From Candidatus Photodesmus blepharonis (lineage in GTDB: Bacteria > Pseudomonadota > Gammaproteobacteria > Enterobacterales > Vibrionaceae), in contig NZ_JGVK01000027.1 in the NCBI RefSeq assembly GCF_000731795.2, forward strand, positions 40,515-104,514: a DNA stretch of 64,000 nucleotides, written 5' to 3'. The translations under genes and the position numbers were made by a program. The first letter of the stretch is position 1. Each line of letters begins with the position of its first letter. Shown here piece by piece: positions 1 to 64,000 of the stretch. Below the pieces are notes generated by a model that saw only the letters and a list, made by a program, of their open reading frames with translations, ran no database searches and was not told the DNA's origin.

Positions 1-70
1 ACCCCAAACAGGGGTAAATACTCCTGAAGATCTTGAAGTTGCAAGAGAAATTTTAACTAATCGTTTTTAA
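1..70 (+). CDS. kdsB: 3' end of a gene, probably kdsB (CMP-KDO synthetase), cut by the window edge
   Basis: Only the last 22 codons are visible, ending with TAA at 68-70. The readable tail contains GVNTPEDLEVAREIL, which resembles the GVDTPEDLE(R)VR ending of 3-deoxy-manno-octulosonate cytidylyltransferase. That enzyme activates KDO for lipopolysaccharide core synthesis in the cytoplasm. The gene converges on ycgB with a gap of only 27 bases. The assignment rests on a short C-terminal motif, so another nucleotidyltransferase is possible. Confidence 0.6.
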   Translation, partial: PQTGVNTPEDLEVAREILTNRF

Positions 71-97
71 AACGAGTTGGCTTGTCTTACATGTTAA

Positions 98-1633
98 TTA
101 ATTATTGTTGCGCTTATTAGGACAAGTTGCTAAGATGTTTCTTTTTCCTGTTTCCTCCACTTCTTCTAAAATAACATCAAAACCCCATAATCGATAAAGG
201 TGTTTTAGTACTTCGTTTTGGTTTCCATCTAATGGAATTCGATTATGCGGTATATATTGTAATGTTAATGATCGATCTCCTCTTACATCAACATTCAATA
301 CTTGAATATTGGGCTCTAAGTTGCTTAAATTATACTGTGCTGCTAGTTTTTCCCGGATTATACGATATCCGGAGGTATCATGAATTGCACTAATTTCGAC
401 AAAGTCATTTCTGTTATCATCCATTATTGCAAATAATTTGAAATCACGTATTAATTTTGGTGATAAATACTGGCTTATGAAACTTTCATCTTTAAAGTTA
501 TGCATTGCGAAGTGCACTGCATCCAACCAGTTAGTTTCGGCTAGATTAGGAAACCAGACTTTGTCTTCATTCGTTGGTTTTTCACAAATACGTTTTATAT
601 CTCGAAACATAGCAAAACCGAGAGCATAAGGGTTAATTCCACTAAAATAAGGACTATGGTATGGCGGTTGTGCTATTACACTAGTATGTTTATGCAAGAA
701 TTCTAGGATGAATTTATCTGATACTAATCCTGTATCGTATAGATGATTTAGTATTGTATAATGCCAGAAGGTTGCCCAACCTTCATTCATTACTTGAGTT
801 TGTTTTTGCGGGTAAAAATATTGACTGATTTTTCGAACTATGCGTATAGTCTCGCGTTGCCATGGTTCAAGGAGAGGGGCATTTTTTTCGATAAAATAGA
901 GGATGTTTTCCTGAGGTTCGCTGGGAAATCTTATCTTAGCATATTCTTCTTTGATTTTGGTTTTAGGTACGGTACGCCAAAGTTCATTTACTTGTGATTG
1001 TAAGTATCTTTCACGTTCTTCTTGCCGAACTTTTTCTTCTGAAATCGAAATTTTCTCAGGTCGTTTATAACGATCAACACCATAGTTCATTAATGCATGA
1101 CAAGAATCCAATAATTCCTCAACTTCACTGATCCCATACTTTTCTTCACATTTGGTTATGTAATTTTTAGAAAATAATAAATAGTCAACAATTGAACTAG
1201 CGTCAGTCCACGTTTGGAACAAATAATTACCTTTAAAGAACGAATTATGTCCGTAGCAAGCATGTGCAATGACTAAAGCCTGCATAGTTAAGGTATTTTC
1301 TTCCATTAAGTATGCAATGCATGGATTTGAATTGATAATAATTTCATATGCTAAACCCATCTTACCATATTTATACTCTTGTTCTGTTTGGATAAATTTT
1401 TTTCCGAAAGACCAGTGATGATAATTAATTGGCATTCCAACACTTGAATACGCATCCATCATCTGTTCAGAGGTAATGATTTCAATTTGGTTTGGATAGG
1501 TATCAAGATGGTAGTACTCAGCTGCTTGTTTTATCTCTTTGTGATAAGTCTTAAGCGAATCAAATGTCCAATCTGGATCATCCGGTAGTAGTTTATTTCT
1601 TTTTTTAATGGATTTTCGTGTTTTTATTGTCAT
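98..1633 (-). CDS. ycgB: SpoVR family protein YcgB
   Basis: The 511-residue protein is full length for the SpoVR/YcgB family and matches E. coli YcgB closely near its N-terminus (PDWTFDSL, ITSEQMMDAYSSVGMP, HWSFGKKF). The molecular function of the family is unknown. In enterobacteria it travels with yeaH and prkA and is linked to stationary-phase and nutrient stress. It is the last gene of a minus-strand cluster with yeaH (12-base gap) and prkA, so co-transcription is likely. Its retention in an otherwise pared-down region suggests selection. Confidence 0.93.
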   Translation of the reverse strand: MTIKTRKSIKKRNKLLPDDPDWTFDSLKTYHKEIKQAAEYYHLDTYPNQIEIITSEQMMDAYSSVGMPINYHHWSFGKKFIQTEQEYKYGKMGLAYEIIINSNPCIAYLMEENTLTMQALVIAHACYGHNSFFKGNYLFQTWTDASSIVDYLLFSKNYITKCEEKYGISEVEELLDSCHALMNYGVDRYKRPEKISISEEKVRQEERERYLQSQVNELWRTVPKTKIKEEYAKIRFPSEPQENILYFIEKNAPLLEPWQRETIRIVRKISQYFYPQKQTQVMNEGWATFWHYTILNHLYDTGLVSDKFILEFLHKHTSVIAQPPYHSPYFSGINPYALGFAMFRDIKRICEKPTNEDKVWFPNLAETNWLDAVHFAMHNFKDESFISQYLSPKLIRDFKLFAIMDDNRNDFVEISAIHDTSGYRIIREKLAAQYNLSNLEPNIQVLNVDVRGDRSLTLQYIPHNRIPLDGNQNEVLKHLYRLWGFDVILEEVEETGKRNILATCPNKRNNN

Positions 1634-1645
1634 AAGAGACCTGCT

Positions 1646-2911
1646 CTAAGTTATTTCTTTTTTAAATAGTTCTCGAAATATTGGAAAAATATCATCGACG
1701 GTTTTAATATTTTTCATTGCAAAGTTGTTGGATGATTGTTCAACTTTTTCATATTCATGCCATAAAGTTTGATGGGGACGTTTGGTGATTTCAATGTAAG
1801 AATAATATTGGCAATTAGGCAAGAGCTTTTTTAACAGTAGCTCTCGACAATTAGGAGAGTCATCAGCCCAATTGTCGCCATCTGATGCCTGCGCAGCATA
1901 TATATTCCATTCTGCAATTGGATAACGGTCTGTATCTTGAGTGATTTTTTGCATTAATTTGAGAGCACTAGATACAAGAGTACCCCCGGTTTCTGTCGAA
2001 TAAAAAAAATCATGCTCATTCACCTCTTTTGCTTGTGTATGGTGACGAATAAACACTACATCAACATTTTTATAGGTACGAGTTAAAAACAAATATAGTA
2101 GAATGTAAAAACGTTTAGCAATATCTTTGGTTATCTTATCCATAGAACCGGAAACATCCATTAGACAAAACATAACAGCTTGGTTAGATAAAATGGGTTG
2201 TCGTTTATAATTTTTAAAACGAAGATCAAAAGTATCAATAAATGGAATGCTCTCGATTTTTTTACGTAGTGATTCTATTTCTTGTTTTAAACGTTGTTCT
2301 TCATCAACTTGATTCGGTTTGATACTTTGAATTTTATTTAGTTCTATTTCTAGTTCACTAAGTTTTTTCTTTTTGTTCGCACTCATTGCTGTGCGACGAG
2401 CAAAGGACCGCTGTAATGAATGTATGATTGAGATATTGAAAGGAACACCTTTTGTCTGAAAACCTGCTCGGTGTGTTTTCCATTTAATCATTTTGTTCAT
2501 TTGATTATTTTTAAAATTTGGGAGTTCTAAATTTTCAAATAATAAATCGAGATACTCATCTTTGGATATTTGAAATACAAACTCATCTTCATCTACAATC
2601 TCCGAATTAGTTGTTCCTTTGTCGGAGTCTTTAGTTTTAGAACGTTTGATTTTATCACCGAAAACAAATTGGTCATTACCAGGATGAATTCTTTCTTTTG
2701 TACCACCGTCACCTTGACGGAATATTGGTTCTCTTATGTCTCGACGTGGAATGGAGATATCTTCACAGGAATCGATATTAGTTATTGATCTACGATTAGC
2801 TGCATTAGCCACTGATTCCTTAATCTGTTTTTTGTGACGGCGTAGAAAACGTTGACGATTAACTGCACTCTTATTTTTTCCATTCAATCGTCTGTCTATA
2901 AATTGTACCAT
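1646..2911 (-). CDS. yeaH: YeaH/YhbH family protein (DUF444), VWA-like
   Basis: The 421-residue protein begins like E. coli YeaH ([12 protein letters not shown]) and has similar length (about 427). Near residues 250-260 it carries LMDVSGSMD, a DxSxS metal-ion-dependent adhesion-site motif typical of von Willebrand A folds, and then the conserved [14 protein letters not shown] and [12 protein letters not shown] segments. Family members are co-expressed with the PrkA kinase and thought to work with it, but the biochemical role is not established. It lies between prkA (37-base gap) and ycgB (12-base gap) on the same strand. Confidence 0.94.
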
Positions 2912-2948
2912 GAATTTTCTCCTGAGTTGTCATGTCGCTACAAGCTAA

Positions 2949-4883
2949 TTAAGATGATTTACGAACACGTAAATACCATTCGGATAGCAATCTGACTTGT
3001 TTTTCGGTATAACCTTTTTCCATCATACGAGCGACAAAGTCATCGTGTTTTTTTTGATCTTCTGAGGAGGTTTTGGCATTGAAAGAAATAACTGGTAACA
3101 ACTCTTCTGTATTAGAAAACATTTTTTTTTCGATGACTGTACGGAGCTTTTCATAACTTGTCCATATTGGGTTTTGACCATGATTATGAACTTTGGCACG
3201 TAAAACAAAGTTTATGATTTCATTACGAAAATCTTTAGGATTGCTAATCCCTGCGGTTTTTTCAATTTTTTCCAATTCGTTATTTAATGATGATCGATCA
3301 AATAATTGACCAGTTTCAGGATCACGATATTCTTGGTCTTGAATCCAAAAATCAGCGTAAATAACATAACGGTCAAAGATATTTTGTCCATATTCAGAGT
3401 AAGATTCAAGATAAGCAGTCTGAATTTCTTTTCCAATAAATTCGATATAACGTGGTACTAAATAACCTTTGAGATATTCCAAATATTTTTCAGTTTGTTC
3501 CTTAGGAAATTGTTCGCGCTCTACTTGTTGTTCAATGACGTAGAATAAATGGACAGGGTTTGCTGCAACTTCTGTCTGATCAAAGTTAAATACACGCGAC
3601 AAGATCTTAAATGCGAAACGAGTCGATAGACCTGACATACCTTCATCAACGCCGGCATAATCGCGATACTCTTGGTAGCTTTTAGCTTTAGGATCGGTGT
3701 CTTTTAAGGTTTCACCGTCATAAACACGCATTTTAGAGAAGAGGGAAGAATTTTCTGGTTCTTTAAGACGGGATAAAATACTGAATTGGGCCAGTGCGTT
3801 TAGTGTATTTGGTGCGCATGGTGCTTTAGCTAATTCAGAATGATCTAGTAATTTCTGATAGATTTTTGCCTCTTCGGAAACACGTAAGCAATACGGTATT
3901 TTTACAATGTAAACACGATCTAAAAACGCCTCATTATTCTTATTGTTTCGGAAGTTTTTCCATTCAGACTCATTTGAATGGGCAAGAATGATGCCATCAA
4001 ATGGTAACGCAGATAACCCTTCAGTACCATTGAAATTGCCTTCTTGAGTCGCTGTTAGTAACGGGTGAAGAACCTTAATTGGTGCTTTAAACATTTCTAC
4101 AAATTCCATTAGGCCTTGATTAGCTTTACAAAGGGCTCCAGAATAACTATAAGCGTCAGGATCATTTTGAGAGAAATGCTCAAGTTGTCGAATATCAATC
4201 TTACCTACTAAGGAAGAGATATCTTGGTTATTTTCATCACCAGGTTCAGTTTTAGCAATAGCAACTTGATCTAAAATAGAAGGGAAAACTTTTGCTATTT
4301 TGAATTGAGCAATATTACCACCAAATTCATGTAGGCGTTTTCTAGCCCATGGAGACATGATTGAGTGAATATAGCGTTTTTCAATACCATATTCATCTTT
4401 TAGCAATTCTCCATCTTCATTGACATCAAATAGGCAAAAAGGAGCATCATTAACGGGGCTACGTTCACCGTTAGCAGAAAGTACATAAATGGGTGTCTTT
4501 TGCATTAGTGTTTTGAGCTTCTCTGCTAGTGATGATTTGCCACCACCTACAGGACCCAATAAATAAAGGATTTGTTTACGCTCTTCTAATCCTTGAGCTG
4601 CATGTTTTAAGTAGGAAACAATTTGCTCAACAGCATCTTCCATGCCGTAAAATTCTTCGAATGTTTTATACTTTGATATGACACGGTTCGAAAAAATACG
4701 ACTTAGTTGAGGATCTTGTGCGGTATCTATGATCTCAGGTTCGCCAATAGCCATTAGCAGACGTTCAGCAGCGTTAACATAAGCGCTTTTATCTTTTTTG
4801 CACAATTCTAAAAAACCTTGTAATGATAGCTCTTCATCTTTAGTTGATTCATAACGTGCTTGGAAGTGATCAAAAATACTCAT
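2949..4883 (-). CDS. prkA: PrkA/YeaG AAA+ serine protein kinase
   Basis: The 644-residue protein matches E. coli YeaG in length and in its N-terminus (SIFDHFQARYESTKDEELSL). A Walker A loop, GPVGGGKSS, sits at residues 110-118 within the AAA+ core, followed by the PrkA C-terminal kinase-like domain. The family is reported to have serine/threonine kinase or ATP-dependent protease-like activity in stress adaptation. It is first in the prkA-yeaH-ycgB cluster. In E. coli this operon depends on sigma-S, and rpoS is intact elsewhere in this window; sigma-S control here is inference. Confidence 0.95.
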   Translation of the reverse strand: MSIFDHFQARYESTKDEELSLQGFLELCKKDKSAYVNAAERLLMAIGEPEIIDTAQDPQLSRIFSNRVISKYKTFEEFYGMEDAVEQIVSYLKHAAQGLEERKQILYLLGPVGGGKSSLAEKLKTLMQKTPIYVLSANGERSPVNDAPFCLFDVNEDGELLKDEYGIEKRYIHSIMSPWARKRLHEFGGNIAQFKIAKVFPSILDQVAIAKTEPGDENNQDISSLVGKIDIRQLEHFSQNDPDAYSYSGALCKANQGLMEFVEMFKAPIKVLHPLLTATQEGNFNGTEGLSALPFDGIILAHSNESEWKNFRNNKNNEAFLDRVYIVKIPYCLRVSEEAKIYQKLLDHSELAKAPCAPNTLNALAQFSILSRLKEPENSSLFSKMRVYDGETLKDTDPKAKSYQEYRDYAGVDEGMSGLSTRFAFKILSRVFNFDQTEVAANPVHLFYVIEQQVEREQFPKEQTEKYLEYLKGYLVPRYIEFIGKEIQTAYLESYSEYGQNIFDRYVIYADFWIQDQEYRDPETGQLFDRSSLNNELEKIEKTAGISNPKDFRNEIINFVLRAKVHNHGQNPIWTSYEKLRTVIEKKMFSNTEELLPVISFNAKTSSEDQKKHDDFVARMMEKGYTEKQVRLLSEWYLRVRKSS

Positions 4884-5251
4884 GATAAAATTTCCTATGA
4901 AACTGACAAATAATCTGTATTAAGGTACAAATCTTTTCTTATTCAAGGGTAGACAGAGTTTTGGAATTATGCTGAATTTTTCAGTGTTTATTTTAATTTA
5001 TTAGAAATAATATGAGCTTGATTGGAATTTTGCTTTAAGACGAAGGTAATCATAAATCTTTTATAAATACAATGCTGAGAATTCTGCTTAGATCTTTATA
5101 TTTATTGTTATAGTTAGTTAAATAATTTTTTCCTCAATAATAAGTAGAAAAGAATACTTTCAAAGATCAATCCATAAAACAACAAGAATAGGAATGATAT
5201 GATTGAATGAGGATACGTACTACTATTTTTTTAAAAAAATAGTTTTCTCCT
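4884..5251. other. 368-bp non-coding stretch with prkA upstream region and mepM 3' side
   Basis: No coding frame is recognisable on either strand. The part next to 4883 must hold the prkA promoter. No convincing NtrC or sigma-54 site was seen. The only clear structure is the T7A7 palindrome near 5222-5243, just past the stop codon of the minus-strand endopeptidase gene. Confidence 0.5.
5222..5243. repeat. T7A7 palindrome (copy 1), downstream of mepM
   Basis: A perfect 22-base inverted repeat centred on seven T followed by seven A and flanked by ACTA/TAGT. It lies 8 bases beyond the stop of the minus-strand endopeptidase gene. The A/U-only stem would make a weak RNA hairpin. The same T7A7 core recurs at 18685-18698, 44928-44941 and 49812-49825, always between genes. 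Confidence 0.7.
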
Positions 5252-6535
5252 TCAATATAACAATTTGCTGTAGTGTTCCAACTTTTTTAAGAGAATTTTA
5301 GCGTTTGCGATAAAAGCTATCTTTGCTTTATCTTTTAAAGATTGAGATTGAGGTAGTTTAACGGTACGAGCATTTTGATGAATGCCTTTGAATAAAAATT
5401 CGTAATGTAAGTGCGGTCCGGTTACTCTTCCGGTACCACCAAGAGTTCCAATAATTTGTCCTTGCTTAACACGTTGTCCAGTTTTGACCATTCGACGTTC
5501 CATATGCAAGTATTTTGTTATATAGTCGTAGTTGTGACGAATAAATACATAGTGTCCATTTAAGTTGTTATAGCTTGATTTTTGGACTACACCGTCACCA
5601 GCAGCCCATATTGGTGTACCAATGGGTGCAGAGTAGTCAGTACCCCTATGAGGCTCCACTTTACCGGTTATTGGATGTAAGCGATGAGGATTAAAGTTTG
5701 ATGTTACACAACGAAAATCGATTGGAGAACGTAAAAACGCTTTTTTCATTGCATCGCCATCTAGATTATAATATTGGCCACTTTCGTTATCTAAGATTGC
5801 TGTAAATGTATCGCCTTGATTAACAAATATAGCTGCTATAATATGACCTCGTCCTATTATTTCTCCTTCGACTATTTGTTCTTGGTAGAGAATTTTAAAT
5901 TGATCACCTTTTCGAATATCTAACGCGAAATCTATATCCCAACTGAAGATTCCTGCAAGATCTATGATTTGATTGCCCGTTAAGCCAGCATTAATACCTG
6001 CATTCCAGAAATTAGAAGTAATTTTTGCCTCTTTATAATTATATTGAAAGTGTAATGCTTTTTTATTGAACTTAGATCTAAATCCTGAATTGGTTTTGTA
6101 AACTACAAACGTTTCTAGAGCATTTAATATACGCCTTATCTTGACCAAATTGTTATTTTCATCGAACCCGAATTCCATTATGTCTCCAGGTCTTAATTTT
6201 GTTAATTGGCTTTTAATATCGCTGTTTATGTTGATTAGTTCATGAAGTAGGCGAGAGGAAAGACTATGTCGTTGAAACAAAACAGCAGTGTTTTCACCAG
6301 AACCGATAGTATGTTTGTTCCAGCGCAAAATCTTGGAAGATTGAATGGAAGCGTTACTGGAAGATAGAGCCTCGGTATTAATTTTTATGGGATAAAGGGG
6401 TCCAATTTCATAGTTTTTTTTCCCTTGGCTTAGTTCCTTAGGATTTGGAAGAAAAGAGATAATGATCACTAGTAAAAGAAGGAAAAAAATAAATATTTTA
6501 TGGATTGATGAAATTCGAGTGAAAATGGACGACAT
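5252..6535 (-). CDS. mepM: Peptidoglycan DD-metalloendopeptidase, MepM/YebA type
   Basis: The 427-residue protein (E. coli MepM is about 440) has an N-terminal membrane anchor at about residues 12-29, a LysM/OapA-like region around 70-135 and a C-terminal M23 domain. Zinc-ligand motifs are intact: HRGTD at 296-300 and HLHYE at 375-379. The family cuts D-Ala-meso-DAP crosslinks in the periplasm to allow insertion of new peptidoglycan. It is divergent from tyrS, as in Vibrio. It is one of three M23-family genes in the window. The symbol follows E. coli; the exact paralogue is uncertain. Confidence 0.85.
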   Translation of the reverse strand: MSSIFTRISSIHKIFIFFLLLLVIIISFLPNPKELSQGKKNYEIGPLYPIKINTEALSSSNASIQSSKILRWNKHTIGSGENTAVLFQRHSLSSRLLHELININSDIKSQLTKLRPGDIMEFGFDENNNLVKIRRILNALETFVVYKTNSGFRSKFNKKALHFQYNYKEAKITSNFWNAGINAGLTGNQIIDLAGIFSWDIDFALDIRKGDQFKILYQEQIVEGEIIGRGHIIAAIFVNQGDTFTAILDNESGQYYNLDGDAMKKAFLRSPIDFRCVTSNFNPHRLHPITGKVEPHRGTDYSAPIGTPIWAAGDGVVQKSSYNNLNGHYVFIRHNYDYITKYLHMERRMVKTGQRVKQGQIIGTLGGTGRVTGPHLHYEFLFKGIHQNARTVKLPQSQSLKDKAKIAFIANAKILLKKLEHYSKLLY

Positions 6536-6664
6536 TTTGAGCTTTATTCTGCAAATTCTAATAGATACTAACGTGGTTTTGCTAACTTAGTTTATTTTAA
6601 AAAATATCGCTGTTCAAGTAAGATGAATAGTTTTCATGTTTTTCTAAATTTGTAGGGGGGATAA

Positions 6665-7858
6665 ATGGGAATAGCGAACATTAAAGAGGCGTTATGGGAA
6701 ATTAAACAGGGTGTAAAAGAACTAATTTCTGAAGAAGAATTAATTCTAAAATTGAAAAAGGGGTGTCCTCTTCGTGTAAAATTAGGTGCAGATCCTACAG
6801 TTCCAGATATCCATTTAGGTCACACGGTCGTTTTCAACAAGTTGCGTATTTTTCAAGAATTTGGTCATGAGGTGATTTTTCTGGTTGGTGATTTTACGGC
6901 GATGGTAGGTGATCCTTCCGGTAAGAATAATACTCGTCCGAAGCTTAGTCATAAAGATGTGTTGAAAAATGCTGAAACTTACAAGGAACAAGTATTGAAA
7001 ATTTTAGATCCAGAGAAAACAGAAATTCGGTTTAATTCTGAGTGGTTATCAAATTTGAGTGCTGAAGACATGATTCTCTTAGCATCAAATCAAACTGTTG
7101 CTCGTATGCTTGAGCGTGATGATTTTAAAAAACGCTATCTTGGAGGCAAACCGATTTTTATCCATGAGTTTATATATCCATTATTACAAGGTCATGATTC
7201 AGTAGTGCTCAGAAGTGATGTTGAACTTGGTGGAATAGACCAAAAGTTTAATCTACTAATAGGTCGTGAATTACAAAAAACGGTTGATCAAAGTCCTCAA
7301 ACTTTATTAATGATGCCACTTTTAGTTGGCTTAGATGGAATAAAAAAAATGTCCAAGTCAGTTGGTAACTATATTGGTATTAATGAAAATCCAGTTGAAA
7401 TGTTTGGTAAAATTATGTCAATTTCTGATCGTGTAATGTGGAGCTATTATGAGTTATTATCATTCCGTTCTTCTCAAGAGATCAGTCAGTTAAAAGCGGA
7501 TGTTAGCTTAGGAAGAAACCCTCGTGATATTAAAATTCTATTGGCAAAAGAGATTGTCGCACGTTTTCATAATCAAGTAGATGCATGTATGGCAGAACGA
7601 GAATTTATCAATTGCTTTCAAAAACGGCTTATCCCGGAAAAAATGCCAGAATTTGACTTTGAGGTAGGCTTGCCGATTAGTAGAATTTTAAAAGAAGCAA
7701 GACTATGCGTATCAACTTCTGATGCTATTCGTATGATTAAGCAGGGCGCAGTAAAAATTGAAGGTAAGAAGTTAATGCACACAAATTTTTTTCCTGAACC
7801 TGGTGCTTATGTGTTTCAAGTAGGCAAGAGGAGGTTCGCATGTATTAAAATTAAATGA
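6665..7858 (+). CDS. tyrS: Tyrosyl-tRNA synthetase
   Basis: The 397-residue class I synthetase charges tRNA-Tyr. The ATP-binding HLGH is at residues 50-53 and KMSKS at 228-232. A C-terminal S4-like RNA-binding segment follows (about 335-397). Its length and sequence suit the TyrRS type found in Vibrio. The ATG follows a strong G-rich ribosome binding site (AGGGGGG) at 6654-6660. It is divergent from the endopeptidase gene, with 129 bases between them for both promoters. No T-box or other leader structure was noticed. Confidence 0.96.
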
Positions 7859-7935
7859 CATAAATACCTTAACAATGATAATGAGTTGGCCTCGTTTTAG
7901 ATATTCAATTTAAAGCTTAGATATAGGAAAATTTT

Positions 7936-10182
7936 ATGTTTACAGAAAAACCTACAATTATTTACACCATCACCGATGAAGCTCCAGCACTAGCAACATA
8001 TTCATTACTTCCTATTATCCAATCATTTACAGCTTCTGCGGTTCATATAGATACTTATGATATTTCTTTAGCGGCTCGTATCATAGCAAATTTTCCTGAA
8101 TATTTAAAAGAGGGACAACAAATTGATGATGCTTTGGAAAAACTAGGTAACTTAGCGAAAACTGCATCAGCAAATATTATTAAGCTTCCTAATATTTCTG
8201 CATCAATTCCTCAGCTAAAAGCGGCAATTAAAGAACTGCAGATGAAAGGATATAATCTTCCTAATTATCCTGAGAAGCCAACCGATTTCAGATCAGAAAC
8301 TGTGAAAGCCACTTATGATCGCATTAAAGGTAGTGCGGTAAATCCGGTACTGCGTAATGGTAATTCAGATCGTCGTATACCAATATCAGTTAAAAACCAC
8401 GCAAGGAAGCATCCATACTTAATGGGAGCGTGGGAACATGATTCTAAGTCTCATGTATCAAGTATGCTAGAAAAAGATTTTTTTGGTAGTGAAAAATCAT
8501 TAACACTGAATAGGACAACACAAGTTCAAATTGAGTTTGCTACAAATGATGGATCAAGCAGAGTACTCAAAAATAGATTTATATTACAAGACAAAGAAAT
8601 TATCGATGTTTCAGTAATGAGTAAGTCAGCATTAATAGATTTTTTTGAAAGAGAGATTGCTGATGCCAAAGATAAGAATGTACTTCTTTCTTTACATATG
8701 AAGGCAACCATGATGAAGGTTTCTGATCCAATCATTTTTGGGCATGCTGTTAGAGCGTATTACAAAGATGTGTTTGCAAAGTACGATGATGTATTTAAGA
8801 GATTAGGTGTAGACGCAAGCAATGGTTTAAGTGATGTGTATGAAAAAATTGTTTTATTGCCACAAGCTCAAAAAGAAGAGATAGAATTAGCTATCGATAA
8901 TGTATATAAAACTCAGCCTGCATTAGCGATGGTTGATGTAAATCTTGGTATTACTAACTTTCATGTTCCAAGTGATGTTATTATCGATTCATCCATGCCA
9001 ACGATGCTTCGTTCATCCGGTAAAATGTGGGGGCCGGATGGTCAGAGGAAAGATACAAAAGCTATGATACCAGATCGTAGTTACGCAAGTATTTACCAAA
9101 CTATAATTGACTTTTGTAAAGAGAATGGTTCTTTTGATCCTTCAAAAATGGGGAGCATTTCAAATGTTGGTTTGATGGCTGAGCAAGCAGAAGAATATGG
9201 TTCACATGATAAAACTTTCATTCTCGATGATGAAGGTACAGTTAGAGTTGTTGATATTTCAGGAGAAGTCTTGTTTGAACAGAATGTAGAAAAGGGAGAC
9301 ATTTTTCGCATGTGCCAAGCTAAAGATACAGCAATTCAAGATTGGATCGAATTAGCCATAACGCGTGCTCGTATCACGAATTTACCAGCTGTTTTTTGGT
9401 TGGATAAAAATCGTGCGCATGATGTTGAACTTATTAAGAAAATAAAGATTTATTTATCCGATTATGATACTTCTAATTTAAATATTAAGATTTTATCTCC
9501 TTCAGAGGCATGTCAGTTCTCTTTGGTGCGTATGCGAAATGGATTAGATACAATCTCAGTAACAGGCAATGTATTGCGTGATTATCTGACTGATTTATTT
9601 CCAATTCTTGAATTAGGCACATCTGCAAAAATGCTATCAGTTGTGCGATTAATGAATGGGGGTGGATTATTTGAAACTGGTGCTGGTGGTTCAGCTCCGA
9701 GGCATGTTAAGCAAGTTGAAACAGAAAATCACTTGCGTTGGGATTCTTTAGGTGAATTTCTAGCATTATCTGCTTCTTTAGAACATGTAAGTTTATCAAG
9801 CGATAACGCAAAAGCAGGAATTTTGGCTTGCGCTTTAGATAAAGCTATAGGTAAATATCTAGATAACGATAGGTTTCCTTCATATAAAGTTGGTGAGTTG
9901 GACACTCGTGGTAGTCATTATTATTTGGCACTTTACTGGGCAGAAGCCTTAGTTGAGCAAGTTATAGATTCAGAGCTGGCTATCGAGTTTATTCCTGTTG
10001 CAAAGGCGCTTATTGAAAATGAAGGTACGATTGTGTCTGAACTTAGAAATGTACAAGGTATAGAAGGAGATTTAGGAGGCTACTATTTGTTTGACAAGAA
10101 AAAAACTGTTGCGTTGATGCGTCCAAGTTCAGCGTTAAATAAAGTTATTGATGAGCTGCAGCGATTAAATCAGCGAACTTGA
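7936..10182 (+). CDS. icd: NADP-dependent isocitrate dehydrogenase, monomeric type
   Basis: The 748-residue protein belongs to the monomeric IDH family (about 740 residues), which is unrelated in length to the 416-residue dimeric enzyme of E. coli and is the usual form in Vibrio. It oxidises isocitrate to 2-oxoglutarate in the TCA cycle and makes NADPH. Characteristic segments include [17 protein letters not shown] and the glycine-rich [26 protein letters not shown] sequence precedes the ATG. In Vibrio the next genes are cspD, clpS and clpA; here cspD is a pseudogene and clpS is missing. Confidence 0.95.
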
Positions 10183-10216
10183 CCAGTGTAAAATCTGTAT
10201 AATAGACATGGTTGGT

Positions 10217-10435
10217 TTATTTTGAGATTGTTTTGATGCTGTTTTTCGTAAGTTTGATAACACTCGCATGGTAGCTTTTATATCATGATGCAACTTGGTG
10301 TTCTGATTTTGATCGGTATCCATCTTGTTTTATACTGGAATGATAAGCAAAAATACTTCTATCCCTTCTTAGTGTGAAATGAAAAATAAATCCCTTGTTT
10401 TTGTTGATATTTTTAAATGACTGGGTTAGATGTGT
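10217..10435 (-). pseudogene. cspD: Decayed cspD (cold-shock-like replication inhibitor)
   Basis: The minus strand has one frame of about 73 codons (E. coli CspD has 74) that aligns along nearly the whole family. KGFIFH stands where KGFGFI belongs, SIFAYHSSIKQDGYRS matches DIFAHYSTIQMDGYRT, and YHASVI matches the conserved (N/Y)HASV(I/V). The frame has no start codon and carries an internal TGA (plus-strand 10283-10285). The RNA-binding GFGF motif is degraded. Position agrees with Vibrio, where cspD lies between icd and clpS in opposite orientation. CspD is a stationary-phase DNA-replication inhibitor in E. coli. Confidence 0.85.
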
Positions 10436-10987
10436 GATTCAGTTTTGTATTGTGAATACAAATCCAGTTGTTGTTCATTTTAAAATTTCTTAAATTACTA
10501 ATTTAGTTTATTTTTAGTGTGGTCAATAATTTTAGATTTTTTATGTCTCAACTCAATTCGTCATAGATGGCGAATATTTTTTGCAGAGAAAGTTATAATA
10601 TCCTGTTAAAGAAAAAATTATAAATGAAATACGAATCATTCTATAATATGTTTTTATTTGCAGCAGCTTTAATGCTGCATTAGTCTTTAATGTAAAAAAG
10701 ATTAAAAATTTAGATCTATCTACTTGTCCATATTTTCAAAATATGCGGTAAACATGGTAACAAAACTGAGTTTTTTTATCAAAATCTTCGAAGATTCATT
10801 TAATCATGATTCCTGATAAAATATGCTTTATGCTTAATTGTGGAGAAAAAAGCAGTTTATACTTACCTCGCTATGCTTGCTGGAACAAAGGCCTATCAAA
10901 TTAGCGTTTACCTGACAAAATAAATATCCACTACCGTACAAAAGGAAAAAGTTTAATGCTATGGAGTTTTTCTCAAAGGAGGTACTT
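10436..10987. other. Gene-free stretch at the ancestral clpS position
   Basis: No intact frame is recognised. In Vibrio this position holds clpS, whose product is the ClpAP N-end-rule adaptor of about 106 residues. A faint trace may survive on the plus strand near 10521-10610: a VVNN-like run and then, in another frame, QFVID, compared with VVLNNDDYTPMDFVIE in ClpS. I would not call this a pseudogene on that basis. A short hairpin (TGCAGC/GCTGCA, 9-base loop) lies at 10659-10679 with no T-tract. The clpA ribosome binding site AAAGGAGG is at the right edge. Confidence 0.5.
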
Positions 10988-13234
10988 ATGCTTAGCAAAG
11001 AATTAGAGTTGAGTTTAAACGGTGCTTTTGCCAATGCTCGAGAAAAACGGCACGAGTTTATGAGTGTTGAGCATCTTTTGTTGGCACTATTGGATAATCG
11101 TGCCGCTAGGGAAGCGTTACTAGCTTGTCAGGTAAATTTGGAAGTTTTACGTCAAGATTTGGCTTTGTTTATTGATCAAACTACCCCTCTTATTCCCGAG
11201 AACGATATGACTAAGGAAACACAACCTACTCTAAGTTTTCAACGGGTTCTGCAAAGGGCTGTATTTCATGTCCAGTCTTCTGGACGTAGTGAAGTTATTG
11301 GTTCAAATGTTTTGGTCGCTATTTTTAGTGAGCAAGAATCTCATGCTGCATATTTACTTAAAAAAAATGATATTAGTCGTCTAGATATTGTTAACTTTAT
11401 TTCTCATAGAATTACTAAATCTTTAGACTCTTTACAAAATGAAAACAATATTGAAGAAGTGAATTCTGAAGAACATTTAGCAAATTTTGCTATTAATTTG
11501 AATCAAGTTGCAAAACAAGGTGGTATTGATCCGTTGATTGGTCGTGATAGAGAACTTGAGCGTATCATTCAGATCTTATGTCGTCGTCGTAAAAATAATC
11601 CGCTTTTGGTAGGGGAAGCTGGAGTTGGAAAAACGGCAATTGCCGAAGGTTTAGCATGGAGAATCATGGAAGGTCAGGTGCCTGAAGTCATCCAGAATAG
11701 TATTATTTACTCTTTAGATATTGGTTCTTTATTAGTTGGTACAAAGTATAGAGGTGATTTTGAAAAGCGCTTTAAAGTGCTTTTAAGACAGCTTGAAAAA
11801 GAAGAGAATACCATTTTATTTATTGATGAAATTCATACTATTATTGGTGCTGGTGCTACTTCTGGCGGTCAAGTTGATGCTGCAAATTTGATTAAACCAT
11901 TATTGGGAAGTGGTAAGCTTCGATGTATTGGTTCAATTACTTACAAAGAGTACAGCAATATCTTTGAAAAAGAACGAGCTTTGTCTCGTCGTTTTCAGAA
12001 TATCGATATTCTAGAACCTTCTTTAGAGGATTCTATGAAAATTTTAATTGGTTTGAAATCTAAATATGAAGCTTATCATGAGGTTCGCTATACCTATAAA
12101 GCTTTGCGTGCTGCTGTAGAGTTATCGGCGAAATATATAAATTTACGTCATTTGCCAGATAAAGCGATTGATGTTATTGATGAAGCTGGTGCACGTAGTC
12201 GTTTGCTTCCTGCAAGTCGTCGTAAGAAAACTGTAGGTGTTGCTGATATTGAGGCTATGGTTGCAAAAATTGCTCGTGTTCCAAAGAGGTCGATGTCGTC
12301 ATCTGATAAGGATATTTTAGAAAAATTAAGTAAAAAGATGAAGATGTCAGTTTTCGGTCAGGATTTTGCGATTGATGTATTGAGTGAAGCGATTAAGTTA
12401 ACTCGTGCAGGTTTAAAATCAGACAAGAAACCAGTTGGTTCTTTTTTATTCGCAGGTCCTACAGGAGTAGGTAAGACAGAGGTTACTATTCAGCTATCAA
12501 AACTATTGGGTATTGAGTTAATACGTTTTGACATGTCGGAATATTCTGAGCGTCATTCTATAAGTCGTCTCATTGGTGCACCTCCTGGGTATATCGGTTA
12601 CGATCAAGGTGGTTTATTAACTGGTAGGGTAAATAAAAATCCATATTCAGTTGTACTTCTGGATGAAATTGAAAAAGCGCATCCTGATATTTTAAATTTG
12701 TTACTTCAGATTATGGATAATGGCACACTCACAGACAATAGTGGTCGTAAAGCAGATTTTCGCAATGTAATTCTAGTAATGACTACTAATATTGGAGTAC
12801 GAGAAATGGAGAAGAAATCCATAGGTTTAATTCAGCAGGATAACAGCTATGACTTTCTATCTGCAATTAAGAAGGTTTTTACACCTGAATTTAGAAATCG
12901 TTTAGATAATGTTATTTGGTTTAACAGTCTTGATGAAAATATTATCCATCAAGTAGTTGATAAGTTTATAGTAGAATTACAAGCTCAACTGGACGTGCGT
13001 GGTGTGTCTTTAGAAGTTTCTTCGGATGCAAGGCATTGGTTAGCAAGGAAAGGTTATGATAAATTGATGGGGGCTCGTCCTATGAGTCGAGTGATTCAAG
13101 AGAAACTTAAAAAACCTTTGGCAGACGAACTATTGTTTGGTGCGTTGATTTATGGTGGAGTAGTTAAAGTGTCAGTTAGGGAAAGTGAGCTTAACTTTCA
13201 ATATTTTAGTGCAAAGGAAAAGGTTGTATATTAA
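10988..13234 (+). CDS. clpA: ATP-dependent Clp protease ATP-binding subunit ClpA
   Basis: The 748-residue AAA+ unfoldase feeds substrates to ClpP. The start at 10988 ([10 protein letters not shown]) is chosen because AAAGGAGG lies 5 bases upstream and it matches known ClpA N-termini; an upstream in-frame ATG at 10961 would add nine unrelated residues. The protein has an N-domain (about 1-145), a first Walker [10 protein letters not shown] at 209-217, a second Walker [10 protein letters not shown] in the C-terminal AAA+ module, and an IGL ClpP-docking tripeptide in [10 protein letters not shown]. The N-domain that binds ClpS is kept although clpS is not next to it. Confidence 0.96.
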
Positions 13235-13240
13235 GTCTTA

Positions 13241-13405
13241 ATGGCAAAGGTAGCTGGGTTTAAATTGTTTAGCCTAGTTATTTTATTTTTTGTAGTAAGA
13301 GAGATTCTAGATTCATTGTTCAGTTCTAATTCAGTGTTAGCTTTGTTTCAGCTAGATTTAGCTATATTATGGAAAACACCGAAAAATACTTGGCAACTTA
13401 TGTAG
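13241..13405 (+). CDS. Possible small membrane protein, 54 residues
   Basis: A 54-codon frame opens with ATG 6 bases after the clpA stop and ends at TAG 13403-13405. It begins MAKVAGFKLF and has a hydrophobic run (FSLVILFFVV, about residues 10-20) followed by a polar and aromatic tail. I do not recognise a family. The nearest purine-rich sequence is about 18 bases upstream, which is far for a ribosome binding site. It could be translated by coupling to clpA, be a remnant of a longer membrane protein, or be chance in AT-rich DNA. Confidence 0.25.
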   Translation: MAKVAGFKLFSLVILFFVVREILDSLFSSNSVLALFQLDLAILWKTPKNTWQLM

Positions 13406-13442
13406 AGAAGTAAGGTATGTTTAGCACGGCTAGAACATAAAG

Positions 13443-14147
13443 TTAGATTAAAGTAAAAAACGAAGATATGACACCAATTATGCTACCCAAGATTCCTCCC
13501 CAAACTACTAGCCAACCAAGATGTTTTTTTATTATAGTCTGGACCATTTTTTTAATTAATTCCGGCGTCAATTCATCTAAGCGCTGATTGATGATTTTTT
13601 CGATATTCTCCTTAATTTCGTTTGCCATAGGGAGTTCAAATTGTTTTTTGAGCGTATTTTTCACTTCTAGAGTTTGAGTTATGTCAATCATTGATTTTTG
13701 CATTTTTTTGACAAAAGGTTGTTTTAGTGATTGAAGCGTATCCTCTCCAAACATAGCCAGCATGTTTCCGAATGGGGATTCAGAAATTACTTGTATTAGG
13801 GAGTCAAAAGTTGGATTAAAGTCAATTTCTTTCAGTATTAGATTCAATTCTAGAGGGATGCTACGAGATTTTCCTTTGTTTAGAAAGCGATCTATATTTT
13901 CGGTAGTAAAGAATTGTTCCATCATCAAGTCTTTAATTGATGCTTTGAATCCTTCAAATTGAGCTGGAATGATACCAGATCCGTAAAGTCCAGGAACTTT
14001 TTCAAACAGCATATGGACGGCTAATGAGTTGGTGATTGCACCGGAGAAAGCAAAAAGACCAGCATTTAAAAAAAACTGATTGTTCAAGTAGTAACCTACC
14101 ATCAGCACCATTAAAGCGAGAATATTGGTAAGTAAGCTTTTGTTCAT
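13443..14147 (-). CDS. DUF445 family inner-membrane protein
   Basis: The 234-residue protein has N-terminal hydrophobic segments at about residues 5-20 and 26-45 and a C-terminal one at about 212-233, with a helical middle rich in K and E. The FSGAITNSLAVHMLFEKVPG segment is typical of DUF445 (YheB/YjiN-like) membrane proteins, whose function is unknown. It is a single gene on the minus strand between clpA and a plus-strand M23 peptidase gene. Similar short DUF445 proteins occur in Vibrio. No motif suggests a catalytic role. Confidence 0.75.
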   Translation of the reverse strand: MNKSLLTNILALMVLMVGYYLNNQFFLNAGLFAFSGAITNSLAVHMLFEKVPGLYGSGIIPAQFEGFKASIKDLMMEQFFTTENIDRFLNKGKSRSIPLELNLILKEIDFNPTFDSLIQVISESPFGNMLAMFGEDTLQSLKQPFVKKMQKSMIDITQTLEVKNTLKKQFELPMANEIKENIEKIINQRLDELTPELIKKMVQTIIKKHLGWLVVWGGILGSIIGVISSFFTLI

Positions 14148-14369
14148 AATTGTGATAGAATCGCAGGGGAAAATGCAGTCATTCTAAAAGATTTTTTCTT
14201 TTTAAGAAAGACCTATATTCAGCGATCTTAGGTTATAGTTATCCATAGCAATAATTTCAAAAATTAATAGACTTTTAGTAAATTAATAAGATCAATGCTG
14301 AATCACAGACTGGGGAATCAATCATTTGTTAAAATTAAAGCAGTTTTTATTTTGGCAAATCAAAAAATT

Positions 14370-15317
14370 ATGACAGAAAGAGTCGTTGTTTCGATTTCCT
14401 CTATTCACGGTACTCGATATTTTCATTTTGATAAGTGGTTTCACCGTTTTCTAAAGGGTTTTGGTTATTTTTTTGTGTTTGGAGTCTTAACAATAGTTGG
14501 TGTGATTTATTATTTGTTAGACGAGGTTGATTTCGCTAAATTAAAACAGCAGGAACTTGAAAGTAAATCAACGTCTTTAAGGGAAGAGGTCGCTTCTCTT
14601 CGGGAACTTAAATTTACTTTAGAAAATGATTTAATTGAACGTGAAGAAAAAATAAATTTGGTTTCATATAGGCTTAGTGATTTAGAAAAAGTGTTGGGTA
14701 TGAACGATAGCGAAGGTGAACTAGAGTCGCGTCTTAACACTGCAGCGATCACGTCATCAGTCAGAATGATGATGTTAAATCAGATACCAAGTGGTTTTCC
14801 TGTACGTAATGCACGGATTTCTTCAGGATATGGTAGGCGAAAGCACCCAATCACAGGAAAGACTAGTGTTCATCGTGGTCAAGATTTTGCGGTAAATATT
14901 GGAACACCAGTTTATGCATCAGCTGACGGAGTAGTTGAAGTTATTCGTTCTAGCGGTAAAGGGTCTGGAAATTTTTTGCGTCTACAGCACAATTATGGAT
15001 TTTGTAGTTCCTATTCTCACTTGCAAAGGTTCAAGGTAAAGAACGGTGACTTTGTTCAGAAAGGTGATTTGATCGCTTATTCTGGAAATAGTGGTTTATC
15101 ATCTGGTCCTCACTTGCATTATGAGATTCGTTTTATTGGGCGATCGTTAGATCCAATTCCTTTTGTTGATTGGACTATTAATAATTTTGAGAGTATATTT
15201 GATAAAGTAAGAGGTATTCGATGGGAATCTTTAGTAAACAAAGTCGAGCTCAGAGTCAGCAGTCAACTTCAACTCTCATCGCAAAGGGTTGTGCAATTAG
15301 CGGCGAGCTCAGGCTAA
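14370..15317 (+). CDS. Membrane-anchored M23 family metallopeptidase
   Basis: The 315-residue protein (start MTERVVVSI; an upstream in-frame ATG at 14295 would add 25 atypical residues) has one membrane segment at about 29-49, a periplasmic coiled coil at about 55-112 and an M23/LytM domain. Zinc motifs are intact: HRGQD at 168-172 and HLHYE at 248-252. It should be an active peptidoglycan endopeptidase. Its last 32 codons overlap the start of the bactofilin gene by 97 bases in another frame, so the two are surely co-transcribed. Bactofilins in several bacteria localise such M23 enzymes to shape the cell. Confidence 0.85.
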   Translation: MTERVVVSISSIHGTRYFHFDKWFHRFLKGFGYFFVFGVLTIVGVIYYLLDEVDFAKLKQQELESKSTSLREEVASLRELKFTLENDLIEREEKINLVSYRLSDLEKVLGMNDSEGELESRLNTAAITSSVRMMMLNQIPSGFPVRNARISSGYGRRKHPITGKTSVHRGQDFAVNIGTPVYASADGVVEVIRSSGKGSGNFLRLQHNYGFCSSYSHLQRFKVKNGDFVQKGDLIAYSGNSGLSSGPHLHYEIRFIGRSLDPIPFVDWTINNFESIFDKVRGIRWESLVNKVELRVSSQLQLSSQRVVQLAASSG

Positions 15318-15706
15318 AAAGTGATATGCAAGTTGATGGAACTGTAGAAGGACAGGTGCACGTTGATAAAACATTAATTATTAGCGAAGCCGGATTTGTT
15401 AATGGTGAAATTTTTGCGGAACGAGTAATTGTTAACGGTTCTTTCGAAGGAACCTGTCGTGCTACAAGGATAGAAATTCTTAATCAAGGTAGTGTCCATG
15501 GAACGATCTACAGTGATAACTTGAGTATTGAGCCAGGTGGTAAATTTAATGGTGTAACTGACTCGAATTCTGAGCAGAAGGAGAGCGGTGGTGTTAGTAA
15601 AGCGCTCTACAACGATAACTTAATCGGTGGTCAGTTTGATGATGTAACTGACTCGAATAAACAGCAGATCGTTGAGCTTACTGATGCAAAAAAGAAATTA
15701 AGTTAA
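15221..15706 (+). CDS. Bactofilin (polymer-forming cytoskeletal protein)
   Basis: The 161-residue protein has the beta-helical bactofilin core (DUF583) at about residues 18-108, with typical text such as GTVEGQVHVD and NGEIFAERVIVNG. The start MGIFSK is the usual bactofilin opening and lies inside the upstream M23 peptidase gene. Bactofilins form filaments at the inner membrane and organise cell-wall enzymes. The C-terminal tail is an imperfect duplication: NLSIEPGGKFNGVTDSN is echoed about 30 residues later by NLIGGQFDDVTDSN, and the DNA GTAACTGACTCGAAT is identical at 15554 and 15644. Confidence 0.88.
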   Translation: MGIFSKQSRAQSQQSTSTLIAKGCAISGELRLKSDMQVDGTVEGQVHVDKTLIISEAGFVNGEIFAERVIVNGSFEGTCRATRIEILNQGSVHGTIYSDNLSIEPGGKFNGVTDSNSEQKESGGVSKALYNDNLIGGQFDDVTDSNKQQIVELTDAKKKLS

Positions 15707-15807
15707 GGGTTGGTTTTTTCACTTTAAAGTAGTTTAAGTTAATCGACTCTTAATTTAGCCAGAGATTAGAGCAGTCGTTGGTGTGTTTTATTTTTCTTAT
15801 CTTTGGC

Positions 15808-15836
15808 CTTGATATTTATTTTGGTTATCCCCATTT
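15808..15836 (+). promoter_or_regulatory. Heat-shock (sigma-32 type) promoter of htpG
   Basis: CTTGAT at 15808-15813 and CCCCATTT at 15829-15836 are separated by 15 bases. The sigma-32 consensus is CTTGAA, 13-15 bases, CCCCATNT, so the -10 is perfect and the -35 differs at one base. The site is 89 bases upstream of the htpG ATG, and htpG is a classic sigma-32 target. Confidence 0.75.
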
Positions 15837-15925
15837 GGCACGGGCAGAGCCTCAATAATTAGCAAATGCTTTTTAAATTAGTATTTTTTTAGGTATCCTT
15901 AAACTGTAGATATTATGGAGTTAAC

Positions 15926-17830
15926 ATGAGCGAAACGGCGACGATAAACAAAGAAACGCGTGGGTTTCAATCGGAAGTCAAACAGTTACTTCACTTGATG
16001 ATCAATTCTCTTTATTCAAACAAAGAGATTTTTCTTCGTGAATTAATTTCTAATGCTTCGGATGCGTCTGATAAGTTGCGTTTTCAAGCACTTTCAAATC
16101 CAGATCTTTACCAAGGTGATGTTGATCTTGGTGTTAGGTTATCATTTGATGAAACAACTAGTACTCTAACAGTTTCAGATAACGGTATCGGTATGAGCCG
16201 TGATGACGTAATCGAACATTTAGGTACAATTGCTAAATCAGGGACCGCTGAATTCTTCTCTAAGCTTTCAGCAGAGCAAAGTAAAGATTCACAGCTTATT
16301 GGTCAGTTTGGTGTAGGTTTTTACTCGGCATTCATTGTTGCTAAAGCAGTAACTGTTCGCACTCGTTCTGCTCTTTCATCTAGCTCTGGCGTCCAGTGGC
16401 ATTCTTTAGGAGAAGGGGAATATACTATTGAGGATGTTAACAAGAAATCGCGAGGTACAGACATTATACTTCATATGCGTGAAGAAGGCAAAGAGTTCCT
16501 CAATGAATGGCGTTTGCGTGAAGTTATCGGGAAATATTCCGATCATATTGGTATTCCAGTTTTTGTTATGACAAAGGTAAAGGATGAAAAAGGTAAGGAG
16601 ACAGAGGAAACTAAGTGGGAGCAGATAAATAAAGCCAAAGCGCTTTGGACTCGGAATAAGTCAGATCTGAAAGCAGAAGAATATCAAGAATTTTATAAGC
16701 ATGTATCTCATGATTTCGCTGATCCTTTGATTTGGAGTCACAACCGTGTTGAAGGCAAAAATGATTATATCAGCTTACTTTATATTCCAGCCAAAGCTCC
16801 ATGGGATATGATGAACCGTGATCGTAAATCTGGTTTAAAATTGTATGTGCAACGCGTTTTTATTATGGATGACGCTGATCAATTGTTGCCGTCATATTTG
16901 CGCTTTGTTCGCGGTCTCGTGGATTCAAATGATCTACCGCTTAACGTCTCTCGGGAAATTTTGCAAGATAATAAGGTGACCCAATCTTTGCGTAGCGCGT
17001 GTACTAAGCGCGTATTATCGATGCTAGAGAATTTAGCTAAAAGTAATACAGAAAAATACCAAATTTTTTGGAAAGAATTTGGTCTTGTCATGAAAGAAGG
17101 CCCCGCAGAAGATTTTGCGAATAAAGAGAAAATTTCAGGATTACTTCGCTTTACTTCGACACAAGTGGATTCTTCTGATCAAACAGTAAGTTTATCTGCT
17201 TATATCGAGCGTATGAAAGAAGATCAAGAGAAAATTTATTATTTGACAGCAGATAGCTACGCGGCAGCTAAAAATAGTCCTCACTTAGAGCAATTTTATG
17301 CAAAAGGTATTGAAGTTATTCTTATGGTTGATCGTATTGATGAATGGCTTATGAACTACCTAACTGAGTTTAATGGGAAAAAATTTCAGTCTATTACAAA
17401 GGCAGGGCTAGATCTGAGTAAATTTGAGGATAAAGAAAAAGAGGAGAAACAAAAAGAGACTGAAGAAGAATTCAGATCCGTAATTGATCGTACTAAAGAG
17501 TATTTGGGTGATCGAGTTAAGGAAGTGCGTACAACGTTTAAGTTACTGACGACGCCTGCTGTAGTCGTAACTGATGACTTTGAAATGGGTACCCAAATGG
17601 CTAAGCTTTTAGAAGCTTCTGGTCAGGATGTACCAAAAGTGAAGTATATTTTTGAAATTAATCCAAAAAATGAATTAGTCAAACGTATGGCTGACGAAGC
17701 TGATGAAGAAGTGTTCGGTCGTTGGGTTGAGGTTTTATTTGGCCAAGCAATGTTGACTGAACGTGGTTCTGTAGAGGATCCGTCTCAATTTTTAAGTGCC
17801 ATTAATAAACTTTTAGCTGAGGTTGAGTAG
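15926..17830 (+). CDS. htpG: Chaperone HtpG (Hsp90)
   Basis: The 634-residue protein is the full bacterial Hsp90 length. The N-terminal GHKL ATPase domain (about 1-230) contains [20 protein letters not shown] and GQFGVGFYS, followed by middle and dimerisation domains. HtpG helps fold and stabilise client proteins under heat and other stress in the cytosol. The ATG follows TATGGAG. It heads the htpG-adk-hemH order kept in Vibrio, but has its own heat-shock-type promoter and a terminator at 17839-17865. Confidence 0.97.
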
Positions 17831-17838
17831 TTTTAAAG

Positions 17839-17865
17839 AGCTCGTATAAGTGCGGGCTTTTTCTT
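17839..17865 (+). terminator. Rho-independent terminator of htpG
   Basis: AGCTCG at 17839-17844 pairs with CGGGCT at 17853-17858 (one G-U pair) around an 8-base loop. It is followed directly by TTTTTCTTC. It starts 8 bases after the htpG stop. Confidence 0.75.
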
Positions 17866-18021
17866 CGGTTTATGATTTAGATAGTTGTTGTAGCGTTTTT
17901 TTTGACTATGCTATGTTTTGTTCTTGTAAGTTCAGATGTTCTTCATTTGATAATTGGACTGCTGTTAAATCTTAATTTTGATACTGACATGAGTTCAGTG
18001 TAGATTTAGGTTTTTACTTAA

Positions 18022-18678
<657 letters not shown>

Positions 18679-18682
18679 GTTT

Positions 18683-18700
18683 GATTTTTTTAAAAAAATC
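18683..18700. repeat. T7A7 palindrome (copy 2), between adk and hemH
   Basis: GATTTTTTTAAAAAAATC is a perfect 18-base palindrome 4 bases after the adk stop. The position fits a weak transcription terminator or attenuator between adk and hemH, but the stem has only one G-C pair. Confidence 0.7.
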
Positions 18701-18747
18701 CTTGCTATCATCGTTAAGATTTTATCTTCAAAGTTTTAGCTAGAATT

Positions 18748-19719
18748 ATGGGTAATATAACACATCATAACAAACGACAAGGTGTTCTGTTAGTTAATCT
18801 TGGAACACCCAATAAAGCGACAGTTCTTGGAGTAAAGAAGTTTTTAGGTGAGTTTTTACGAGATAAAAGGGTTGTAGATGTGACTCCTTGGTTATGGTTT
18901 CCATTTTTATATGCTGTGTTATTACCTATTAGAGCAAAGAAAATAGCTAAGTTATATCAAAATATTTGGATGGAGAAAGGTTCGCCTTTGATGGTCTATT
19001 CTCAGAGTCAGGTCAATCAATTAAGAAAAAGACTAAAACTACCAGTAGAATTAGGAATGACCTATGGTTCACCAAGCCTAAAATCTGGGATAGAGAAATT
19101 AATGTTAAAAAACGTTGAAGATATTATTATTTTACCTCTTTATCCTCAATATTCAAGAACAACAACAGCTGCAGTTATGGATGCTTTATCAAGGGTATTT
19201 AAACAGATACCTGTGATACCGTCGTGTAGATTCATCTCTGGTTATCATGATCATACCTTGTATGTTCAAGCGCTTGTTGCAAGTGTTAAACAATTCTGGA
19301 AAAAAAATAATAGAGGTGATTATTTACTATGTTCTTACCATGGTATTCCGGAGAGCTATGCGGTTAACGGAGATATTTATCCTAAACTATGTAAAAAAAC
19401 AACGAGTCTACTTGCTCGAGAATTAGGATTAAATTCCAGACAAATTGGGATATCGTATCAATCTCGTTTGGGTAGAGGAGAATGGTTAAAACCTTATACC
19501 GATAAAATGCTGAAGGAACTTTATAACAACGGAATTAAAAAGATCGATGTCCTTACACCTGGTTTTGCATCTGATTGCTTAGAAACTTTGGAGGAAGTTT
19601 CTAAGCAATATAAGAAAATTTATATAGAAGCTGGTGGTGTTCAATTCAATTTCATACCTTGTTTGAACGATTCAAGTTTACATATTGAAATGATGATGGC
19701 ACTCGTCACGGAAAAATGA
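18748..19719 (+). CDS. hemH: Ferrochelatase
   Basis: The 323-residue protein inserts Fe2+ into protoporphyrin IX, the last step of protohaem synthesis, at the inner membrane. The N-terminal [14 protein letters not shown] is diagnostic. The catalytic histidine lies in SYHGIPESY and the conserved glutamate in CLETLEE. Haem is needed by the cytochrome bc1 genes of this same window. The start has no strong ribosome binding site. It converges with the EF-G gene. Confidence 0.96.
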
Positions 19720-19789
19720 GCTTAAACCGTATTTTCCTTGATTTTCGATGATAATGTCCATTCATTGTTATCTGTATTTATCTCTTTGG

Positions 19790-21874
19790 TTACTTATTTT
19801 TTTCGGATTCTTTAGTCTTAGCGATTATAGTTTCGGCAATGCTTGTAGGACATGCTGAATAATGGCTGAACTCCATTGAGAATTGACCACGGCCAGAGGT
19901 CATTGTACGAAGGTGGCCAATATATCCAAACATTTCCGATAAAGGCACATCGGCTTTAACGCGTACAGTACTCCCAGCCTGTTGATCTTTGATCGCACCA
20001 CGACGACGATTCAGATCACCAATTACATCGCCAACATGATTCTCCGGAGTAAATACATCAACATGCATAATTGGTTCGAGAAGCTGCGCGCCTGCTTTAG
20101 GCATAGATTGACGGAATGCGTTTTTTGATGCGATCTCAAAGGCAATAGTTGATGAATCAACTGAGTGGAAACTACCGTCAAATAGTTCAATTTCAACGTC
20201 TAATACAGGGAAACCGGCGAGAATACCGTTGTGCATCATAGATGCGAAGCCTTTTTCTACTGCAGGCCAAAATTCTTTGGGTATGTTACCACCAACAACC
20301 GTTGAAGAGAAGGTGAAACCAGAGTTTGCTTGACCTGGTTTAATGCGGTAATCTATTTTAGCAAACTGGCCAGAACCACCAGATTGTTTTTTATGTGTAT
20401 AGCTATCTTCAACGATCTTCGTGATGGTTTCACGATAAGCCACCTGTGGAGCACCAACGATTAAGTCTACACCGTAGGTACGCTTGAGAATATCAATTTT
20501 GATGTCTAGGTGGAGTTCACCCATACCTTTGAGTATAGTTTCTCCTGTATCTTTATCAGTTTCAACTTGAAAAGATGGATCTTCTGAAATCATTTTGCCG
20601 ATCGCAATACTCATTCTTTCAGAGCCACCTTTATTCTTTGGAGATACAGCGATCGAAATTACAGGAATTGGAAAGATCATTGGTTCAAGCATGCAATGAT
20701 TTTTAACGTCGCACAACGTGTGACCAGTTTGAACATTTTTCATACCGATAATTGCAATAATATCACCAGCTTGCGCAGTGATTAATTCATTGCGTTCATC
20801 TGCTTGCATTTCAACCATACGGCCAATACGTTCAGTTTTGTTTGTCGCGGAATTAAGAATAGTATCACCCTTTCTCATTCGACCAGAGTAGATGCGAAGG
20901 AAAGTCAGAGCACCAAAACGATCATCCATAATCTTAAATGCTAGAGCACGTAGTGGCTCATCAGGAGAGACTGTAGCCACTTCGCCGGTTGCTTCACCAG
21001 TGTCTGGATCTATTAACGGTTGTGGATCTACTTCTGTTGGGGCAGGTAGATAATCAACAATTGCATCAAGAACTAGTTGCATACCTTTGTTTTTAAACGC
21101 GGATCCACAAAATGTTGGGAAGAATTGCAGATTACGAGTACCCTTACGGATACAAAGCTTTATTTCTTCGATGGAAGGTTCTATACCTTCCATATAGGTT
21201 TCCATCAAATTGTCATCCTGTTCTATGGCAGTTTCAACCAATTCCTCTCGATAAGTTTCAACATCATCCAGCATATTAGCTGGAATATCTTGAATTGTAT
21301 AATTTTCAGGAAGATCAGTACTATCCCAAACGTATGCTTTTCGGTTAAGTATATCTACTACACCTATGAACTCATCTTCACAACCAATTGGAAGGGTCAT
21401 AATGAGAGGATTTGCATTGAGAACGGTCTTTATTTGTTTAATAACACTTAGAAAATCAGCACCCATACGATCTAGTTTATTGACAAAAATGAGACGAGCT
21501 ACTTCTGATTCGTTAGCGTAACGCCAATTGGTTTCTGATTGAGGTTCTACACCACCAGAGGCGCAAAATACACCAAGGCCACCGTCAAGCACTTTGAGTG
21601 AACGGTATACCTCCACTGTAAAATCAACATGCCCAGGAGTATCGATAATATTTAGACGATGGGTATTCCAGAAACAGCTTACAGCTGCGGATTGAATAGT
21701 GATACCACGTTCAGCTTCCTGTTCCATAAAATCAGTTGTTGATTCTCCATCGTGAACTTCGCCTGTTTTATGGATCTGACCAGTCAATTTTAGGATACGC
21801 TCAGTAGTGGTTGTTTTACCTGCGTCAACGTGTGCGAAGATACCAATGTTTCTGTATTTTGATAAATCTACCAT
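19790..21874 (-). CDS. fusA2: Elongation factor G, second copy type (FusA2)
   Basis: The 694-residue translational GTPase has all G motifs: [15 protein letters not shown] (G1), DTPGHVDF (G3) and NKLDRMGAD (G4). Domains II-V follow. In Vibrio an extra EF-G gene lies directly beside radA, outside the rpsL-rpsG-fusA-tufA operon, and this gene has that position. It may act in translocation or in ribosome recycling. Whether the canonical fusA also survives cannot be seen here. The gap to radA is 182 bases. Confidence 0.88.
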
Positions 21875-22056
21875 TATCTATTACTCTGTTTATATAGGAT
21901 ACAAAACCGCGTGCGGAGTATATCATAATTCGTTATATCCAACAGACTTTTACTTATTAAAAAGGAAAAAAATATATTAGGTAGTATGTTGGATATTAAA
22001 ATTCATATAAAACGACTTAGTTTTGGAATGTTTGCAAGATTTATCTAACTCATATG

Positions 22057-23439
22057 TCATAATTCTTCAAATATTTTTATTGCTTCAGATAACTTTCTAA
22101 CACCATAAATTTGTATTCCATCAGTATGATTTTTTGTGATGTTGGAAGTTGGAACAATTGCTTTTTTGAATCCATGTTTGAATGCTTCTACTAAACGTTC
22201 CTGTCCATTAGGGACTGGACGTATTTCTCCTGATAAACCAACTTCACCAAATACTACAACATCCTTAGGTAATGCTTGATTTCTGAAGCTAGAAAGTAAT
22301 GCTATGGATAAAGCCAGATCTGCGCTAGTTTCCATGACTTTTACACCACCAACTACATTAACAAATATATCTTGATTAGCCATTTTGAGATTACAATGCT
22401 TATGTAGTATGGCTAACAATAATGACAATCTGTTTTGTTCTAAACCGACTACAATACGTCTTGGATTGATTGATTGTGAATCATCAACTAAAGCTTGAAT
22501 TTCAACAAGAAGTGGACGGGTACCTTCCCATAATACCATGACTGAGCTACCTGCTGTTTCTTCTGTGTCTCCTGATAAAAAGATTGCAGAAGGATTAGTC
22601 ACCTCTTTTAGACCTTGTTTTGTCATAGCAAAAATTCCAAGTTCGTTGACTGCACCAAAGCGGTTTTTATAACTACGAAGTGTTCTAAATCGATTATTCA
22701 TTTTAGAATCTAGCAATATAGAACAATCTACGATATGCTCAAGAACTTTCGGACCAGCTAAGGTTCCGTCTTTAGTAACATGTCCTACAATAAATACTGT
22801 GATATCGTTTTGCTTTGCATAACGAGTTAATATCGTAGCTGATTCACGAACTTGAGCTATACTGCCTGGTGGGGAATGGAGGCCACTAGTACACATAACT
22901 TGAATAGAGTCAATAACCATAATACATGATTTCTCTTTAGTGGAAATTTGGCAAATTTTAGAAATATTGGTTTCAGACAGTATTTGGATGTGCTTTGTAG
23001 GAAGTTCTAAGCGTAATGCACGCATCGCGATTTGTTGAAGGGATTCTTCTCCGGTAACATATAAGATGGGTACTGTTTTCGATAACAAACACATCGTTTG
23101 CAGCAGTAAAGTAGATTTACCTGCACCAGGGTTGCCACCAATTAAGATAGCGGAACCTGGAACGATTCCACCACCTAAAACTCTATCTAATTCTTTGGAA
23201 CCACTTTTAAAACGCGGTGCTTTTTTCAGATTAATTTCGGATAGCGTTCGTGCTCTATTTTCAAGTTTGAATCTAGTGTAACCTGATAATTCTCTATCTT
23301 TTTTTTCAAAAATAGTTGGTGTGACTGATGTGATTTTAGACACAGTGTTCCATGTATTGCAAGAACTACATTGTCCGTGCCAACGTAGGAAATTTGTATT
23401 GCAATTACTACATATGTATGTAAATTTCGTTTTTGTCAT
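22057..23439 (-). CDS. radA: DNA repair protein RadA
   Basis: The 460-residue protein has the N-terminal C4 zinc finger (CSNCNTNF and CSSCNTW, residues about 10-31), the Walker A GGNPGAGKST, the RadA-specific KNRFG motif (YKNRFGAVNE) and the Lon-like C-terminal domain. RadA is a DnaB-type helicase that promotes branch migration in homologous recombination with RecA. In E. coli and Vibrio serB lies upstream of radA; here that space is an empty 866 bp. Confidence 0.96.
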   Translation of the reverse strand: MTKTKFTYICSNCNTNFLRWHGQCSSCNTWNTVSKITSVTPTIFEKKDRELSGYTRFKLENRARTLSEINLKKAPRFKSGSKELDRVLGGGIVPGSAILIGGNPGAGKSTLLLQTMCLLSKTVPILYVTGEESLQQIAMRALRLELPTKHIQILSETNISKICQISTKEKSCIMVIDSIQVMCTSGLHSPPGSIAQVRESATILTRYAKQNDITVFIVGHVTKDGTLAGPKVLEHIVDCSILLDSKMNNRFRTLRSYKNRFGAVNELGIFAMTKQGLKEVTNPSAIFLSGDTEETAGSSVMVLWEGTRPLLVEIQALVDDSQSINPRRIVVGLEQNRLSLLLAILHKHCNLKMANQDIFVNVVGGVKVMETSADLALSIALLSSFRNQALPKDVVVFGEVGLSGEIRPVPNGQERLVEAFKHGFKKAIVPTSNITKNHTDGIQIYGVRKLSEAIKIFEEL

Positions 23440-24305
23440 TTCATTTTTCTTTTATTTATATCATGTGTATATGCAGTATAATTTTTGTACATTTCGGATG
23501 AAGATCTGTATAAATATATCAGTGAAATTTTGATACAATATTTTTGCTACTTTAAAAAAACAGAAAATACAGCGCATGGCGTCCTAGCTAAATCTGTAAT
23601 TTTGGATATGCTGTTTCACGTTTATTTCTAAAATAGCAAGCAACGATCAGTTCTTCTTTTCATTTATTTAATAGTTGAGAGTCATCTTCAATTCTTTATA
23701 TTGTCTTAATATCCAGTTCAATATTGCATTCTTTACTTTTGTGAAGTAAGATCTGCATTTTGATTTATGTTACAAAAAGCATTGCTTAAAACTACACTTA
23801 CCAATTTAGCATGATCTCTAAAAATGCTGATTCTCGTTATAAAATAATTGAAAAATAAGTAAGTGAATCCTCCGAACTTGATAATTTTACTGTACCTTTG
23901 ATTCTTATGTCTCTCAAGTTGCTACTATCTTAAACAAAGTCCATTTTGTTTCGTGTTTGGTTATTATCTTGAATTCTAGATATGGAATAATTTGATCAAT
24001 GCACCCAATTTAAATTATTGTTAAATTTATAATAAGTCGGACTTGATCTGGAAAAATTGGGAAATGTTAAATAAATTGCCATGATCCAACTGAAGTGTTC
24101 TGATAATTTTTCTTTCCATTCATGGTGGTTAACTAAACACAATCTAAATTAGCTTTTTCTAAAAAATGAATGCAACTTGCATTAAGTTGAAGAAAAAGAG
24201 AATATTTGTGCACATTATATAGTGGATTACATACGTTAAAATGGAATTTTAATCAAAGATTTATGTTACTCTGGGCAAAACAATAGAACAGGTCAGCATT
24301 GTTTG
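23440..24305. other. 866-bp gene-free stretch upstream of radA
   Basis: Every frame on both strands is interrupted often, and I found no family motif. The ancestral Vibrio neighbours of radA here would be serB and related genes. I searched for SerB signatures (DMDST, GDGAND) in minus-strand frames and saw none. The stretch must include the radA promoter next to 23440. It is either completely eroded sequence or an unrecognised non-coding locus. Confidence 0.5.
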
Positions 24306-25184
24306 CTAGTTTAAATTGTTTAGGCTATTATTTCTCAATTGAGATCTAAGTCCTTCAGCTTCGCGTAAATAGTTTTTCTTTTTCCATAGTTGATAACCTA
24401 ATAAGTACCATAGCATTGTCATCATCATTGCTTTAGGTTGCCAAACTAAGACACTTTGAAACCAATCATCTATTTTTTCTATCTTACGTAGTTGACAGTA
24501 ACGGTATACGGATTTTAGTACATCTGCTTTGTTTGTGTTAATCGTTAAAGTTAAATCTAAGCGTGGATCAGCAATCGAAGCATACTCCCAATCAATAACT
24601 TTATTTCCAAACTTTGTTTTAATGATATTTTTTTGTGTTAGATCAAAATGACAAAGTGTATTCTTAACATTATTAACTAAATTAGGAGAATCTCTCCAAG
24701 AGTGATACAATTGCCAATACTCAGAAGTTCGAAATTCGTTTTTGATCTGTAGCCAATAACGATCTACACATTTGGTAAAATTAAATGGAGGGAGTGATAT
24801 GCAACTAAGATCAATCTGGTGGATTTTGACCATGATTTTAAGCAAAGAATCAAAATTCAACTGAGAGCTTAGTGGATCCTTTTCGATCCAGTCAACAAGT
24901 AAGCCTTGATCGTTCACAAGAATAGGATTAGATGCAATTGAGGAAGATCTGATATTGGAGAGGATGTGATATTCTTGGAACCGAGAAATGGAGAAGGTTT
25001 TAACTATGGATGCATTTGACTTCCAGACATATGAATTTCCATTAGTTAGCATTATTCTCCAGGGACAGTTTGTTAATCCTTCAGTAAGAGTCTCTGCATA
25101 ATCTGGAGAAACTTTGAATAAACGTTGAAGAGAGAGCAATGAGGAATCAAGTTGGCATGCTTCATGCCAGGGCATTTTTGTCAT
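24306..25184 (-). CDS. Thiamine kinase-like / choline kinase family phosphotransferase
   Basis: The 292-residue protein has the aminoglycoside/choline kinase fold signatures: Brenner motif CHFDLTQKNII (in place of HxDxxxxN) at about residues 178-188 and the DWEYAS metal-binding motif about ten residues later. The DWEYA form resembles ThiK and LicA-type kinases acting on thiamine or choline. The substrate cannot be decided from sequence. It stands alone on the minus strand, divergent from rplY, flanked by the empty stretch upstream of radA. Confidence 0.75.
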   Translation of the reverse strand: MTKMPWHEACQLDSSLLSLQRLFKVSPDYAETLTEGLTNCPWRIMLTNGNSYVWKSNASIVKTFSISRFQEYHILSNIRSSSIASNPILVNDQGLLVDWIEKDPLSSQLNFDSLLKIMVKIHQIDLSCISLPPFNFTKCVDRYWLQIKNEFRTSEYWQLYHSWRDSPNLVNNVKNTLCHFDLTQKNIIKTKFGNKVIDWEYASIADPRLDLTLTINTNKADVLKSVYRYCQLRKIEKIDDWFQSVLVWQPKAMMMTMLWYLLGYQLWKKKNYLREAEGLRSQLRNNSLNNLN

Positions 25185-25424
25185 CAGAATTATACTTCTT
25201 TATTTTCGATTATGTATGACTACGTATTTTAGTTTTGACGATACGCTCTATATTTTAAAGCAAGACCTATGCGAAATGGCTCTAACGAAATCTTTCAGGT
25301 TGAGATGATTATGTCAAGACAAATAATTTATTGCTTGCAAGCATGTCCTATGTGATAATAGTTCTCTCAATTTAGCAGCAAAGCTGAAGTGATATTTAAT
25401 TTTACTAACATTGAGAGTAAAGTA

Positions 25425-25706
25425 ATGAAATTTGAAGCGATAGTACGTACTGAGTTAGGTAAAGGTGCAAGTCGCCGCCTCCGCCGTGCTGGTAGATTTC
25501 CAGCGATTGTTTATGGTAACCAAGCAGTGCCAATCTCTATTGCGTTGATACATAATGAAGTGATGAATCAAATAGACAAACCTTCATTTTATGAAGGAAG
25601 AATCACTTTAATGATAAGTAGTGAAGAGATTAAAGTTAAGTTACAAGACATCCAACGTCATGCATTTAGGCTCCAAATTGAACATATAGATTTTGTAAGA
25701 ATTTAG
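25425..25706 (+). CDS. rplY: 50S ribosomal protein L25
   Basis: The 93-residue protein (E. coli L25 has 94) binds 5S rRNA. The start MKFEAIVRTELGKGASRRL matches the family; a GTG at 25389 would add 12 unrelated residues and is rejected. The short form lacks the C-terminal CTC extension, as in gammaproteobacteria. It is monocistronic, divergent from the kinase gene and convergent with degQ/degP 351 bp further on. Confidence 0.95.
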   Translation: MKFEAIVRTELGKGASRRLRRAGRFPAIVYGNQAVPISIALIHNEVMNQIDKPSFYEGRITLMISSEEIKVKLQDIQRHAFRLQIEHIDFVRI

Positions 25707-26057
25707 TATTTTGTTAATGAGTCAGCTTCAATTGCAAGCCTTGAAACCTATGAGATTCTTAGCCTTCTAAAGGTTTTTAAATTCAGTCTTTTTCGGTCAC
25801 TTTTTCCTATCTAAGTTTTAAAAATAAGTGCCGTTTCAGTGCTATTTGGCCTCTCATTGCGTTTATCGTTTTGAAATTTATTGATAAATTTACTAGCTGG
25901 TATGGAACCTATTTAATGTTATCGCAGATGCATTAGAGCTCACATCTTTTCTATATTTCGTCTTTTTGTTTTGGATAGATTGTAGTCTGCTATTTCTAAT
26001 GTAAGAGAACCTCACGCACACTAAACTAAAGCGATTTGCGTGAGGTCTTGTTTTTGC
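25707..26057. other. 351-bp intergenic stretch between convergent rplY and degQ/degP
   Basis: No coding remnant is recognised. A strong hairpin lies at 26009-26046 near the degQ/degP end. A weaker AAACCT/AGGTTT pairing is present near 25744-25778. degS, often the neighbour of degQ, is not found here. Confidence 0.5.
26009..26046. terminator. Strong hairpin beside the degQ/degP stop codon
   Basis: ACCTCACGCA (26009-26018) pairs perfectly with TGCGTGAGGT (26037-26046), a 10-bp stem with an 18-base loop. On the plus strand it is followed by CTTGTTTTTG. On the minus strand, 11 bases past the stop codon, it is followed only by a mixed pyrimidine run. It probably terminates degQ/degP, and perhaps any read-through from rplY. 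Confidence 0.65.
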
Positions 26058-27410
26058 TTATTTGATGACTAAATAGATAGTACGGTCCCCTCTTTGAATA
26101 TTAAGAGCTAATATCCCAGGCTTTCTCTTGATGATAGCACGAAGTTCTGAAAGATTTTTTACTCGTTTACGATTTATACCCATGATGATATCATCCGGTT
26201 TTAGCTGATATGCTGCTGCGTTTGAGCCTTGAGCAACAGAAATTATCTTTACTCCCTGAACAAAATCTTTTTCTTCCGTATTAGCTAACTCAGCTCCGGC
26301 TAATCCTTCATGCAGTTTACCAGCAGAAGTTTTATTAATTAGATGTTCGCCTAATGTTACATCAAATTTTTTTAACTTCCCATCTCTTATAACACTTAAA
26401 GTAATCTTTTTTCCTGCCCCCACAGTTGCTACTTTCGCTCTAAGTTCTCCAAAGGTATCAATTTTTTTTCCATTAATAGAAACTACGATATCGCCTGCTT
26501 TTAATCCTGCTTTATCAGCAGCACTTTCAGGTACTACTTGGCTAACAAAAGCACCTTTGCTTGATTCATAACCCAAGGCCTCAGCTAACTCTGAAGTAAT
26601 TTCTCCACCTTGAACGCCTAACATACCGCGCTTTACTTCACCAAATTCTTTTATTTGTTCGATGAGATTTTTCATCATGTTAGATGGAATAGCAAAGCCA
26701 ATCCCGACATTTCCTCCATTTGGACCCAGAATAGCAGTGTTAATACCAATAAGTTCACCATTAAGATTTACTAAAGCACCACCAGAGTTTCCACTGTTAA
26801 TGGCCGCGTCAGTTTGGATGAAATTTTCGAAATTCTCAATGTTTAAACCACTCCTTCCTAGTGCTGAAACGATTCCTGAAGTTACAGTTTGTCCAAGACC
26901 GAATGGATTACCGATTGCTACAGCAAAATCTCCTACACGTAATTTATCTGAATCAGATATCTGAATTTGAGTAAGATTTTTTGCTTTTTCTAGCTTTAAC
27001 AATGCAACATCAGACAATTGATCGCTACCGATTGGTTTAGCATCATATTCTTTACCATCGTGGAGTTTAACTCGGATCTTCTCAGCACCATTAATCACGT
27101 GATAATTGGTAACAATATGACCTTCATTGGCGTTCACTATCACTCCAGAACCTAATCCCTTAAACGGGCGTTCTTGTAGTCTCTCTGTAGGAAAATTAGG
27201 ACCAAAGAAAAAATGAAATTGTTCAGGTAATTGTTGACGAGATATTCGCGTGCCTTCTACAGAAATTCTAACAACCGCAGGAGTGACTTTTTGTAGCATT
27301 GGTGCAAGGCTTGGAAGTTGCCCTGTAGGCAAAGCTGCACTGCATAGAAATGATGCGGAGATGAGAACACTCAAAGATAAAATGGTTATAGAAAGCAAGT
27401 TTTTTTTCAT
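26058..27410 (-). CDS. degQ: Periplasmic serine endoprotease DegQ/DegP (HtrA)
   Basis: The 450-residue protein has an N-terminal signal peptide (about 1-26) and a trypsin-like domain with intact triad: His104 (TNYHVI), Asp134 (SDVALLKL) and Ser209 (GNSGGALVN). Two PDZ domains follow (about 265-355 and 375-450). It degrades or refolds damaged envelope proteins in the periplasm. Its position next to zapE and the rplM operon and its length are those of degQ in E. coli and Vibrio; Vibrio annotations often call it degP. No clear sigma-E promoter was seen upstream. Confidence 0.93.
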   Translation of the reverse strand: MKKNLLSITILSLSVLISASFLCSAALPTGQLPSLAPMLQKVTPAVVRISVEGTRISRQQLPEQFHFFFGPNFPTERLQERPFKGLGSGVIVNANEGHIVTNYHVINGAEKIRVKLHDGKEYDAKPIGSDQLSDVALLKLEKAKNLTQIQISDSDKLRVGDFAVAIGNPFGLGQTVTSGIVSALGRSGLNIENFENFIQTDAAINSGNSGGALVNLNGELIGINTAILGPNGGNVGIGFAIPSNMMKNLIEQIKEFGEVKRGMLGVQGGEITSELAEALGYESSKGAFVSQVVPESAADKAGLKAGDIVVSINGKKIDTFGELRAKVATVGAGKKITLSVIRDGKLKKFDVTLGEHLINKTSAGKLHEGLAGAELANTEEKDFVQGVKIISVAQGSNAAAYQLKPDDIIMGINRKRVKNLSELRAIIKRKPGILALNIQRGDRTIYLVIK

Positions 27411-27816
27411 ATGAAAACTCCTATATTGGTTATGAAGTGCTTTATAGCAATTAGATAGAATGTGCTAAGTCAGTCGTTTTCTGGTTCTTTTTTCTAAAAA
27501 TTAGGACTATTTTGGGATAGTTAATTGATGTTATTTTCTGACAAGTATTAGATATGCCTTATTAATTAGATACAGGAGACTGCCTTAATTGATCAAGGAC
27601 TCTAAAATTTCAGTGCATATCGATTTATCAGTTTCGCATGCCGGGCCCTATTCTGATAATATTAGAGTAAAGGAGAAGTAAAAATCGCATAGGATCATCT
27701 TTGTTTTAATAGTACTTAAATCCAAAGAACGAAATATTATGTGATGCTGTTACGATCATCCGTATCCTACAAAAATAAAATATACCCTATGGTACTAGCA
27801 TGATAGTGGTGTGCTT
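27411..27816. other. 406-bp stretch where yhcB would be expected
   Basis: In E. coli and Vibrio yhcB (zapG) sits between zapE and degQ in the orientation of degQ. No minus-strand frame here resembles YhcB. A GC-rich patch (GCCGGGCCC near 27641-27650) stands out. The plus-strand text around it can be read as MPGP or PYS in different frames, which I regard as chance. Promoters for degQ and zapE must lie here. Confidence 0.45.
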
Positions 27817-28920
27817 GTGACATTTAAAGAAAAATTTCAAAAAGATTTGATGAAATTGGAATTTCAAAAAGATATAGCCCAACAAAAAGCGATCAACGCT
27901 TTAAATGACTTGTACTTAGAAATCGTTAAATATTGGAGTACTTCCTCTAGTTTTTTTATTCAATTACGGAAGTTTTTTACCCGAAAGACCGCAAAGCCCC
28001 AAATTCCTAAAGGGGTTTATCTTTGGGGTGGGGTTGGACGAGGAAAAACTTATCTTATGGATTCTTTCTACGAGTTTTTACCGATACAAAAGAAAATACG
28101 AATACATTTCCATCGCTTCATGTCTCGAGTTCATAATGAGTTAAATCAGCTAAAGAATTTGAGTGATCCATTGGAGATAGTAGCTAAGAAATTGCAGGAA
28201 GAGAGTACAATTATTTGTTTTGATGAATTTTTTGTTTCAGATATTGCTGATGCAATGATTCTTGCTACATTGTTCCAGAGCTTATTTAGGCGTGGAATTA
28301 TCTTGGTTGCTACTTCAAATATGCCTCCATGCAATTTGTATCGCAATGGGTTGAACCGTATTAGATTTTTGCCTGTAATTGATTTGATTAAAAAAAACTG
28401 TATTGTTATGCGTATCGATAATGGAGTTGATTATCGATTGCGAGAATTAGAACAAGCTCAAATTTATTATTATCCTTTGAACGCAGTTGCAGATGAAAAA
28501 TTGCTTGCTCATTATCCAAATAAGTCCGAAAAAACGAAAGAGAGGAAGAATAGAATCAAGATTAATTATCGTAATATAACGGTCATTGACACTTTGGACG
28601 GAATATTGCATGCAACGTTTGAGCAATTGTGTCAAACTCCTCGCAATCAAAATGATTATGTCGAAATTTCGAGAAACTATCATACTGTGCTATTGGCTAA
28701 CGTAAAAAAGATGAACTGCGTTAGCGACGATGCTACGAGGAGATTTATTTCTTTAGTTGACGAGTTTTATGAGCGCAATGTTAAGCTAGTTATTTCAGCA
28801 GAAGTTAAGTTAGAATCTCTTTATACCCAGGGAAAATTGGAGTTTGAATTTAGACGTTGTCAATCTCGATTGATTGAGATGCAGAGTTGTGTTTATTTAT
28901 CTAAAAAACACTTAACATAA
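27817..28920 (+). CDS. zapE: Cell division protein ZapE (AFG1-like ATPase)
   Basis: The protein of about 367 residues has the P-loop GGVGRGKTYLMDSFY, a Walker B region (CFDEFFVSDIADAM) and the AFG1 family sensor segment TSNMPP. ZapE is a Z-ring-associated ATPase that appears during constriction and is reported to matter under stress. Both possible starts are GTG: 27811 and 27817. The second gives MTFKEKFQKDL, closer to known N-termini, and is preferred weakly. The gene precedes the rplM-rpsI operon and ends in a hairpin at 28934. Confidence 0.92.
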   Translation: MTFKEKFQKDLMKLEFQKDIAQQKAINALNDLYLEIVKYWSTSSSFFIQLRKFFTRKTAKPQIPKGVYLWGGVGRGKTYLMDSFYEFLPIQKKIRIHFHRFMSRVHNELNQLKNLSDPLEIVAKKLQEESTIICFDEFFVSDIADAMILATLFQSLFRRGIILVATSNMPPCNLYRNGLNRIRFLPVIDLIKKNCIVMRIDNGVDYRLRELEQAQIYYYPLNAVADEKLLAHYPNKSEKTKERKNRIKINYRNITVIDTLDGILHATFEQLCQTPRNQNDYVEISRNYHTVLLANVKKMNCVSDDATRRFISLVDEFYERNVKLVISAEVKLESLYTQGKLEFEFRRCQSRLIEMQSCVYLSKKHLT

Positions 28921-28933
28921 ACTAGATGTGATG

Positions 28934-28957
28934 TCTCAATTTTAAAATTGAGATTTT
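28934..28957 (+). terminator. Terminator of zapE
   Basis: TCTCAATTTTAAAATTGAGA is a perfect 20-base palindrome 13 bases past the zapE stop and is followed by TTTTG. As RNA it gives a six-base stem (UCUCAA/UUGAGA) with an A/U-rich loop. Confidence 0.65.
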
Positions 28958-28992
28958 GTTCGAAAATAAGTGTTTTTCTAATCATTTTTCTC

Positions 28993-29145
28993 TATAATCG
29001 TCACTTATGCTATTTCTGCATGGGTTTTAAGTTGCAGAAATTTTAGCGAGGTCTCAACACTTGCAGGAGTGATACGCGGATCTCTACATGAATAAACGGG
29101 AACTTTATTTCTCGAAATGTTAATTTTAAATAGGTAATTGTTAGC
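28993..29145 (+). promoter_or_regulatory. Probable rplM promoter -10 and structured leader
   Basis: TATAAT at 28993-28998 is a consensus -10 box; a matching -35 is not clear. Downstream, ATTTCTGCA (29012-29020) pairs perfectly with TGCAGAAAT (29033-29041) around a 12-base loop, giving a 9-bp stem in the first part of the transcript. The untranslated leader is about 140 bases. In E. coli the rplM-rpsI operon is controlled by L13 binding to its leader RNA, so this stem is a candidate for that element. This is inference from position. Confidence 0.5.
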
Positions 29146-29574
29146 ATGAAAACTTTCGTTGCTAAGCTGAAGTCTGCAAGACGAGATTGGTATGTTGTAG
29201 ACGCTGAAGGTAAAATTCTTGGTCGTCTGGCGAGTGAAATCGCTTCTCGTCTTCGTGGTAAGCACAAAGCAGAATATACTCCTCACGTTGATGTAGGTGA
29301 TTATATCATTGTTTTAAATGCTGCAAAAATTACTGTAACTGGTAATAAAGCTAGAGGAAAAATTTACTATCGTCACTCTGGATTTCCAGGTGGCCTGAGA
29401 TCTGTTACCTTTGAAAAATTGCTTAATCGCAAACCTCAAATGGTGCTTGAGCTAGCCGTCAAAGGTATGTTACCTCGTGGTCCTCTTGGTCGTGTTATGT
29501 ACCGTAAGCTAAGGGTTTACGCTGGTGATCAACATAAACATGTTGCTCAACAACCGACAGTACTAGATATTTAA
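29146..29574 (+). CDS. rplM: 50S ribosomal protein L13
   Basis: The 142-residue protein is exactly the family length. It begins [20 protein letters not shown] and contains GRLASEIA and LPRGPLGR, all typical of L13. It binds 23S rRNA early in 50S assembly. It is first gene of the rplM-rpsI operon, with rpsI 15 bases downstream. It is preceded by a long structured leader that probably serves feedback control. Confidence 0.98.
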
Positions 29575-29589
29575 TTGGAAATCATAAAA

Positions 29590-29982
29590 ATGGTATATAA
29601 TCGATATTATGGCACAGGTCGTCGTAAAAGTTCGACAGCTCGTGTTTTTATCAAACCGGGCTGTGGTGAGATTATGATTAACAAACGTAGCCTTGATGTT
29701 TATTTTGGTCGTCCGACGTCTCGCATGGTGGTTAAGCAGGCTTTAGAGCTTGTTAAGTTAAATGGAAAGTTAGATTTGTATATTACTGTGAAGGGAGGGG
29801 GTATTTCTGGTCAAGCTGGTGCTATTCGTCATGGTATTACTCGTGCATTGATAGAGTACGACGGGTCTTTGCGTTCTATTTTGCGTTCAGCTGGTTATGT
29901 TACTCGTGATGCTCGTAGTGTTGAACGTAAGAAAATAGGTTTACGTAAAGCTCGTCGCCGTCCACAGTTTTCTAAGCGTTAA
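29590..29982 (+). CDS. rpsI: 30S ribosomal protein S9
   Basis: The 130-residue protein matches E. coli S9 in length. The start [15 protein letters not shown] is chosen over an upstream TTG at 29575 that would add five residues. The C-terminal [12 protein letters not shown] tail, which reaches the ribosomal P site, is intact. It is co-transcribed with rplM and ends at a clear terminator at 30014-30038. Confidence 0.98.
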
Positions 29983-30013
29983 TTTCTATATTATCCAATT
30001 GTCATTCTAAACG

Positions 30014-30038
30014 AGCCTAGTATTTTCTAGGCTTTGTT
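30014..30038 (+). terminator. Terminator of the rplM-rpsI operon
   Basis: AGCCTAG (30014-30020) pairs perfectly with CTAGGCT (30027-30033) around the six-base loop TATTTT and is followed by TTGTT. It lies 31 bases past the rpsI stop. Confidence 0.75.
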
Positions 30039-30267
30039 CCGTTGTTTTGCTTAACTTAATAGATTTTTAAAATAACTAAAATTTGTTCCTGATTTTAAGA
30101 TCCTGTAATGTTGTAAAAAGATCCTTATTACCTTGTTGGCAAGTAATATTTGAACTATCATTTTTCATTAATGATGGACATGGTTAAATCTGCATTTTTT
30201 GATAACGCTTTAATAAGAAAAATAACGATGCTTGGAAGTAAGCAACAGAATTAGGAGGATGTTCTAG

Positions 30268-30861
30268 ATGAGCGATGTTCCCGTGAATAATAGTCGTAGG
30301 CGTTTTTTAACTTCAACAGCTTTGGTTGTCGGTGCCTTAGGAGTTTCTGCATTTTCTATTCCTTTTATTAAATATTGGAATCCAAGTGAGAGAGCTAAAG
30401 CTGCTGCTGCTCCTGTCGAGGTCGATATCAGCAAACTTCAAGAAGGGCAGATGCTCCGTGTTGAATGGCGTGGAAAACCTGTATGGATTGTCCGTCGTAC
30501 TCAGGCGGCTGTTCATGCTTTGCAGAAACTTGATTCTCAATTGCGTGATCCACAGTCAAAGGAAAAGCAACAACCTGTGTACGCTCAGAATATTTATCGT
30601 TCAATTAGGTCTGAGTATTTCGTTGCTGTTGGTATTTGTACACATTTAGGTTGTTCTCCTACTTATTTATCGGACAATTTTAACACACAGATCCAGAATG
30701 TAAAATCAGGTTTTTTTTGTCCCTGTCATGGTTCTAAATTCGATATCGCAGGGCGTGTGTTTCATGGTGTTCCTGCACCATTAAATTTAGTTGTGCCTAA
30801 ACATATGTATTTAAGTGATAGTAAAATCATCATAGGTACTGATGAAGTAGAGGAAGCATAA
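30268..30861 (+). CDS. petA: Ubiquinol-cytochrome c reductase iron-sulfur (Rieske) subunit
   Basis: The 197-residue protein carries an N-terminal twin-arginine signal anchor (NNSRRRFL, residues 7-14, then a hydrophobic stretch). The 2Fe-2S ligands are intact: CTHLGC at 124-129 and CPCHGS at 151-156. It is the high-potential electron acceptor of the bc1 complex on the periplasmic side. AGGAGG precedes the ATG. The stop overlaps the petB start by one base. Confidence 0.97.
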   Translation: MSDVPVNNSRRRFLTSTALVVGALGVSAFSIPFIKYWNPSERAKAAAAPVEVDISKLQEGQMLRVEWRGKPVWIVRRTQAAVHALQKLDSQLRDPQSKEKQQPVYAQNIYRSIRSEYFVAVGICTHLGCSPTYLSDNFNTQIQNVKSGFFCPCHGSKFDIAGRVFHGVPAPLNLVVPKHMYLSDSKIIIGTDEVEEA

Positions 30862-32126
30862 TGCAAAAACTACTTAATTGGGTGGAAAAACGGTTACCGG
30901 TGATGAACGCTTTTAGGAAGCATTTATCCGAATATCCAATGCCGAAAACGTTTAATTTTTGGTATTTTTTTGGTGCATTAGCAATGCTTGTTTTAGTTAA
31001 TCAAGTTCTTACAGGTATTTGGTTAACGATGAATTATGTGCCTTCTGCTGAGAGGGCTTTTGCTTCTGTTGAGTATATTATGCGTGATGTAGAATACGGT
31101 TGGTTATTGCGTTATATGCATTCGACAGGTGCGTCAGCATTTTTTATTGTGATTTATTTTCATATGTTTCGTGGTCTAATTTATGGCTCTTATCAAAAAC
31201 CGCGTGAATTGTTATGGTTGTTCGGGATGTTGATATTTGTGGTTTTAATGTCCGAGGCATTTATGGGTTATTTATTACCTTGGGGGCAAATGTCTTATTG
31301 GGGAGCGCAGGTTATCATTTCTCTATTTGGCGCTATTCCAATTATTGGTGATGAATTAGCATTGTGGATACGTGGTGATTATGTTGTTTCTGGAGCAACA
31401 TTAAATCGTTTCTTTGCCCTTCATGTTATCGCACTACCTATTGTTCTATTATTGCTCGTTGTTTTGCATATTTTAGCATTACACGAAGTAGGTTCAAATA
31501 ATCCTGATGGTATTGATACTAAACTGCCCAAGGGTAGTATGGGTAAGGATTATATAACTCAGTTTAAGTTTCATGAAAGCTACACAAAAAAGTATGATAT
31601 CATCGACTCTATACCATTTCATCCTTATGGTATAGTTAAAGATATGGTCGGTGTATCTGTTTTTTTGTTTTTTTTCTGTTATATTCTGTTTTTCAATCCT
31701 GAGATGGAAGGTTATTTTCTTGAAGGATCTAATTTTGAGGCTATGAACCCTCTCAAAACACCAGAACACATTGCTCCCGTGTGGTATTTTACCCCATTTT
31801 ATGCAATTTTGCGGGCGGTCCCCGATAAGTTAGCAGGAGTTATTGCGATGGGGATGTCAATAATCATATTGTTTATATTGCCTTGGTTGGATCGCTGTAC
31901 AGTCCGTTCTTATCGTTATCGTAGTAGACTTCATCTTTTAAATTTAATCCAGTTTACCATCAGTTTCGTTTTTCTTGGTGCTTTAGGTGCATTGCCTGCA
32001 ACACCGAATCGTACCTTGTTAGCTCAAATTTTCAGTTTAGGTTACTTTATGTTTTTTGTTTTTTTGTTTTTCTATAGTAAAAATGAAGTAACTAAAGTTC
32101 TTCCAGAGAGAGTAAAATTTAAATGA
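30861..32126 (+). CDS. petB: Cytochrome b of the bc1 complex
   Basis: The 421-residue integral membrane protein has the usual series of hydrophobic helices and haem-ligand histidines (RYMHSTGAS and YFHMFRG in helix B; FALHVIALP and LHILALHEVG in helix D). The PVWYFTPFYAILR segment corresponds to the PEWY region of the quinol-oxidation site. It carries both b haems and both quinone sites. It overlaps petA by one base and petC by four (ATGA), showing translational coupling. The complex implies aerobic or cytochrome-c-dependent respiration. Confidence 0.97.
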   Translation: MQKLLNWVEKRLPVMNAFRKHLSEYPMPKTFNFWYFFGALAMLVLVNQVLTGIWLTMNYVPSAERAFASVEYIMRDVEYGWLLRYMHSTGASAFFIVIYFHMFRGLIYGSYQKPRELLWLFGMLIFVVLMSEAFMGYLLPWGQMSYWGAQVIISLFGAIPIIGDELALWIRGDYVVSGATLNRFFALHVIALPIVLLLLVVLHILALHEVGSNNPDGIDTKLPKGSMGKDYITQFKFHESYTKKYDIIDSIPFHPYGIVKDMVGVSVFLFFFCYILFFNPEMEGYFLEGSNFEAMNPLKTPEHIAPVWYFTPFYAILRAVPDKLAGVIAMGMSIIILFILPWLDRCTVRSYRYRSRLHLLNLIQFTISFVFLGALGALPATPNRTLLAQIFSLGYFMFFVFLFFYSKNEVTKVLPERVKFK

Positions 32127-32860
32127 AGAAATGGATTGTAATCCTATTTACAATGCTACCCTTTCTAGCACATTCAACTGCTGGAGTTTTACATTTAGAT
32201 AAAGCCAATAATGATTTATCCAGTCTTCCATCATTACAAAATGGTGTTAAGTTGTTTATGAATTATTGTTTTGGTTGCCACTCTACTCAGTATCAACGTT
32301 ATAAACGAGTTGCTAAGGATCTTGGTATTCCTATAGAATTGATGAAAGAAAATTTGATCTTTGATCCTGAAGCAAAAATAAGTGATTTAATGGAAAATGC
32401 AATCCCAAAGGATTCTGCAGCCAAATGGTTTGGTACTTCACCTCCAGATCTCACTCTTGTTGCTCGGGTGCGTGGTACAGATTGGTTATACACTTATTTG
32501 CGTTCTTTCTATTACGATCTCTCTCGTCCTTTTGGAGTAAATAATATTGTTTTTCCGAATGTTGGTATGCCACACATTCTAGAAGAATTACAAGGTATTC
32601 CTCAGCCTATTTACGCAACTGAAATGGTTGGTGATGAACAGGTTCAGGTAGTGGTTGGTGTTAAGTCTGATGGTACTGGTGAGTTGAATGAGGAGGAGTA
32701 TAATCAGGCTGTACTTGATCTAGTTAATTTTTTAGAATATTCATCTGATCCAATAAAATTGGAACGACATATACTCGGTTGGTGGGTAATGGCATTTTTG
32801 TCCTTGTTTACTATCGTTTTTGTATTACTGAAAAAAGAATATTGGCGTGACGTGTACTAA
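32123..32860 (+). CDS. petC: Cytochrome c1 of the bc1 complex
   Basis: The 245-residue protein has a signal peptide (about 1-20), a covalent haem motif CFGCH at 49-53 and a C-terminal membrane anchor (WVMAFLSLFTIVFVLL) followed by KKEYWRDVY. It receives electrons from the Rieske protein in the periplasm and passes them to a soluble or membrane cytochrome c. It is last in the petABC operon. Cytochrome c maturation genes would be required elsewhere in the genome. Confidence 0.96.
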   Translation: MKKWIVILFTMLPFLAHSTAGVLHLDKANNDLSSLPSLQNGVKLFMNYCFGCHSTQYQRYKRVAKDLGIPIELMKENLIFDPEAKISDLMENAIPKDSAAKWFGTSPPDLTLVARVRGTDWLYTYLRSFYYDLSRPFGVNNIVFPNVGMPHILEELQGIPQPIYATEMVGDEQVQVVVGVKSDGTGELNEEEYNQAVLDLVNFLEYSSDPIKLERHILGWWVMAFLSLFTIVFVLLKKEYWRDVY

Positions 32861-32942
32861 TCGTGTTATAATTGTACTTTGCACACGAATGAGAAGGTAG
32901 GTTAGAAGGCTATCCTTGTTCTGCTTCATTCTGGAGAACTTC

Positions 32943-33572
32943 ATGGTTGCGATTGCCAATAAACGTTCTGTAATGACTTTGTTTTCCGGATCATCCGATA
33001 TATACAGTCATCAGGTTCGTATTGTTTTGGCCGAAAAGGGTGTTAGTGTAGAAATTGAATTGGTTGATAAAGTGGATTTGCTTGTGGATTTAGTTAACTT
33101 TAATCCGTATAGAACGGTACCCATTCTCGTCGATCGCGAACTAGCGCTTTATGATTCAAAGATTATCATGGAATATTTAGATGAACGTTTCCCTCATCCT
33201 CCTTTGATGCCTGTTTATCCTGTAGCTCGTGCTAGTAGTCGTTTGATGATTTATCGTATTGAACGTAATTGGTACTCTTTATCTGAGCGGGTATTGAAAG
33301 GTAATGCAAAAGAGTCTGACAGGGCTCGTTGTAAGCTGTTCAATGATTTACTTGCTCTTTCTCCAATTTTTGCTGAGTATGAATACTTTATGAGCGAAGA
33401 GTTTAGCTTGATCGATTGTTATTTGGTTCCATTATTGTGGCGTCTTCCAGAGTTAGGAATTGAGTTAATTGGGAAAGGTTCGAAGGATCTTAAAGTTTAT
33501 ATGAATCGTGTTTTCAAGCGTGATTCTTTCTTAGCTTCATTGACAGAAGCTGAACAACATATAGCCCGTTGA
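32943..33572 (+). CDS. sspA: Stringent starvation protein A (SspA), GST-fold
   Basis: The 209-residue protein has the thioredoxin/GST N-terminal fold (VMTLFSGSSDIYSHQVRIVL) and the SspA segment ELALYDSKIIMEYLDERFPHPPL. It binds RNA polymerase and modulates promoter use during starvation and acid stress. The start at 32943 follows CTGGAG; an earlier ATG at 32916 would add nine residues. In relatives it is followed by sspB in one operon; here sspB is a pseudogene. Confidence 0.95.
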   Translation: MVAIANKRSVMTLFSGSSDIYSHQVRIVLAEKGVSVEIELVDKVDLLVDLVNFNPYRTVPILVDRELALYDSKIIMEYLDERFPHPPLMPVYPVARASSRLMIYRIERNWYSLSERVLKGNAKESDRARCKLFNDLLALSPIFAEYEYFMSEEFSLIDCYLVPLLWRLPELGIELIGKGSKDLKVYMNRVFKRDSFLASLTEAEQHIAR

Positions 33573-33590
33573 GTTTATAGTTTATCTACT

Positions 33591-33897
33591 ATGACAGCGC
33601 TGCATCCGTATATACTGCGTGCTTTCTACGGTTGGTTAATTGATAATGCTTTCACACCACATTTGCTCCGAGAACAGTCGGGAATTTGAACCTTGGCAAT
33701 GAAATAGTTACTTTTAATCAATTAATACTCGTTTTAGCGGTGGTTTGTACTCAGTGGTTCTTCTTTTTCGTTCTATTCAGGCCATCTACGCACGCGAAAA
33801 CGGAGTGGGTACAGTATTTGAATCTGGAAAAGTTTATATCCCTGATAATCTAGCCAATTTTTTCAAAGATGATTTAAACACAGTAGTAGGTGGTTAA
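33591..33897 (+). pseudogene. sspB: Decayed sspB (ClpXP adaptor for ssrA-tagged proteins)
   Basis: Three consecutive pieces in different frames align in order with SspB. They are MTALHPYILRAFYGWLID (33591 on; E. coli has SQLTPRRPYLLRAFYEWLLD), APRTVGNLNLGNEIVTFN (33665-33718), and NTRFSGG to IYARENGVGTVFE (33724-33897). About 20 codons are missing between pieces one and two, and a second frameshift lies near 33719-33723. The position directly after sspA is the ancestral one. SspB delivers ssrA-tagged peptides from stalled ribosomes to ClpXP. Confidence 0.92.
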
Positions 33898-33961
33898 ACA
33901 GATGAGCTACCTCATTGTGATAAGCTAAAATTAAATAAAGTTAGGTTTGGCCAATATTTAC

Positions 33962-34534
33962 TTATTTATCCAGATATTGAAAAGCTCTTATGACTCTTTT
34001 TACACCTGATACATTGCGTGCTATGTTTGCTGCCGTATCTGCAGTTTTCCGAGAAACGAAACCAAATAAAAATACTTCTTTATCTTCTGTCATGACTTTG
34101 GTGTCCATTCCGTTTAATTCAGCATTAATCAACAATGCTGCTTTTACCTTTAATGTAATCCAAGCGTCATGACCAACCTGCTTAATAGAAAAAAGAGGAT
34201 TCTTAATTTTAACCTGATTATGTATTTGGGTGATACCAGGTATTTTTTTTACTCGATTTTTAAAATCGTCCAATTTTTTTTGATTTTTAGCTTGTCCTAG
34301 TAAAACTACTGTACCATTGTACGAAACTCCTGTTACTCTTACTTGGCCTTTTAGCGATGCTTTATTGTTAAGTCCTGCAATTTCGAGTTTTATGTTGTTG
34401 TCCTTCCATATTTCTTTAATCGTTCGTGAATATATGGCATCTTGCGAGGTATTTATTGTAAATAAACTTGCGCAACCTAATAGCGATATAGTTAATGGGA
34501 TCAGTAAAAGGGTAAATTTGATAAATAATTTCAT
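33962..34534 (-). CDS. dolP: BON-domain outer-membrane lipoprotein DolP (YraP)
   Basis: The 190-residue protein has a lipoprotein signal with lipobox LLGC (Cys21) and two BON domains (about 48-113 and 123-190). DolP sits on the inner face of the outer membrane, binds anionic phospholipid and supports envelope integrity and BAM function. It follows diaA with a 2-base gap, the same diaA-dolP order as in E. coli and Vibrio. It ends convergently with the dead sspB. Confidence 0.93.
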   Translation of the reverse strand: MKLFIKFTLLLIPLTISLLGCASLFTINTSQDAIYSRTIKEIWKDNNIKLEIAGLNNKASLKGQVRVTGVSYNGTVVLLGQAKNQKKLDDFKNRVKKIPGITQIHNQVKIKNPLFSIKQVGHDAWITLKVKAALLINAELNGMDTKVMTEDKEVFLFGFVSRKTADTAANIARNVSGVKRVIRAFQYLDK

Positions 34535-34536
34535 AG

Positions 34537-35127
34537 TTAATTTTTGTGGGTTGGAAATAGTACTTGATCTATGAGATCACATAAGCAATGTAGAGTTACC
34601 ATATGAACTTCATGAATTCTAGATCTTCTATGAGATGGAACACGAATTTCGACATCATTTTCACCTAGTAGTCTTGCCATTTCACCACCATCTTTACCTG
34701 TTAAAGCGATAATTGTCATGTTTCTGGTCACTGCTGCTTCCATCACTTTTATAATATTTTTACTATTACCGCTAGTGGAAATAGCCAACAGAACATCACC
34801 AGTTTGACCAAGCGCGCGTACTTGTTTAGAGAAAATATCATGGTAGTGAGAATCATTAGCAACAGCGGTGATCGTTATGTTATCAGCTGTGAGTGCTATA
34901 GCTGGTAGGCTTGGACGTTCAGTCTCAAATCGATTTAAAAGGCATGCTACAAACTGTTGGGCGTTTGAAGAAGATCCGCCGTTGCCACAACATAATATTT
35001 TATTGCCGTTGAGCAAAGTTGCAACCATTGCTTGAGCTGCGTGAGTAATAAAGTTCGGCAAGGCTTCAGCTGCAGCAATTTGAATTTGGATACTTTCTGT
35101 AAAACTATCTTTAATGCTGCTTAGCAT
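34537..35127 (-). CDS. diaA: DnaA initiator-associating protein DiaA (SIS domain)
   Basis: The 196-residue protein is a SIS-fold homologue of phosphoheptose isomerase GmhA. It is called DiaA from its place between lpoA and dolP and from its length. Typical text includes [21 protein letters not shown] and [15 protein letters not shown]. DiaA binds DnaA and promotes orderly initiation at oriC. In relatives yraN lies between lpoA and diaA; only 134 bases remain here. A GmhA role cannot be fully excluded. Confidence 0.87.
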
Positions 35128-35261
35128 TGATTTTCCTTAAGTAGTTTATTCTATTTTCACACTCATTAAGTCTATAAAAGCCGATTATATCAGAACGGAA
35201 ATTATTTAAACAAATATTCAATGTTTTCAAATTTCCAAAGTAATGTTATTAATGAATGGTT

Positions 35262-37088
35262 TCACTTGTGTTCCAACGGTGAAAAAACGCCATGTTTACC
35301 CCAGCTAATTTTACGCTGTATTACACATTGATCGTCGATAGTTAGTAAGCCAGTCTTGCCATTGATTGAATACCCATCGATTAATTTCATTTTTGGTAGC
35401 TGTTTGATTAGCGTATACGCATCCATACCGAGTGCTTGTAAGCGTTTTTCTGCGTTAGAATTTTTCCACAACATTTCCATTTGGGTTTGTAATAGGATAT
35501 CTGGTTGTAGTAAAAATGGGATATCACTATATTCTATTCCAGTTAAATCTTCGTACTGTTTGCTACCATTATTGCTGTATGAGTTTGCAAATAACTTCGG
35601 TGGACGAGCATCTGGATTAATCGCAACTTCAATAAAGGGTTTAATCAGAGTAAGTTCGGAGTTGTTGGCTACGATATATATTGAATCAATGTCACGGTGG
35701 CTACGCGGTTGACTTTTAAGAGGTATCTGGATTATATGCTCTATCTGGATTATATTCTGCTTACTTGCTTCTAATCCAAATATTACATTGATATCTTGCT
35801 GTAGTTGATCTTTATCACCAAATAATCCTATTTTCACTTTATTATTATTGTATTTTTTCCATTCTGTAATAAAAGCTTCGATTATGCGTTTTCCAAGATG
35901 ACCTTGAGGCGCAAGAATAAGAGGATACTCGAAGCCTTGATCTAGCAAGTATTTAGCGGCCTGTGTGACTTCTTGCTCTGGTGATAGTGTCAGATAACAA
36001 GTACTTGTTTTATTAGTAAAATTATTAGGAATATTTAAGGCCAACACTTGAATATGCGGTTTTAGTTCAACTTGAATTTGTTCTAGCTTTTTGACGTTGT
36101 CCTTTGTTAAAGGACCAACGATAAAATCGATGTTTTCTTTAATCAAAGTTATTTTAAGTGTCTGCATAGAAGTTTTATAACTGTCAATAATTATCAATTT
36201 TGTATCTGTATCTTTTTTTTTGTCATTCATCATAGCAATTATGAAACCATTTCGAATAAGTTGGGCTTGCTTGATAAAAGGACCCGACAATGGAAGAAAT
36301 AATGCAATATTAATTGGTTGAGTTATTTCTATGCTCAAAATGTCGATAATAGCTTGTGGAGTGTGAAGCGCTGCTGGATGGTGAGGATTTCTTGTAAACC
36401 ATTGTTGTAGAGATTTTTTAAGTTTAGGAATATTATTCGATAGTTTTTTTGTGTACAAAGTAAGTTCAATCCAAGCATTTAAAATTTTTTCTTCAGGAGT
36501 AATATTTAGATTGGCGATTTCTTGTTTGTCGTATCGATTTAAGTAATTCCAAATCATTGTTGCGATTTTGTTTTGTTGCTCTATCGTTTCATATTGTGTC
36601 AGTTTAATTAATTCTTTAGCAGCGAAAAAATAATTGTGTTGTTCAGCATATAGTTTTGCTCTAATTTCGTGATATTTTTTCCACTGCTTGTTTGGTAATT
36701 TCCAATTTGGATGAAAATAAAGCTGAGATAATCCTGTTTCAGATTGTTTCATTGTCATGAACCATTTAGTTTTTATTAATTTCAATTCAGCTTTTTGGAC
36801 TTCAGATAGCGATTGTTTTATGATGTGATTGTTTAAATCTTGAGCTAAGTTTAAGTCTTGATGGTTGATGGCAGCTTTAAGGGCCATAATTAACCAATTA
36901 TTTTTTAGATCACCTTTACTGTAATATGATTCTATCAGGTACTCTTGTGCGGGTCCTAATGCATCAAGGGTGATATCTATGTTATTAGATATCAACGGTT
37001 TAGAGGAACAAGCAAGTAATGTTATTATAAGAGAAACGAGCGTTAGTGAATGTAGAAAACTAATTTTTTTATAATTTTTTATGACCAT
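35262..37088 (-). CDS. lpoA: Penicillin-binding protein activator LpoA
   Basis: The 608-residue lipoprotein has lipobox LLAC with Cys27, an N-terminal TPR-like helical domain and a C-terminal periplasmic-binding-protein-like domain (from about 255: INIALFLPLSGPF). It spans the periplasm from the outer membrane and stimulates the transpeptidase of PBP1a. It is divergent from rsmI with 62 bases between, as in E. coli and Vibrio. Confidence 0.93.
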   Translation of the reverse strand: MVIKNYKKISFLHSLTLVSLIITLLACSSKPLISNNIDITLDALGPAQEYLIESYYSKGDLKNNWLIMALKAAINHQDLNLAQDLNNHIIKQSLSEVQKAELKLIKTKWFMTMKQSETGLSQLYFHPNWKLPNKQWKKYHEIRAKLYAEQHNYFFAAKELIKLTQYETIEQQNKIATMIWNYLNRYDKQEIANLNITPEEKILNAWIELTLYTKKLSNNIPKLKKSLQQWFTRNPHHPAALHTPQAIIDILSIEITQPINIALFLPLSGPFIKQAQLIRNGFIIAMMNDKKKDTDTKLIIIDSYKTSMQTLKITLIKENIDFIVGPLTKDNVKKLEQIQVELKPHIQVLALNIPNNFTNKTSTCYLTLSPEQEVTQAAKYLLDQGFEYPLILAPQGHLGKRIIEAFITEWKKYNNNKVKIGLFGDKDQLQQDINVIFGLEASKQNIIQIEHIIQIPLKSQPRSHRDIDSIYIVANNSELTLIKPFIEVAINPDARPPKLFANSYSNNGSKQYEDLTGIEYSDIPFLLQPDILLQTQMEMLWKNSNAEKRLQALGMDAYTLIKQLPKMKLIDGYSINGKTGLLTIDDQCVIQRKISWGKHGVFSPLEHK

Positions 37089-37150
37089 AAATATTATTTT
37101 TAAAAAATGTAAGATTCTTCCGTATTAACTATTCAATTAATAGTAAACAA

Positions 37151-37999
37151 ATGTTGCTAAAAGAAACACCAATTCTCTACATAGTCCCTACTCCTATTGG
37201 AAACTTAGAGGACATTACGAAACGTGCTGTTAAAATCTTATCAAGCGTAGATCTTCTTGCTGTTGAAAATACTCGGCACTCAAGCAAGCTATTGTCTCAC
37301 TTTAGTATAAAAACTAAAACTTTCTCTTTGTGTGATCACAATGAACAACAAAAAGCACAAATTTTAATTGAACGATTATTAGAAGGAAAATCTATCGCGC
37401 TGGTTTCTAATGCTGGTACTCCATTAATTAGTGATCCTGGTTATCGTTTAGTCAGCAAATGTCGTCAGATAGGTATTAGGGTTGTACCATTGCCCGGTGC
37501 ATGTGCGGCGATTACAGCGTTAAGCGCATCAGGTCTTCCATCTGATAGATTTAGTTTTGAAGGATTTATACCCATAAAAAGAAAAAGTCGTAGAGATAAA
37601 TTTTTTCAAATAGCTAAGGTTAATCGTACTTGTATTTTTTATGAGTCACCACATCGTATCATTCAGTCTCTTGAAGATATGTTGGATATTTTAGGCTCAA
37701 AAAGAGAAGTAGTTTTAGCTCGCGAGTTAACAAAAATTTTTGAAACTATTCAAAGTATGCCTCTGGGTCAGCTGATTGAATGGATTAATAAGGATCTAAA
37801 TCAACAACGTGGTGAGATGGTATTGCTAATTCGCGGGTATTCTTCATCAAATGATTATTTAGGAAATGAAGCTATAAGGATACTAACTATTTTAAACCAA
37901 GAGTTACCATTGAAAAAAGCGGCGGCGATAGCTGCGAAAATTTGCGACTCAAAAAAAAATGCATTATATCAATGGGGATTAGAAAATTTAAAGAATTAG
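37151..37999 (+). CDS. rsmI: 16S rRNA 2'-O-ribose C1402 methyltransferase RsmI
   Basis: The 282-residue protein has the tetrapyrrole-methylase-type SAM fold: [15 protein letters not shown] at the N-terminus, then VENTRHS and [13 protein letters not shown]. It methylates the 2'-OH of C1402 in the ribosomal decoding centre together with RsmH. Its stop codon overlaps the parC stop by four bases on the opposite strand, so there is no room for separate terminators. The join with parC differs from the free-living Vibrio order. Confidence 0.95.
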
Positions 38000-40233
38000 A
38001 GCAATTGCTGGTGTTTTTCAACAGAAATGATTTTCTGTAATTCTTTGGGTAGCAGTTTGCCTTTATTATCATTTTCCTCATGAAGATCTCTAATATCTTT
38101 AGGTTTTAGGACGAGTTTACGTTTTTCTGAATAAAGTGTGATTGATTCCCCTTGAGATAATACGATTAGATGAGAGATAAAATTACGGCATCCTTTTGAT
38201 GATTTGTTATTTGGAACCTTGATGATTTTATTTCCTTTGCCTTTAGATAATATTGGTAAAGATTTCGCTGATAGAAGTAATATTCTGCCTTGATTAGTTA
38301 TGGCTAAGATTTCATCAGAATCCAAGCTATTGATTTTGTTTGGAATTATCATTTTAGAATTTTTTGGTAAATAAACTAAAGTTTTTCCAGATCGATTTTT
38401 AGATAGAAAGTTTGTACCTTTACATATAAAAGCGTAGCCTGCATCGGATCCAACAAGCCAAAATTGTTCGTCTGTGCTCATGATTATTTGGCGTATTTTA
38501 GTGGGTGTATTGATGTTTAAACGACCGGTAATTGGTTCACCTTGGGTTCGTGCTGATGGTAAAGAGTTAGGTTCGAGAGAATAACTACGTCCATCATTAC
38601 TAAGGAAAATGATATGTTGATTGCTTTTGCCGTACGCGTGAGTAAAATAGCTATCACCTGATTTATATTTTAAACTTTTTGTATTTATATCGTGTCCTTT
38701 TGCATAACGAATCCAACCTTTTTCTGAAAGGATGACTGTAATTGGTTCAGTAGGTGCTAAATTAGTTAAAGTAGAAATTGTCCCTTTTACTGTACTTTGA
38801 ACAATAGGAGAACGTCGTTCATCACCATACTTTTCAATATCAACCTTAATTTCTCTCTTTATTAATGTATTTAATCGTTTTTCAGAAGCTAATAATTGCT
38901 TTAGTTTTTCGTGCTCTTTCCTAAATTTATCTTGTTCGTTACAAATTTTTTCTTCTTCTAGTTTAGCTAGGTGACGAAGTTTAGTATCGAGGATTGCATC
39001 AGCTTGAATGTTCGAAATTTCAAAACGTTTTGTTAGTATACCTTTTGGCCTGCTTTGTGTTCGGATGATTTCAATCACTTCATCTAGATTAAGGTAGACA
39101 ACTAGCAAACCTTCCAAGATATGCAATTTATTTAAGACATTGTTTAATCGATGCCGTAAACGCAAACGAACTGTTTTACGACGAAATTCAACCCATTCAG
39201 ATATTATCTGTATTAGACCTTTAACCTGAGGACGGTTATTTAAACCAATCATGTTTAAGTTAACGCGATAACTTTTTTCTAGGTCGGTTGAAGTAAATAA
39301 ATAATTCATTAGTTGATCGCAATTGATACGATTGGAACGAATGGCGATAACAATACGGGTAGGGTTTTCGTAGTTTGACTCATCACGCAGATCATCAATC
39401 ATTGATAGTTTTTTGGTACGCATTCGTTCAGCAATTTGCTCAAGCAATCTAGAAGAAGATACTTGATGAGGTAGAGAAGTAATAATTATCTCATTTTTTT
39501 CTTGATGCCAGACAGCACGTGCCTTGATACTACCACGACCAGTTCGATAAATTTTTTCAATATCAAACTTTGAAGAAATAATCTCTGCCTTTGTCGGATA
39601 ATCTGGACCTTTGATGTGTTTCATAACATCTGATAGTCCTAATCTAGGATTATCAATAAGAGCAATAGTTGCTTTAGCAATTTCGTGTACATTATGAGAT
39701 GGAATATCCGTAGTCATACCTACAGCGATTCCAGTTGCACCATTTAACAAGATATTAGGGAGGCGCGCTGGAAGTATCCTCGGTTCTTTCATGGTACCAT
39801 CGAAGTTAGCTTCCCATTCAACAGTGCCTTGATGTAATTCATCTAGCAAAACTTTAGAAAATCTTGATGATTTTGCTTCAGTATAGCGCATTGCTGCAAA
39901 AGATTTTGGGTTGTCTGCTGCTCCCCAGTTTCCTTGACCATCGATGAGTGGATAACGATAAGAAAAGGGTTGAGCCATAAGTACCATTGCTTCATAACAG
40001 GCCAAGTCACTGTGAGGATGATATTTGCCTAATACATCACCAACAGTACGAGCAGACTTCTTATACTTCGATTCTGATGAAAGACCTAGTTCTGACATTG
40101 CGTAAATGATACGTCGTTGAACTGGTTTTAAGCCATCGCCAATATGTGGTAAGGCACGATCCATAATTACGTACATGGAATAGTTTAAGTAAGCCTCTTC
40201 AGCAAATTTATGCATTGGAAGTTTTTCAGACAT
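37996..40233 (-). CDS. parC: DNA topoisomerase IV subunit A
   Basis: The 745-residue protein cuts and rejoins DNA to decatenate daughter chromosomes with ParE. The catalytic tyrosine is in FAAMRYTE. It lacks a GyrA-box, as expected of ParC. In the quinolone-resistance region it reads [12 protein letters not shown] where E. coli has HPHGDSACYEAM. The changes are equivalent to Gly78Ser and Ser80Leu in E. coli numbering (residues 75 and 77 here; codons 40009-40011 and 40003-40005). It abuts parE with no gap and follows it in one transcript. Confidence 0.96.
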
Positions 40234-42117
40234 CTATTTTATTACCTTAGCCATATTTCCATGTTGCTGTAGCCAAATGCGACGATCAGCCGCATGTTTT
40301 TTACCAAGTAGCATATCCATCATTTTATCGGTAACTTCATTATCATTAATTGTTAGTTGGATAAGACGACGAGTATTCGGATCCATAGTTGTTTCACGGA
40401 GTTGAAATGGATTCATTTCACCTAACCCTTTAAAGCGTTGTATATTAATTTTGTTTTTTTTATTTAATTTTTTTAATACAGCATCTTTTTCGTTAGAATC
40501 TAAGGCATAGAAGACTTCTTTTCCAGAATCAATTCGGTATAAAGGTGGCATAGCTACATACACATGACCCACCTCGACGAGAGTTCGAAAATGACGTGTG
40601 AACAAACCACATAACAAAGTGGCAATATGAAGTCCATCCGAATCTGCATCAGCCAAAATACAGATTTTTCCATAACGTAGTTTATCTAAGTTATTACTAT
40701 TAGGGTCAATTCCTAATGCAATTGAAATATCGTGAATTTCTTGGGAAGCAAGTATTCGTTCTGGGGAGATTTCCCATGTATTTAAGATTTTGCCTCTCAA
40801 TGGCATTACTGCTTGATATTCACGATTACGAGCTTGTTTAGCAGAACCTCCTGCTGAATCGCCTTCCACAAAAAAAATTTCAGTTCGGTTGAAATCTTGT
40901 ATAGAGCAATCAGTTAACTTACCAGGAAGGGCTGGACCAGATGCTATTTTTTTTCGAATAACTTTTTTGCTTTTTTGAATGCGACGATGAGCGTTGAGGA
41001 TGCAAAGTTCAACCAAGAGTTCTGCTAATTTTGGTTTTTCATTAAGCCATAAGCTGAAGGCGTTCTTTACAACGTTCGAAACAAAAGATGTGGTTTGACG
41101 AGAGGATAAGCGTTCTTTAGTTTGACCTGAGAACTGTGGGTTTTGCGTTTTAACCGATAAAATATATGAACAGCAGTCAAAAACATCGTCACCGGTAAGT
41201 TTGACAGCACGGGGAAGCAAGCTACGAAACGCACAAAATTCACGGATTGCATCGAGCAAACCTTGACGTAAACCATTAACATGAGTGCCTCCCTGCAAAG
41301 TTGGAATTAAGTTAACATAACTCTCAGCGACTGTTTTTCCACCTTTTGGTTGCCAAATAAGAGCCCAATGTACTACTTCTTTTTCTACAGTACACTCACC
41401 GGTGAATGGATTTTCAGGTAATACTGCATGGCCTTTTATTTCCTTGATTAAATATTCTTTTAAACCATCTTTGTAAAGCCATTTATATTCATTATTATTG
41501 ACCTTATCTGAAAATGAAATTTCAAGTCCTGAGCATAATAATGCTTTAGCTCGAAGATTTTTGATTAGATGCGTAGTTGAGAAATCAACAGAATCAAAAT
41601 AGCTCTTATTAGGCCAGAAATGAACTTTGGTTCCTCTATCGTCTGAACTACATTGTCCTACGATAGTAAGCTCTTCTACTTTATTACCGTCTTTGAATGC
41701 CATCTCGTACACTTGGCTATTATGATAAATACTCACTCTAATGTACTTGGAAAGTGCGTTGACGACTGAAATTCCTACTCCATGCAATCCGCCCGAAAAT
41801 TGATAGTTTTTATTAGAAAATTTGGCACCAGCATGTAATCTACAAAAAATTAGCTCTACGCCAGAAATTTTTTCTTTTGGATGAATGTCTATGGGCATGC
41901 CACGTCCATTATCAATAACTTCGAGAGACTGATCAGAATGAAGAATTACCTGTACTTTAGAAGCATATCCAGCCAATGCTTCATCAACACTATTGTCGAT
42001 AACTTCTTGAGCTAAATGGTTTGGAGTAGCTGTATTTGTATACATTCCTGGTCGGTGGCGTACCGGATCTAAGCCCTTTAGAACCTCAATGGCTTTGGCG
42101 TTATATTTTTGAGTCAT
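40234..42117 (-). CDS. parE: DNA topoisomerase IV subunit B
   Basis: The 627-residue ATPase subunit has GHKL motifs (VIDNSVDEALAGYASK, VIDNGRGMPID, GGLHGVGISVVNALS) and the TOPRIM segment (FFVEGDSAGGSAKQARNR, ILADADSDGLHI). The start MTQKYNAKAIEVLKGLD is chosen; a longer frame to 42159 adds 14 residues without homology. It is upstream of parC with zero spacing and 106 bases downstream of gyrA on the same strand. Confidence 0.96.
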   Translation of the reverse strand: MTQKYNAKAIEVLKGLDPVRHRPGMYTNTATPNHLAQEVIDNSVDEALAGYASKVQVILHSDQSLEVIDNGRGMPIDIHPKEKISGVELIFCRLHAGAKFSNKNYQFSGGLHGVGISVVNALSKYIRVSIYHNSQVYEMAFKDGNKVEELTIVGQCSSDDRGTKVHFWPNKSYFDSVDFSTTHLIKNLRAKALLCSGLEISFSDKVNNNEYKWLYKDGLKEYLIKEIKGHAVLPENPFTGECTVEKEVVHWALIWQPKGGKTVAESYVNLIPTLQGGTHVNGLRQGLLDAIREFCAFRSLLPRAVKLTGDDVFDCCSYILSVKTQNPQFSGQTKERLSSRQTTSFVSNVVKNAFSLWLNEKPKLAELLVELCILNAHRRIQKSKKVIRKKIASGPALPGKLTDCSIQDFNRTEIFFVEGDSAGGSAKQARNREYQAVMPLRGKILNTWEISPERILASQEIHDISIALGIDPNSNNLDKLRYGKICILADADSDGLHIATLLCGLFTRHFRTLVEVGHVYVAMPPLYRIDSGKEVFYALDSNEKDAVLKKLNKKNKINIQRFKGLGEMNPFQLRETTMDPNTRRLIQLTINDNEVTDKMMDMLLGKKHAADRRIWLQQHGNMAKVIK

Positions 42118-42223
42118 AGTATAAAATAGTGACAAAACTCCTATTTCACAAATTACCAAGCAGTGTTCCGTGCTTTGATGTAAATTTTCATTTGCTTGTT
42201 GGAGAAAAATTAAGTAGTAAATT

Positions 42224-44800
42224 CTAGTCAGATAACAAAAGATTTCGTTTCTTGGATAATTTTATTTCTTCAACTTCGTCAATAATGCGCTGTAAGGCAA
42301 CTACTTTTTCATCTTCATTAGTACGAATTAATGTAACGCCTTGGGTATTACGAGCAATCTGGCTAATTTCAGATACACGAGTGCGAACCAAAGTACCAGC
42401 ATCAGTGATCATCATTATTTCATCATTTTCTCCAACTTGAACAGCACCTACTACAGAGCCATTGCGTTCAGAAATTTTAATAGATACAACACCTTGAGTC
42501 GCTCGACTTTTTGTAGGGTATTCAGATAACTCAGTACGTTTTCCATAGCCATTTTGTGTTACGGTCAAGATGTTACCTTCATTTGAAGGAACGATCAATG
42601 AGACGACTTGATCATTATCAGCTAATTTTATACCACGAATACCTGCTGCAGTACGTCCCATTGCGCGAACTTTTTTTTCGTTAAAGCGAACCACTTTCCC
42701 CATTTTTGAAAATAGCATGACATCACTTTCCCCATTTGTGATATCCACATTAATGAGTAAATCGCCATCGTGTAAATTAATCGCAATGAGGCCATTAGAA
42801 CGTACATTAGCGAATTGATCCAACGGAGTCTTCTTCACTATACCATCGTTTGTTGACATGAAAATAAATTTCTCAGAATTAAATTTGGACACTGGTAAAA
42901 TTGCAGTAATGCGTTCGTTTTTCTCTAAAGGAAGGATATTAACAATTGGTTTGCCGCGTGCTATACGGCTAGCTAATGGTAATTGATAAACTTTCAGTCG
43001 GTATGCTTTTCCACGAGTGGAAAAGCACAGAATGCTGTCATGAGTATTTGCTATAAGAAGACGCTCAATATAATCTTCTTCTTTCATTTTTGTTGCACTT
43101 TTGCCTTTGCCACCTCGGCGTTGTGACTCGTAATCGCTTAATAATTGATACTTAACATAACCTGCATGAGATAGTGTTGCAATAATATCTTCGCAGGCAA
43201 TTAATTTTTCCATATCGATATCATGAATAGCAGTTGTAATTTCTGTACGACGGTCATCACCAAAAATTTTACGAACCAGCTTTAATTCTTCAGAAATGAT
43301 CTCCATTAAACGCTTAGTACTTGTAAGAATATGTTTTAACTCTTTTATTTCACACAAAAGTGTTTTATATTCTTTTAGAATCTTTTCATGTTCCAGAGCG
43401 GTTAGCTTATGTAAACGTAGATCTAGAATTGCTTGCGCCTGTATTTTCGTCAGAAAATATTGCTGATTATGAATGCCGTACTGTTTTTGTAACCAATCTG
43501 GTCGAGCCTCATGAATATCAGTGTTTGCAAGCATTGTTGCAACGTTACCGAGATGCCAACCACGAGCAACCAATCTAGTTTTTGCTTCTGCTGGTACTTC
43601 TGTATGACGAATTAGTTTAATTATTTCGTCAATATTTGCTAGGGCTAAGGCTAATGCCTCTAAGATATGAGTACGTTCGCGTGTTTTTTTTAGTTCAAAC
43701 ATAGTGCGACGGGTTACAACTTCGCAACGGTGATCAATAAAATGTTTCAACATATCCTTCAGATTAAATAGCTGTGGTTGACCATTACCATTTAGTGCAA
43801 CCATGTTGATTCCGAAGGTTGTTTGGAGTTGCGTATGAGCATAGAGATTATTTAAGACTATTTCTCCTAATGCATCGCGTTTACATTCAATGACAATGCG
43901 CATGCCGTCTTTATCAGATTCATCGCGCAATGCGGTGATGCCCTCTACTTTTTTATCTTTAACCAACTCTGCAATCTTTTCAATTAAGCGAGCTTTGTTT
44001 ACTTGATATGGAATTTCTGTAACAACAATGGTTTCTTTGCCGTTTTTTTCAATTTCTATTTTTGCTTTTGAGCGTATATAAATTTTACCACGACCAGTTG
44101 TATAAGCATCTATAATGCCTTGATCACCACTTATTGTCGCGGCAGTCGGAAAATCTGGACCTGGAATATAGTTCATAAGTCCGTCAACAGTGATTTCATC
44201 ATTCTCGATGTAAGCTAAACAACCGTTAACTACTTCCATTAAATTATGTGGAGGAATATTGGTTGCCATTCCTACTGCAATACCAGAAGTTCCATTTACT
44301 AATAAATTAGGAATTTTTGTGGGAAGGACTGAGGGAAGTTCCTCTACACCGTCATAGTTAGGTATATAATCTACGGTTTCTTTATCTAGATCTTCCAATA
44401 ATGTATGGGCAATTCTTGCCATACGAACTTCAGTATAACGCATTGCTGCTGCTGAATCGCCATCTATGGATCCAAAATTACCTTGACCATCTATCAGCAT
44501 ATAACGTAATGAAAACGGCTGAGCCATGCGGACAATCGTATCATACACTGCACTATCGCTATGTGGGTGATATTTACCGATCACATCTCCCACCACGCGG
44601 GCAGATTTCTTATATGCTTTGTTCCAATCATTACCTAGTATATTCATCGCAAATAAAACGCGTCGATGCACTGGTTTTAATCCATCACGTACATCTGGTA
44701 GAGCGCGTCCTACAATAACTGACATTGCATAATCTAGATATGATCCCTTAAGCTCATCTTCGATGTTTACAGGCGTAATTTCTTTGCTTGGTTCGCTCAT
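42224..44800 (-). CDS. gyrA: DNA gyrase subunit A
   Basis: The 858-residue protein introduces negative supercoils with GyrB. It has the catalytic tyrosine in AAAMRYTE, the GyrA-box QRRGGKG in the linker to the six-bladed C-terminal domain, and an acidic-poor tail. In the quinolone-resistance region residue 81 is Ser ([10 protein letters not shown], codon 44558-44560) where E. coli has Gly; Ser83 and Asp87 are kept. It is divergent from ubiG, the ancestral arrangement, but parE-parC now lie directly downstream, which is not the Vibrio order. Confidence 0.97.
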
Positions 44801-44927
44801 AGAGCCGTTGTTTCCTTATTGGATAAAAATCGATAGTTAAACGAAAAATTCTAGTATAATAGATCAAGTCTAGCATTATTTTTTTTATATCTTGTAGCAA
44901 GGTTGTGAGATTGATTATAAATTCCAC

Positions 44928-44941
44928 TTTTTTTAAAAAAA
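44928..44941. repeat. T7A7 palindrome (copy 3), between gyrA and ubiG
   Basis: Seven T followed by seven A, without further flanking symmetry, in the divergent gyrA-ubiG promoter region. A rigid A-tract junction here could affect promoter geometry; gyrA promoters are known to be sensitive to supercoiling. Confidence 0.6.
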
Positions 44942-45001
44942 TATCTTGGAACGTTGCTAGAATCTCAAAAAAAATTAGTTGCGGAATGATACCTTAGGTA
45001 T

Positions 45002-45724
45002 ATGAATAAAAAAGCTGTAATAAAAAAAGGAAATATTAATTTCCGCGAAGTGAAAAAATTTGAGGAAATATCCCCTCATTGGTGGAATGTCGAAGGAAAA
45101 TTCAAGCCGCTTCATCGAATTAATCCTTTAAGACTCGATTATGTGTTAGAAAAAACAAATGGATTATTTAGTAAAAAAGTACTCGATGTTGGTTGTGGTG
45201 GTGGGATTTTTTCTGAAAGTATGGCAAAAGAGAGTGCTGAAGTTACTGGGCTTGATATGGGAAAGAAATTGTTGAAGATCGCTCGTTTGCATGCCTTAGA
45301 GACGGGAGTCAGTGTGAATTATATTCACAGCACAGTAGAAGCCCACGCTTGTAAGCACACGGGCATCTACGATATTGTGACATGTATGGAAATGTTAGAA
45401 CATGTTCCAGATCCGTTTTCAGTGGTGTTTGCATGTTCGAAGTTAGTCAAATCTGACGGTCACGTATTTTTTTCGACTCTCAACCGAAATTTAAAATCTT
45501 ACTTGTTCGCTGTTATTTTTGCTGAAAAACTATTTAAAATTATTCCAGAAGGAACCCATAGTCATAGAAAATTTATTCGTCCGTCTGAACTTATGCGAAT
45601 GATTGACAGAACGGATCTCCAGGTATCAGGGATCGCTGGGTTGCATTACAATCCAGTTACCGATAATTGTAGGTTTAGTAGCAGTGTTGATATAAATTAT
45701 ATCGTTCATTGTCAAAAGTTTTAA
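45002..45724 (+). CDS. ubiG: Ubiquinone biosynthesis O-methyltransferase UbiG
   Basis: The 240-residue protein performs both O-methylations of ubiquinone synthesis. It has the family opening EISPHWWNVEGKFKPLHRIN, the SAM motif LDVGCGGGIFSE (about residues 61-72) and the post-motif CMEMLEHVPDP. Ubiquinone is the substrate of the bc1 complex encoded in this window. It is divergent from gyrA, as in E. coli and Vibrio. The ATG lacks a strong ribosome binding site. Confidence 0.96.
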   Translation: MNKKAVIKKGNINFREVKKFEEISPHWWNVEGKFKPLHRINPLRLDYVLEKTNGLFSKKVLDVGCGGGIFSESMAKESAEVTGLDMGKKLLKIARLHALETGVSVNYIHSTVEAHACKHTGIYDIVTCMEMLEHVPDPFSVVFACSKLVKSDGHVFFSTLNRNLKSYLFAVIFAEKLFKIIPEGTHSHRKFIRPSELMRMIDRTDLQVSGIAGLHYNPVTDNCRFSSSVDINYIVHCQKF

Positions 45725-45803
45725 TTTTGATAAGATTACAAGCGGTCGTCTAGAGTACATTGCTGAGGTATATTATACTCCTTCGTTATTTTATGTTGAT
45801 TGT

Positions 45804-47180
45804 TTAATTCTCAATTAAGTTTTGCATCCATCTTTTACTTTTCATCCGATGTAATGAACCAGTCCACTTGATTATTTCTTCTGTTAAAAAAAGCAGGTAG
45901 ATCCATTCAGGTGGTAAGTTTAGAACAGTAGCAGAAAAGGCAGATAATGGAATGCTAACCAGCCATTGTACGATCAAGTCTTGGTATAAACAAAACTTGA
46001 CGTCGCCGCCCGCACGGAGTATGCCAATGATAACAATCATAGGAATGGAACGAAGAACAATACCAAGACTTAATATGATGATAAATTTTTCGGCTAATGC
46101 TCTTGTTTCTGTGGTTAACGCACTGAATAAATTAAGGATTGGGATGTGAAGTAAATACAGCGTAATTGAGACTATGATACCAAGCATCAAATTAAGAGCG
46201 GTTAATCCTAGAGCTTGGTAGTAGATTACGTCATAATTTTTAGCTCCTAGTTGGTTGCCTACTAGTACTGCGGCAGCGTTTGACATGCCAATTAGTAATG
46301 TTAGCGAAATGGATTCTATCGGTATCATAACTGAAAGTGCGATTAAACCTTGAATACTCGATCGACCCATAATTGCATGGTAGGCAAATAGACCTGCTGC
46401 CCACACGAAAAAATTAAATGTTGTAGGTAAAGATAGTTTGAGAAATCTGATTATCTTCTTCCATTCTATGGCTTGAGTGATGTCATAAACCCTAAAAGCT
46501 AAAAGGTGTTTTTTCGCATATAAATAACCGTATAGTGTTAGTACTTCAATTATGCCACTGAACACTGTTGCAATTGCTGCTCCTTCAACACCCATAGGTT
46601 GGACGCCAAAATTTCCTAGAATAAATATCCAGTTTAAAAAAATATTAGACAAAATACCAATTCCGCTAAAGAACGTACTGATGCTGGGTTGATGTATTGT
46701 ACGTAATCCAACAGACATACTTGCAATACAAGCAATCGCGAACATGTTTACAGCTGTAACGGAGAGATATTGACTACCCAAAGCTTTTACTTTTTCAGAG
46801 CTTGTTGTTAATAACATAACTTGGTTAGGGAATAGAATGAAAAAAGTAGCAATTAATGCTGCAAACAACATTGAAACTAACCAAGTTAATGCTGTGCTCT
46901 CACGGACTCCGTTTTCATCACCAGCTCCCCAATATTGGGCAGTTAAAAGCGATCCGCCTGTTGTCACGCCAATTAATACGACTGTAGTAATAAACGTTGC
47001 TCTTGCCGCTACTCCAATAGTTGCAATTTCTACTTCTCCCAATTTTCCTATCATTAGTAGATCAACTAATCCTCGGCTTGAAAACATGATGCTTTGAAGT
47101 GTAATGGGTATTGCTATTGTAATAACACTACGCAGAAAATTACCTTTAGTATGAAATAGTATTTTGGAAAATAAAGACAA
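45804..47180 (-). CDS. MATE family efflux transporter
   Basis: The 458-residue polytopic membrane protein has about twelve hydrophobic segments in two homologous halves, with MATE-type text such as TLQSIMFSSRGLVDLLMIGKLGEVEIATIGVA and GLVSDKF-like loops absent. These proteins exchange Na+ or H+ for cationic drugs or metabolites. It resembles the NorM/YeeO side of the family; the substrate is unknown. It stands alone on the minus strand, convergent with ubiG. Drug export together with the topoisomerase changes described for gyrA and parC is noted but need not be connected. Confidence 0.85.
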   Translation of the reverse strand: MSLFSKILFHTKGNFLRSVITIAIPITLQSIMFSSRGLVDLLMIGKLGEVEIATIGVAARATFITTVVLIGVTTGGSLLTAQYWGAGDENGVRESTALTWLVSMLFAALIATFFILFPNQVMLLTTSSEKVKALGSQYLSVTAVNMFAIACIASMSVGLRTIHQPSISTFFSGIGILSNIFLNWIFILGNFGVQPMGVEGAAIATVFSGIIEVLTLYGYLYAKKHLLAFRVYDITQAIEWKKIIRFLKLSLPTTFNFFVWAAGLFAYHAIMGRSSIQGLIALSVMIPIESISLTLLIGMSNAAAVLVGNQLGAKNYDVIYYQALGLTALNLMLGIIVSITLYLLHIPILNLFSALTTETRALAEKFIIILSLGIVLRSIPMIVIIGILRAGGDVKFCLYQDLIVQWLVSIPLSAFSATVLNLPPEWIYLLFLTEEIIKWTGSLHRMKSKRWMQNLIEN

Positions 47181-47385
47181 GCTATAACTCCAAGAGATTA
47201 GATAAAGACAAACGGTTTAGCTTTTATTTATAATCATACGATTGATATTGTAGTATCTACAAATTCGAAAGTATTATAATGTCAGGTTAACCAACATTTT
47301 AGTTATTTTCTGAATTGGTTGAAGTTTTATTGAAATAATTTTTGCAGAAGAATAAAAAAATTTATCATATAAGCGAATAAAATCA

Positions 47386-49254
47386 CTAAGTATAGTACTG
47401 TTCGATTTGGCAGTTTAAACAAAAAGCATAATGCCCTTTAGGATCATTAAAGTTTTGTAGAAGATTTGCATATCTAGTCATTTGATCTGTGAGTGGTTTT
47501 ATCGGGCTTGATAATATGTCTAAGTTATTAAATTCTAGACTTATTTTTATCTGCCTCATAATATCCTGAAAAAATTGCTTAGTTGGGGATAAAAATGCTT
47601 CTTCAATTCGGTACACTCTGTAAGTTTCAAGTTCAGCAAGTTTTGCAGCCTCAATAATTGCATCGTCAAAATTACCAATCTGATCAATTAAACCAAGTTC
47701 CATAGCATCTTCCCCGGTCCAAATTTTGCCTTGAGCGAGATTACCCATTTTTTTGAGCGTAATATTACGATTTTTGCTAACTAGAGTAACAAAACGTTGG
47801 TACCCATGCTCAATTTCCATTTGAAAGACATCAGAGGCTGGTTGAGAAAGTCCAGTTGTTACCCCAACGTCTGAGAATGGATAGGTGCCAACACCATCAG
47901 TATGAATTCCCATTTTTTTGAGGATTTTTTCAAAGGTAGTAATTATACCAAAGATACCGATCGAACCTGTCAATGTAGTTGCTTGAGCAATGATCTTATT
48001 AGCACTCATAGAGATCCAATAGCCACCGGAAGCAGCAATGCTAGACATCGAAACTACTACCGGTTTGCCTGCATGTTTTAGTGCTTGGATTTCGTTGCGA
48101 ATAACCTCAGAAGCAAACGCACTGCCACCTGGACTATCTACACGCAGCACAACTGCTTTGATATTGCGATTGTTTTTTGCTTGTTGGAGTAAAATAGCTA
48201 TTGTATCACCAGCGATTGTACCTCGTATTTGAGAACCATTCACAATAGTTCCGCTTGCAACGATCACAGCTACACCATCAGTTTTGGTATCTATCTTAAT
48301 TGGAATTGTTGTAATGTAATCATAGTAATCTATCGCATTATAGCTATTTTTATCATTTTCACCAAATATTTTAGTTAGTTCGGAACAGATTTGTTGACGG
48401 GTTGCAAGTTCGTCAACCAAACCAAATTTAAGTGATAAAGCTGCCATATTTCCATCAACGCTTTTTAGTTCAGCTAAAAAATTCTCTGTAGTTGGCTTTA
48501 ATATTTCGCTTTTGATCTTACGATTTTTGGAAACATCGTCTACATACTTATCCCATAACTGATTTAGCCAATGAGATGTCGATTTTTTTACTGTATCTGA
48601 CATGTCATCACGGATGAACGGTTCAACGGCTGATTTGTAAGCACCAACACGAAATACATGGGCATTGATGTTTAGCTCTTTTAAGAATGTTTTGTAGTAC
48701 ATAGAGTAAGATCTATAACCTTTAATTGAGACGCCACCTTCTGGAGCTAAATATACTTTGTTTGCATAGCTTGCTAAATAGTATTGACTTTGGGTATAAA
48801 AATCGCCTACGGCATAAATGGGTTTTCCTGATGATTTGAATTCGTTTAGCGCTGAAGCAATATAACGTAATTTAGTTATGTTAGTTTCCTGCATATCACG
48901 CAATGCCAGCACAATCCCGGAGATTTGGTTATCTTCTTTTGCGTAGCGAATAGTATTGACTAAGTCAAATAGTACGTTTTCTTTAGGGAAATCGTTACTA
49001 AAGAGTGATCCTGCTAAAGAATCCATTGCTTTTGCATAACTACTGCGCTCAACAATAGGTCCAGATAGATTAAGTACTAAGGCTGATTTCTCTTGAATTT
49101 TGGGAAGCGAAGGATTCAAACTCATGTAGGCGAAGTATATCAAACTCGAGAGTAAGGCTAAAAAAAACAAATTAGCAAGGGTAAGACGAATTAAAGTTAT
49201 GGTTTTCCAAGTTCCTTTTGCGACTGAACTGGCAATTCTACAAACATTCTTCAT
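47386..49254 (-). CDS. sppA: Signal peptide peptidase SppA (protease IV), long form
   Basis: The 622-residue protein (E. coli SppA 618) has one N-terminal membrane anchor (about 24-46) and tandem S49 domains. The serine nucleophile is in SSIAASGGYWISM of the second half and the catalytic lysine is expected in the first half (FRVGAYKSAVEPF). It digests cleaved signal peptides in the membrane, facing the periplasm. In Vibrio sppA lies near tsaB; here nrdAB stands between them. Confidence 0.94.
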   Translation of the reverse strand: MKNVCRIASSVAKGTWKTITLIRLTLANLFFLALLSSLIYFAYMSLNPSLPKIQEKSALVLNLSGPIVERSSYAKAMDSLAGSLFSNDFPKENVLFDLVNTIRYAKEDNQISGIVLALRDMQETNITKLRYIASALNEFKSSGKPIYAVGDFYTQSQYYLASYANKVYLAPEGGVSIKGYRSYSMYYKTFLKELNINAHVFRVGAYKSAVEPFIRDDMSDTVKKSTSHWLNQLWDKYVDDVSKNRKIKSEILKPTTENFLAELKSVDGNMAALSLKFGLVDELATRQQICSELTKIFGENDKNSYNAIDYYDYITTIPIKIDTKTDGVAVIVASGTIVNGSQIRGTIAGDTIAILLQQAKNNRNIKAVVLRVDSPGGSAFASEVIRNEIQALKHAGKPVVVSMSSIAASGGYWISMSANKIIAQATTLTGSIGIFGIITTFEKILKKMGIHTDGVGTYPFSDVGVTTGLSQPASDVFQMEIEHGYQRFVTLVSKNRNITLKKMGNLAQGKIWTGEDAMELGLIDQIGNFDDAIIEAAKLAELETYRVYRIEEAFLSPTKQFFQDIMRQIKISLEFNNLDILSSPIKPLTDQMTRYANLLQNFNDPKGHYAFCLNCQIEQYYT

Positions 49255-50118
49255 CCTATCTCCATCATTATTTATTCATCAGATTTAACATGCTTACTGT
49301 TATAGTTACAGTTAAGCAAGAACTCTAATATGCTTTTATACACTTAAACACTCACGAAATTTAACGGTTTAAAATTTTTTATTTTCCATCTGGTGTACTT
49401 GAAAACACCATACTTTGGAATTGCAATAGTTCATACATCAAATCCTATCAATACGAATCATTGAAAATTTTTCTTAGCGAAAAATGCACTTAAATATCGA
49501 TTAGAATTGAGAAACTTACACCACGACGCTAATAGCTATATAGGACGTCCGATTTTGAAGTAGTTTAAAACGAATATTAGGTGTAGTACTTCCTTATGTC
49601 AGAATGAACAAATCTTTTCAAGCATATATTCGTTCGCATTCCTAGTTGCATCGAAAAATTGTAACCGCAATTATAGGTTTTAAGTATGGTTTTTTCTAAT
49701 TTTTAATAGATAAGTTCGGATTTAGTTGAAATTCATTATTTTTGCTGGTTGTTTCTGTACTAAATTTGTGTTCCTAATGATATTATGACTACACAGTTGA
49801 AATTTGAGACGTTTTTTTAAAAAAACAAATTAATAACAGGTGTTGTTATAGCTAGATGGATGTCTTGGTTTCATGCTTTTTCTACATTTATATCCAAGTT
49901 TGGTTTAGTTGTTAGGGGAATGCCCCCATCAACTTCTCCTTAAATGCTGAAACAGTTTATATTTTTCAAATTTTTATTTCGATCGAGTCTTTGTTGTAAT
50001 TTAAGGAATTTATATTTGATAATATAATGTTTTCTCATTTCAAAGCTAATCTAGGATTGAGTTATAAGAAAGGTAAAAAATATGACTTTGATAAATTTTT
50101 TCAGGAAAATAAAATAGA
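49255..50118. other. 864-bp gene-free stretch upstream of nrdA
   Basis: No family is recognised in any frame. Features seen: a hairpin TGGTGT/ACACCA at 49391-49410, the T7A7 palindrome at 49811-49826 and a small GGGGAATGCCCC hairpin near 49916. I looked for NrdR boxes (ACACAATATATTGTGT type) and DnaA boxes (TTATCCACA) and found no convincing copy. The stretch must contain promoters for sppA and nrdA. It probably marks an old insertion or deletion joint. Confidence 0.5.
49811..49826. repeat. T7A7 palindrome (copy 4), upstream of nrdA
   Basis: GTTTTTTTAAAAAAAC, a perfect 16-base palindrome about 290 bases upstream of the nrdA start. It shares the exact T7A7 core with the three other copies in the window. 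Confidence 0.65.
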
Positions 50119-52401
50119 ATGAACGAACAACTTACTGTTACTAAACGTAATGGTTGTAAAGAAATCATAGATCTTGACAAGCTGCACCGCGTCATTACAT
50201 GGGCTGCGGAAGGACTGCAAAATGTTTCTGTATCGCAAGTAGAACTAAGAGCTCATATTCAATTTTATGATGGTATTACCACTTCAGATATTCATGAAAC
50301 TATTATTAAATCTGCAGCCGATTTAATTTCAGAAGAAACACCTGATTACCAATATCTAGCAGCACGTTTGGCTATTTTTCATTTACGAAAAAAAGCTTAT
50401 GGAAAATATGATCCACCAAAACTCTATGATCATGTTGTAGAATTAGTAGGTATAAGGAAGTATGACAAACACTTATTAGAAGATTATTCAAAAGCAGAGT
50501 TTGATGAACTGAACAGTTGCATTGATCATAAACGTGATTTAAATTTTTCGTATGCTGCTGTAAAACAGCTAGAAGGTAAATATTTTGTACAAAATCGTGT
50601 TTCAGGTGAAATTTATGAAAGTGCACAATTTTTGTATATTTTGGTATCAGCTTGCCTGTTTGCTAATTACCCAAAGAAAATACGCTTGAGTTATGTCAAG
50701 CGTTTTTACGACGCGGTTTCATTATTTAAGATTTCTTTGCCTACTCCCATCATGTCTGGTGTACGTACTCCCACACGTCAATTTAGCTCGTGTGTTCTGA
50801 TTGAATGCGGTGATAGTTTGAATTCTATTAATGCGACGGCAAGCTCGGTTGTACGCTATGTGTCACAACGAGCGGGAATCGGCATCAACGTTGGGCGTAT
50901 TCGTGCTCTTGGTTCTGAGATTCGTGGGGGTGAGGCATTTCATACTGGTTGTATCCCATTTTATAAATATTTCCAAGCAGCTGTGAAGTGTTGTTCTCAA
51001 GGGGGGGTGCGTGGTGGTGCTGCGACTCTATTTTACCCGTTATGGCATAGTGAAGTTCAATCTTTGTTAGTATTAAAGAATAATCGCGGTGTTGAAGAAA
51101 ACCGTGTTCGTCATGTGGACTACGGTGTCCAACTAAGTAAATTGATGTACTCTCGTTTACTTCAAGGAGGAAATATTACTCTGTTTTCTCCTTCAGATGT
51201 TCCTGATTTGTACGAGGCTTTTTTTGAAAATCAAGATAAATTTGAAAGTCTTTATATTAAGTATGAAGGTCTTGTTTCAATTAAAAAGGAAAGCGTTCGT
51301 GCTATCGAATTGTTTTCTTTGCTTATGCAAGAACGCGCATCAACTGGTCGTATTTACATTCAGCACGTCGATCATTGTAACACGCATAGTCCATTTAATT
51401 CAGAGGTCGCTCCTATTCGTCAATCTAATTTATGTCTTGAAATCACTCTGCCAACAAATGCATTACTAAATGTTCAGGATAGTCAGGGTGAAATTGCGCT
51501 ATGCACACTTTCTGCCTTTAATTTAGGTGTTTTGGAATCACTGGACGATTTAGAAGAGCTTTCTGATTTGGTGGTTCGTGCTTTAGACGCGTTACTTGAT
51601 TATCAAGATTATCCCTTACCAGCAGCATATAAATCAACAATGAACCGTCGCTCACTGGGAATTGGCGTCATTAATTTTGCCTATTATCTAGCTAAGAACG
51701 GCGTTAAATACTCTGATGGAAGCGCAAATGATTTAACTCACCGTACCTTTGAAGCTATCCAGTATTACTTACTGAAGGCATCGGTTGCGCTGGCTAAAGA
51801 ACAAGGTAAATGTCCGTTATTTAATGAGACAAATTATTCAAAAGGCTTGTTGCCTATCGATACCTATAAAAAAGACGTTGATTTAGTTTGTAGGGAACCA
51901 TTATATTACGACTGGAGTGGTTTACGAAAAGATATTACAAAGTATGGTCTACGTAATTCTGCTTTGACTGCATTAATGCCATCTGAGACATCGTCTCAAA
52001 TTTCTAATGCAACAAATGGTATTGAACCCCCACGCGGATATGTATCCATTAAAGCATCAAAAGATGGCATCTTAAAACAAGTGGTTCCCGATTTCTTCAA
52101 CTTAAAAGAGGAATACGAGTTATTATGGAATATTGGCTCTAATGACAATTATTTGCACTTAGTTGGGATTATGCAAAAATTCGTGGATCAAGCCATTTCT
52201 GCTAATACAAATTATGATCCAAATATTTTTCCTAATGGTAAAGTGCCAATGAAAAAGCTACTTCAAGATTTACTCACTGCATACAAATTTGGTGTAAAAA
52301 CGCTTTATTATCATAATACACGTGATGGAGCTAATGATGAGCAACCAAGTCCAGTAGTGGTGCAGGGGAATGATTGTCAAGATGGTAGTTGTAAAATTTG
52401 A
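50119..52401 (+). CDS. nrdA: Ribonucleoside-diphosphate reductase alpha subunit (class Ia)
   Basis: The 760-residue catalytic subunit has the N-terminal ATP-cone (about 5-95), the active-site cysteines in SSCVLIECG and NLCLEITLPT, and the C-terminal redox pair in CQDGSCKI. It reduces NDPs to dNDPs with NrdB. AGGAAA precedes the ATG. A run of seven G at 51001-51007 lies in the coding region. The gene pair nrdA-nrdB has been separated from its ancestral neighbour ubiG by sppA and a MATE gene. Confidence 0.97.
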   Translation: MNEQLTVTKRNGCKEIIDLDKLHRVITWAAEGLQNVSVSQVELRAHIQFYDGITTSDIHETIIKSAADLISEETPDYQYLAARLAIFHLRKKAYGKYDPPKLYDHVVELVGIRKYDKHLLEDYSKAEFDELNSCIDHKRDLNFSYAAVKQLEGKYFVQNRVSGEIYESAQFLYILVSACLFANYPKKIRLSYVKRFYDAVSLFKISLPTPIMSGVRTPTRQFSSCVLIECGDSLNSINATASSVVRYVSQRAGIGINVGRIRALGSEIRGGEAFHTGCIPFYKYFQAAVKCCSQGGVRGGAATLFYPLWHSEVQSLLVLKNNRGVEENRVRHVDYGVQLSKLMYSRLLQGGNITLFSPSDVPDLYEAFFENQDKFESLYIKYEGLVSIKKESVRAIELFSLLMQERASTGRIYIQHVDHCNTHSPFNSEVAPIRQSNLCLEITLPTNALLNVQDSQGEIALCTLSAFNLGVLESLDDLEELSDLVVRALDALLDYQDYPLPAAYKSTMNRRSLGIGVINFAYYLAKNGVKYSDGSANDLTHRTFEAIQYYLLKASVALAKEQGKCPLFNETNYSKGLLPIDTYKKDVDLVCREPLYYDWSGLRKDITKYGLRNSALTALMPSETSSQISNATNGIEPPRGYVSIKASKDGILKQVVPDFFNLKEEYELLWNIGSNDNYLHLVGIMQKFVDQAISANTNYDPNIFPNGKVPMKKLLQDLLTAYKFGVKTLYYHNTRDGANDEQPSPVVVQGNDCQDGSCKI

Positions 52402-52470
52402 TGAGCCATAAACAAAGGGGAATAATTCTACTCCAGCTTCCATTTTATTTACAAAAGAGAGTGATACACT

Positions 52471-53604
52471 ATGGTTTATAGCACTTTTTCTCAAAAGCAT
52501 AATGATCAATTAAAAGAACCAATGTTTCTTGGTCAATCTGTAAACGTGGTTCGTTATGATCAACAAAAGTTTGAGATTTTTGAACAACTTATTGAAAAGC
52601 AGTTAAGTTTTTTTTGGCGTCCAGAGGAAGTAGATGTCTCTAATGATCGTATTGATTATAATGGGTTGCCAGAGCATGAAAAACATATTTTTATTTCAAA
52701 CCTTAAGTATCAAACATTACTCGATTCAATTCAAGGTCGCAGTCCAAACGTCGCACTACTTCCGTTAGTATCATTACCTGAAGTAGAAACATGGATTGAA
52801 ACATGGTCGTTTTCTGAAACAATCCATTCTCGTTCATATACACACATTATTCGTAATATTGTGAATGATCCTAGTGTTATATTTGATGATATCATTCAAA
52901 ACGAGCATATTTTAAAACGTGCGAAAGACATTGCATATTATTATGATAGCTTGATTCAAGCGACAAATGATTATCATCGTTATGGTGAGGGCATCCATAA
53001 AGTCAACACAAGAAGTATTGTAGTTAGTTTAAATGATTTAAAGCGAAAGCTCTATTTATGTTTGATGTCGATAAACGCACTTGAATCAATACGTTTTTAT
53101 GTAAGTTTCGCTTGTTCTTTCGCTTTTGCAGAACGTGAACTGATGGAAGGTAATGCAAAGATAATTAAATTAATCGCACGTGATGAAGCTTTACATTTAG
53201 TTGGTACGCAATATATGCTGAATCTTCTTCGTCATGGTCAAGATGATGTCTCCTTTATTAAAATTGCTAAAGAATGCCAAAAGGAATGTTTTAGCTTATT
53301 TAAAAAAGTTGCAGAGCAAGAGAAGGAATGGTCTGAATACTTATTCCAGGGTGGTTCAATGATAGGTTTGAACAATGATATACTTTGTCAATATATTGAG
53401 TATATTACAAATCTTCGCATGAAAGCTGTTGGTCTGGATTCCGCTTATCCAGCAGCGAAATCCAATCCTATTCCCTGGATTAATGCCTGGCTTTCTTCAG
53501 ATAATGTTCAGGTTGCTCCACAAGAGGCAGAAATTAGTTCATATCTCGTTGGTCAAATTGACAACGAAGTTCATGCCGATGATTTGAAAGGATTTGAGTT
53601 ATAA
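52471..53604 (+). CDS. nrdB: Ribonucleoside-diphosphate reductase beta subunit (class Ia)
   Basis: The 377-residue protein houses the di-iron centre and the stable tyrosyl radical; the radical tyrosine is in [11 protein letters not shown], and further iron ligands are in [10 protein letters not shown] and RDEALHL. The N-terminus ([20 protein letters not shown]) matches E. coli NrdB closely. It follows nrdA after 69 bases. In relatives yfaE, the ferredoxin that maintains the NrdB cofactor, follows directly; it is absent here. Confidence 0.97.
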
Positions 53605-53690
53605 CGTTGAGTTTAATTCAGTTTATGGAGATTTAGGTACATTGTCGTTCTTCCTGTTATAGGTTTCCTAGTATCACAACAGTTACTTTG

Positions 53691-53999
53691 TTAGATATAT
53701 AGATCGACACCAAATAGCTGGGCTAATTCTTCTTTGTGAGCTTGATTGACAATTCCAAGATATACTTGTATTGCTTTGTATATATTTTCTTTAGGTGAGT
53801 CATATTGGACTTGGTTTTTCCAAGTTTTTAGTTTCTCAATACTGCTGATTGAGCCTGAAGTGATATTCATTGGCTGATCAACAAGTGTGCTATCTTGCTT
53901 TTTACTAGCTTTGTTTTTTTTAGCAGTTTTTGTTACTTTGTTGTTTTTATTTACATCTAATACCCCTACTAAAGCAGGTAACTTATTGATTGAATGCAT
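53691..53999 (-). CDS. Small protein of unknown function downstream of tsaB
   Basis: The 102-residue protein has a basic low-complexity segment (about residues 18-36, rich in K, N and T), a polar linker and a helical C-terminal half (about 55-102) ending in GVDLYI. It begins MHSINKLPALVG after a good ribosome binding site (AAAGGGG, 4 bases before the ATG) and lies 20 bases behind tsaB, so it is probably co-transcribed. I do not recognise a domain. Short proteins in the same position near tsaB exist in Vibrio, sometimes labelled as partition-related without clear evidence. Confidence 0.65.
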   Translation of the reverse strand: MHSINKLPALVGVLDVNKNNKVTKTAKKNKASKKQDSTLVDQPMNITSGSISSIEKLKTWKNQVQYDSPKENIYKAIQVYLGIVNQAHKEELAQLFGVDLYI

Positions 54000-54019
54000 G
54001 ATACCCCTTTAAAATAAAA

Positions 54020-54703
54020 TCATTTTTTTAAAATTATGTCACGTAAATACACGGGATTTGCTTGTTCGGCATCTGTTGCGTTGCCTTTCAACAATTCAAA
54101 TTTAGCTAAATAGGCAATATCTTGGGCCTGTGAGTAAAGTATCTGACTATTTTGATAATTTTTTATAAACTTGCCTAGTTTTTTAGGGTATGTACTCCAA
54201 CCTGTGCCTGCTGTTCCCCAAATTAGCTTGTCATTAAACAAGTGTTTTGTTAAATCGCCAAGCGAGATTACGCATTCAGTATCAACTTCTTTCCAATTAC
54301 CGTCTTCTTGATGAGTAAAGCATCCCCAGTACACTTCGTTCATACGTGCGTCTATTGCACAAGCTACCCGAGTTAGACCAAGTTGGCGATATGCACTCTG
54401 AGCTATCGCCTTCAAGTTCGAAATGCCAACCATTGGTAGATTTTCAGCAAATCCCAGTCCTTTAGCGATACTAACTCCAATTCGTATACCAGTAAAACTA
54501 CCTGGTCCACGATTATACGCAATCGCATCGATTTCGGATAAATTGACATTGGCTTCCTTTAGTACTTCGTCAACCATAGGTAGGATTTTCTTAGCATGCT
54601 GTTGTGGGGAAATTTCACTACGAGTATAAAGTTTATTATTTATCGAAAGAGCAACAGAGCACTCTTCGGTCGCCGTACTTAAAGCAAGAATTTTTGTATT
54701 CAT
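54020..54703 (-). CDS. tsaB: tRNA threonylcarbamoyladenosine biosynthesis protein TsaB
   Basis: The 227-residue ASKHA-fold protein starts ILALSTATEECSVAL and contains GPGSFTGIRIGVSIAKGLGF, both typical of TsaB (YeaZ). It forms a dimer with TsaD and works with TsaE and TsaC to make t6A37 in ANN-decoding tRNAs. It is followed by the small gene of unknown function. tsaD is not in this window. Confidence 0.95.
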   Translation of the reverse strand: MNTKILALSTATEECSVALSINNKLYTRSEISPQQHAKKILPMVDEVLKEANVNLSEIDAIAYNRGPGSFTGIRIGVSIAKGLGFAENLPMVGISNLKAIAQSAYRQLGLTRVACAIDARMNEVYWGCFTHQEDGNWKEVDTECVISLGDLTKHLFNDKLIWGTAGTGWSTYPKKLGKFIKNYQNSQILYSQAQDIAYLAKFELLKGNATDAEQANPVYLRDIILKK

Positions 54704-55023
54704 TTGATTATATAGCTAAATTTAAATTTTTTTATAAATGGTGTTTTTCAGGACTGAAATCGGTTAAAATTACGAGTCGGTTTTCTTGTATTTTGCCTTT
54801 AAGTTAATGATTTAGTCAAACTTTTTAGCAAAACTAAACGCTGTTATTGCAGTTTGCTATCAGGGTTTCTAAAAATGCTTTATTTAGTCCTAGAGAAATG
54901 CATCAGCAAAAATATGTTAATTTGGATCTCAGTATTTTAATCAATCTTTAACTTAGAGCTTCAAACTGTTTGCTTCTAGGTGCCTTTTGACAAAAAAGTT
55001 TTAAATAAGGAGCAATGTTTGAT
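54704..55023. other. 320-bp intergenic stretch between tsaB and folB
   Basis: No coding remnant is recognised. In many gammaproteobacteria plsY is divergent from folB; no trace of its N-terminus is seen. Promoters for tsaB (minus) and folB (plus) must lie here. The joint between the tsaB block and the folB-uppP block is probably a rearrangement point. Confidence 0.45.
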
Positions 55024-55383
55024 ATGGACAAAGTATTCATCGAACAATTAGAGGTAAGTACTAGTATTGGTGTATATGACTGGGAACAAAAAATTAAACA
55101 AAAGCTTGTTTTAGACATTGAAATGGCATACGACAATCGGCTTGCAGGCAGAAGTGATAACATTGTTGACGCATTGGACTATTCTAAAGTCAATGAGTTA
55201 ATTTCAACTCATATTGAAAGTGGCCGCTTTTTTTTAATTGAACGAGTAGCAGAAGAGGTTGCAGAGTTAGTTATGGCCTATTTTTCCGTATCTTGGATCA
55301 GAATTCGTCTGCTTAAACTTGGAGTAATTCCGAAAGGAAAAGGAGCAGGTGTGGTGATCGAACGTAGTAAGCGTAGGATGTAG
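55024..55383 (+). CDS. folB: Dihydroneopterin aldolase FolB
   Basis: The 119-residue enzyme converts 7,8-dihydroneopterin to 6-hydroxymethyl-dihydropterin in folate synthesis. It begins MDKVFIEQLEVSTSIGVYDWE, typical of the family, with the conserved LDYSKVNELI segment and the GVIPKGKGAGV ending. An ATG three codons upstream (55015) lies too close to AAGGAG for good spacing, so 55024 is preferred. uppP follows in the same direction after 275 bases. Confidence 0.93.
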   Translation: MDKVFIEQLEVSTSIGVYDWEQKIKQKLVLDIEMAYDNRLAGRSDNIVDALDYSKVNELISTHIESGRFFLIERVAEEVAELVMAYFSVSWIRIRLLKLGVIPKGKGAGVVIERSKRRM

Positions 55384-55658
55384 AAGCGTGCTACGATTTC
55401 TGCTATATCAGTGTTAAGAAGGAAATTGTAGATTGTTAGCTAAACTCAACGCTATATTTGATAAAAGCATTTATATATCAAAAATCTTGTTGCTTATACG
55501 TATTATTAAATTCACTGTTTTAATATTGGTAGATCTTGTAAATTTCTTACGTTGGGAGTCTGTTAGTAACAGTACAATTTGCTATGTAAAAATTTATGCA
55601 AATTTTCTTGAAATTAGTTTCAATGTGCATTATCCCTTTAAGTCTGGAACACAGTCAA

Positions 55659-56462
55659 ATGAATTACTTTGAAGTTTTTTTACTAGCTTTGATTCAGGGT
55701 TTTACTGAGTTCTTGCCTATTTCTAGTTCTGCTCACTTGATTTTACCTTCGATTGTTTTTAATTGGCAGGATCAAGGTTTGTTGTTTGATGTAGCAATGC
55801 ACATGGGAACGTTAGCAGCAGTAATAATTTATTTTCGACAAGAAATTGTCCTGTTGTTTGAATCCTTTTTAACTTCTATCCTATTAGGTGACTCAAATAA
55901 AGAATCCAAATTATTTTTGATGGTTATATTATCAAGTGTTCCAGCCTGTATTTTTGGATTGTTTATTGAAGATATCATTGAGCTGTACTTGCGTAACGTA
56001 CAGGTAGTTGCGATTAACACTGTATTTTTTGGTTTGCTGCTTTGGTATGTAGCTAATAATGTTAGTTGTATTTATCATGAATATGAAATAGATTGGAAAA
56101 AATCACTGTTTATTGGTATCTCACAAGCATTAGCAGTAATTCCTGGTGTCTCTCGTTCTGGTATAACTATTACTGCTGCATTATATCTAGGTTTTACATA
56201 TAAAGCTTCTATTCGTTTCTCTTTCCTTATGTCTATCCCAGTTATCATGTTAGCCAGTGCCTATTTAGGTTTAGAATTTGTTACAAGTGAAGAGTTTGTT
56301 CGTAAAGACCTTTTATTAATTGGTGTTTTAACATCATTTACTAGCGCTTATATTTGTATTCATTTTTTTTTAAAACTTGTTAATTCCATTGGTATTACAC
56401 CTTTTGTAATTTATCGTTTGATTCTCGGATTTTTTTTATTTGCATTTCTATTTTTGAATTGA
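55659..56462 (+). CDS. uppP: Undecaprenyl-diphosphatase UppP (BacA)
   Basis: The 267-residue polytopic membrane protein recycles undecaprenyl pyrophosphate, the lipid carrier for peptidoglycan. Active-site motifs are intact: the glutamate-rich [19 protein letters not shown] near the N-terminus and [10 protein letters not shown] near residue 170. The start [14 protein letters not shown] is preferred over an upstream ATG at 55596 that adds 21 residues. Confidence 0.95.
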
Positions 56463-56533
56463 TCCGAAATATTATAGGTATTGCCTAGTGTTCCTCATCG
56501 CGTGACTTCTCCACAATATTATACGATAACTCA

Positions 56534-56821
56534 ATGCGAATTTTTACTTTTATCCTAGTGTTTTTGTTTTGTTGGTTGCAATATGCATTTTGGTTTGATA
56601 AAAACGGGATGATTGATTTTCAAACTGTGAGTAATGAGATTCAAGCTCAAAATCAGATAAATATTAGTCTTCAGATGCGTAATGCTGAGATGTTTGCTGA
56701 AATAGATGACTTACGTCGAGGGTTTAACGCGATTGAAGAACGTGCAAGGTATCAGCTCGGTATGGTAAAAGAGGGGGAAACTTTCTATCGCCTAGTCATA
56801 AAGGAAGTAGAAATAGGATGA
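56534..56821 (+). CDS. ftsB: Cell division protein FtsB
   Basis: The 95-residue protein has one membrane segment (about 3-20) and a periplasmic coiled coil (about 30-72) ending in the conserved [19 protein letters not shown]. It bridges FtsL and FtsQ in the divisome. The stop overlaps the ispD start by four bases (ATGA), the usual ftsB-ispD arrangement in gammaproteobacteria. Confidence 0.95.
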
Positions 56822-57513
56822 AGTTATTGGATTCTATTGTAGCTGTTGTGCCTGCTGCAGGTGTTGGAAGTCGTATGAAGATTGACAAGCCTAAACAGTA
56901 TTTAACACTTTATAGAAAGACTATCCTTGAGCATACAGTAGAAAAATTGTTAAGTCACCAATGTATAAACAAAGTAGTTGTTGCGATTGCTGATTTTGAC
57001 CCTTACTATTCAAGTCTGTTTATGGTAACAAATCCTAATATTATTCGTGTTGCAGGTGGTAAAAAACGGGTTAATTCAGTACTTTTAGGGATTAAACATG
57101 TACAAGAATATCAGCTGTCTGAGTGGGTTATCGTTCATGATGCAGTTCGTCCTTGTATCCAATTGTCGGACATAGATAAAGTCATTGCAAGTGCGCTAAA
57201 GCATGATGTTGGTGCTGTTTTGGCTTTGCCTGTTCGAGATACAATCAAGCGGGCAAACAAAGAACAAAATATTCGCTATACTGTGAATAGGGAAAAGTTA
57301 TGGCATGCTTTAACTCCACAAATGTTCAAAGTCGAGATCTTACTTCATGCATTAAATAATGCTTTAGATTCTGGAGCTGTTGTCACTGATGAATCGTCAG
57401 CATTAGAATTGTTAGGGAAGCAACCTGCGTTGGTTTTAGGTCGGACAGACAATATAAAAATTACTTACGTAGAAGATCTTAATTTAGCTAAATGTTATTT
57501 ATTTCAAACATAA
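56818..57513 (+). CDS. ispD: 2-C-methyl-D-erythritol 4-phosphate cytidylyltransferase
   Basis: The 231-residue enzyme makes CDP-methylerythritol in the MEP pathway of isoprenoid synthesis. It has the nucleotide-binding [11 protein letters not shown] at about 9-19 and the conserved VHDAVRPC and DTIKRANK motifs. It is translationally coupled to ftsB and followed by ispF, whose ATG is 9 bases past the ispD stop. Confidence 0.96.
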
Positions 57514-57521
57514 AGGTTGTA

Positions 57522-57995
57522 ATGAGAATTGGTCATGGTTTTGATATTCATAAATTCGGTGGTAAAGGTCCAATTACCCTTGGTGGAGTCTCAATTCCTT
57601 ATGAATGTGGTTTAATTGCTCATTCAGATGGTGATGTAGTCTTACACTCTTTATGTGATGCATTGTTAGGTGCAATTGCTGCAGGTGATATTGGTCATTT
57701 TTTTTCTAACAAAGATGACAAGTGGAAAAACGCTGATAGTTGTGAATTGCTCAAAGATGTATATCATAAGGTTCGTAATCAAGGCTATGTACTAGGTAAC
57801 GCAGATATTACTGTTATTGCTCAATATCCGAGGATAATATCTTATATTAGGTCGATGCGTGAAGTTATAGCAAAGAATCTTAAAGTACATGTCAAAGATA
57901 TTAATGTGAAGGCAACAACAACTGAGGCTTTAGGTTTTATTGGACGTAAAGAAGGTATCGCGTCTGAGACGGTGGTTTTGCTTGTTCGTAAATAG
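57522..57995 (+). CDS. ispF: 2-C-methyl-D-erythritol 2,4-cyclodiphosphate synthase
   Basis: The 157-residue enzyme closes the cyclodiphosphate ring in the MEP pathway. Metal ligands lie in [12 protein letters not shown] and HSDGDVVLH, and the nucleotide-binding [14 protein letters not shown] is intact. The start at 57522 fits the family; an overlapping ATG at 57492 would add ten residues inside ispD. In Vibrio truD, surE and pcm follow; here only a pcm remnant is left. Confidence 0.96.
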
Positions 57996-58077
57996 TTTTC
58001 TTGTAATATAAATTGCCTGTATCCTTTTTTGTTGCGAGATATTGTAGAAATAGAATGCATTATCCAATGTTTTTCTA
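57996..58077. other. Site of lost truD and surE
   Basis: Vibrio and E. coli carry ispF-truD-surE-pcm-nlpD. Between the ispF stop and the start of recognisable pcm text only 82 bases remain, so truD and surE have been removed entirely rather than inactivated. Confidence 0.6.
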
Positions 58078-58344
58078 GGCACTATTGGAATCAGAGAATA
58101 TAAAATTTTCCAAAAATTGTATGAGCCAGATGATTTTAATATTTTCGATAAATATTCTGGTACTTATTAAGTTGAGATGGAAGAGTCTCCATGAAATCGC
58201 ATTACTGTTTTAGCTAGATTTTTCTGAGTTTTTAAAAGAAGGTACAGATTGTAGACAAGTAATTCTTGTTATTAGACAAAAATGTTGATGAGCATTACAA
58301 AATATACCACTTCGTATTTTTTCTTCCTGGTAAATTAAAAGTAG
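58078..58344 (+). pseudogene. pcm: Decayed pcm (protein-L-isoaspartate O-methyltransferase)
   Basis: Plus-strand pieces align in order with the C-terminal half of Pcm. KLYEPDDFNIFDKYSG (58078-58170 frame) parallels RLKQLDIYNISTKHGDG. EFLKEG and QVILVIRQK in a second frame (58193 on) parallel EQLKEGG and QVL-type strands. KIYHFVFFLPGKL in a third frame (to 58340) parallels KIEAVRFVPLVAGEL. Stops and frameshifts separate them. The position directly before nlpD is ancestral. Pcm repairs isoaspartyl damage in ageing proteins. The comparisons use family sequence from memory. Confidence 0.7.
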
Positions 58345-58345
58345 A

Positions 58346-59191
58346 ATGGGAATATTTTATAAAAATTTATTAACTATATGCATTTTTAGTACGTTGCTAG
58401 GGTGTGCCATAAGTCAATTTACTTCAGATTGGGAGTTAAATGAGGGTTATGATCAGGGTAGTTATCGTGGCAGTTATTATGAGGTTGAGAAGGGTGATAC
58501 GCTATATTTCATTTCTTATATTACAGGTAAAGATGTAAAAGAAATTATTCGTTATAATAATTTAAAAGTACCTTATATTATTTATCCTGGTCAGAAACTT
58601 CGATTGTGGAAATTTTCTTATGTTTTCAACAAATCTAGAACAGATGACGTTTCTCCAGTTTATATTGTTCGTAAATTGGATAATGATCGTCGTCAAAATT
58701 CGAAATTGATCGAAAAAGAACCTATTAATAAGGTTGAACAATTGAAATCAAAGGAGTATGTTGAGCCTGGAGATAAGTTAAGTACCACTAAGAAAGTTAG
58801 TCATGCTAATCTTCAAAACAATGATGCTGTTAAGTGGTTATGGCCGACTAGTGGTAAGATAATTAAAGATTTTTCCTCTGGAAATCAAGGAAATAAGGGC
58901 ATAGATATTGCTGGAGAACGCGGTCAGATCGTGTTATCTGCAGCGGAAGGGGTAGTCGTTTATTCTGGAAATGCCCTGCGTGGTTATGGAAATTTGATTA
59001 TTATAAAACATAATGATGACTATATTAGTGCGTATGCGCACAACGAAAGCTTGCTCGTAGGTGAAAGAGAAAATGTTGTCGCAGGTCAGAAAATAGCAAC
59101 AATGGGTAGCTCAGAAGTTGGAAACGTTCATTTGCATTTTGAAATTCGATACAAGGGAAAATCAGTGAATCCTAGACGCTATCTACCATAA
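58346..59191 (+). CDS. nlpD: Murein hydrolase activator NlpD (lipoprotein, LysM + LytM)
   Basis: The 281-residue protein has lipobox LLGC with Cys20, a LysM domain (YYEVEKGDTLYFISYITGKD, about 45-90) and a C-terminal LytM domain. The first zinc histidine is missing (NKGIDIAG instead of HxGxD) while HLHFE remains, as in NlpD/EnvC activators that do not cut peptidoglycan themselves but activate amidases during division. It is directly upstream of rpoS. In E. coli the main rpoS promoter lies within nlpD. Confidence 0.94.
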   Translation: MGIFYKNLLTICIFSTLLGCAISQFTSDWELNEGYDQGSYRGSYYEVEKGDTLYFISYITGKDVKEIIRYNNLKVPYIIYPGQKLRLWKFSYVFNKSRTDDVSPVYIVRKLDNDRRQNSKLIEKEPINKVEQLKSKEYVEPGDKLSTTKKVSHANLQNNDAVKWLWPTSGKIIKDFSSGNQGNKGIDIAGERGQIVLSAAEGVVVYSGNALRGYGNLIIIKHNDDYISAYAHNESLLVGERENVVAGQKIATMGSSEVGNVHLHFEIRYKGKSVNPRRYLP

Positions 59192-59260
59192 AGTTTACCT
59201 TTTTGGAATCAAAATTCGCAATTAATTCGCAGTGATGTCTTGCTAAATCAGGGAGGTGTT

Positions 59261-60247
59261 ATGAGTGTTGACAACATGGCGACGAAAATTGAAGAACTCA
59301 ATTTAGAAGAGGAGTTTATTGTTGGGTTTGAAGAGGAGGAAAGCAAGTCTAAAATTTTACAAATGGATGCTAACGAAAAGGAAGAATTTGAAGTATCCGC
59401 GAAAAGTTTAGATGCAACACAACTATATTTGGGTGAAATTGGTTTTTCTCCTTTGCTTACTGCAGAAGAAGAAGTGCTTTACTCTCGTCGTACTTTGCGT
59501 GGAGATGAGGTCGCTCGTCGGCGTATGATTGAAAGCAATCTTCGGTTGGTAGTGAAAATATCTCGTCGATATAGCAATCGTGGTTTAGCGCTTCTTGACC
59601 TTATCGAGGAAGGTAATTTAGGTTTGATTCGCGCAGTTGAAAAATTTGATCCAGAAAGGGGGTTTCGCTTTTCAACGTATGCCACCTGGTGGATAAGACA
59701 GACTATTGAGCGTGCATTGATGAATCAAACACGAACTATTCGCTTACCGATTCATGTTGTTAAAGAACTGAATGTCTATTTGCGGACAGCCCGTGAATTA
59801 TCGCAAAAATTAGATTATGAACCTACAGCGGAGGAGATCGCAATTCAGCTTGATAAGTCTGTTGACGATGTCAGTAAAGTTTTGCGGCTTAACGAACGTG
59901 TGAGTTCTGTAGATATGCCGATCAGCAGTCATGGAGAAAAAGCATTACTGGATATTATTCCCGATACGAATAATGCGGATCCTGGAGTATTCACTCAAGA
60001 TAGTGACATTAAGGACTCATTAATTCAGTGGTTAAACGAGCTGAATTCCAAACAAAAAGAAGTTCTTGCGCGCCGTTTTGGTCTATTAGGTTACGAACCA
60101 TCAACATTAGAAGAAGTTGGTCGAGAAATCAATTTAACTCGGGAGCGCGTCCGTCAAATTCAAGTAGAGGGTTTGCGCAGATTGAGAGAAATTCTTGTTA
60201 GGCAGGGTCTAAATATGGAAAATTTATTTAATGTTGAAGATGAGTAA
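59261..60247 (+). CDS. rpoS: RNA polymerase sigma factor RpoS
   Basis: The 328-residue general stress sigma factor has all regions: 1.2 ([11 protein letters not shown]), 2.1-2.4 ([45 protein letters not shown]), 3 and 4.2 ([21 protein letters not shown]). The start at 59261 follows GGGAGG; a longer frame from 59240 is rejected. It is the only transcription regulator in the window. The convergent mutS gene ends 5 bases away. Confidence 0.97.
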
Positions 60248-60252
60248 TAGGT

Positions 60253-62844
60253 TTATTTCTGGTCATTTTTTTTGTTGCCATTTAGAATGATTCCCTTTAA
60301 TCTATAAAGCTCATCTAATGCTTGACGAGGCGTAAGATCATCAGGCTGTATATCTCTTAAAGCTTTCGCTAGTAAGTTTAAAGTAGGTATGATATTTTTC
60401 TGATTCCTAACGGCTGCTAAACGAAATTTTGTTTCATTCGGTTTTATAGCAGTCTCTTCAAGCTCTTTTAGTTTTATGAAAGCCTCTTTGATAGCCATTT
60501 TTGGGATTCCAGCTAGCCTAGCGACAGCTAAACCGTGGGATTTGTTTGCTGGGCCTGTTTGTATTGAGTGCATAAAGACAATTTTATTTCCATGTTCTAC
60601 TGCGTTTAAGTGTACGTTAGCGAGATTAGATAGTTGATCTGGCAACTTGGTTAACTCAAAGTAATGAGTAGCGAACAGTGTCAACGAATTATTTTTTTCA
60701 GCAAGATATTGCGCGCTTGCCCAAGCTAATGACAATCCATCGTAAGTGCTAGTTCCGCGTCCAATTTCATCCATTATCACTAAACTGTAAGCGGTGGCGT
60801 TATGAAGAATATTTGCTGTTTCTGTCATTTCGACCATAAAGGTTGAACGACCAGAAGCCAAGTCATCTGATGCTCCAACACGAGTAAAAATACGATCGAC
60901 AGAACCAATTTGAACCGATTCTGCTGGTACATAAGAACCGATATGTGCCATTAGGACAATTAATGCTGTTTGGCGCATATAGGTTGATTTTCCTCCCATA
61001 TTCGGACCAGTAATAATTAGCATTTTTCGTTCTTCGTTAAGTTCAATTGAGTTAGGAATGAAAGGTTTATCAATCACTTGTTCAACTACTGGATGACGTC
61101 CCGATTGTATATAAATTTCAGAGTTTTGAGTCAAAAAAGGACGGCAATAATTTAATGTTTCTGCTCGTTCAGCAAGGTTTTGCAAGACATCGATCTGTGC
61201 AATCGCTGATGCGAGGTTTTGTAATGATTCTAAGTTTGGCATGAGCAGATCAAAGAGTTCTTCCCAAAGTTTTTTTTCTATCTCTAAAGCTTTTGAGCGT
61301 GAGTTAAGAACTTTATTTTCGTACTCTTTCAATTCTGGAATTATATAACGTTCGGTGTTTTTCAATGTTTGACGACGAAAATAATTAGGTGGTACTAAGT
61401 GACTTTGTTTACGACTAACTTGAATAAAGAAACCGTGTACACTATTATAACCAACTTTAAGCGTGTCGATACTATGACGCTTGCGTTCATTAATTTCTAG
61501 TTTATCGAGATAATCTTTTGTACCCTTTGCTAGGTTACGCCATTCATCTAGTTCTTTATTATAGCCTTCAGCAATTACATTACCATCACGTATTAGAACT
61601 GGAGGATTTTCTTTTATTGCGTTCTTTAATAATAAATATATTTTTTCTCTAGATCTTGATGACATAGCTAATTCAGCCAAATAGGGGTGAGTCACGGAGC
61701 TTAGTATGATTTCTAGTTTAGGTAGTTGTTCTAAAGCTTGACGTAAACGGGTCATATCTCTAGGTTTTGCTGAACGTAGTGCTACTCGTGCTATAATACG
61801 CTCAATATCGCCAATTTGTTTTAGGATAGGTCTAAGTTCTGAAAACAGGAAGCGATCTTTGATTTCTTCGATAGCACTAAGACGTTTATTTAAAGTATTA
61901 ATGCAGCGAATTGGTTGATGTAACCAACGTTTAAGCATGCGACTTCCCATAGTAGTCGCGCTATGGTCAAGTACTTTGGATAAAGTGTTTTCGCTACCAC
62001 CTGATAGATTGTGAGTGATTTCTAGATTACGCCGTGTAGTCGCATCTAATAGCATAAATTTTTTTTGATGTTGAAAAGTTAAAGAGCGAATATGAGGTAG
62101 TGCAGCACGTTGGGTATTTTTTACATATTGTATTAGGCAACCTGCAGCGCATAAACCTAAGATTGCTTCTTCAATTCCAAATCCAACTAGGTTGTTTGTA
62201 TCAAATTGCTGATTGAGTTGTTGTTTTGCTGTGTCAAATTCAAATTCCCAAACAGGGCGACATCGATTGCCATTTCGGTTGTGTATTAGTTGAATGGGTT
62301 CAAAATTTTCTGGAAAAAGAAGCTCTCTTGGAGAAGTACGCAGTAATTCTGAGGCCATTACTTCCTCTGTTTCGATTTCAGTTAGCTGAAATCGACCAGA
62401 AGTTATATCTAAGGTTGAATAGCCAAATTTGCCTTTACAATGATAGATAGCGGCAATTAAGTTATCAATTTTTTCAGGTAATAGAACTTCATCAGTAACA
62501 GTACCTGGCGTTATAATTTGTACTACTCTTCTTTCTACTGGTCCTTTGTTAGTATGTGGATCACCAACTTGTTCGCAAATAGCTGCCGATTCACCAAGTT
62601 GAATTAACTTTGCTAGATAGTTTTCAAGTGAGTGGAATGGGATACCAGCCATTGGAACTGGTTTTCCTGCTGATTTCCCTCTATGAGTTAAGGAGATATC
62701 TAATAATTGCGAAGCAAGTTTTGCATCGTCATAAAAAAGCTCATAGAAATCTCCCATACGATAAAATAGCAATATTTCGGAATGTTCGGCCTTTAATTTT
62801 AAGTATTGCTGAATCATGGGGGTGTGTTTTTGATCATTTTGCAT
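60253..62844 (-). CDS. mutS: DNA mismatch repair protein MutS
   Basis: The 863-residue protein (E. coli 853) has the mismatch-binding Phe-Tyr-Glu region ([14 protein letters not shown], about 34-47), the clamp and lever domains, and a C-terminal ABC-type ATPase with Walker [10 protein letters not shown] and [17 protein letters not shown]. It recognises mispairs and recruits MutL. Retention of mutS is notable since many reduced genomes lose mismatch repair. It converges on rpoS and is divergent from recA. Confidence 0.97.
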
Positions 62845-62924
62845 GGAAGCACATTTCTTATTTATGTTGTGTGAAACACAATACGTGAATTATGGTTATA
62901 CGAAAAGATTTAAATAGATTTAAA

Positions 62925-63050
62925 ATGCTCAGGATTGCGTTCTCAGGTAATAGATTTGAAAAAAAATTAATTATGATGAAGTCTTATTTCAATGAGTTAA
63001 GCAGTGGCTTTAAAAATGTTTTGTTGAAAAAATTAAAACTTGATAAGTAA
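62925..63050 (+). pseudogene. pncC: Probable C-terminal remnant of pncC (cinA family)
   Basis: A 41-codon plus-strand frame reads IAFSGNRFEKKLIMMKSYF and ends at TAA 63048-63050. It resembles the C-terminus of nicotinamide-nucleotide amidohydrolase PncC, which has an (H)FSG(D/N)R..V..Q.V.YAL pattern. In Vibrio and E. coli pncC lies between mutS and recA in the direction of recA, exactly here. The upstream three quarters of the gene are gone. Evidence is one short motif plus position. Confidence 0.55.
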
Positions 63051-63056
63051 ACAGTA
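63037..63056 (+). promoter_or_regulatory. Degenerate LexA box / -35 region upstream of recA
   Basis: AACTTGATAAGTAAACAGTA matches 14 of 20 positions of the palindromic SOS consensus; the left CTGT half-site reads CTTG. TTGATA (63040-63045) equals the E. coli recA -35, but the ACAGTA half-site follows after 5 bases instead of 12. No CTGT occurs anywhere in 62845-63158, so no intact LexA operator is present there. The operator looks truncated by a short deletion. This is inference from comparison with E. coli. Confidence 0.45.
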
Positions 63057-63158
63057 GAATGGCAATTCATGGTAAGCTTAACCAGTCTGGAGTGATGTCT
63101 TGTACATGCTGAGCAATGAACAGTTATCTATCAATAAGCAGATATATTGGAGAAAGTG

Positions 63159-64000
63159 ATGGACGAAAATAAACAGAAAGCCCTAGCTGCAGCTCTAAAT
63201 CAGATTGAAAAGCAGTTTGGCAAAGGGGCAATTATGCGCCTTGGTGATAATCGAGCGATGGACGTTGAAACTATTTCTACGGGTTCGCTTTCTTTAGATA
63301 TTGCTTTAGGTGCTGGTGGTTTGCCAATGGGACGTATTATAGAGATCTATGGTCCAGAATCATCCGGTAAAACAACCCTCACTCTTGAATTGATTGCTGC
63401 CGCGCAACGTGCAGCTAAAACCTGTGCGTTTATTGATGCAGAGCACGCATTGGATCCAATTTACGCAAAAAAATTAGGTGTTGACATTGATGCACTTTTA
63501 GTATCTCAGCCAGATACTGGCGAGCAAGCACTAGAAATTTGCGATGCTTTAGCTCGTTCTGGAGCCATTGATGTTATGGTTGTTGATTCTGTAGCCGCAC
63601 TAACGCCGAAAGCAGAAATTGAAGGAGAGATGGGAGACAGCCACATGGGTTTGCAAGCCCGTATGCTTTCTCAAGCCATGCGTAAATTAACTGGTAACTT
63701 GAAGCAGTCTAGTTGCATGTGCATTTTTATCAACCAAATTCGCATGAAAATTGGTGTTGTGTTTGGTAACCCGGAAACGACTACTGGCGGTAATGCTCTT
63801 AAGTTTTATGCTTCAGTTCGCCTAGATATTCGTCGTGTTGGTTCCATTAAAGAAGGTGATGAAGTTATTGGTAACGAAACACGTATTAAAGTGGTCAAGA
63901 ATAAGATTGCTGCACCATTTAAGCAAGCTGAAATGCAAATTCTATATGGTCAAGGTTTTAATCGTGAAGGAGAGCTAATTGATTTAGGTGTCAAACACAG
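63159..64000 (+). CDS. recA: Recombinase RecA, 3' part beyond the window
   Basis: The first 280 codons are present and intact. They include the N-terminal helix region, Walker [10 protein letters not shown] (residues 65-73), the Walker B strand [13 protein letters not shown]1 ([19 protein letters not shown]) and L2 ([15 protein letters not shown]). RecA drives homologous recombination and SOS induction. GGAG sits 6 bases before the ATG. The gene is cut by the window edge, not broken. The upstream control region looks decayed. Confidence 0.98.

Follow-up and report, generated by a model that had tools for sequence, protein, structure and literature searches.

Probable decay of the LexA operator upstream of recA in a reduced genome related to Vibrio

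The region upstream of recA in the window (the whole stretch of 64,000 nucleotides that was analysed) is very probably an ancestral Vibrio recA promoter that has persisted after the loss of LexA, with recA now being transcribed without LexA control. In the explanation that we propose, genome reduction would have cost the lineage of two reduced genomes, that of the window and that of Candidatus Photodesmus katoptron (katoptron below), its lexA and several of the genes under LexA control. Once the repressor was gone, selection on the operator would have ended, so that substitutions could turn the left half-site CTGT into CTTG while the -35 and -10 hexamers stayed 16 bp apart. The recA gene, retained together with ruvA in both genomes and with a recC in katoptron, would then have continued to use the old promoter, now free of LexA control. 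We infer the use of the old promoter, the constitutive expression, and the order of events, with lexA being lost first and the operator decaying afterwards, from the comparisons described below. The operator most likely decayed because the repressor using it is gone, and the case looks like ordinary genome decay and not like a new system. If this is right, the locus captures regulatory decay part-way, with the repressor gone, the operator half-readable, the promoter geometry kept, and the recombinase retained, and it offers a modest, testable example of the fate of a hub gene after the loss of its control circuit in a host-dependent symbiont.

The recA locus and its operator in relatives

The window genome comprises 1.11 Mb in 33 contigs and is rated 99.99% complete. 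Over the 280 residues compared, its RecA shares 95% amino acid identity with the proteins of several Vibrio and 93% with that of katoptron (L011), whose 1.0-Mb genome is the only other one of similar size among the 37 searched in the genus. The two genomes have their small size, their gene losses, and the neighbourhood of recA in common, the gene order in both being mutS, recA, a frame which we take to be tsaD-like, and, further on, a frame which is presumably dnaG-like. The window genome is apparently related to the symbionts that live in the light organs of flashlight fish, and it may be that of the second of the two described Photodesmus species. That the sequence is an artefact of assembly or contamination is barely credible; the assembly is a draft of many contigs, but katoptron, which was assembled separately, has the same gene order and is likewise without the operator and lexA.

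The recA upstream interval covers 314 bases (62845-63158), from the start of the divergent mutS (minus strand, 62844) to the recA ATG (plus strand, 63159), and on its other side, past L148:4215-4225, recA is flanked by the convergent tsaD-like frame. In V. ouci, the frame upstream of recA is presumably cinA-like; when two V. ouci frames were used as queries for its remnant between mutS and recA, none of the matches was credible, the best having an E of 0.65 in katoptron. The features of the locus are listed in Table 1.

Table 1. Genes and proposed promoter elements at the recA locus, in window coordinates
Feature	Position	Strand	Remarks
mutS	60253..62844	-	One open frame (863 aa) diverging from recA; five MutS domains
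Probable -35 hexamer TTAAAA	63033..63038	+	Vibrio register TAGACA/TGGACA; best gapless matrix position; consensus scan
Probable decayed LexA operator CTTGATAAGTAAACAG	63039..63054	+	CTGT to CTTG on the left, right ACAG kept; 5 of 16 bases differ from Vibrio CTGTATGAATCAACAG
Probable -10 hexamer TAGAAT	63055..63060	+	Vibrio TATAAT; matrix, MAFFT, consensus scan
recA	63159..63998	+	Extends beyond the window end; frame stops at L148:4214; Pfam RecA E 3e-142

The upstream interval contains no CTGT and two ACAG (63051 and 63120), where 0.67 CTGT are expected from base composition, with a probability of about 0.51 of finding none. Exact CTGT-N8-ACAG sites are absent from the whole window (0.55 expected). 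By itself, the absence of CTGT is little signal; it is the sequences of the relatives that make the loss clear. The same-genus set consists of 25 recA loci (22 plus 3 named Vibrio, two sets which possibly overlap, with the window and katoptron left out), and 24 of them carry CTGT-N8-ACAG upstream of recA, as the identical 16-mer CTGTATGAATCAACAG in 20 of those 24. The sole exception (L118) reads CTGTATGAATTACCAG, one base off the pattern. TATAAT lies directly 3' of the operator in 23 of the 24 loci and is displaced in one (L121). According to an excerpt of PMC3323433, LexA binding to the V. parahaemolyticus recA promoter was used as a positive control.

A wider set of 80 named recA loci, katoptron included, was scored for the site closest to the pattern in the 400 bp before recA, some loci having shorter upstream sequences. 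This site is exact in 59 loci, whereas 11 loci show one mismatch, 7 show two, and 3, katoptron among them, show three. The window does not show the CTGT-N8-ACAG palindrome that marks a LexA operator (SOS box), and its best score of two mismatches among the eight fixed bases is reached at two different places, namely, CTTGATAAGTAAACAG and one unrelated site. The comparison with relatives (24 of 25 exact versus two mismatches in the window) bears out the original prediction that recA has lost a normal LexA operator, and the motifs on which that prediction was based, the lack of a CTGT half-site in the 314 bases and a TTGATA box (63040-63045) with ACAGTA (63051-63056) 5 bases further on, are found as described.

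The ruvA loci of two Vibrios, searched over about 1.5 kb upstream, contain no exact box, and hence ruv provides no second operator comparison. As a separate observation, CCAG in place of ACAG is found as the same one-base change of the right half-site in the recA operators of L118 and of L130, L019, L030, and L054, which are other gammaproteobacteria.

Promoter register and the mode of operator decay

The original prediction further suggested that a deletion of about 7 bases had spoiled the promoter spacing, which is probably wrong. A position-weight matrix was built from the 24 Vibrio sites in a 28-nt core version and a 42-nt version. The best position of the core matrix in the window is 63033 with -1.4 bits, the runner-up scoring -21.6, and the matrix score is matched by 2 of 1000 shuffles for the core and by 14 of 1000 for the longer version. 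MAFFT aligns the window without gaps to three Vibrio promoters at 63033-63060, which puts CTTGATAAGTAAACAG in the place of CTGTATGAATCAACAG and leaves the Vibrio spacing of 16 bp between the hexamers TTAAAA and TAGAAT. The consensus scan returns this pair as the only promoter-like site in 62845-63170, where shuffles average 1.7, and the hexamers are weak, with 9 of their 12 bases agreeing with the consensus. The window sequence has the -35 and -10 hexamers, the 16-bp spacer, and the ancestral place of a sigma-70 recA promoter of the Vibrio type, with a distance of 98 nt from the -10 hexamer to the ATG versus 86 to 89 nt in three Vibrios.

A deletion of 7 bp would have taken the left half-site and brought TTGATA and TAGAAT to within 9 bp of each other, leaving the old promoter dead and recA to be read from another promoter. 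We consider this unlikely, although TTGATA-5-ACAGTA does exist, many recA promoters outside the genus read TTGATA at the -35 place (e.g., L129 and L131-L135), and the deletion register requires 5 substitutions and one 7-bp deletion versus 9 substitutions in the gapless register. The change counts alone leave the choice between the two registers unsettled. Within the genus, however, TTGATA occurs at the -35 place in none of the 25 loci, all of which have TAGACA or TGGACA, and MAFFT and the matrix both choose the gapless register. The 20 nt upstream, an A-rich stretch, also fit three Vibrios better without a gap (8, 8, and 9 identities of 20) than in the deletion register (5, 3, and 5). Because of these flank matches, the TAGACA or TGGACA of all same-genus loci, and the 16-bp spacing, we favour the gapless reading, with the operator having probably decayed by substitution and the promoter spacing having been kept at 16. 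Read in this way, the window resembles a Vibrio recA promoter with CTGT-N8-ACAG in its place before recA, in the 16 bp between the hexamers, in the right ACAG, and in the TAnAAT -10, whereas it differs in its left half-site, CTTG, and in belonging to a genome without a LexA domain.

LexA and SOS genes in the reduced genomes

The LexA DNA-binding domain (PF01726) has no match in the window genome. It is present in 53 of 61 genomes and, within the genus, in 35 of 37, where only the window genome and katoptron give no match. A whole-LexA query gave no match either, the genomes searched with it including no positive control. The domain is also unmatched in six other genomes of the order (G038, G043, G050, G055, G057, and G059), one of which (G050) has 4.3 Mb and is rated 100% complete.

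The Vibrionaceae SOS genes named in an excerpt of PMC3323433 are recA, lexA, recN, uvrA, ruvAB, dinB, and umuDC. Our searches for SOS genes took in Peptidase_S24, the Y-family polymerase, UvrA, RecN, RecX, SulA, and RuvA. Peptidase_S24 (the umuD type) and the Y-family polymerase (PF00817) are each unmatched in both reduced genomes and present in all five other Vibrio-genus genomes searched. UvrA (TIGR00630) and RecN (TIGR00634) exceed their cut-offs in neither of the reduced genomes and in both of the full-size ones, the reduced genomes giving weak partial matches of at best 34 bits versus 1499 for UvrA and 22 bits versus 589 for RecN. RecX (PF02631) is matched in neither reduced genome and in both full-size ones, and SulA (PF03846) in neither reduced genome and in two of three full-size ones.

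Because the LexA domain, Peptidase_S24, the Y-family polymerase, RecX, and SulA are unmatched and UvrA and RecN stay below cut-off, the LexA/SOS circuit appears to be gone in both reduced genomes. The suggestion in the original prediction that the circuit may be lost is thereby supported as an apparent loss, with no match for the LexA, umuD-type, Y-family polymerase, and SulA domains in these searches. Some recombination genes are kept; ruvA is present in four of four genomes, both reduced ones included, and the RecC C-terminal domain was found in katoptron. Repair as a whole is not stripped, since the flashlight-fish symbiont Akat8 has 12 DNA repair and recombination genes, like three free-living relatives with 11 to 12, according to an excerpt of PMC6020299.

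It is very improbable that our searches missed a repressor that still controls recA through a new motif, be it a diverged LexA or a different protein. Unusual LexA-like repressors are described in excerpts of the literature for Bacteroidetes (PMC8565304) and, as UmuDAb, for Acinetobacter (PMC11332147), and the window assembly is fragmented, but PF01726 and Peptidase_S24 are unmatched in two assemblies with completeness ratings of at least 99%, and AACTTGATAAGTA, the longest stretch found identically upstream of recA in both genomes, does not form a palindrome.

The exact pattern CTGT-N8-ACAG occurs genome-wide 6 times in the window genome, where the reversed-pattern control gives 5, and 6 times in katoptron, where the control gives 1, while five full-size genomes have 39 to 51 exact boxes versus 24 to 48 for the reversed control. 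The genome-wide box count has little power, and the excess in katoptron counts against a clean loss. The boxes of the window genome are in the frames of an HSP70 family protein, a class II tRNA synthetase, ApbE (here ahead of the domain and perhaps before the start codon), YidC, a phosphoglucomutase, and an ABC-2 transporter. Those of katoptron are in the frames of MutS, a metallophosphatase, RecC, TilS, a CoaBC-type flavoprotein, and a secretin, the recC box lying about 0.4 kb before a frame which we take to be recB-like. The 12 boxes were considered as surviving SOS promoters and rejected, each of them lying inside a stop-to-stop frame of 90 aa or more and none having a repair gene directly after it.

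That bacteria with reduced genomes can lose LexA is already known, an excerpt of PMC8565304 naming Rickettsiae as a LexA-less example. The window genome shares with them the genome reduction and the absence of LexA, but in this Vibrio relative the old operator has left a trace that can still be read. Such a loss is not universal in reduced symbionts, a tubeworm endosymbiont expressing lexA and recA according to an excerpt of PMC10300362. Among the matches listed in our literature search there is no paper on lexA or the recA promoter of this symbiont, and an earlier report may exist.

The recA upstream region of katoptron

Like the window, the katoptron recA region has no operator, belongs to a genome without a LexA domain, and contains the word AACTTGATAAGTA. 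At 13 nt, this is the longest word common to the two upstream regions, and 6 of 1000 shuffles share one as long. The gapped local score gives no significant homology between the two regions, being reached by 148 of 1000 shuffles, and MAFFT leaves the katoptron copy of AACTTGATAAGTA unaligned to that of the window. TTAAAA-16-TAGAAT is readable in katoptron as well (L011:2939-2966), as one of 5 promoter-like sites in the consensus scan versus 3.2 in shuffles, while the matrix finds no significant site there, its best scores being reached by 339 and 529 of 1000 shuffles. The 16-bp spacing can be read in katoptron too, with weaker support than in the window. Unlike the window, katoptron has no ACAG in the region, its distance from the -10 hexamer to the ATG is 34 nt versus 98 nt, and the homology of the stretch is not firm.

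On a speculative reading, which we think rather doubtful, selection held the recA promoter at the 16-bp spacing after the loss of LexA while the operator was erased differently in the two sister symbionts, by substitutions in the window genome and, in katoptron, by the right half-site losing 5 nt and the sequence upstream gaining 5 nt in compensation. If true, operator erasure by two routes would record in nature how an inducible gene turned constitutive.

The adjacent mutS of katoptron (L011:120-2710, minus strand) is broken into two frames near an A run, whereas the window mutS is one open frame. The split may be a sequencing error or a real loss of mismatch repair.
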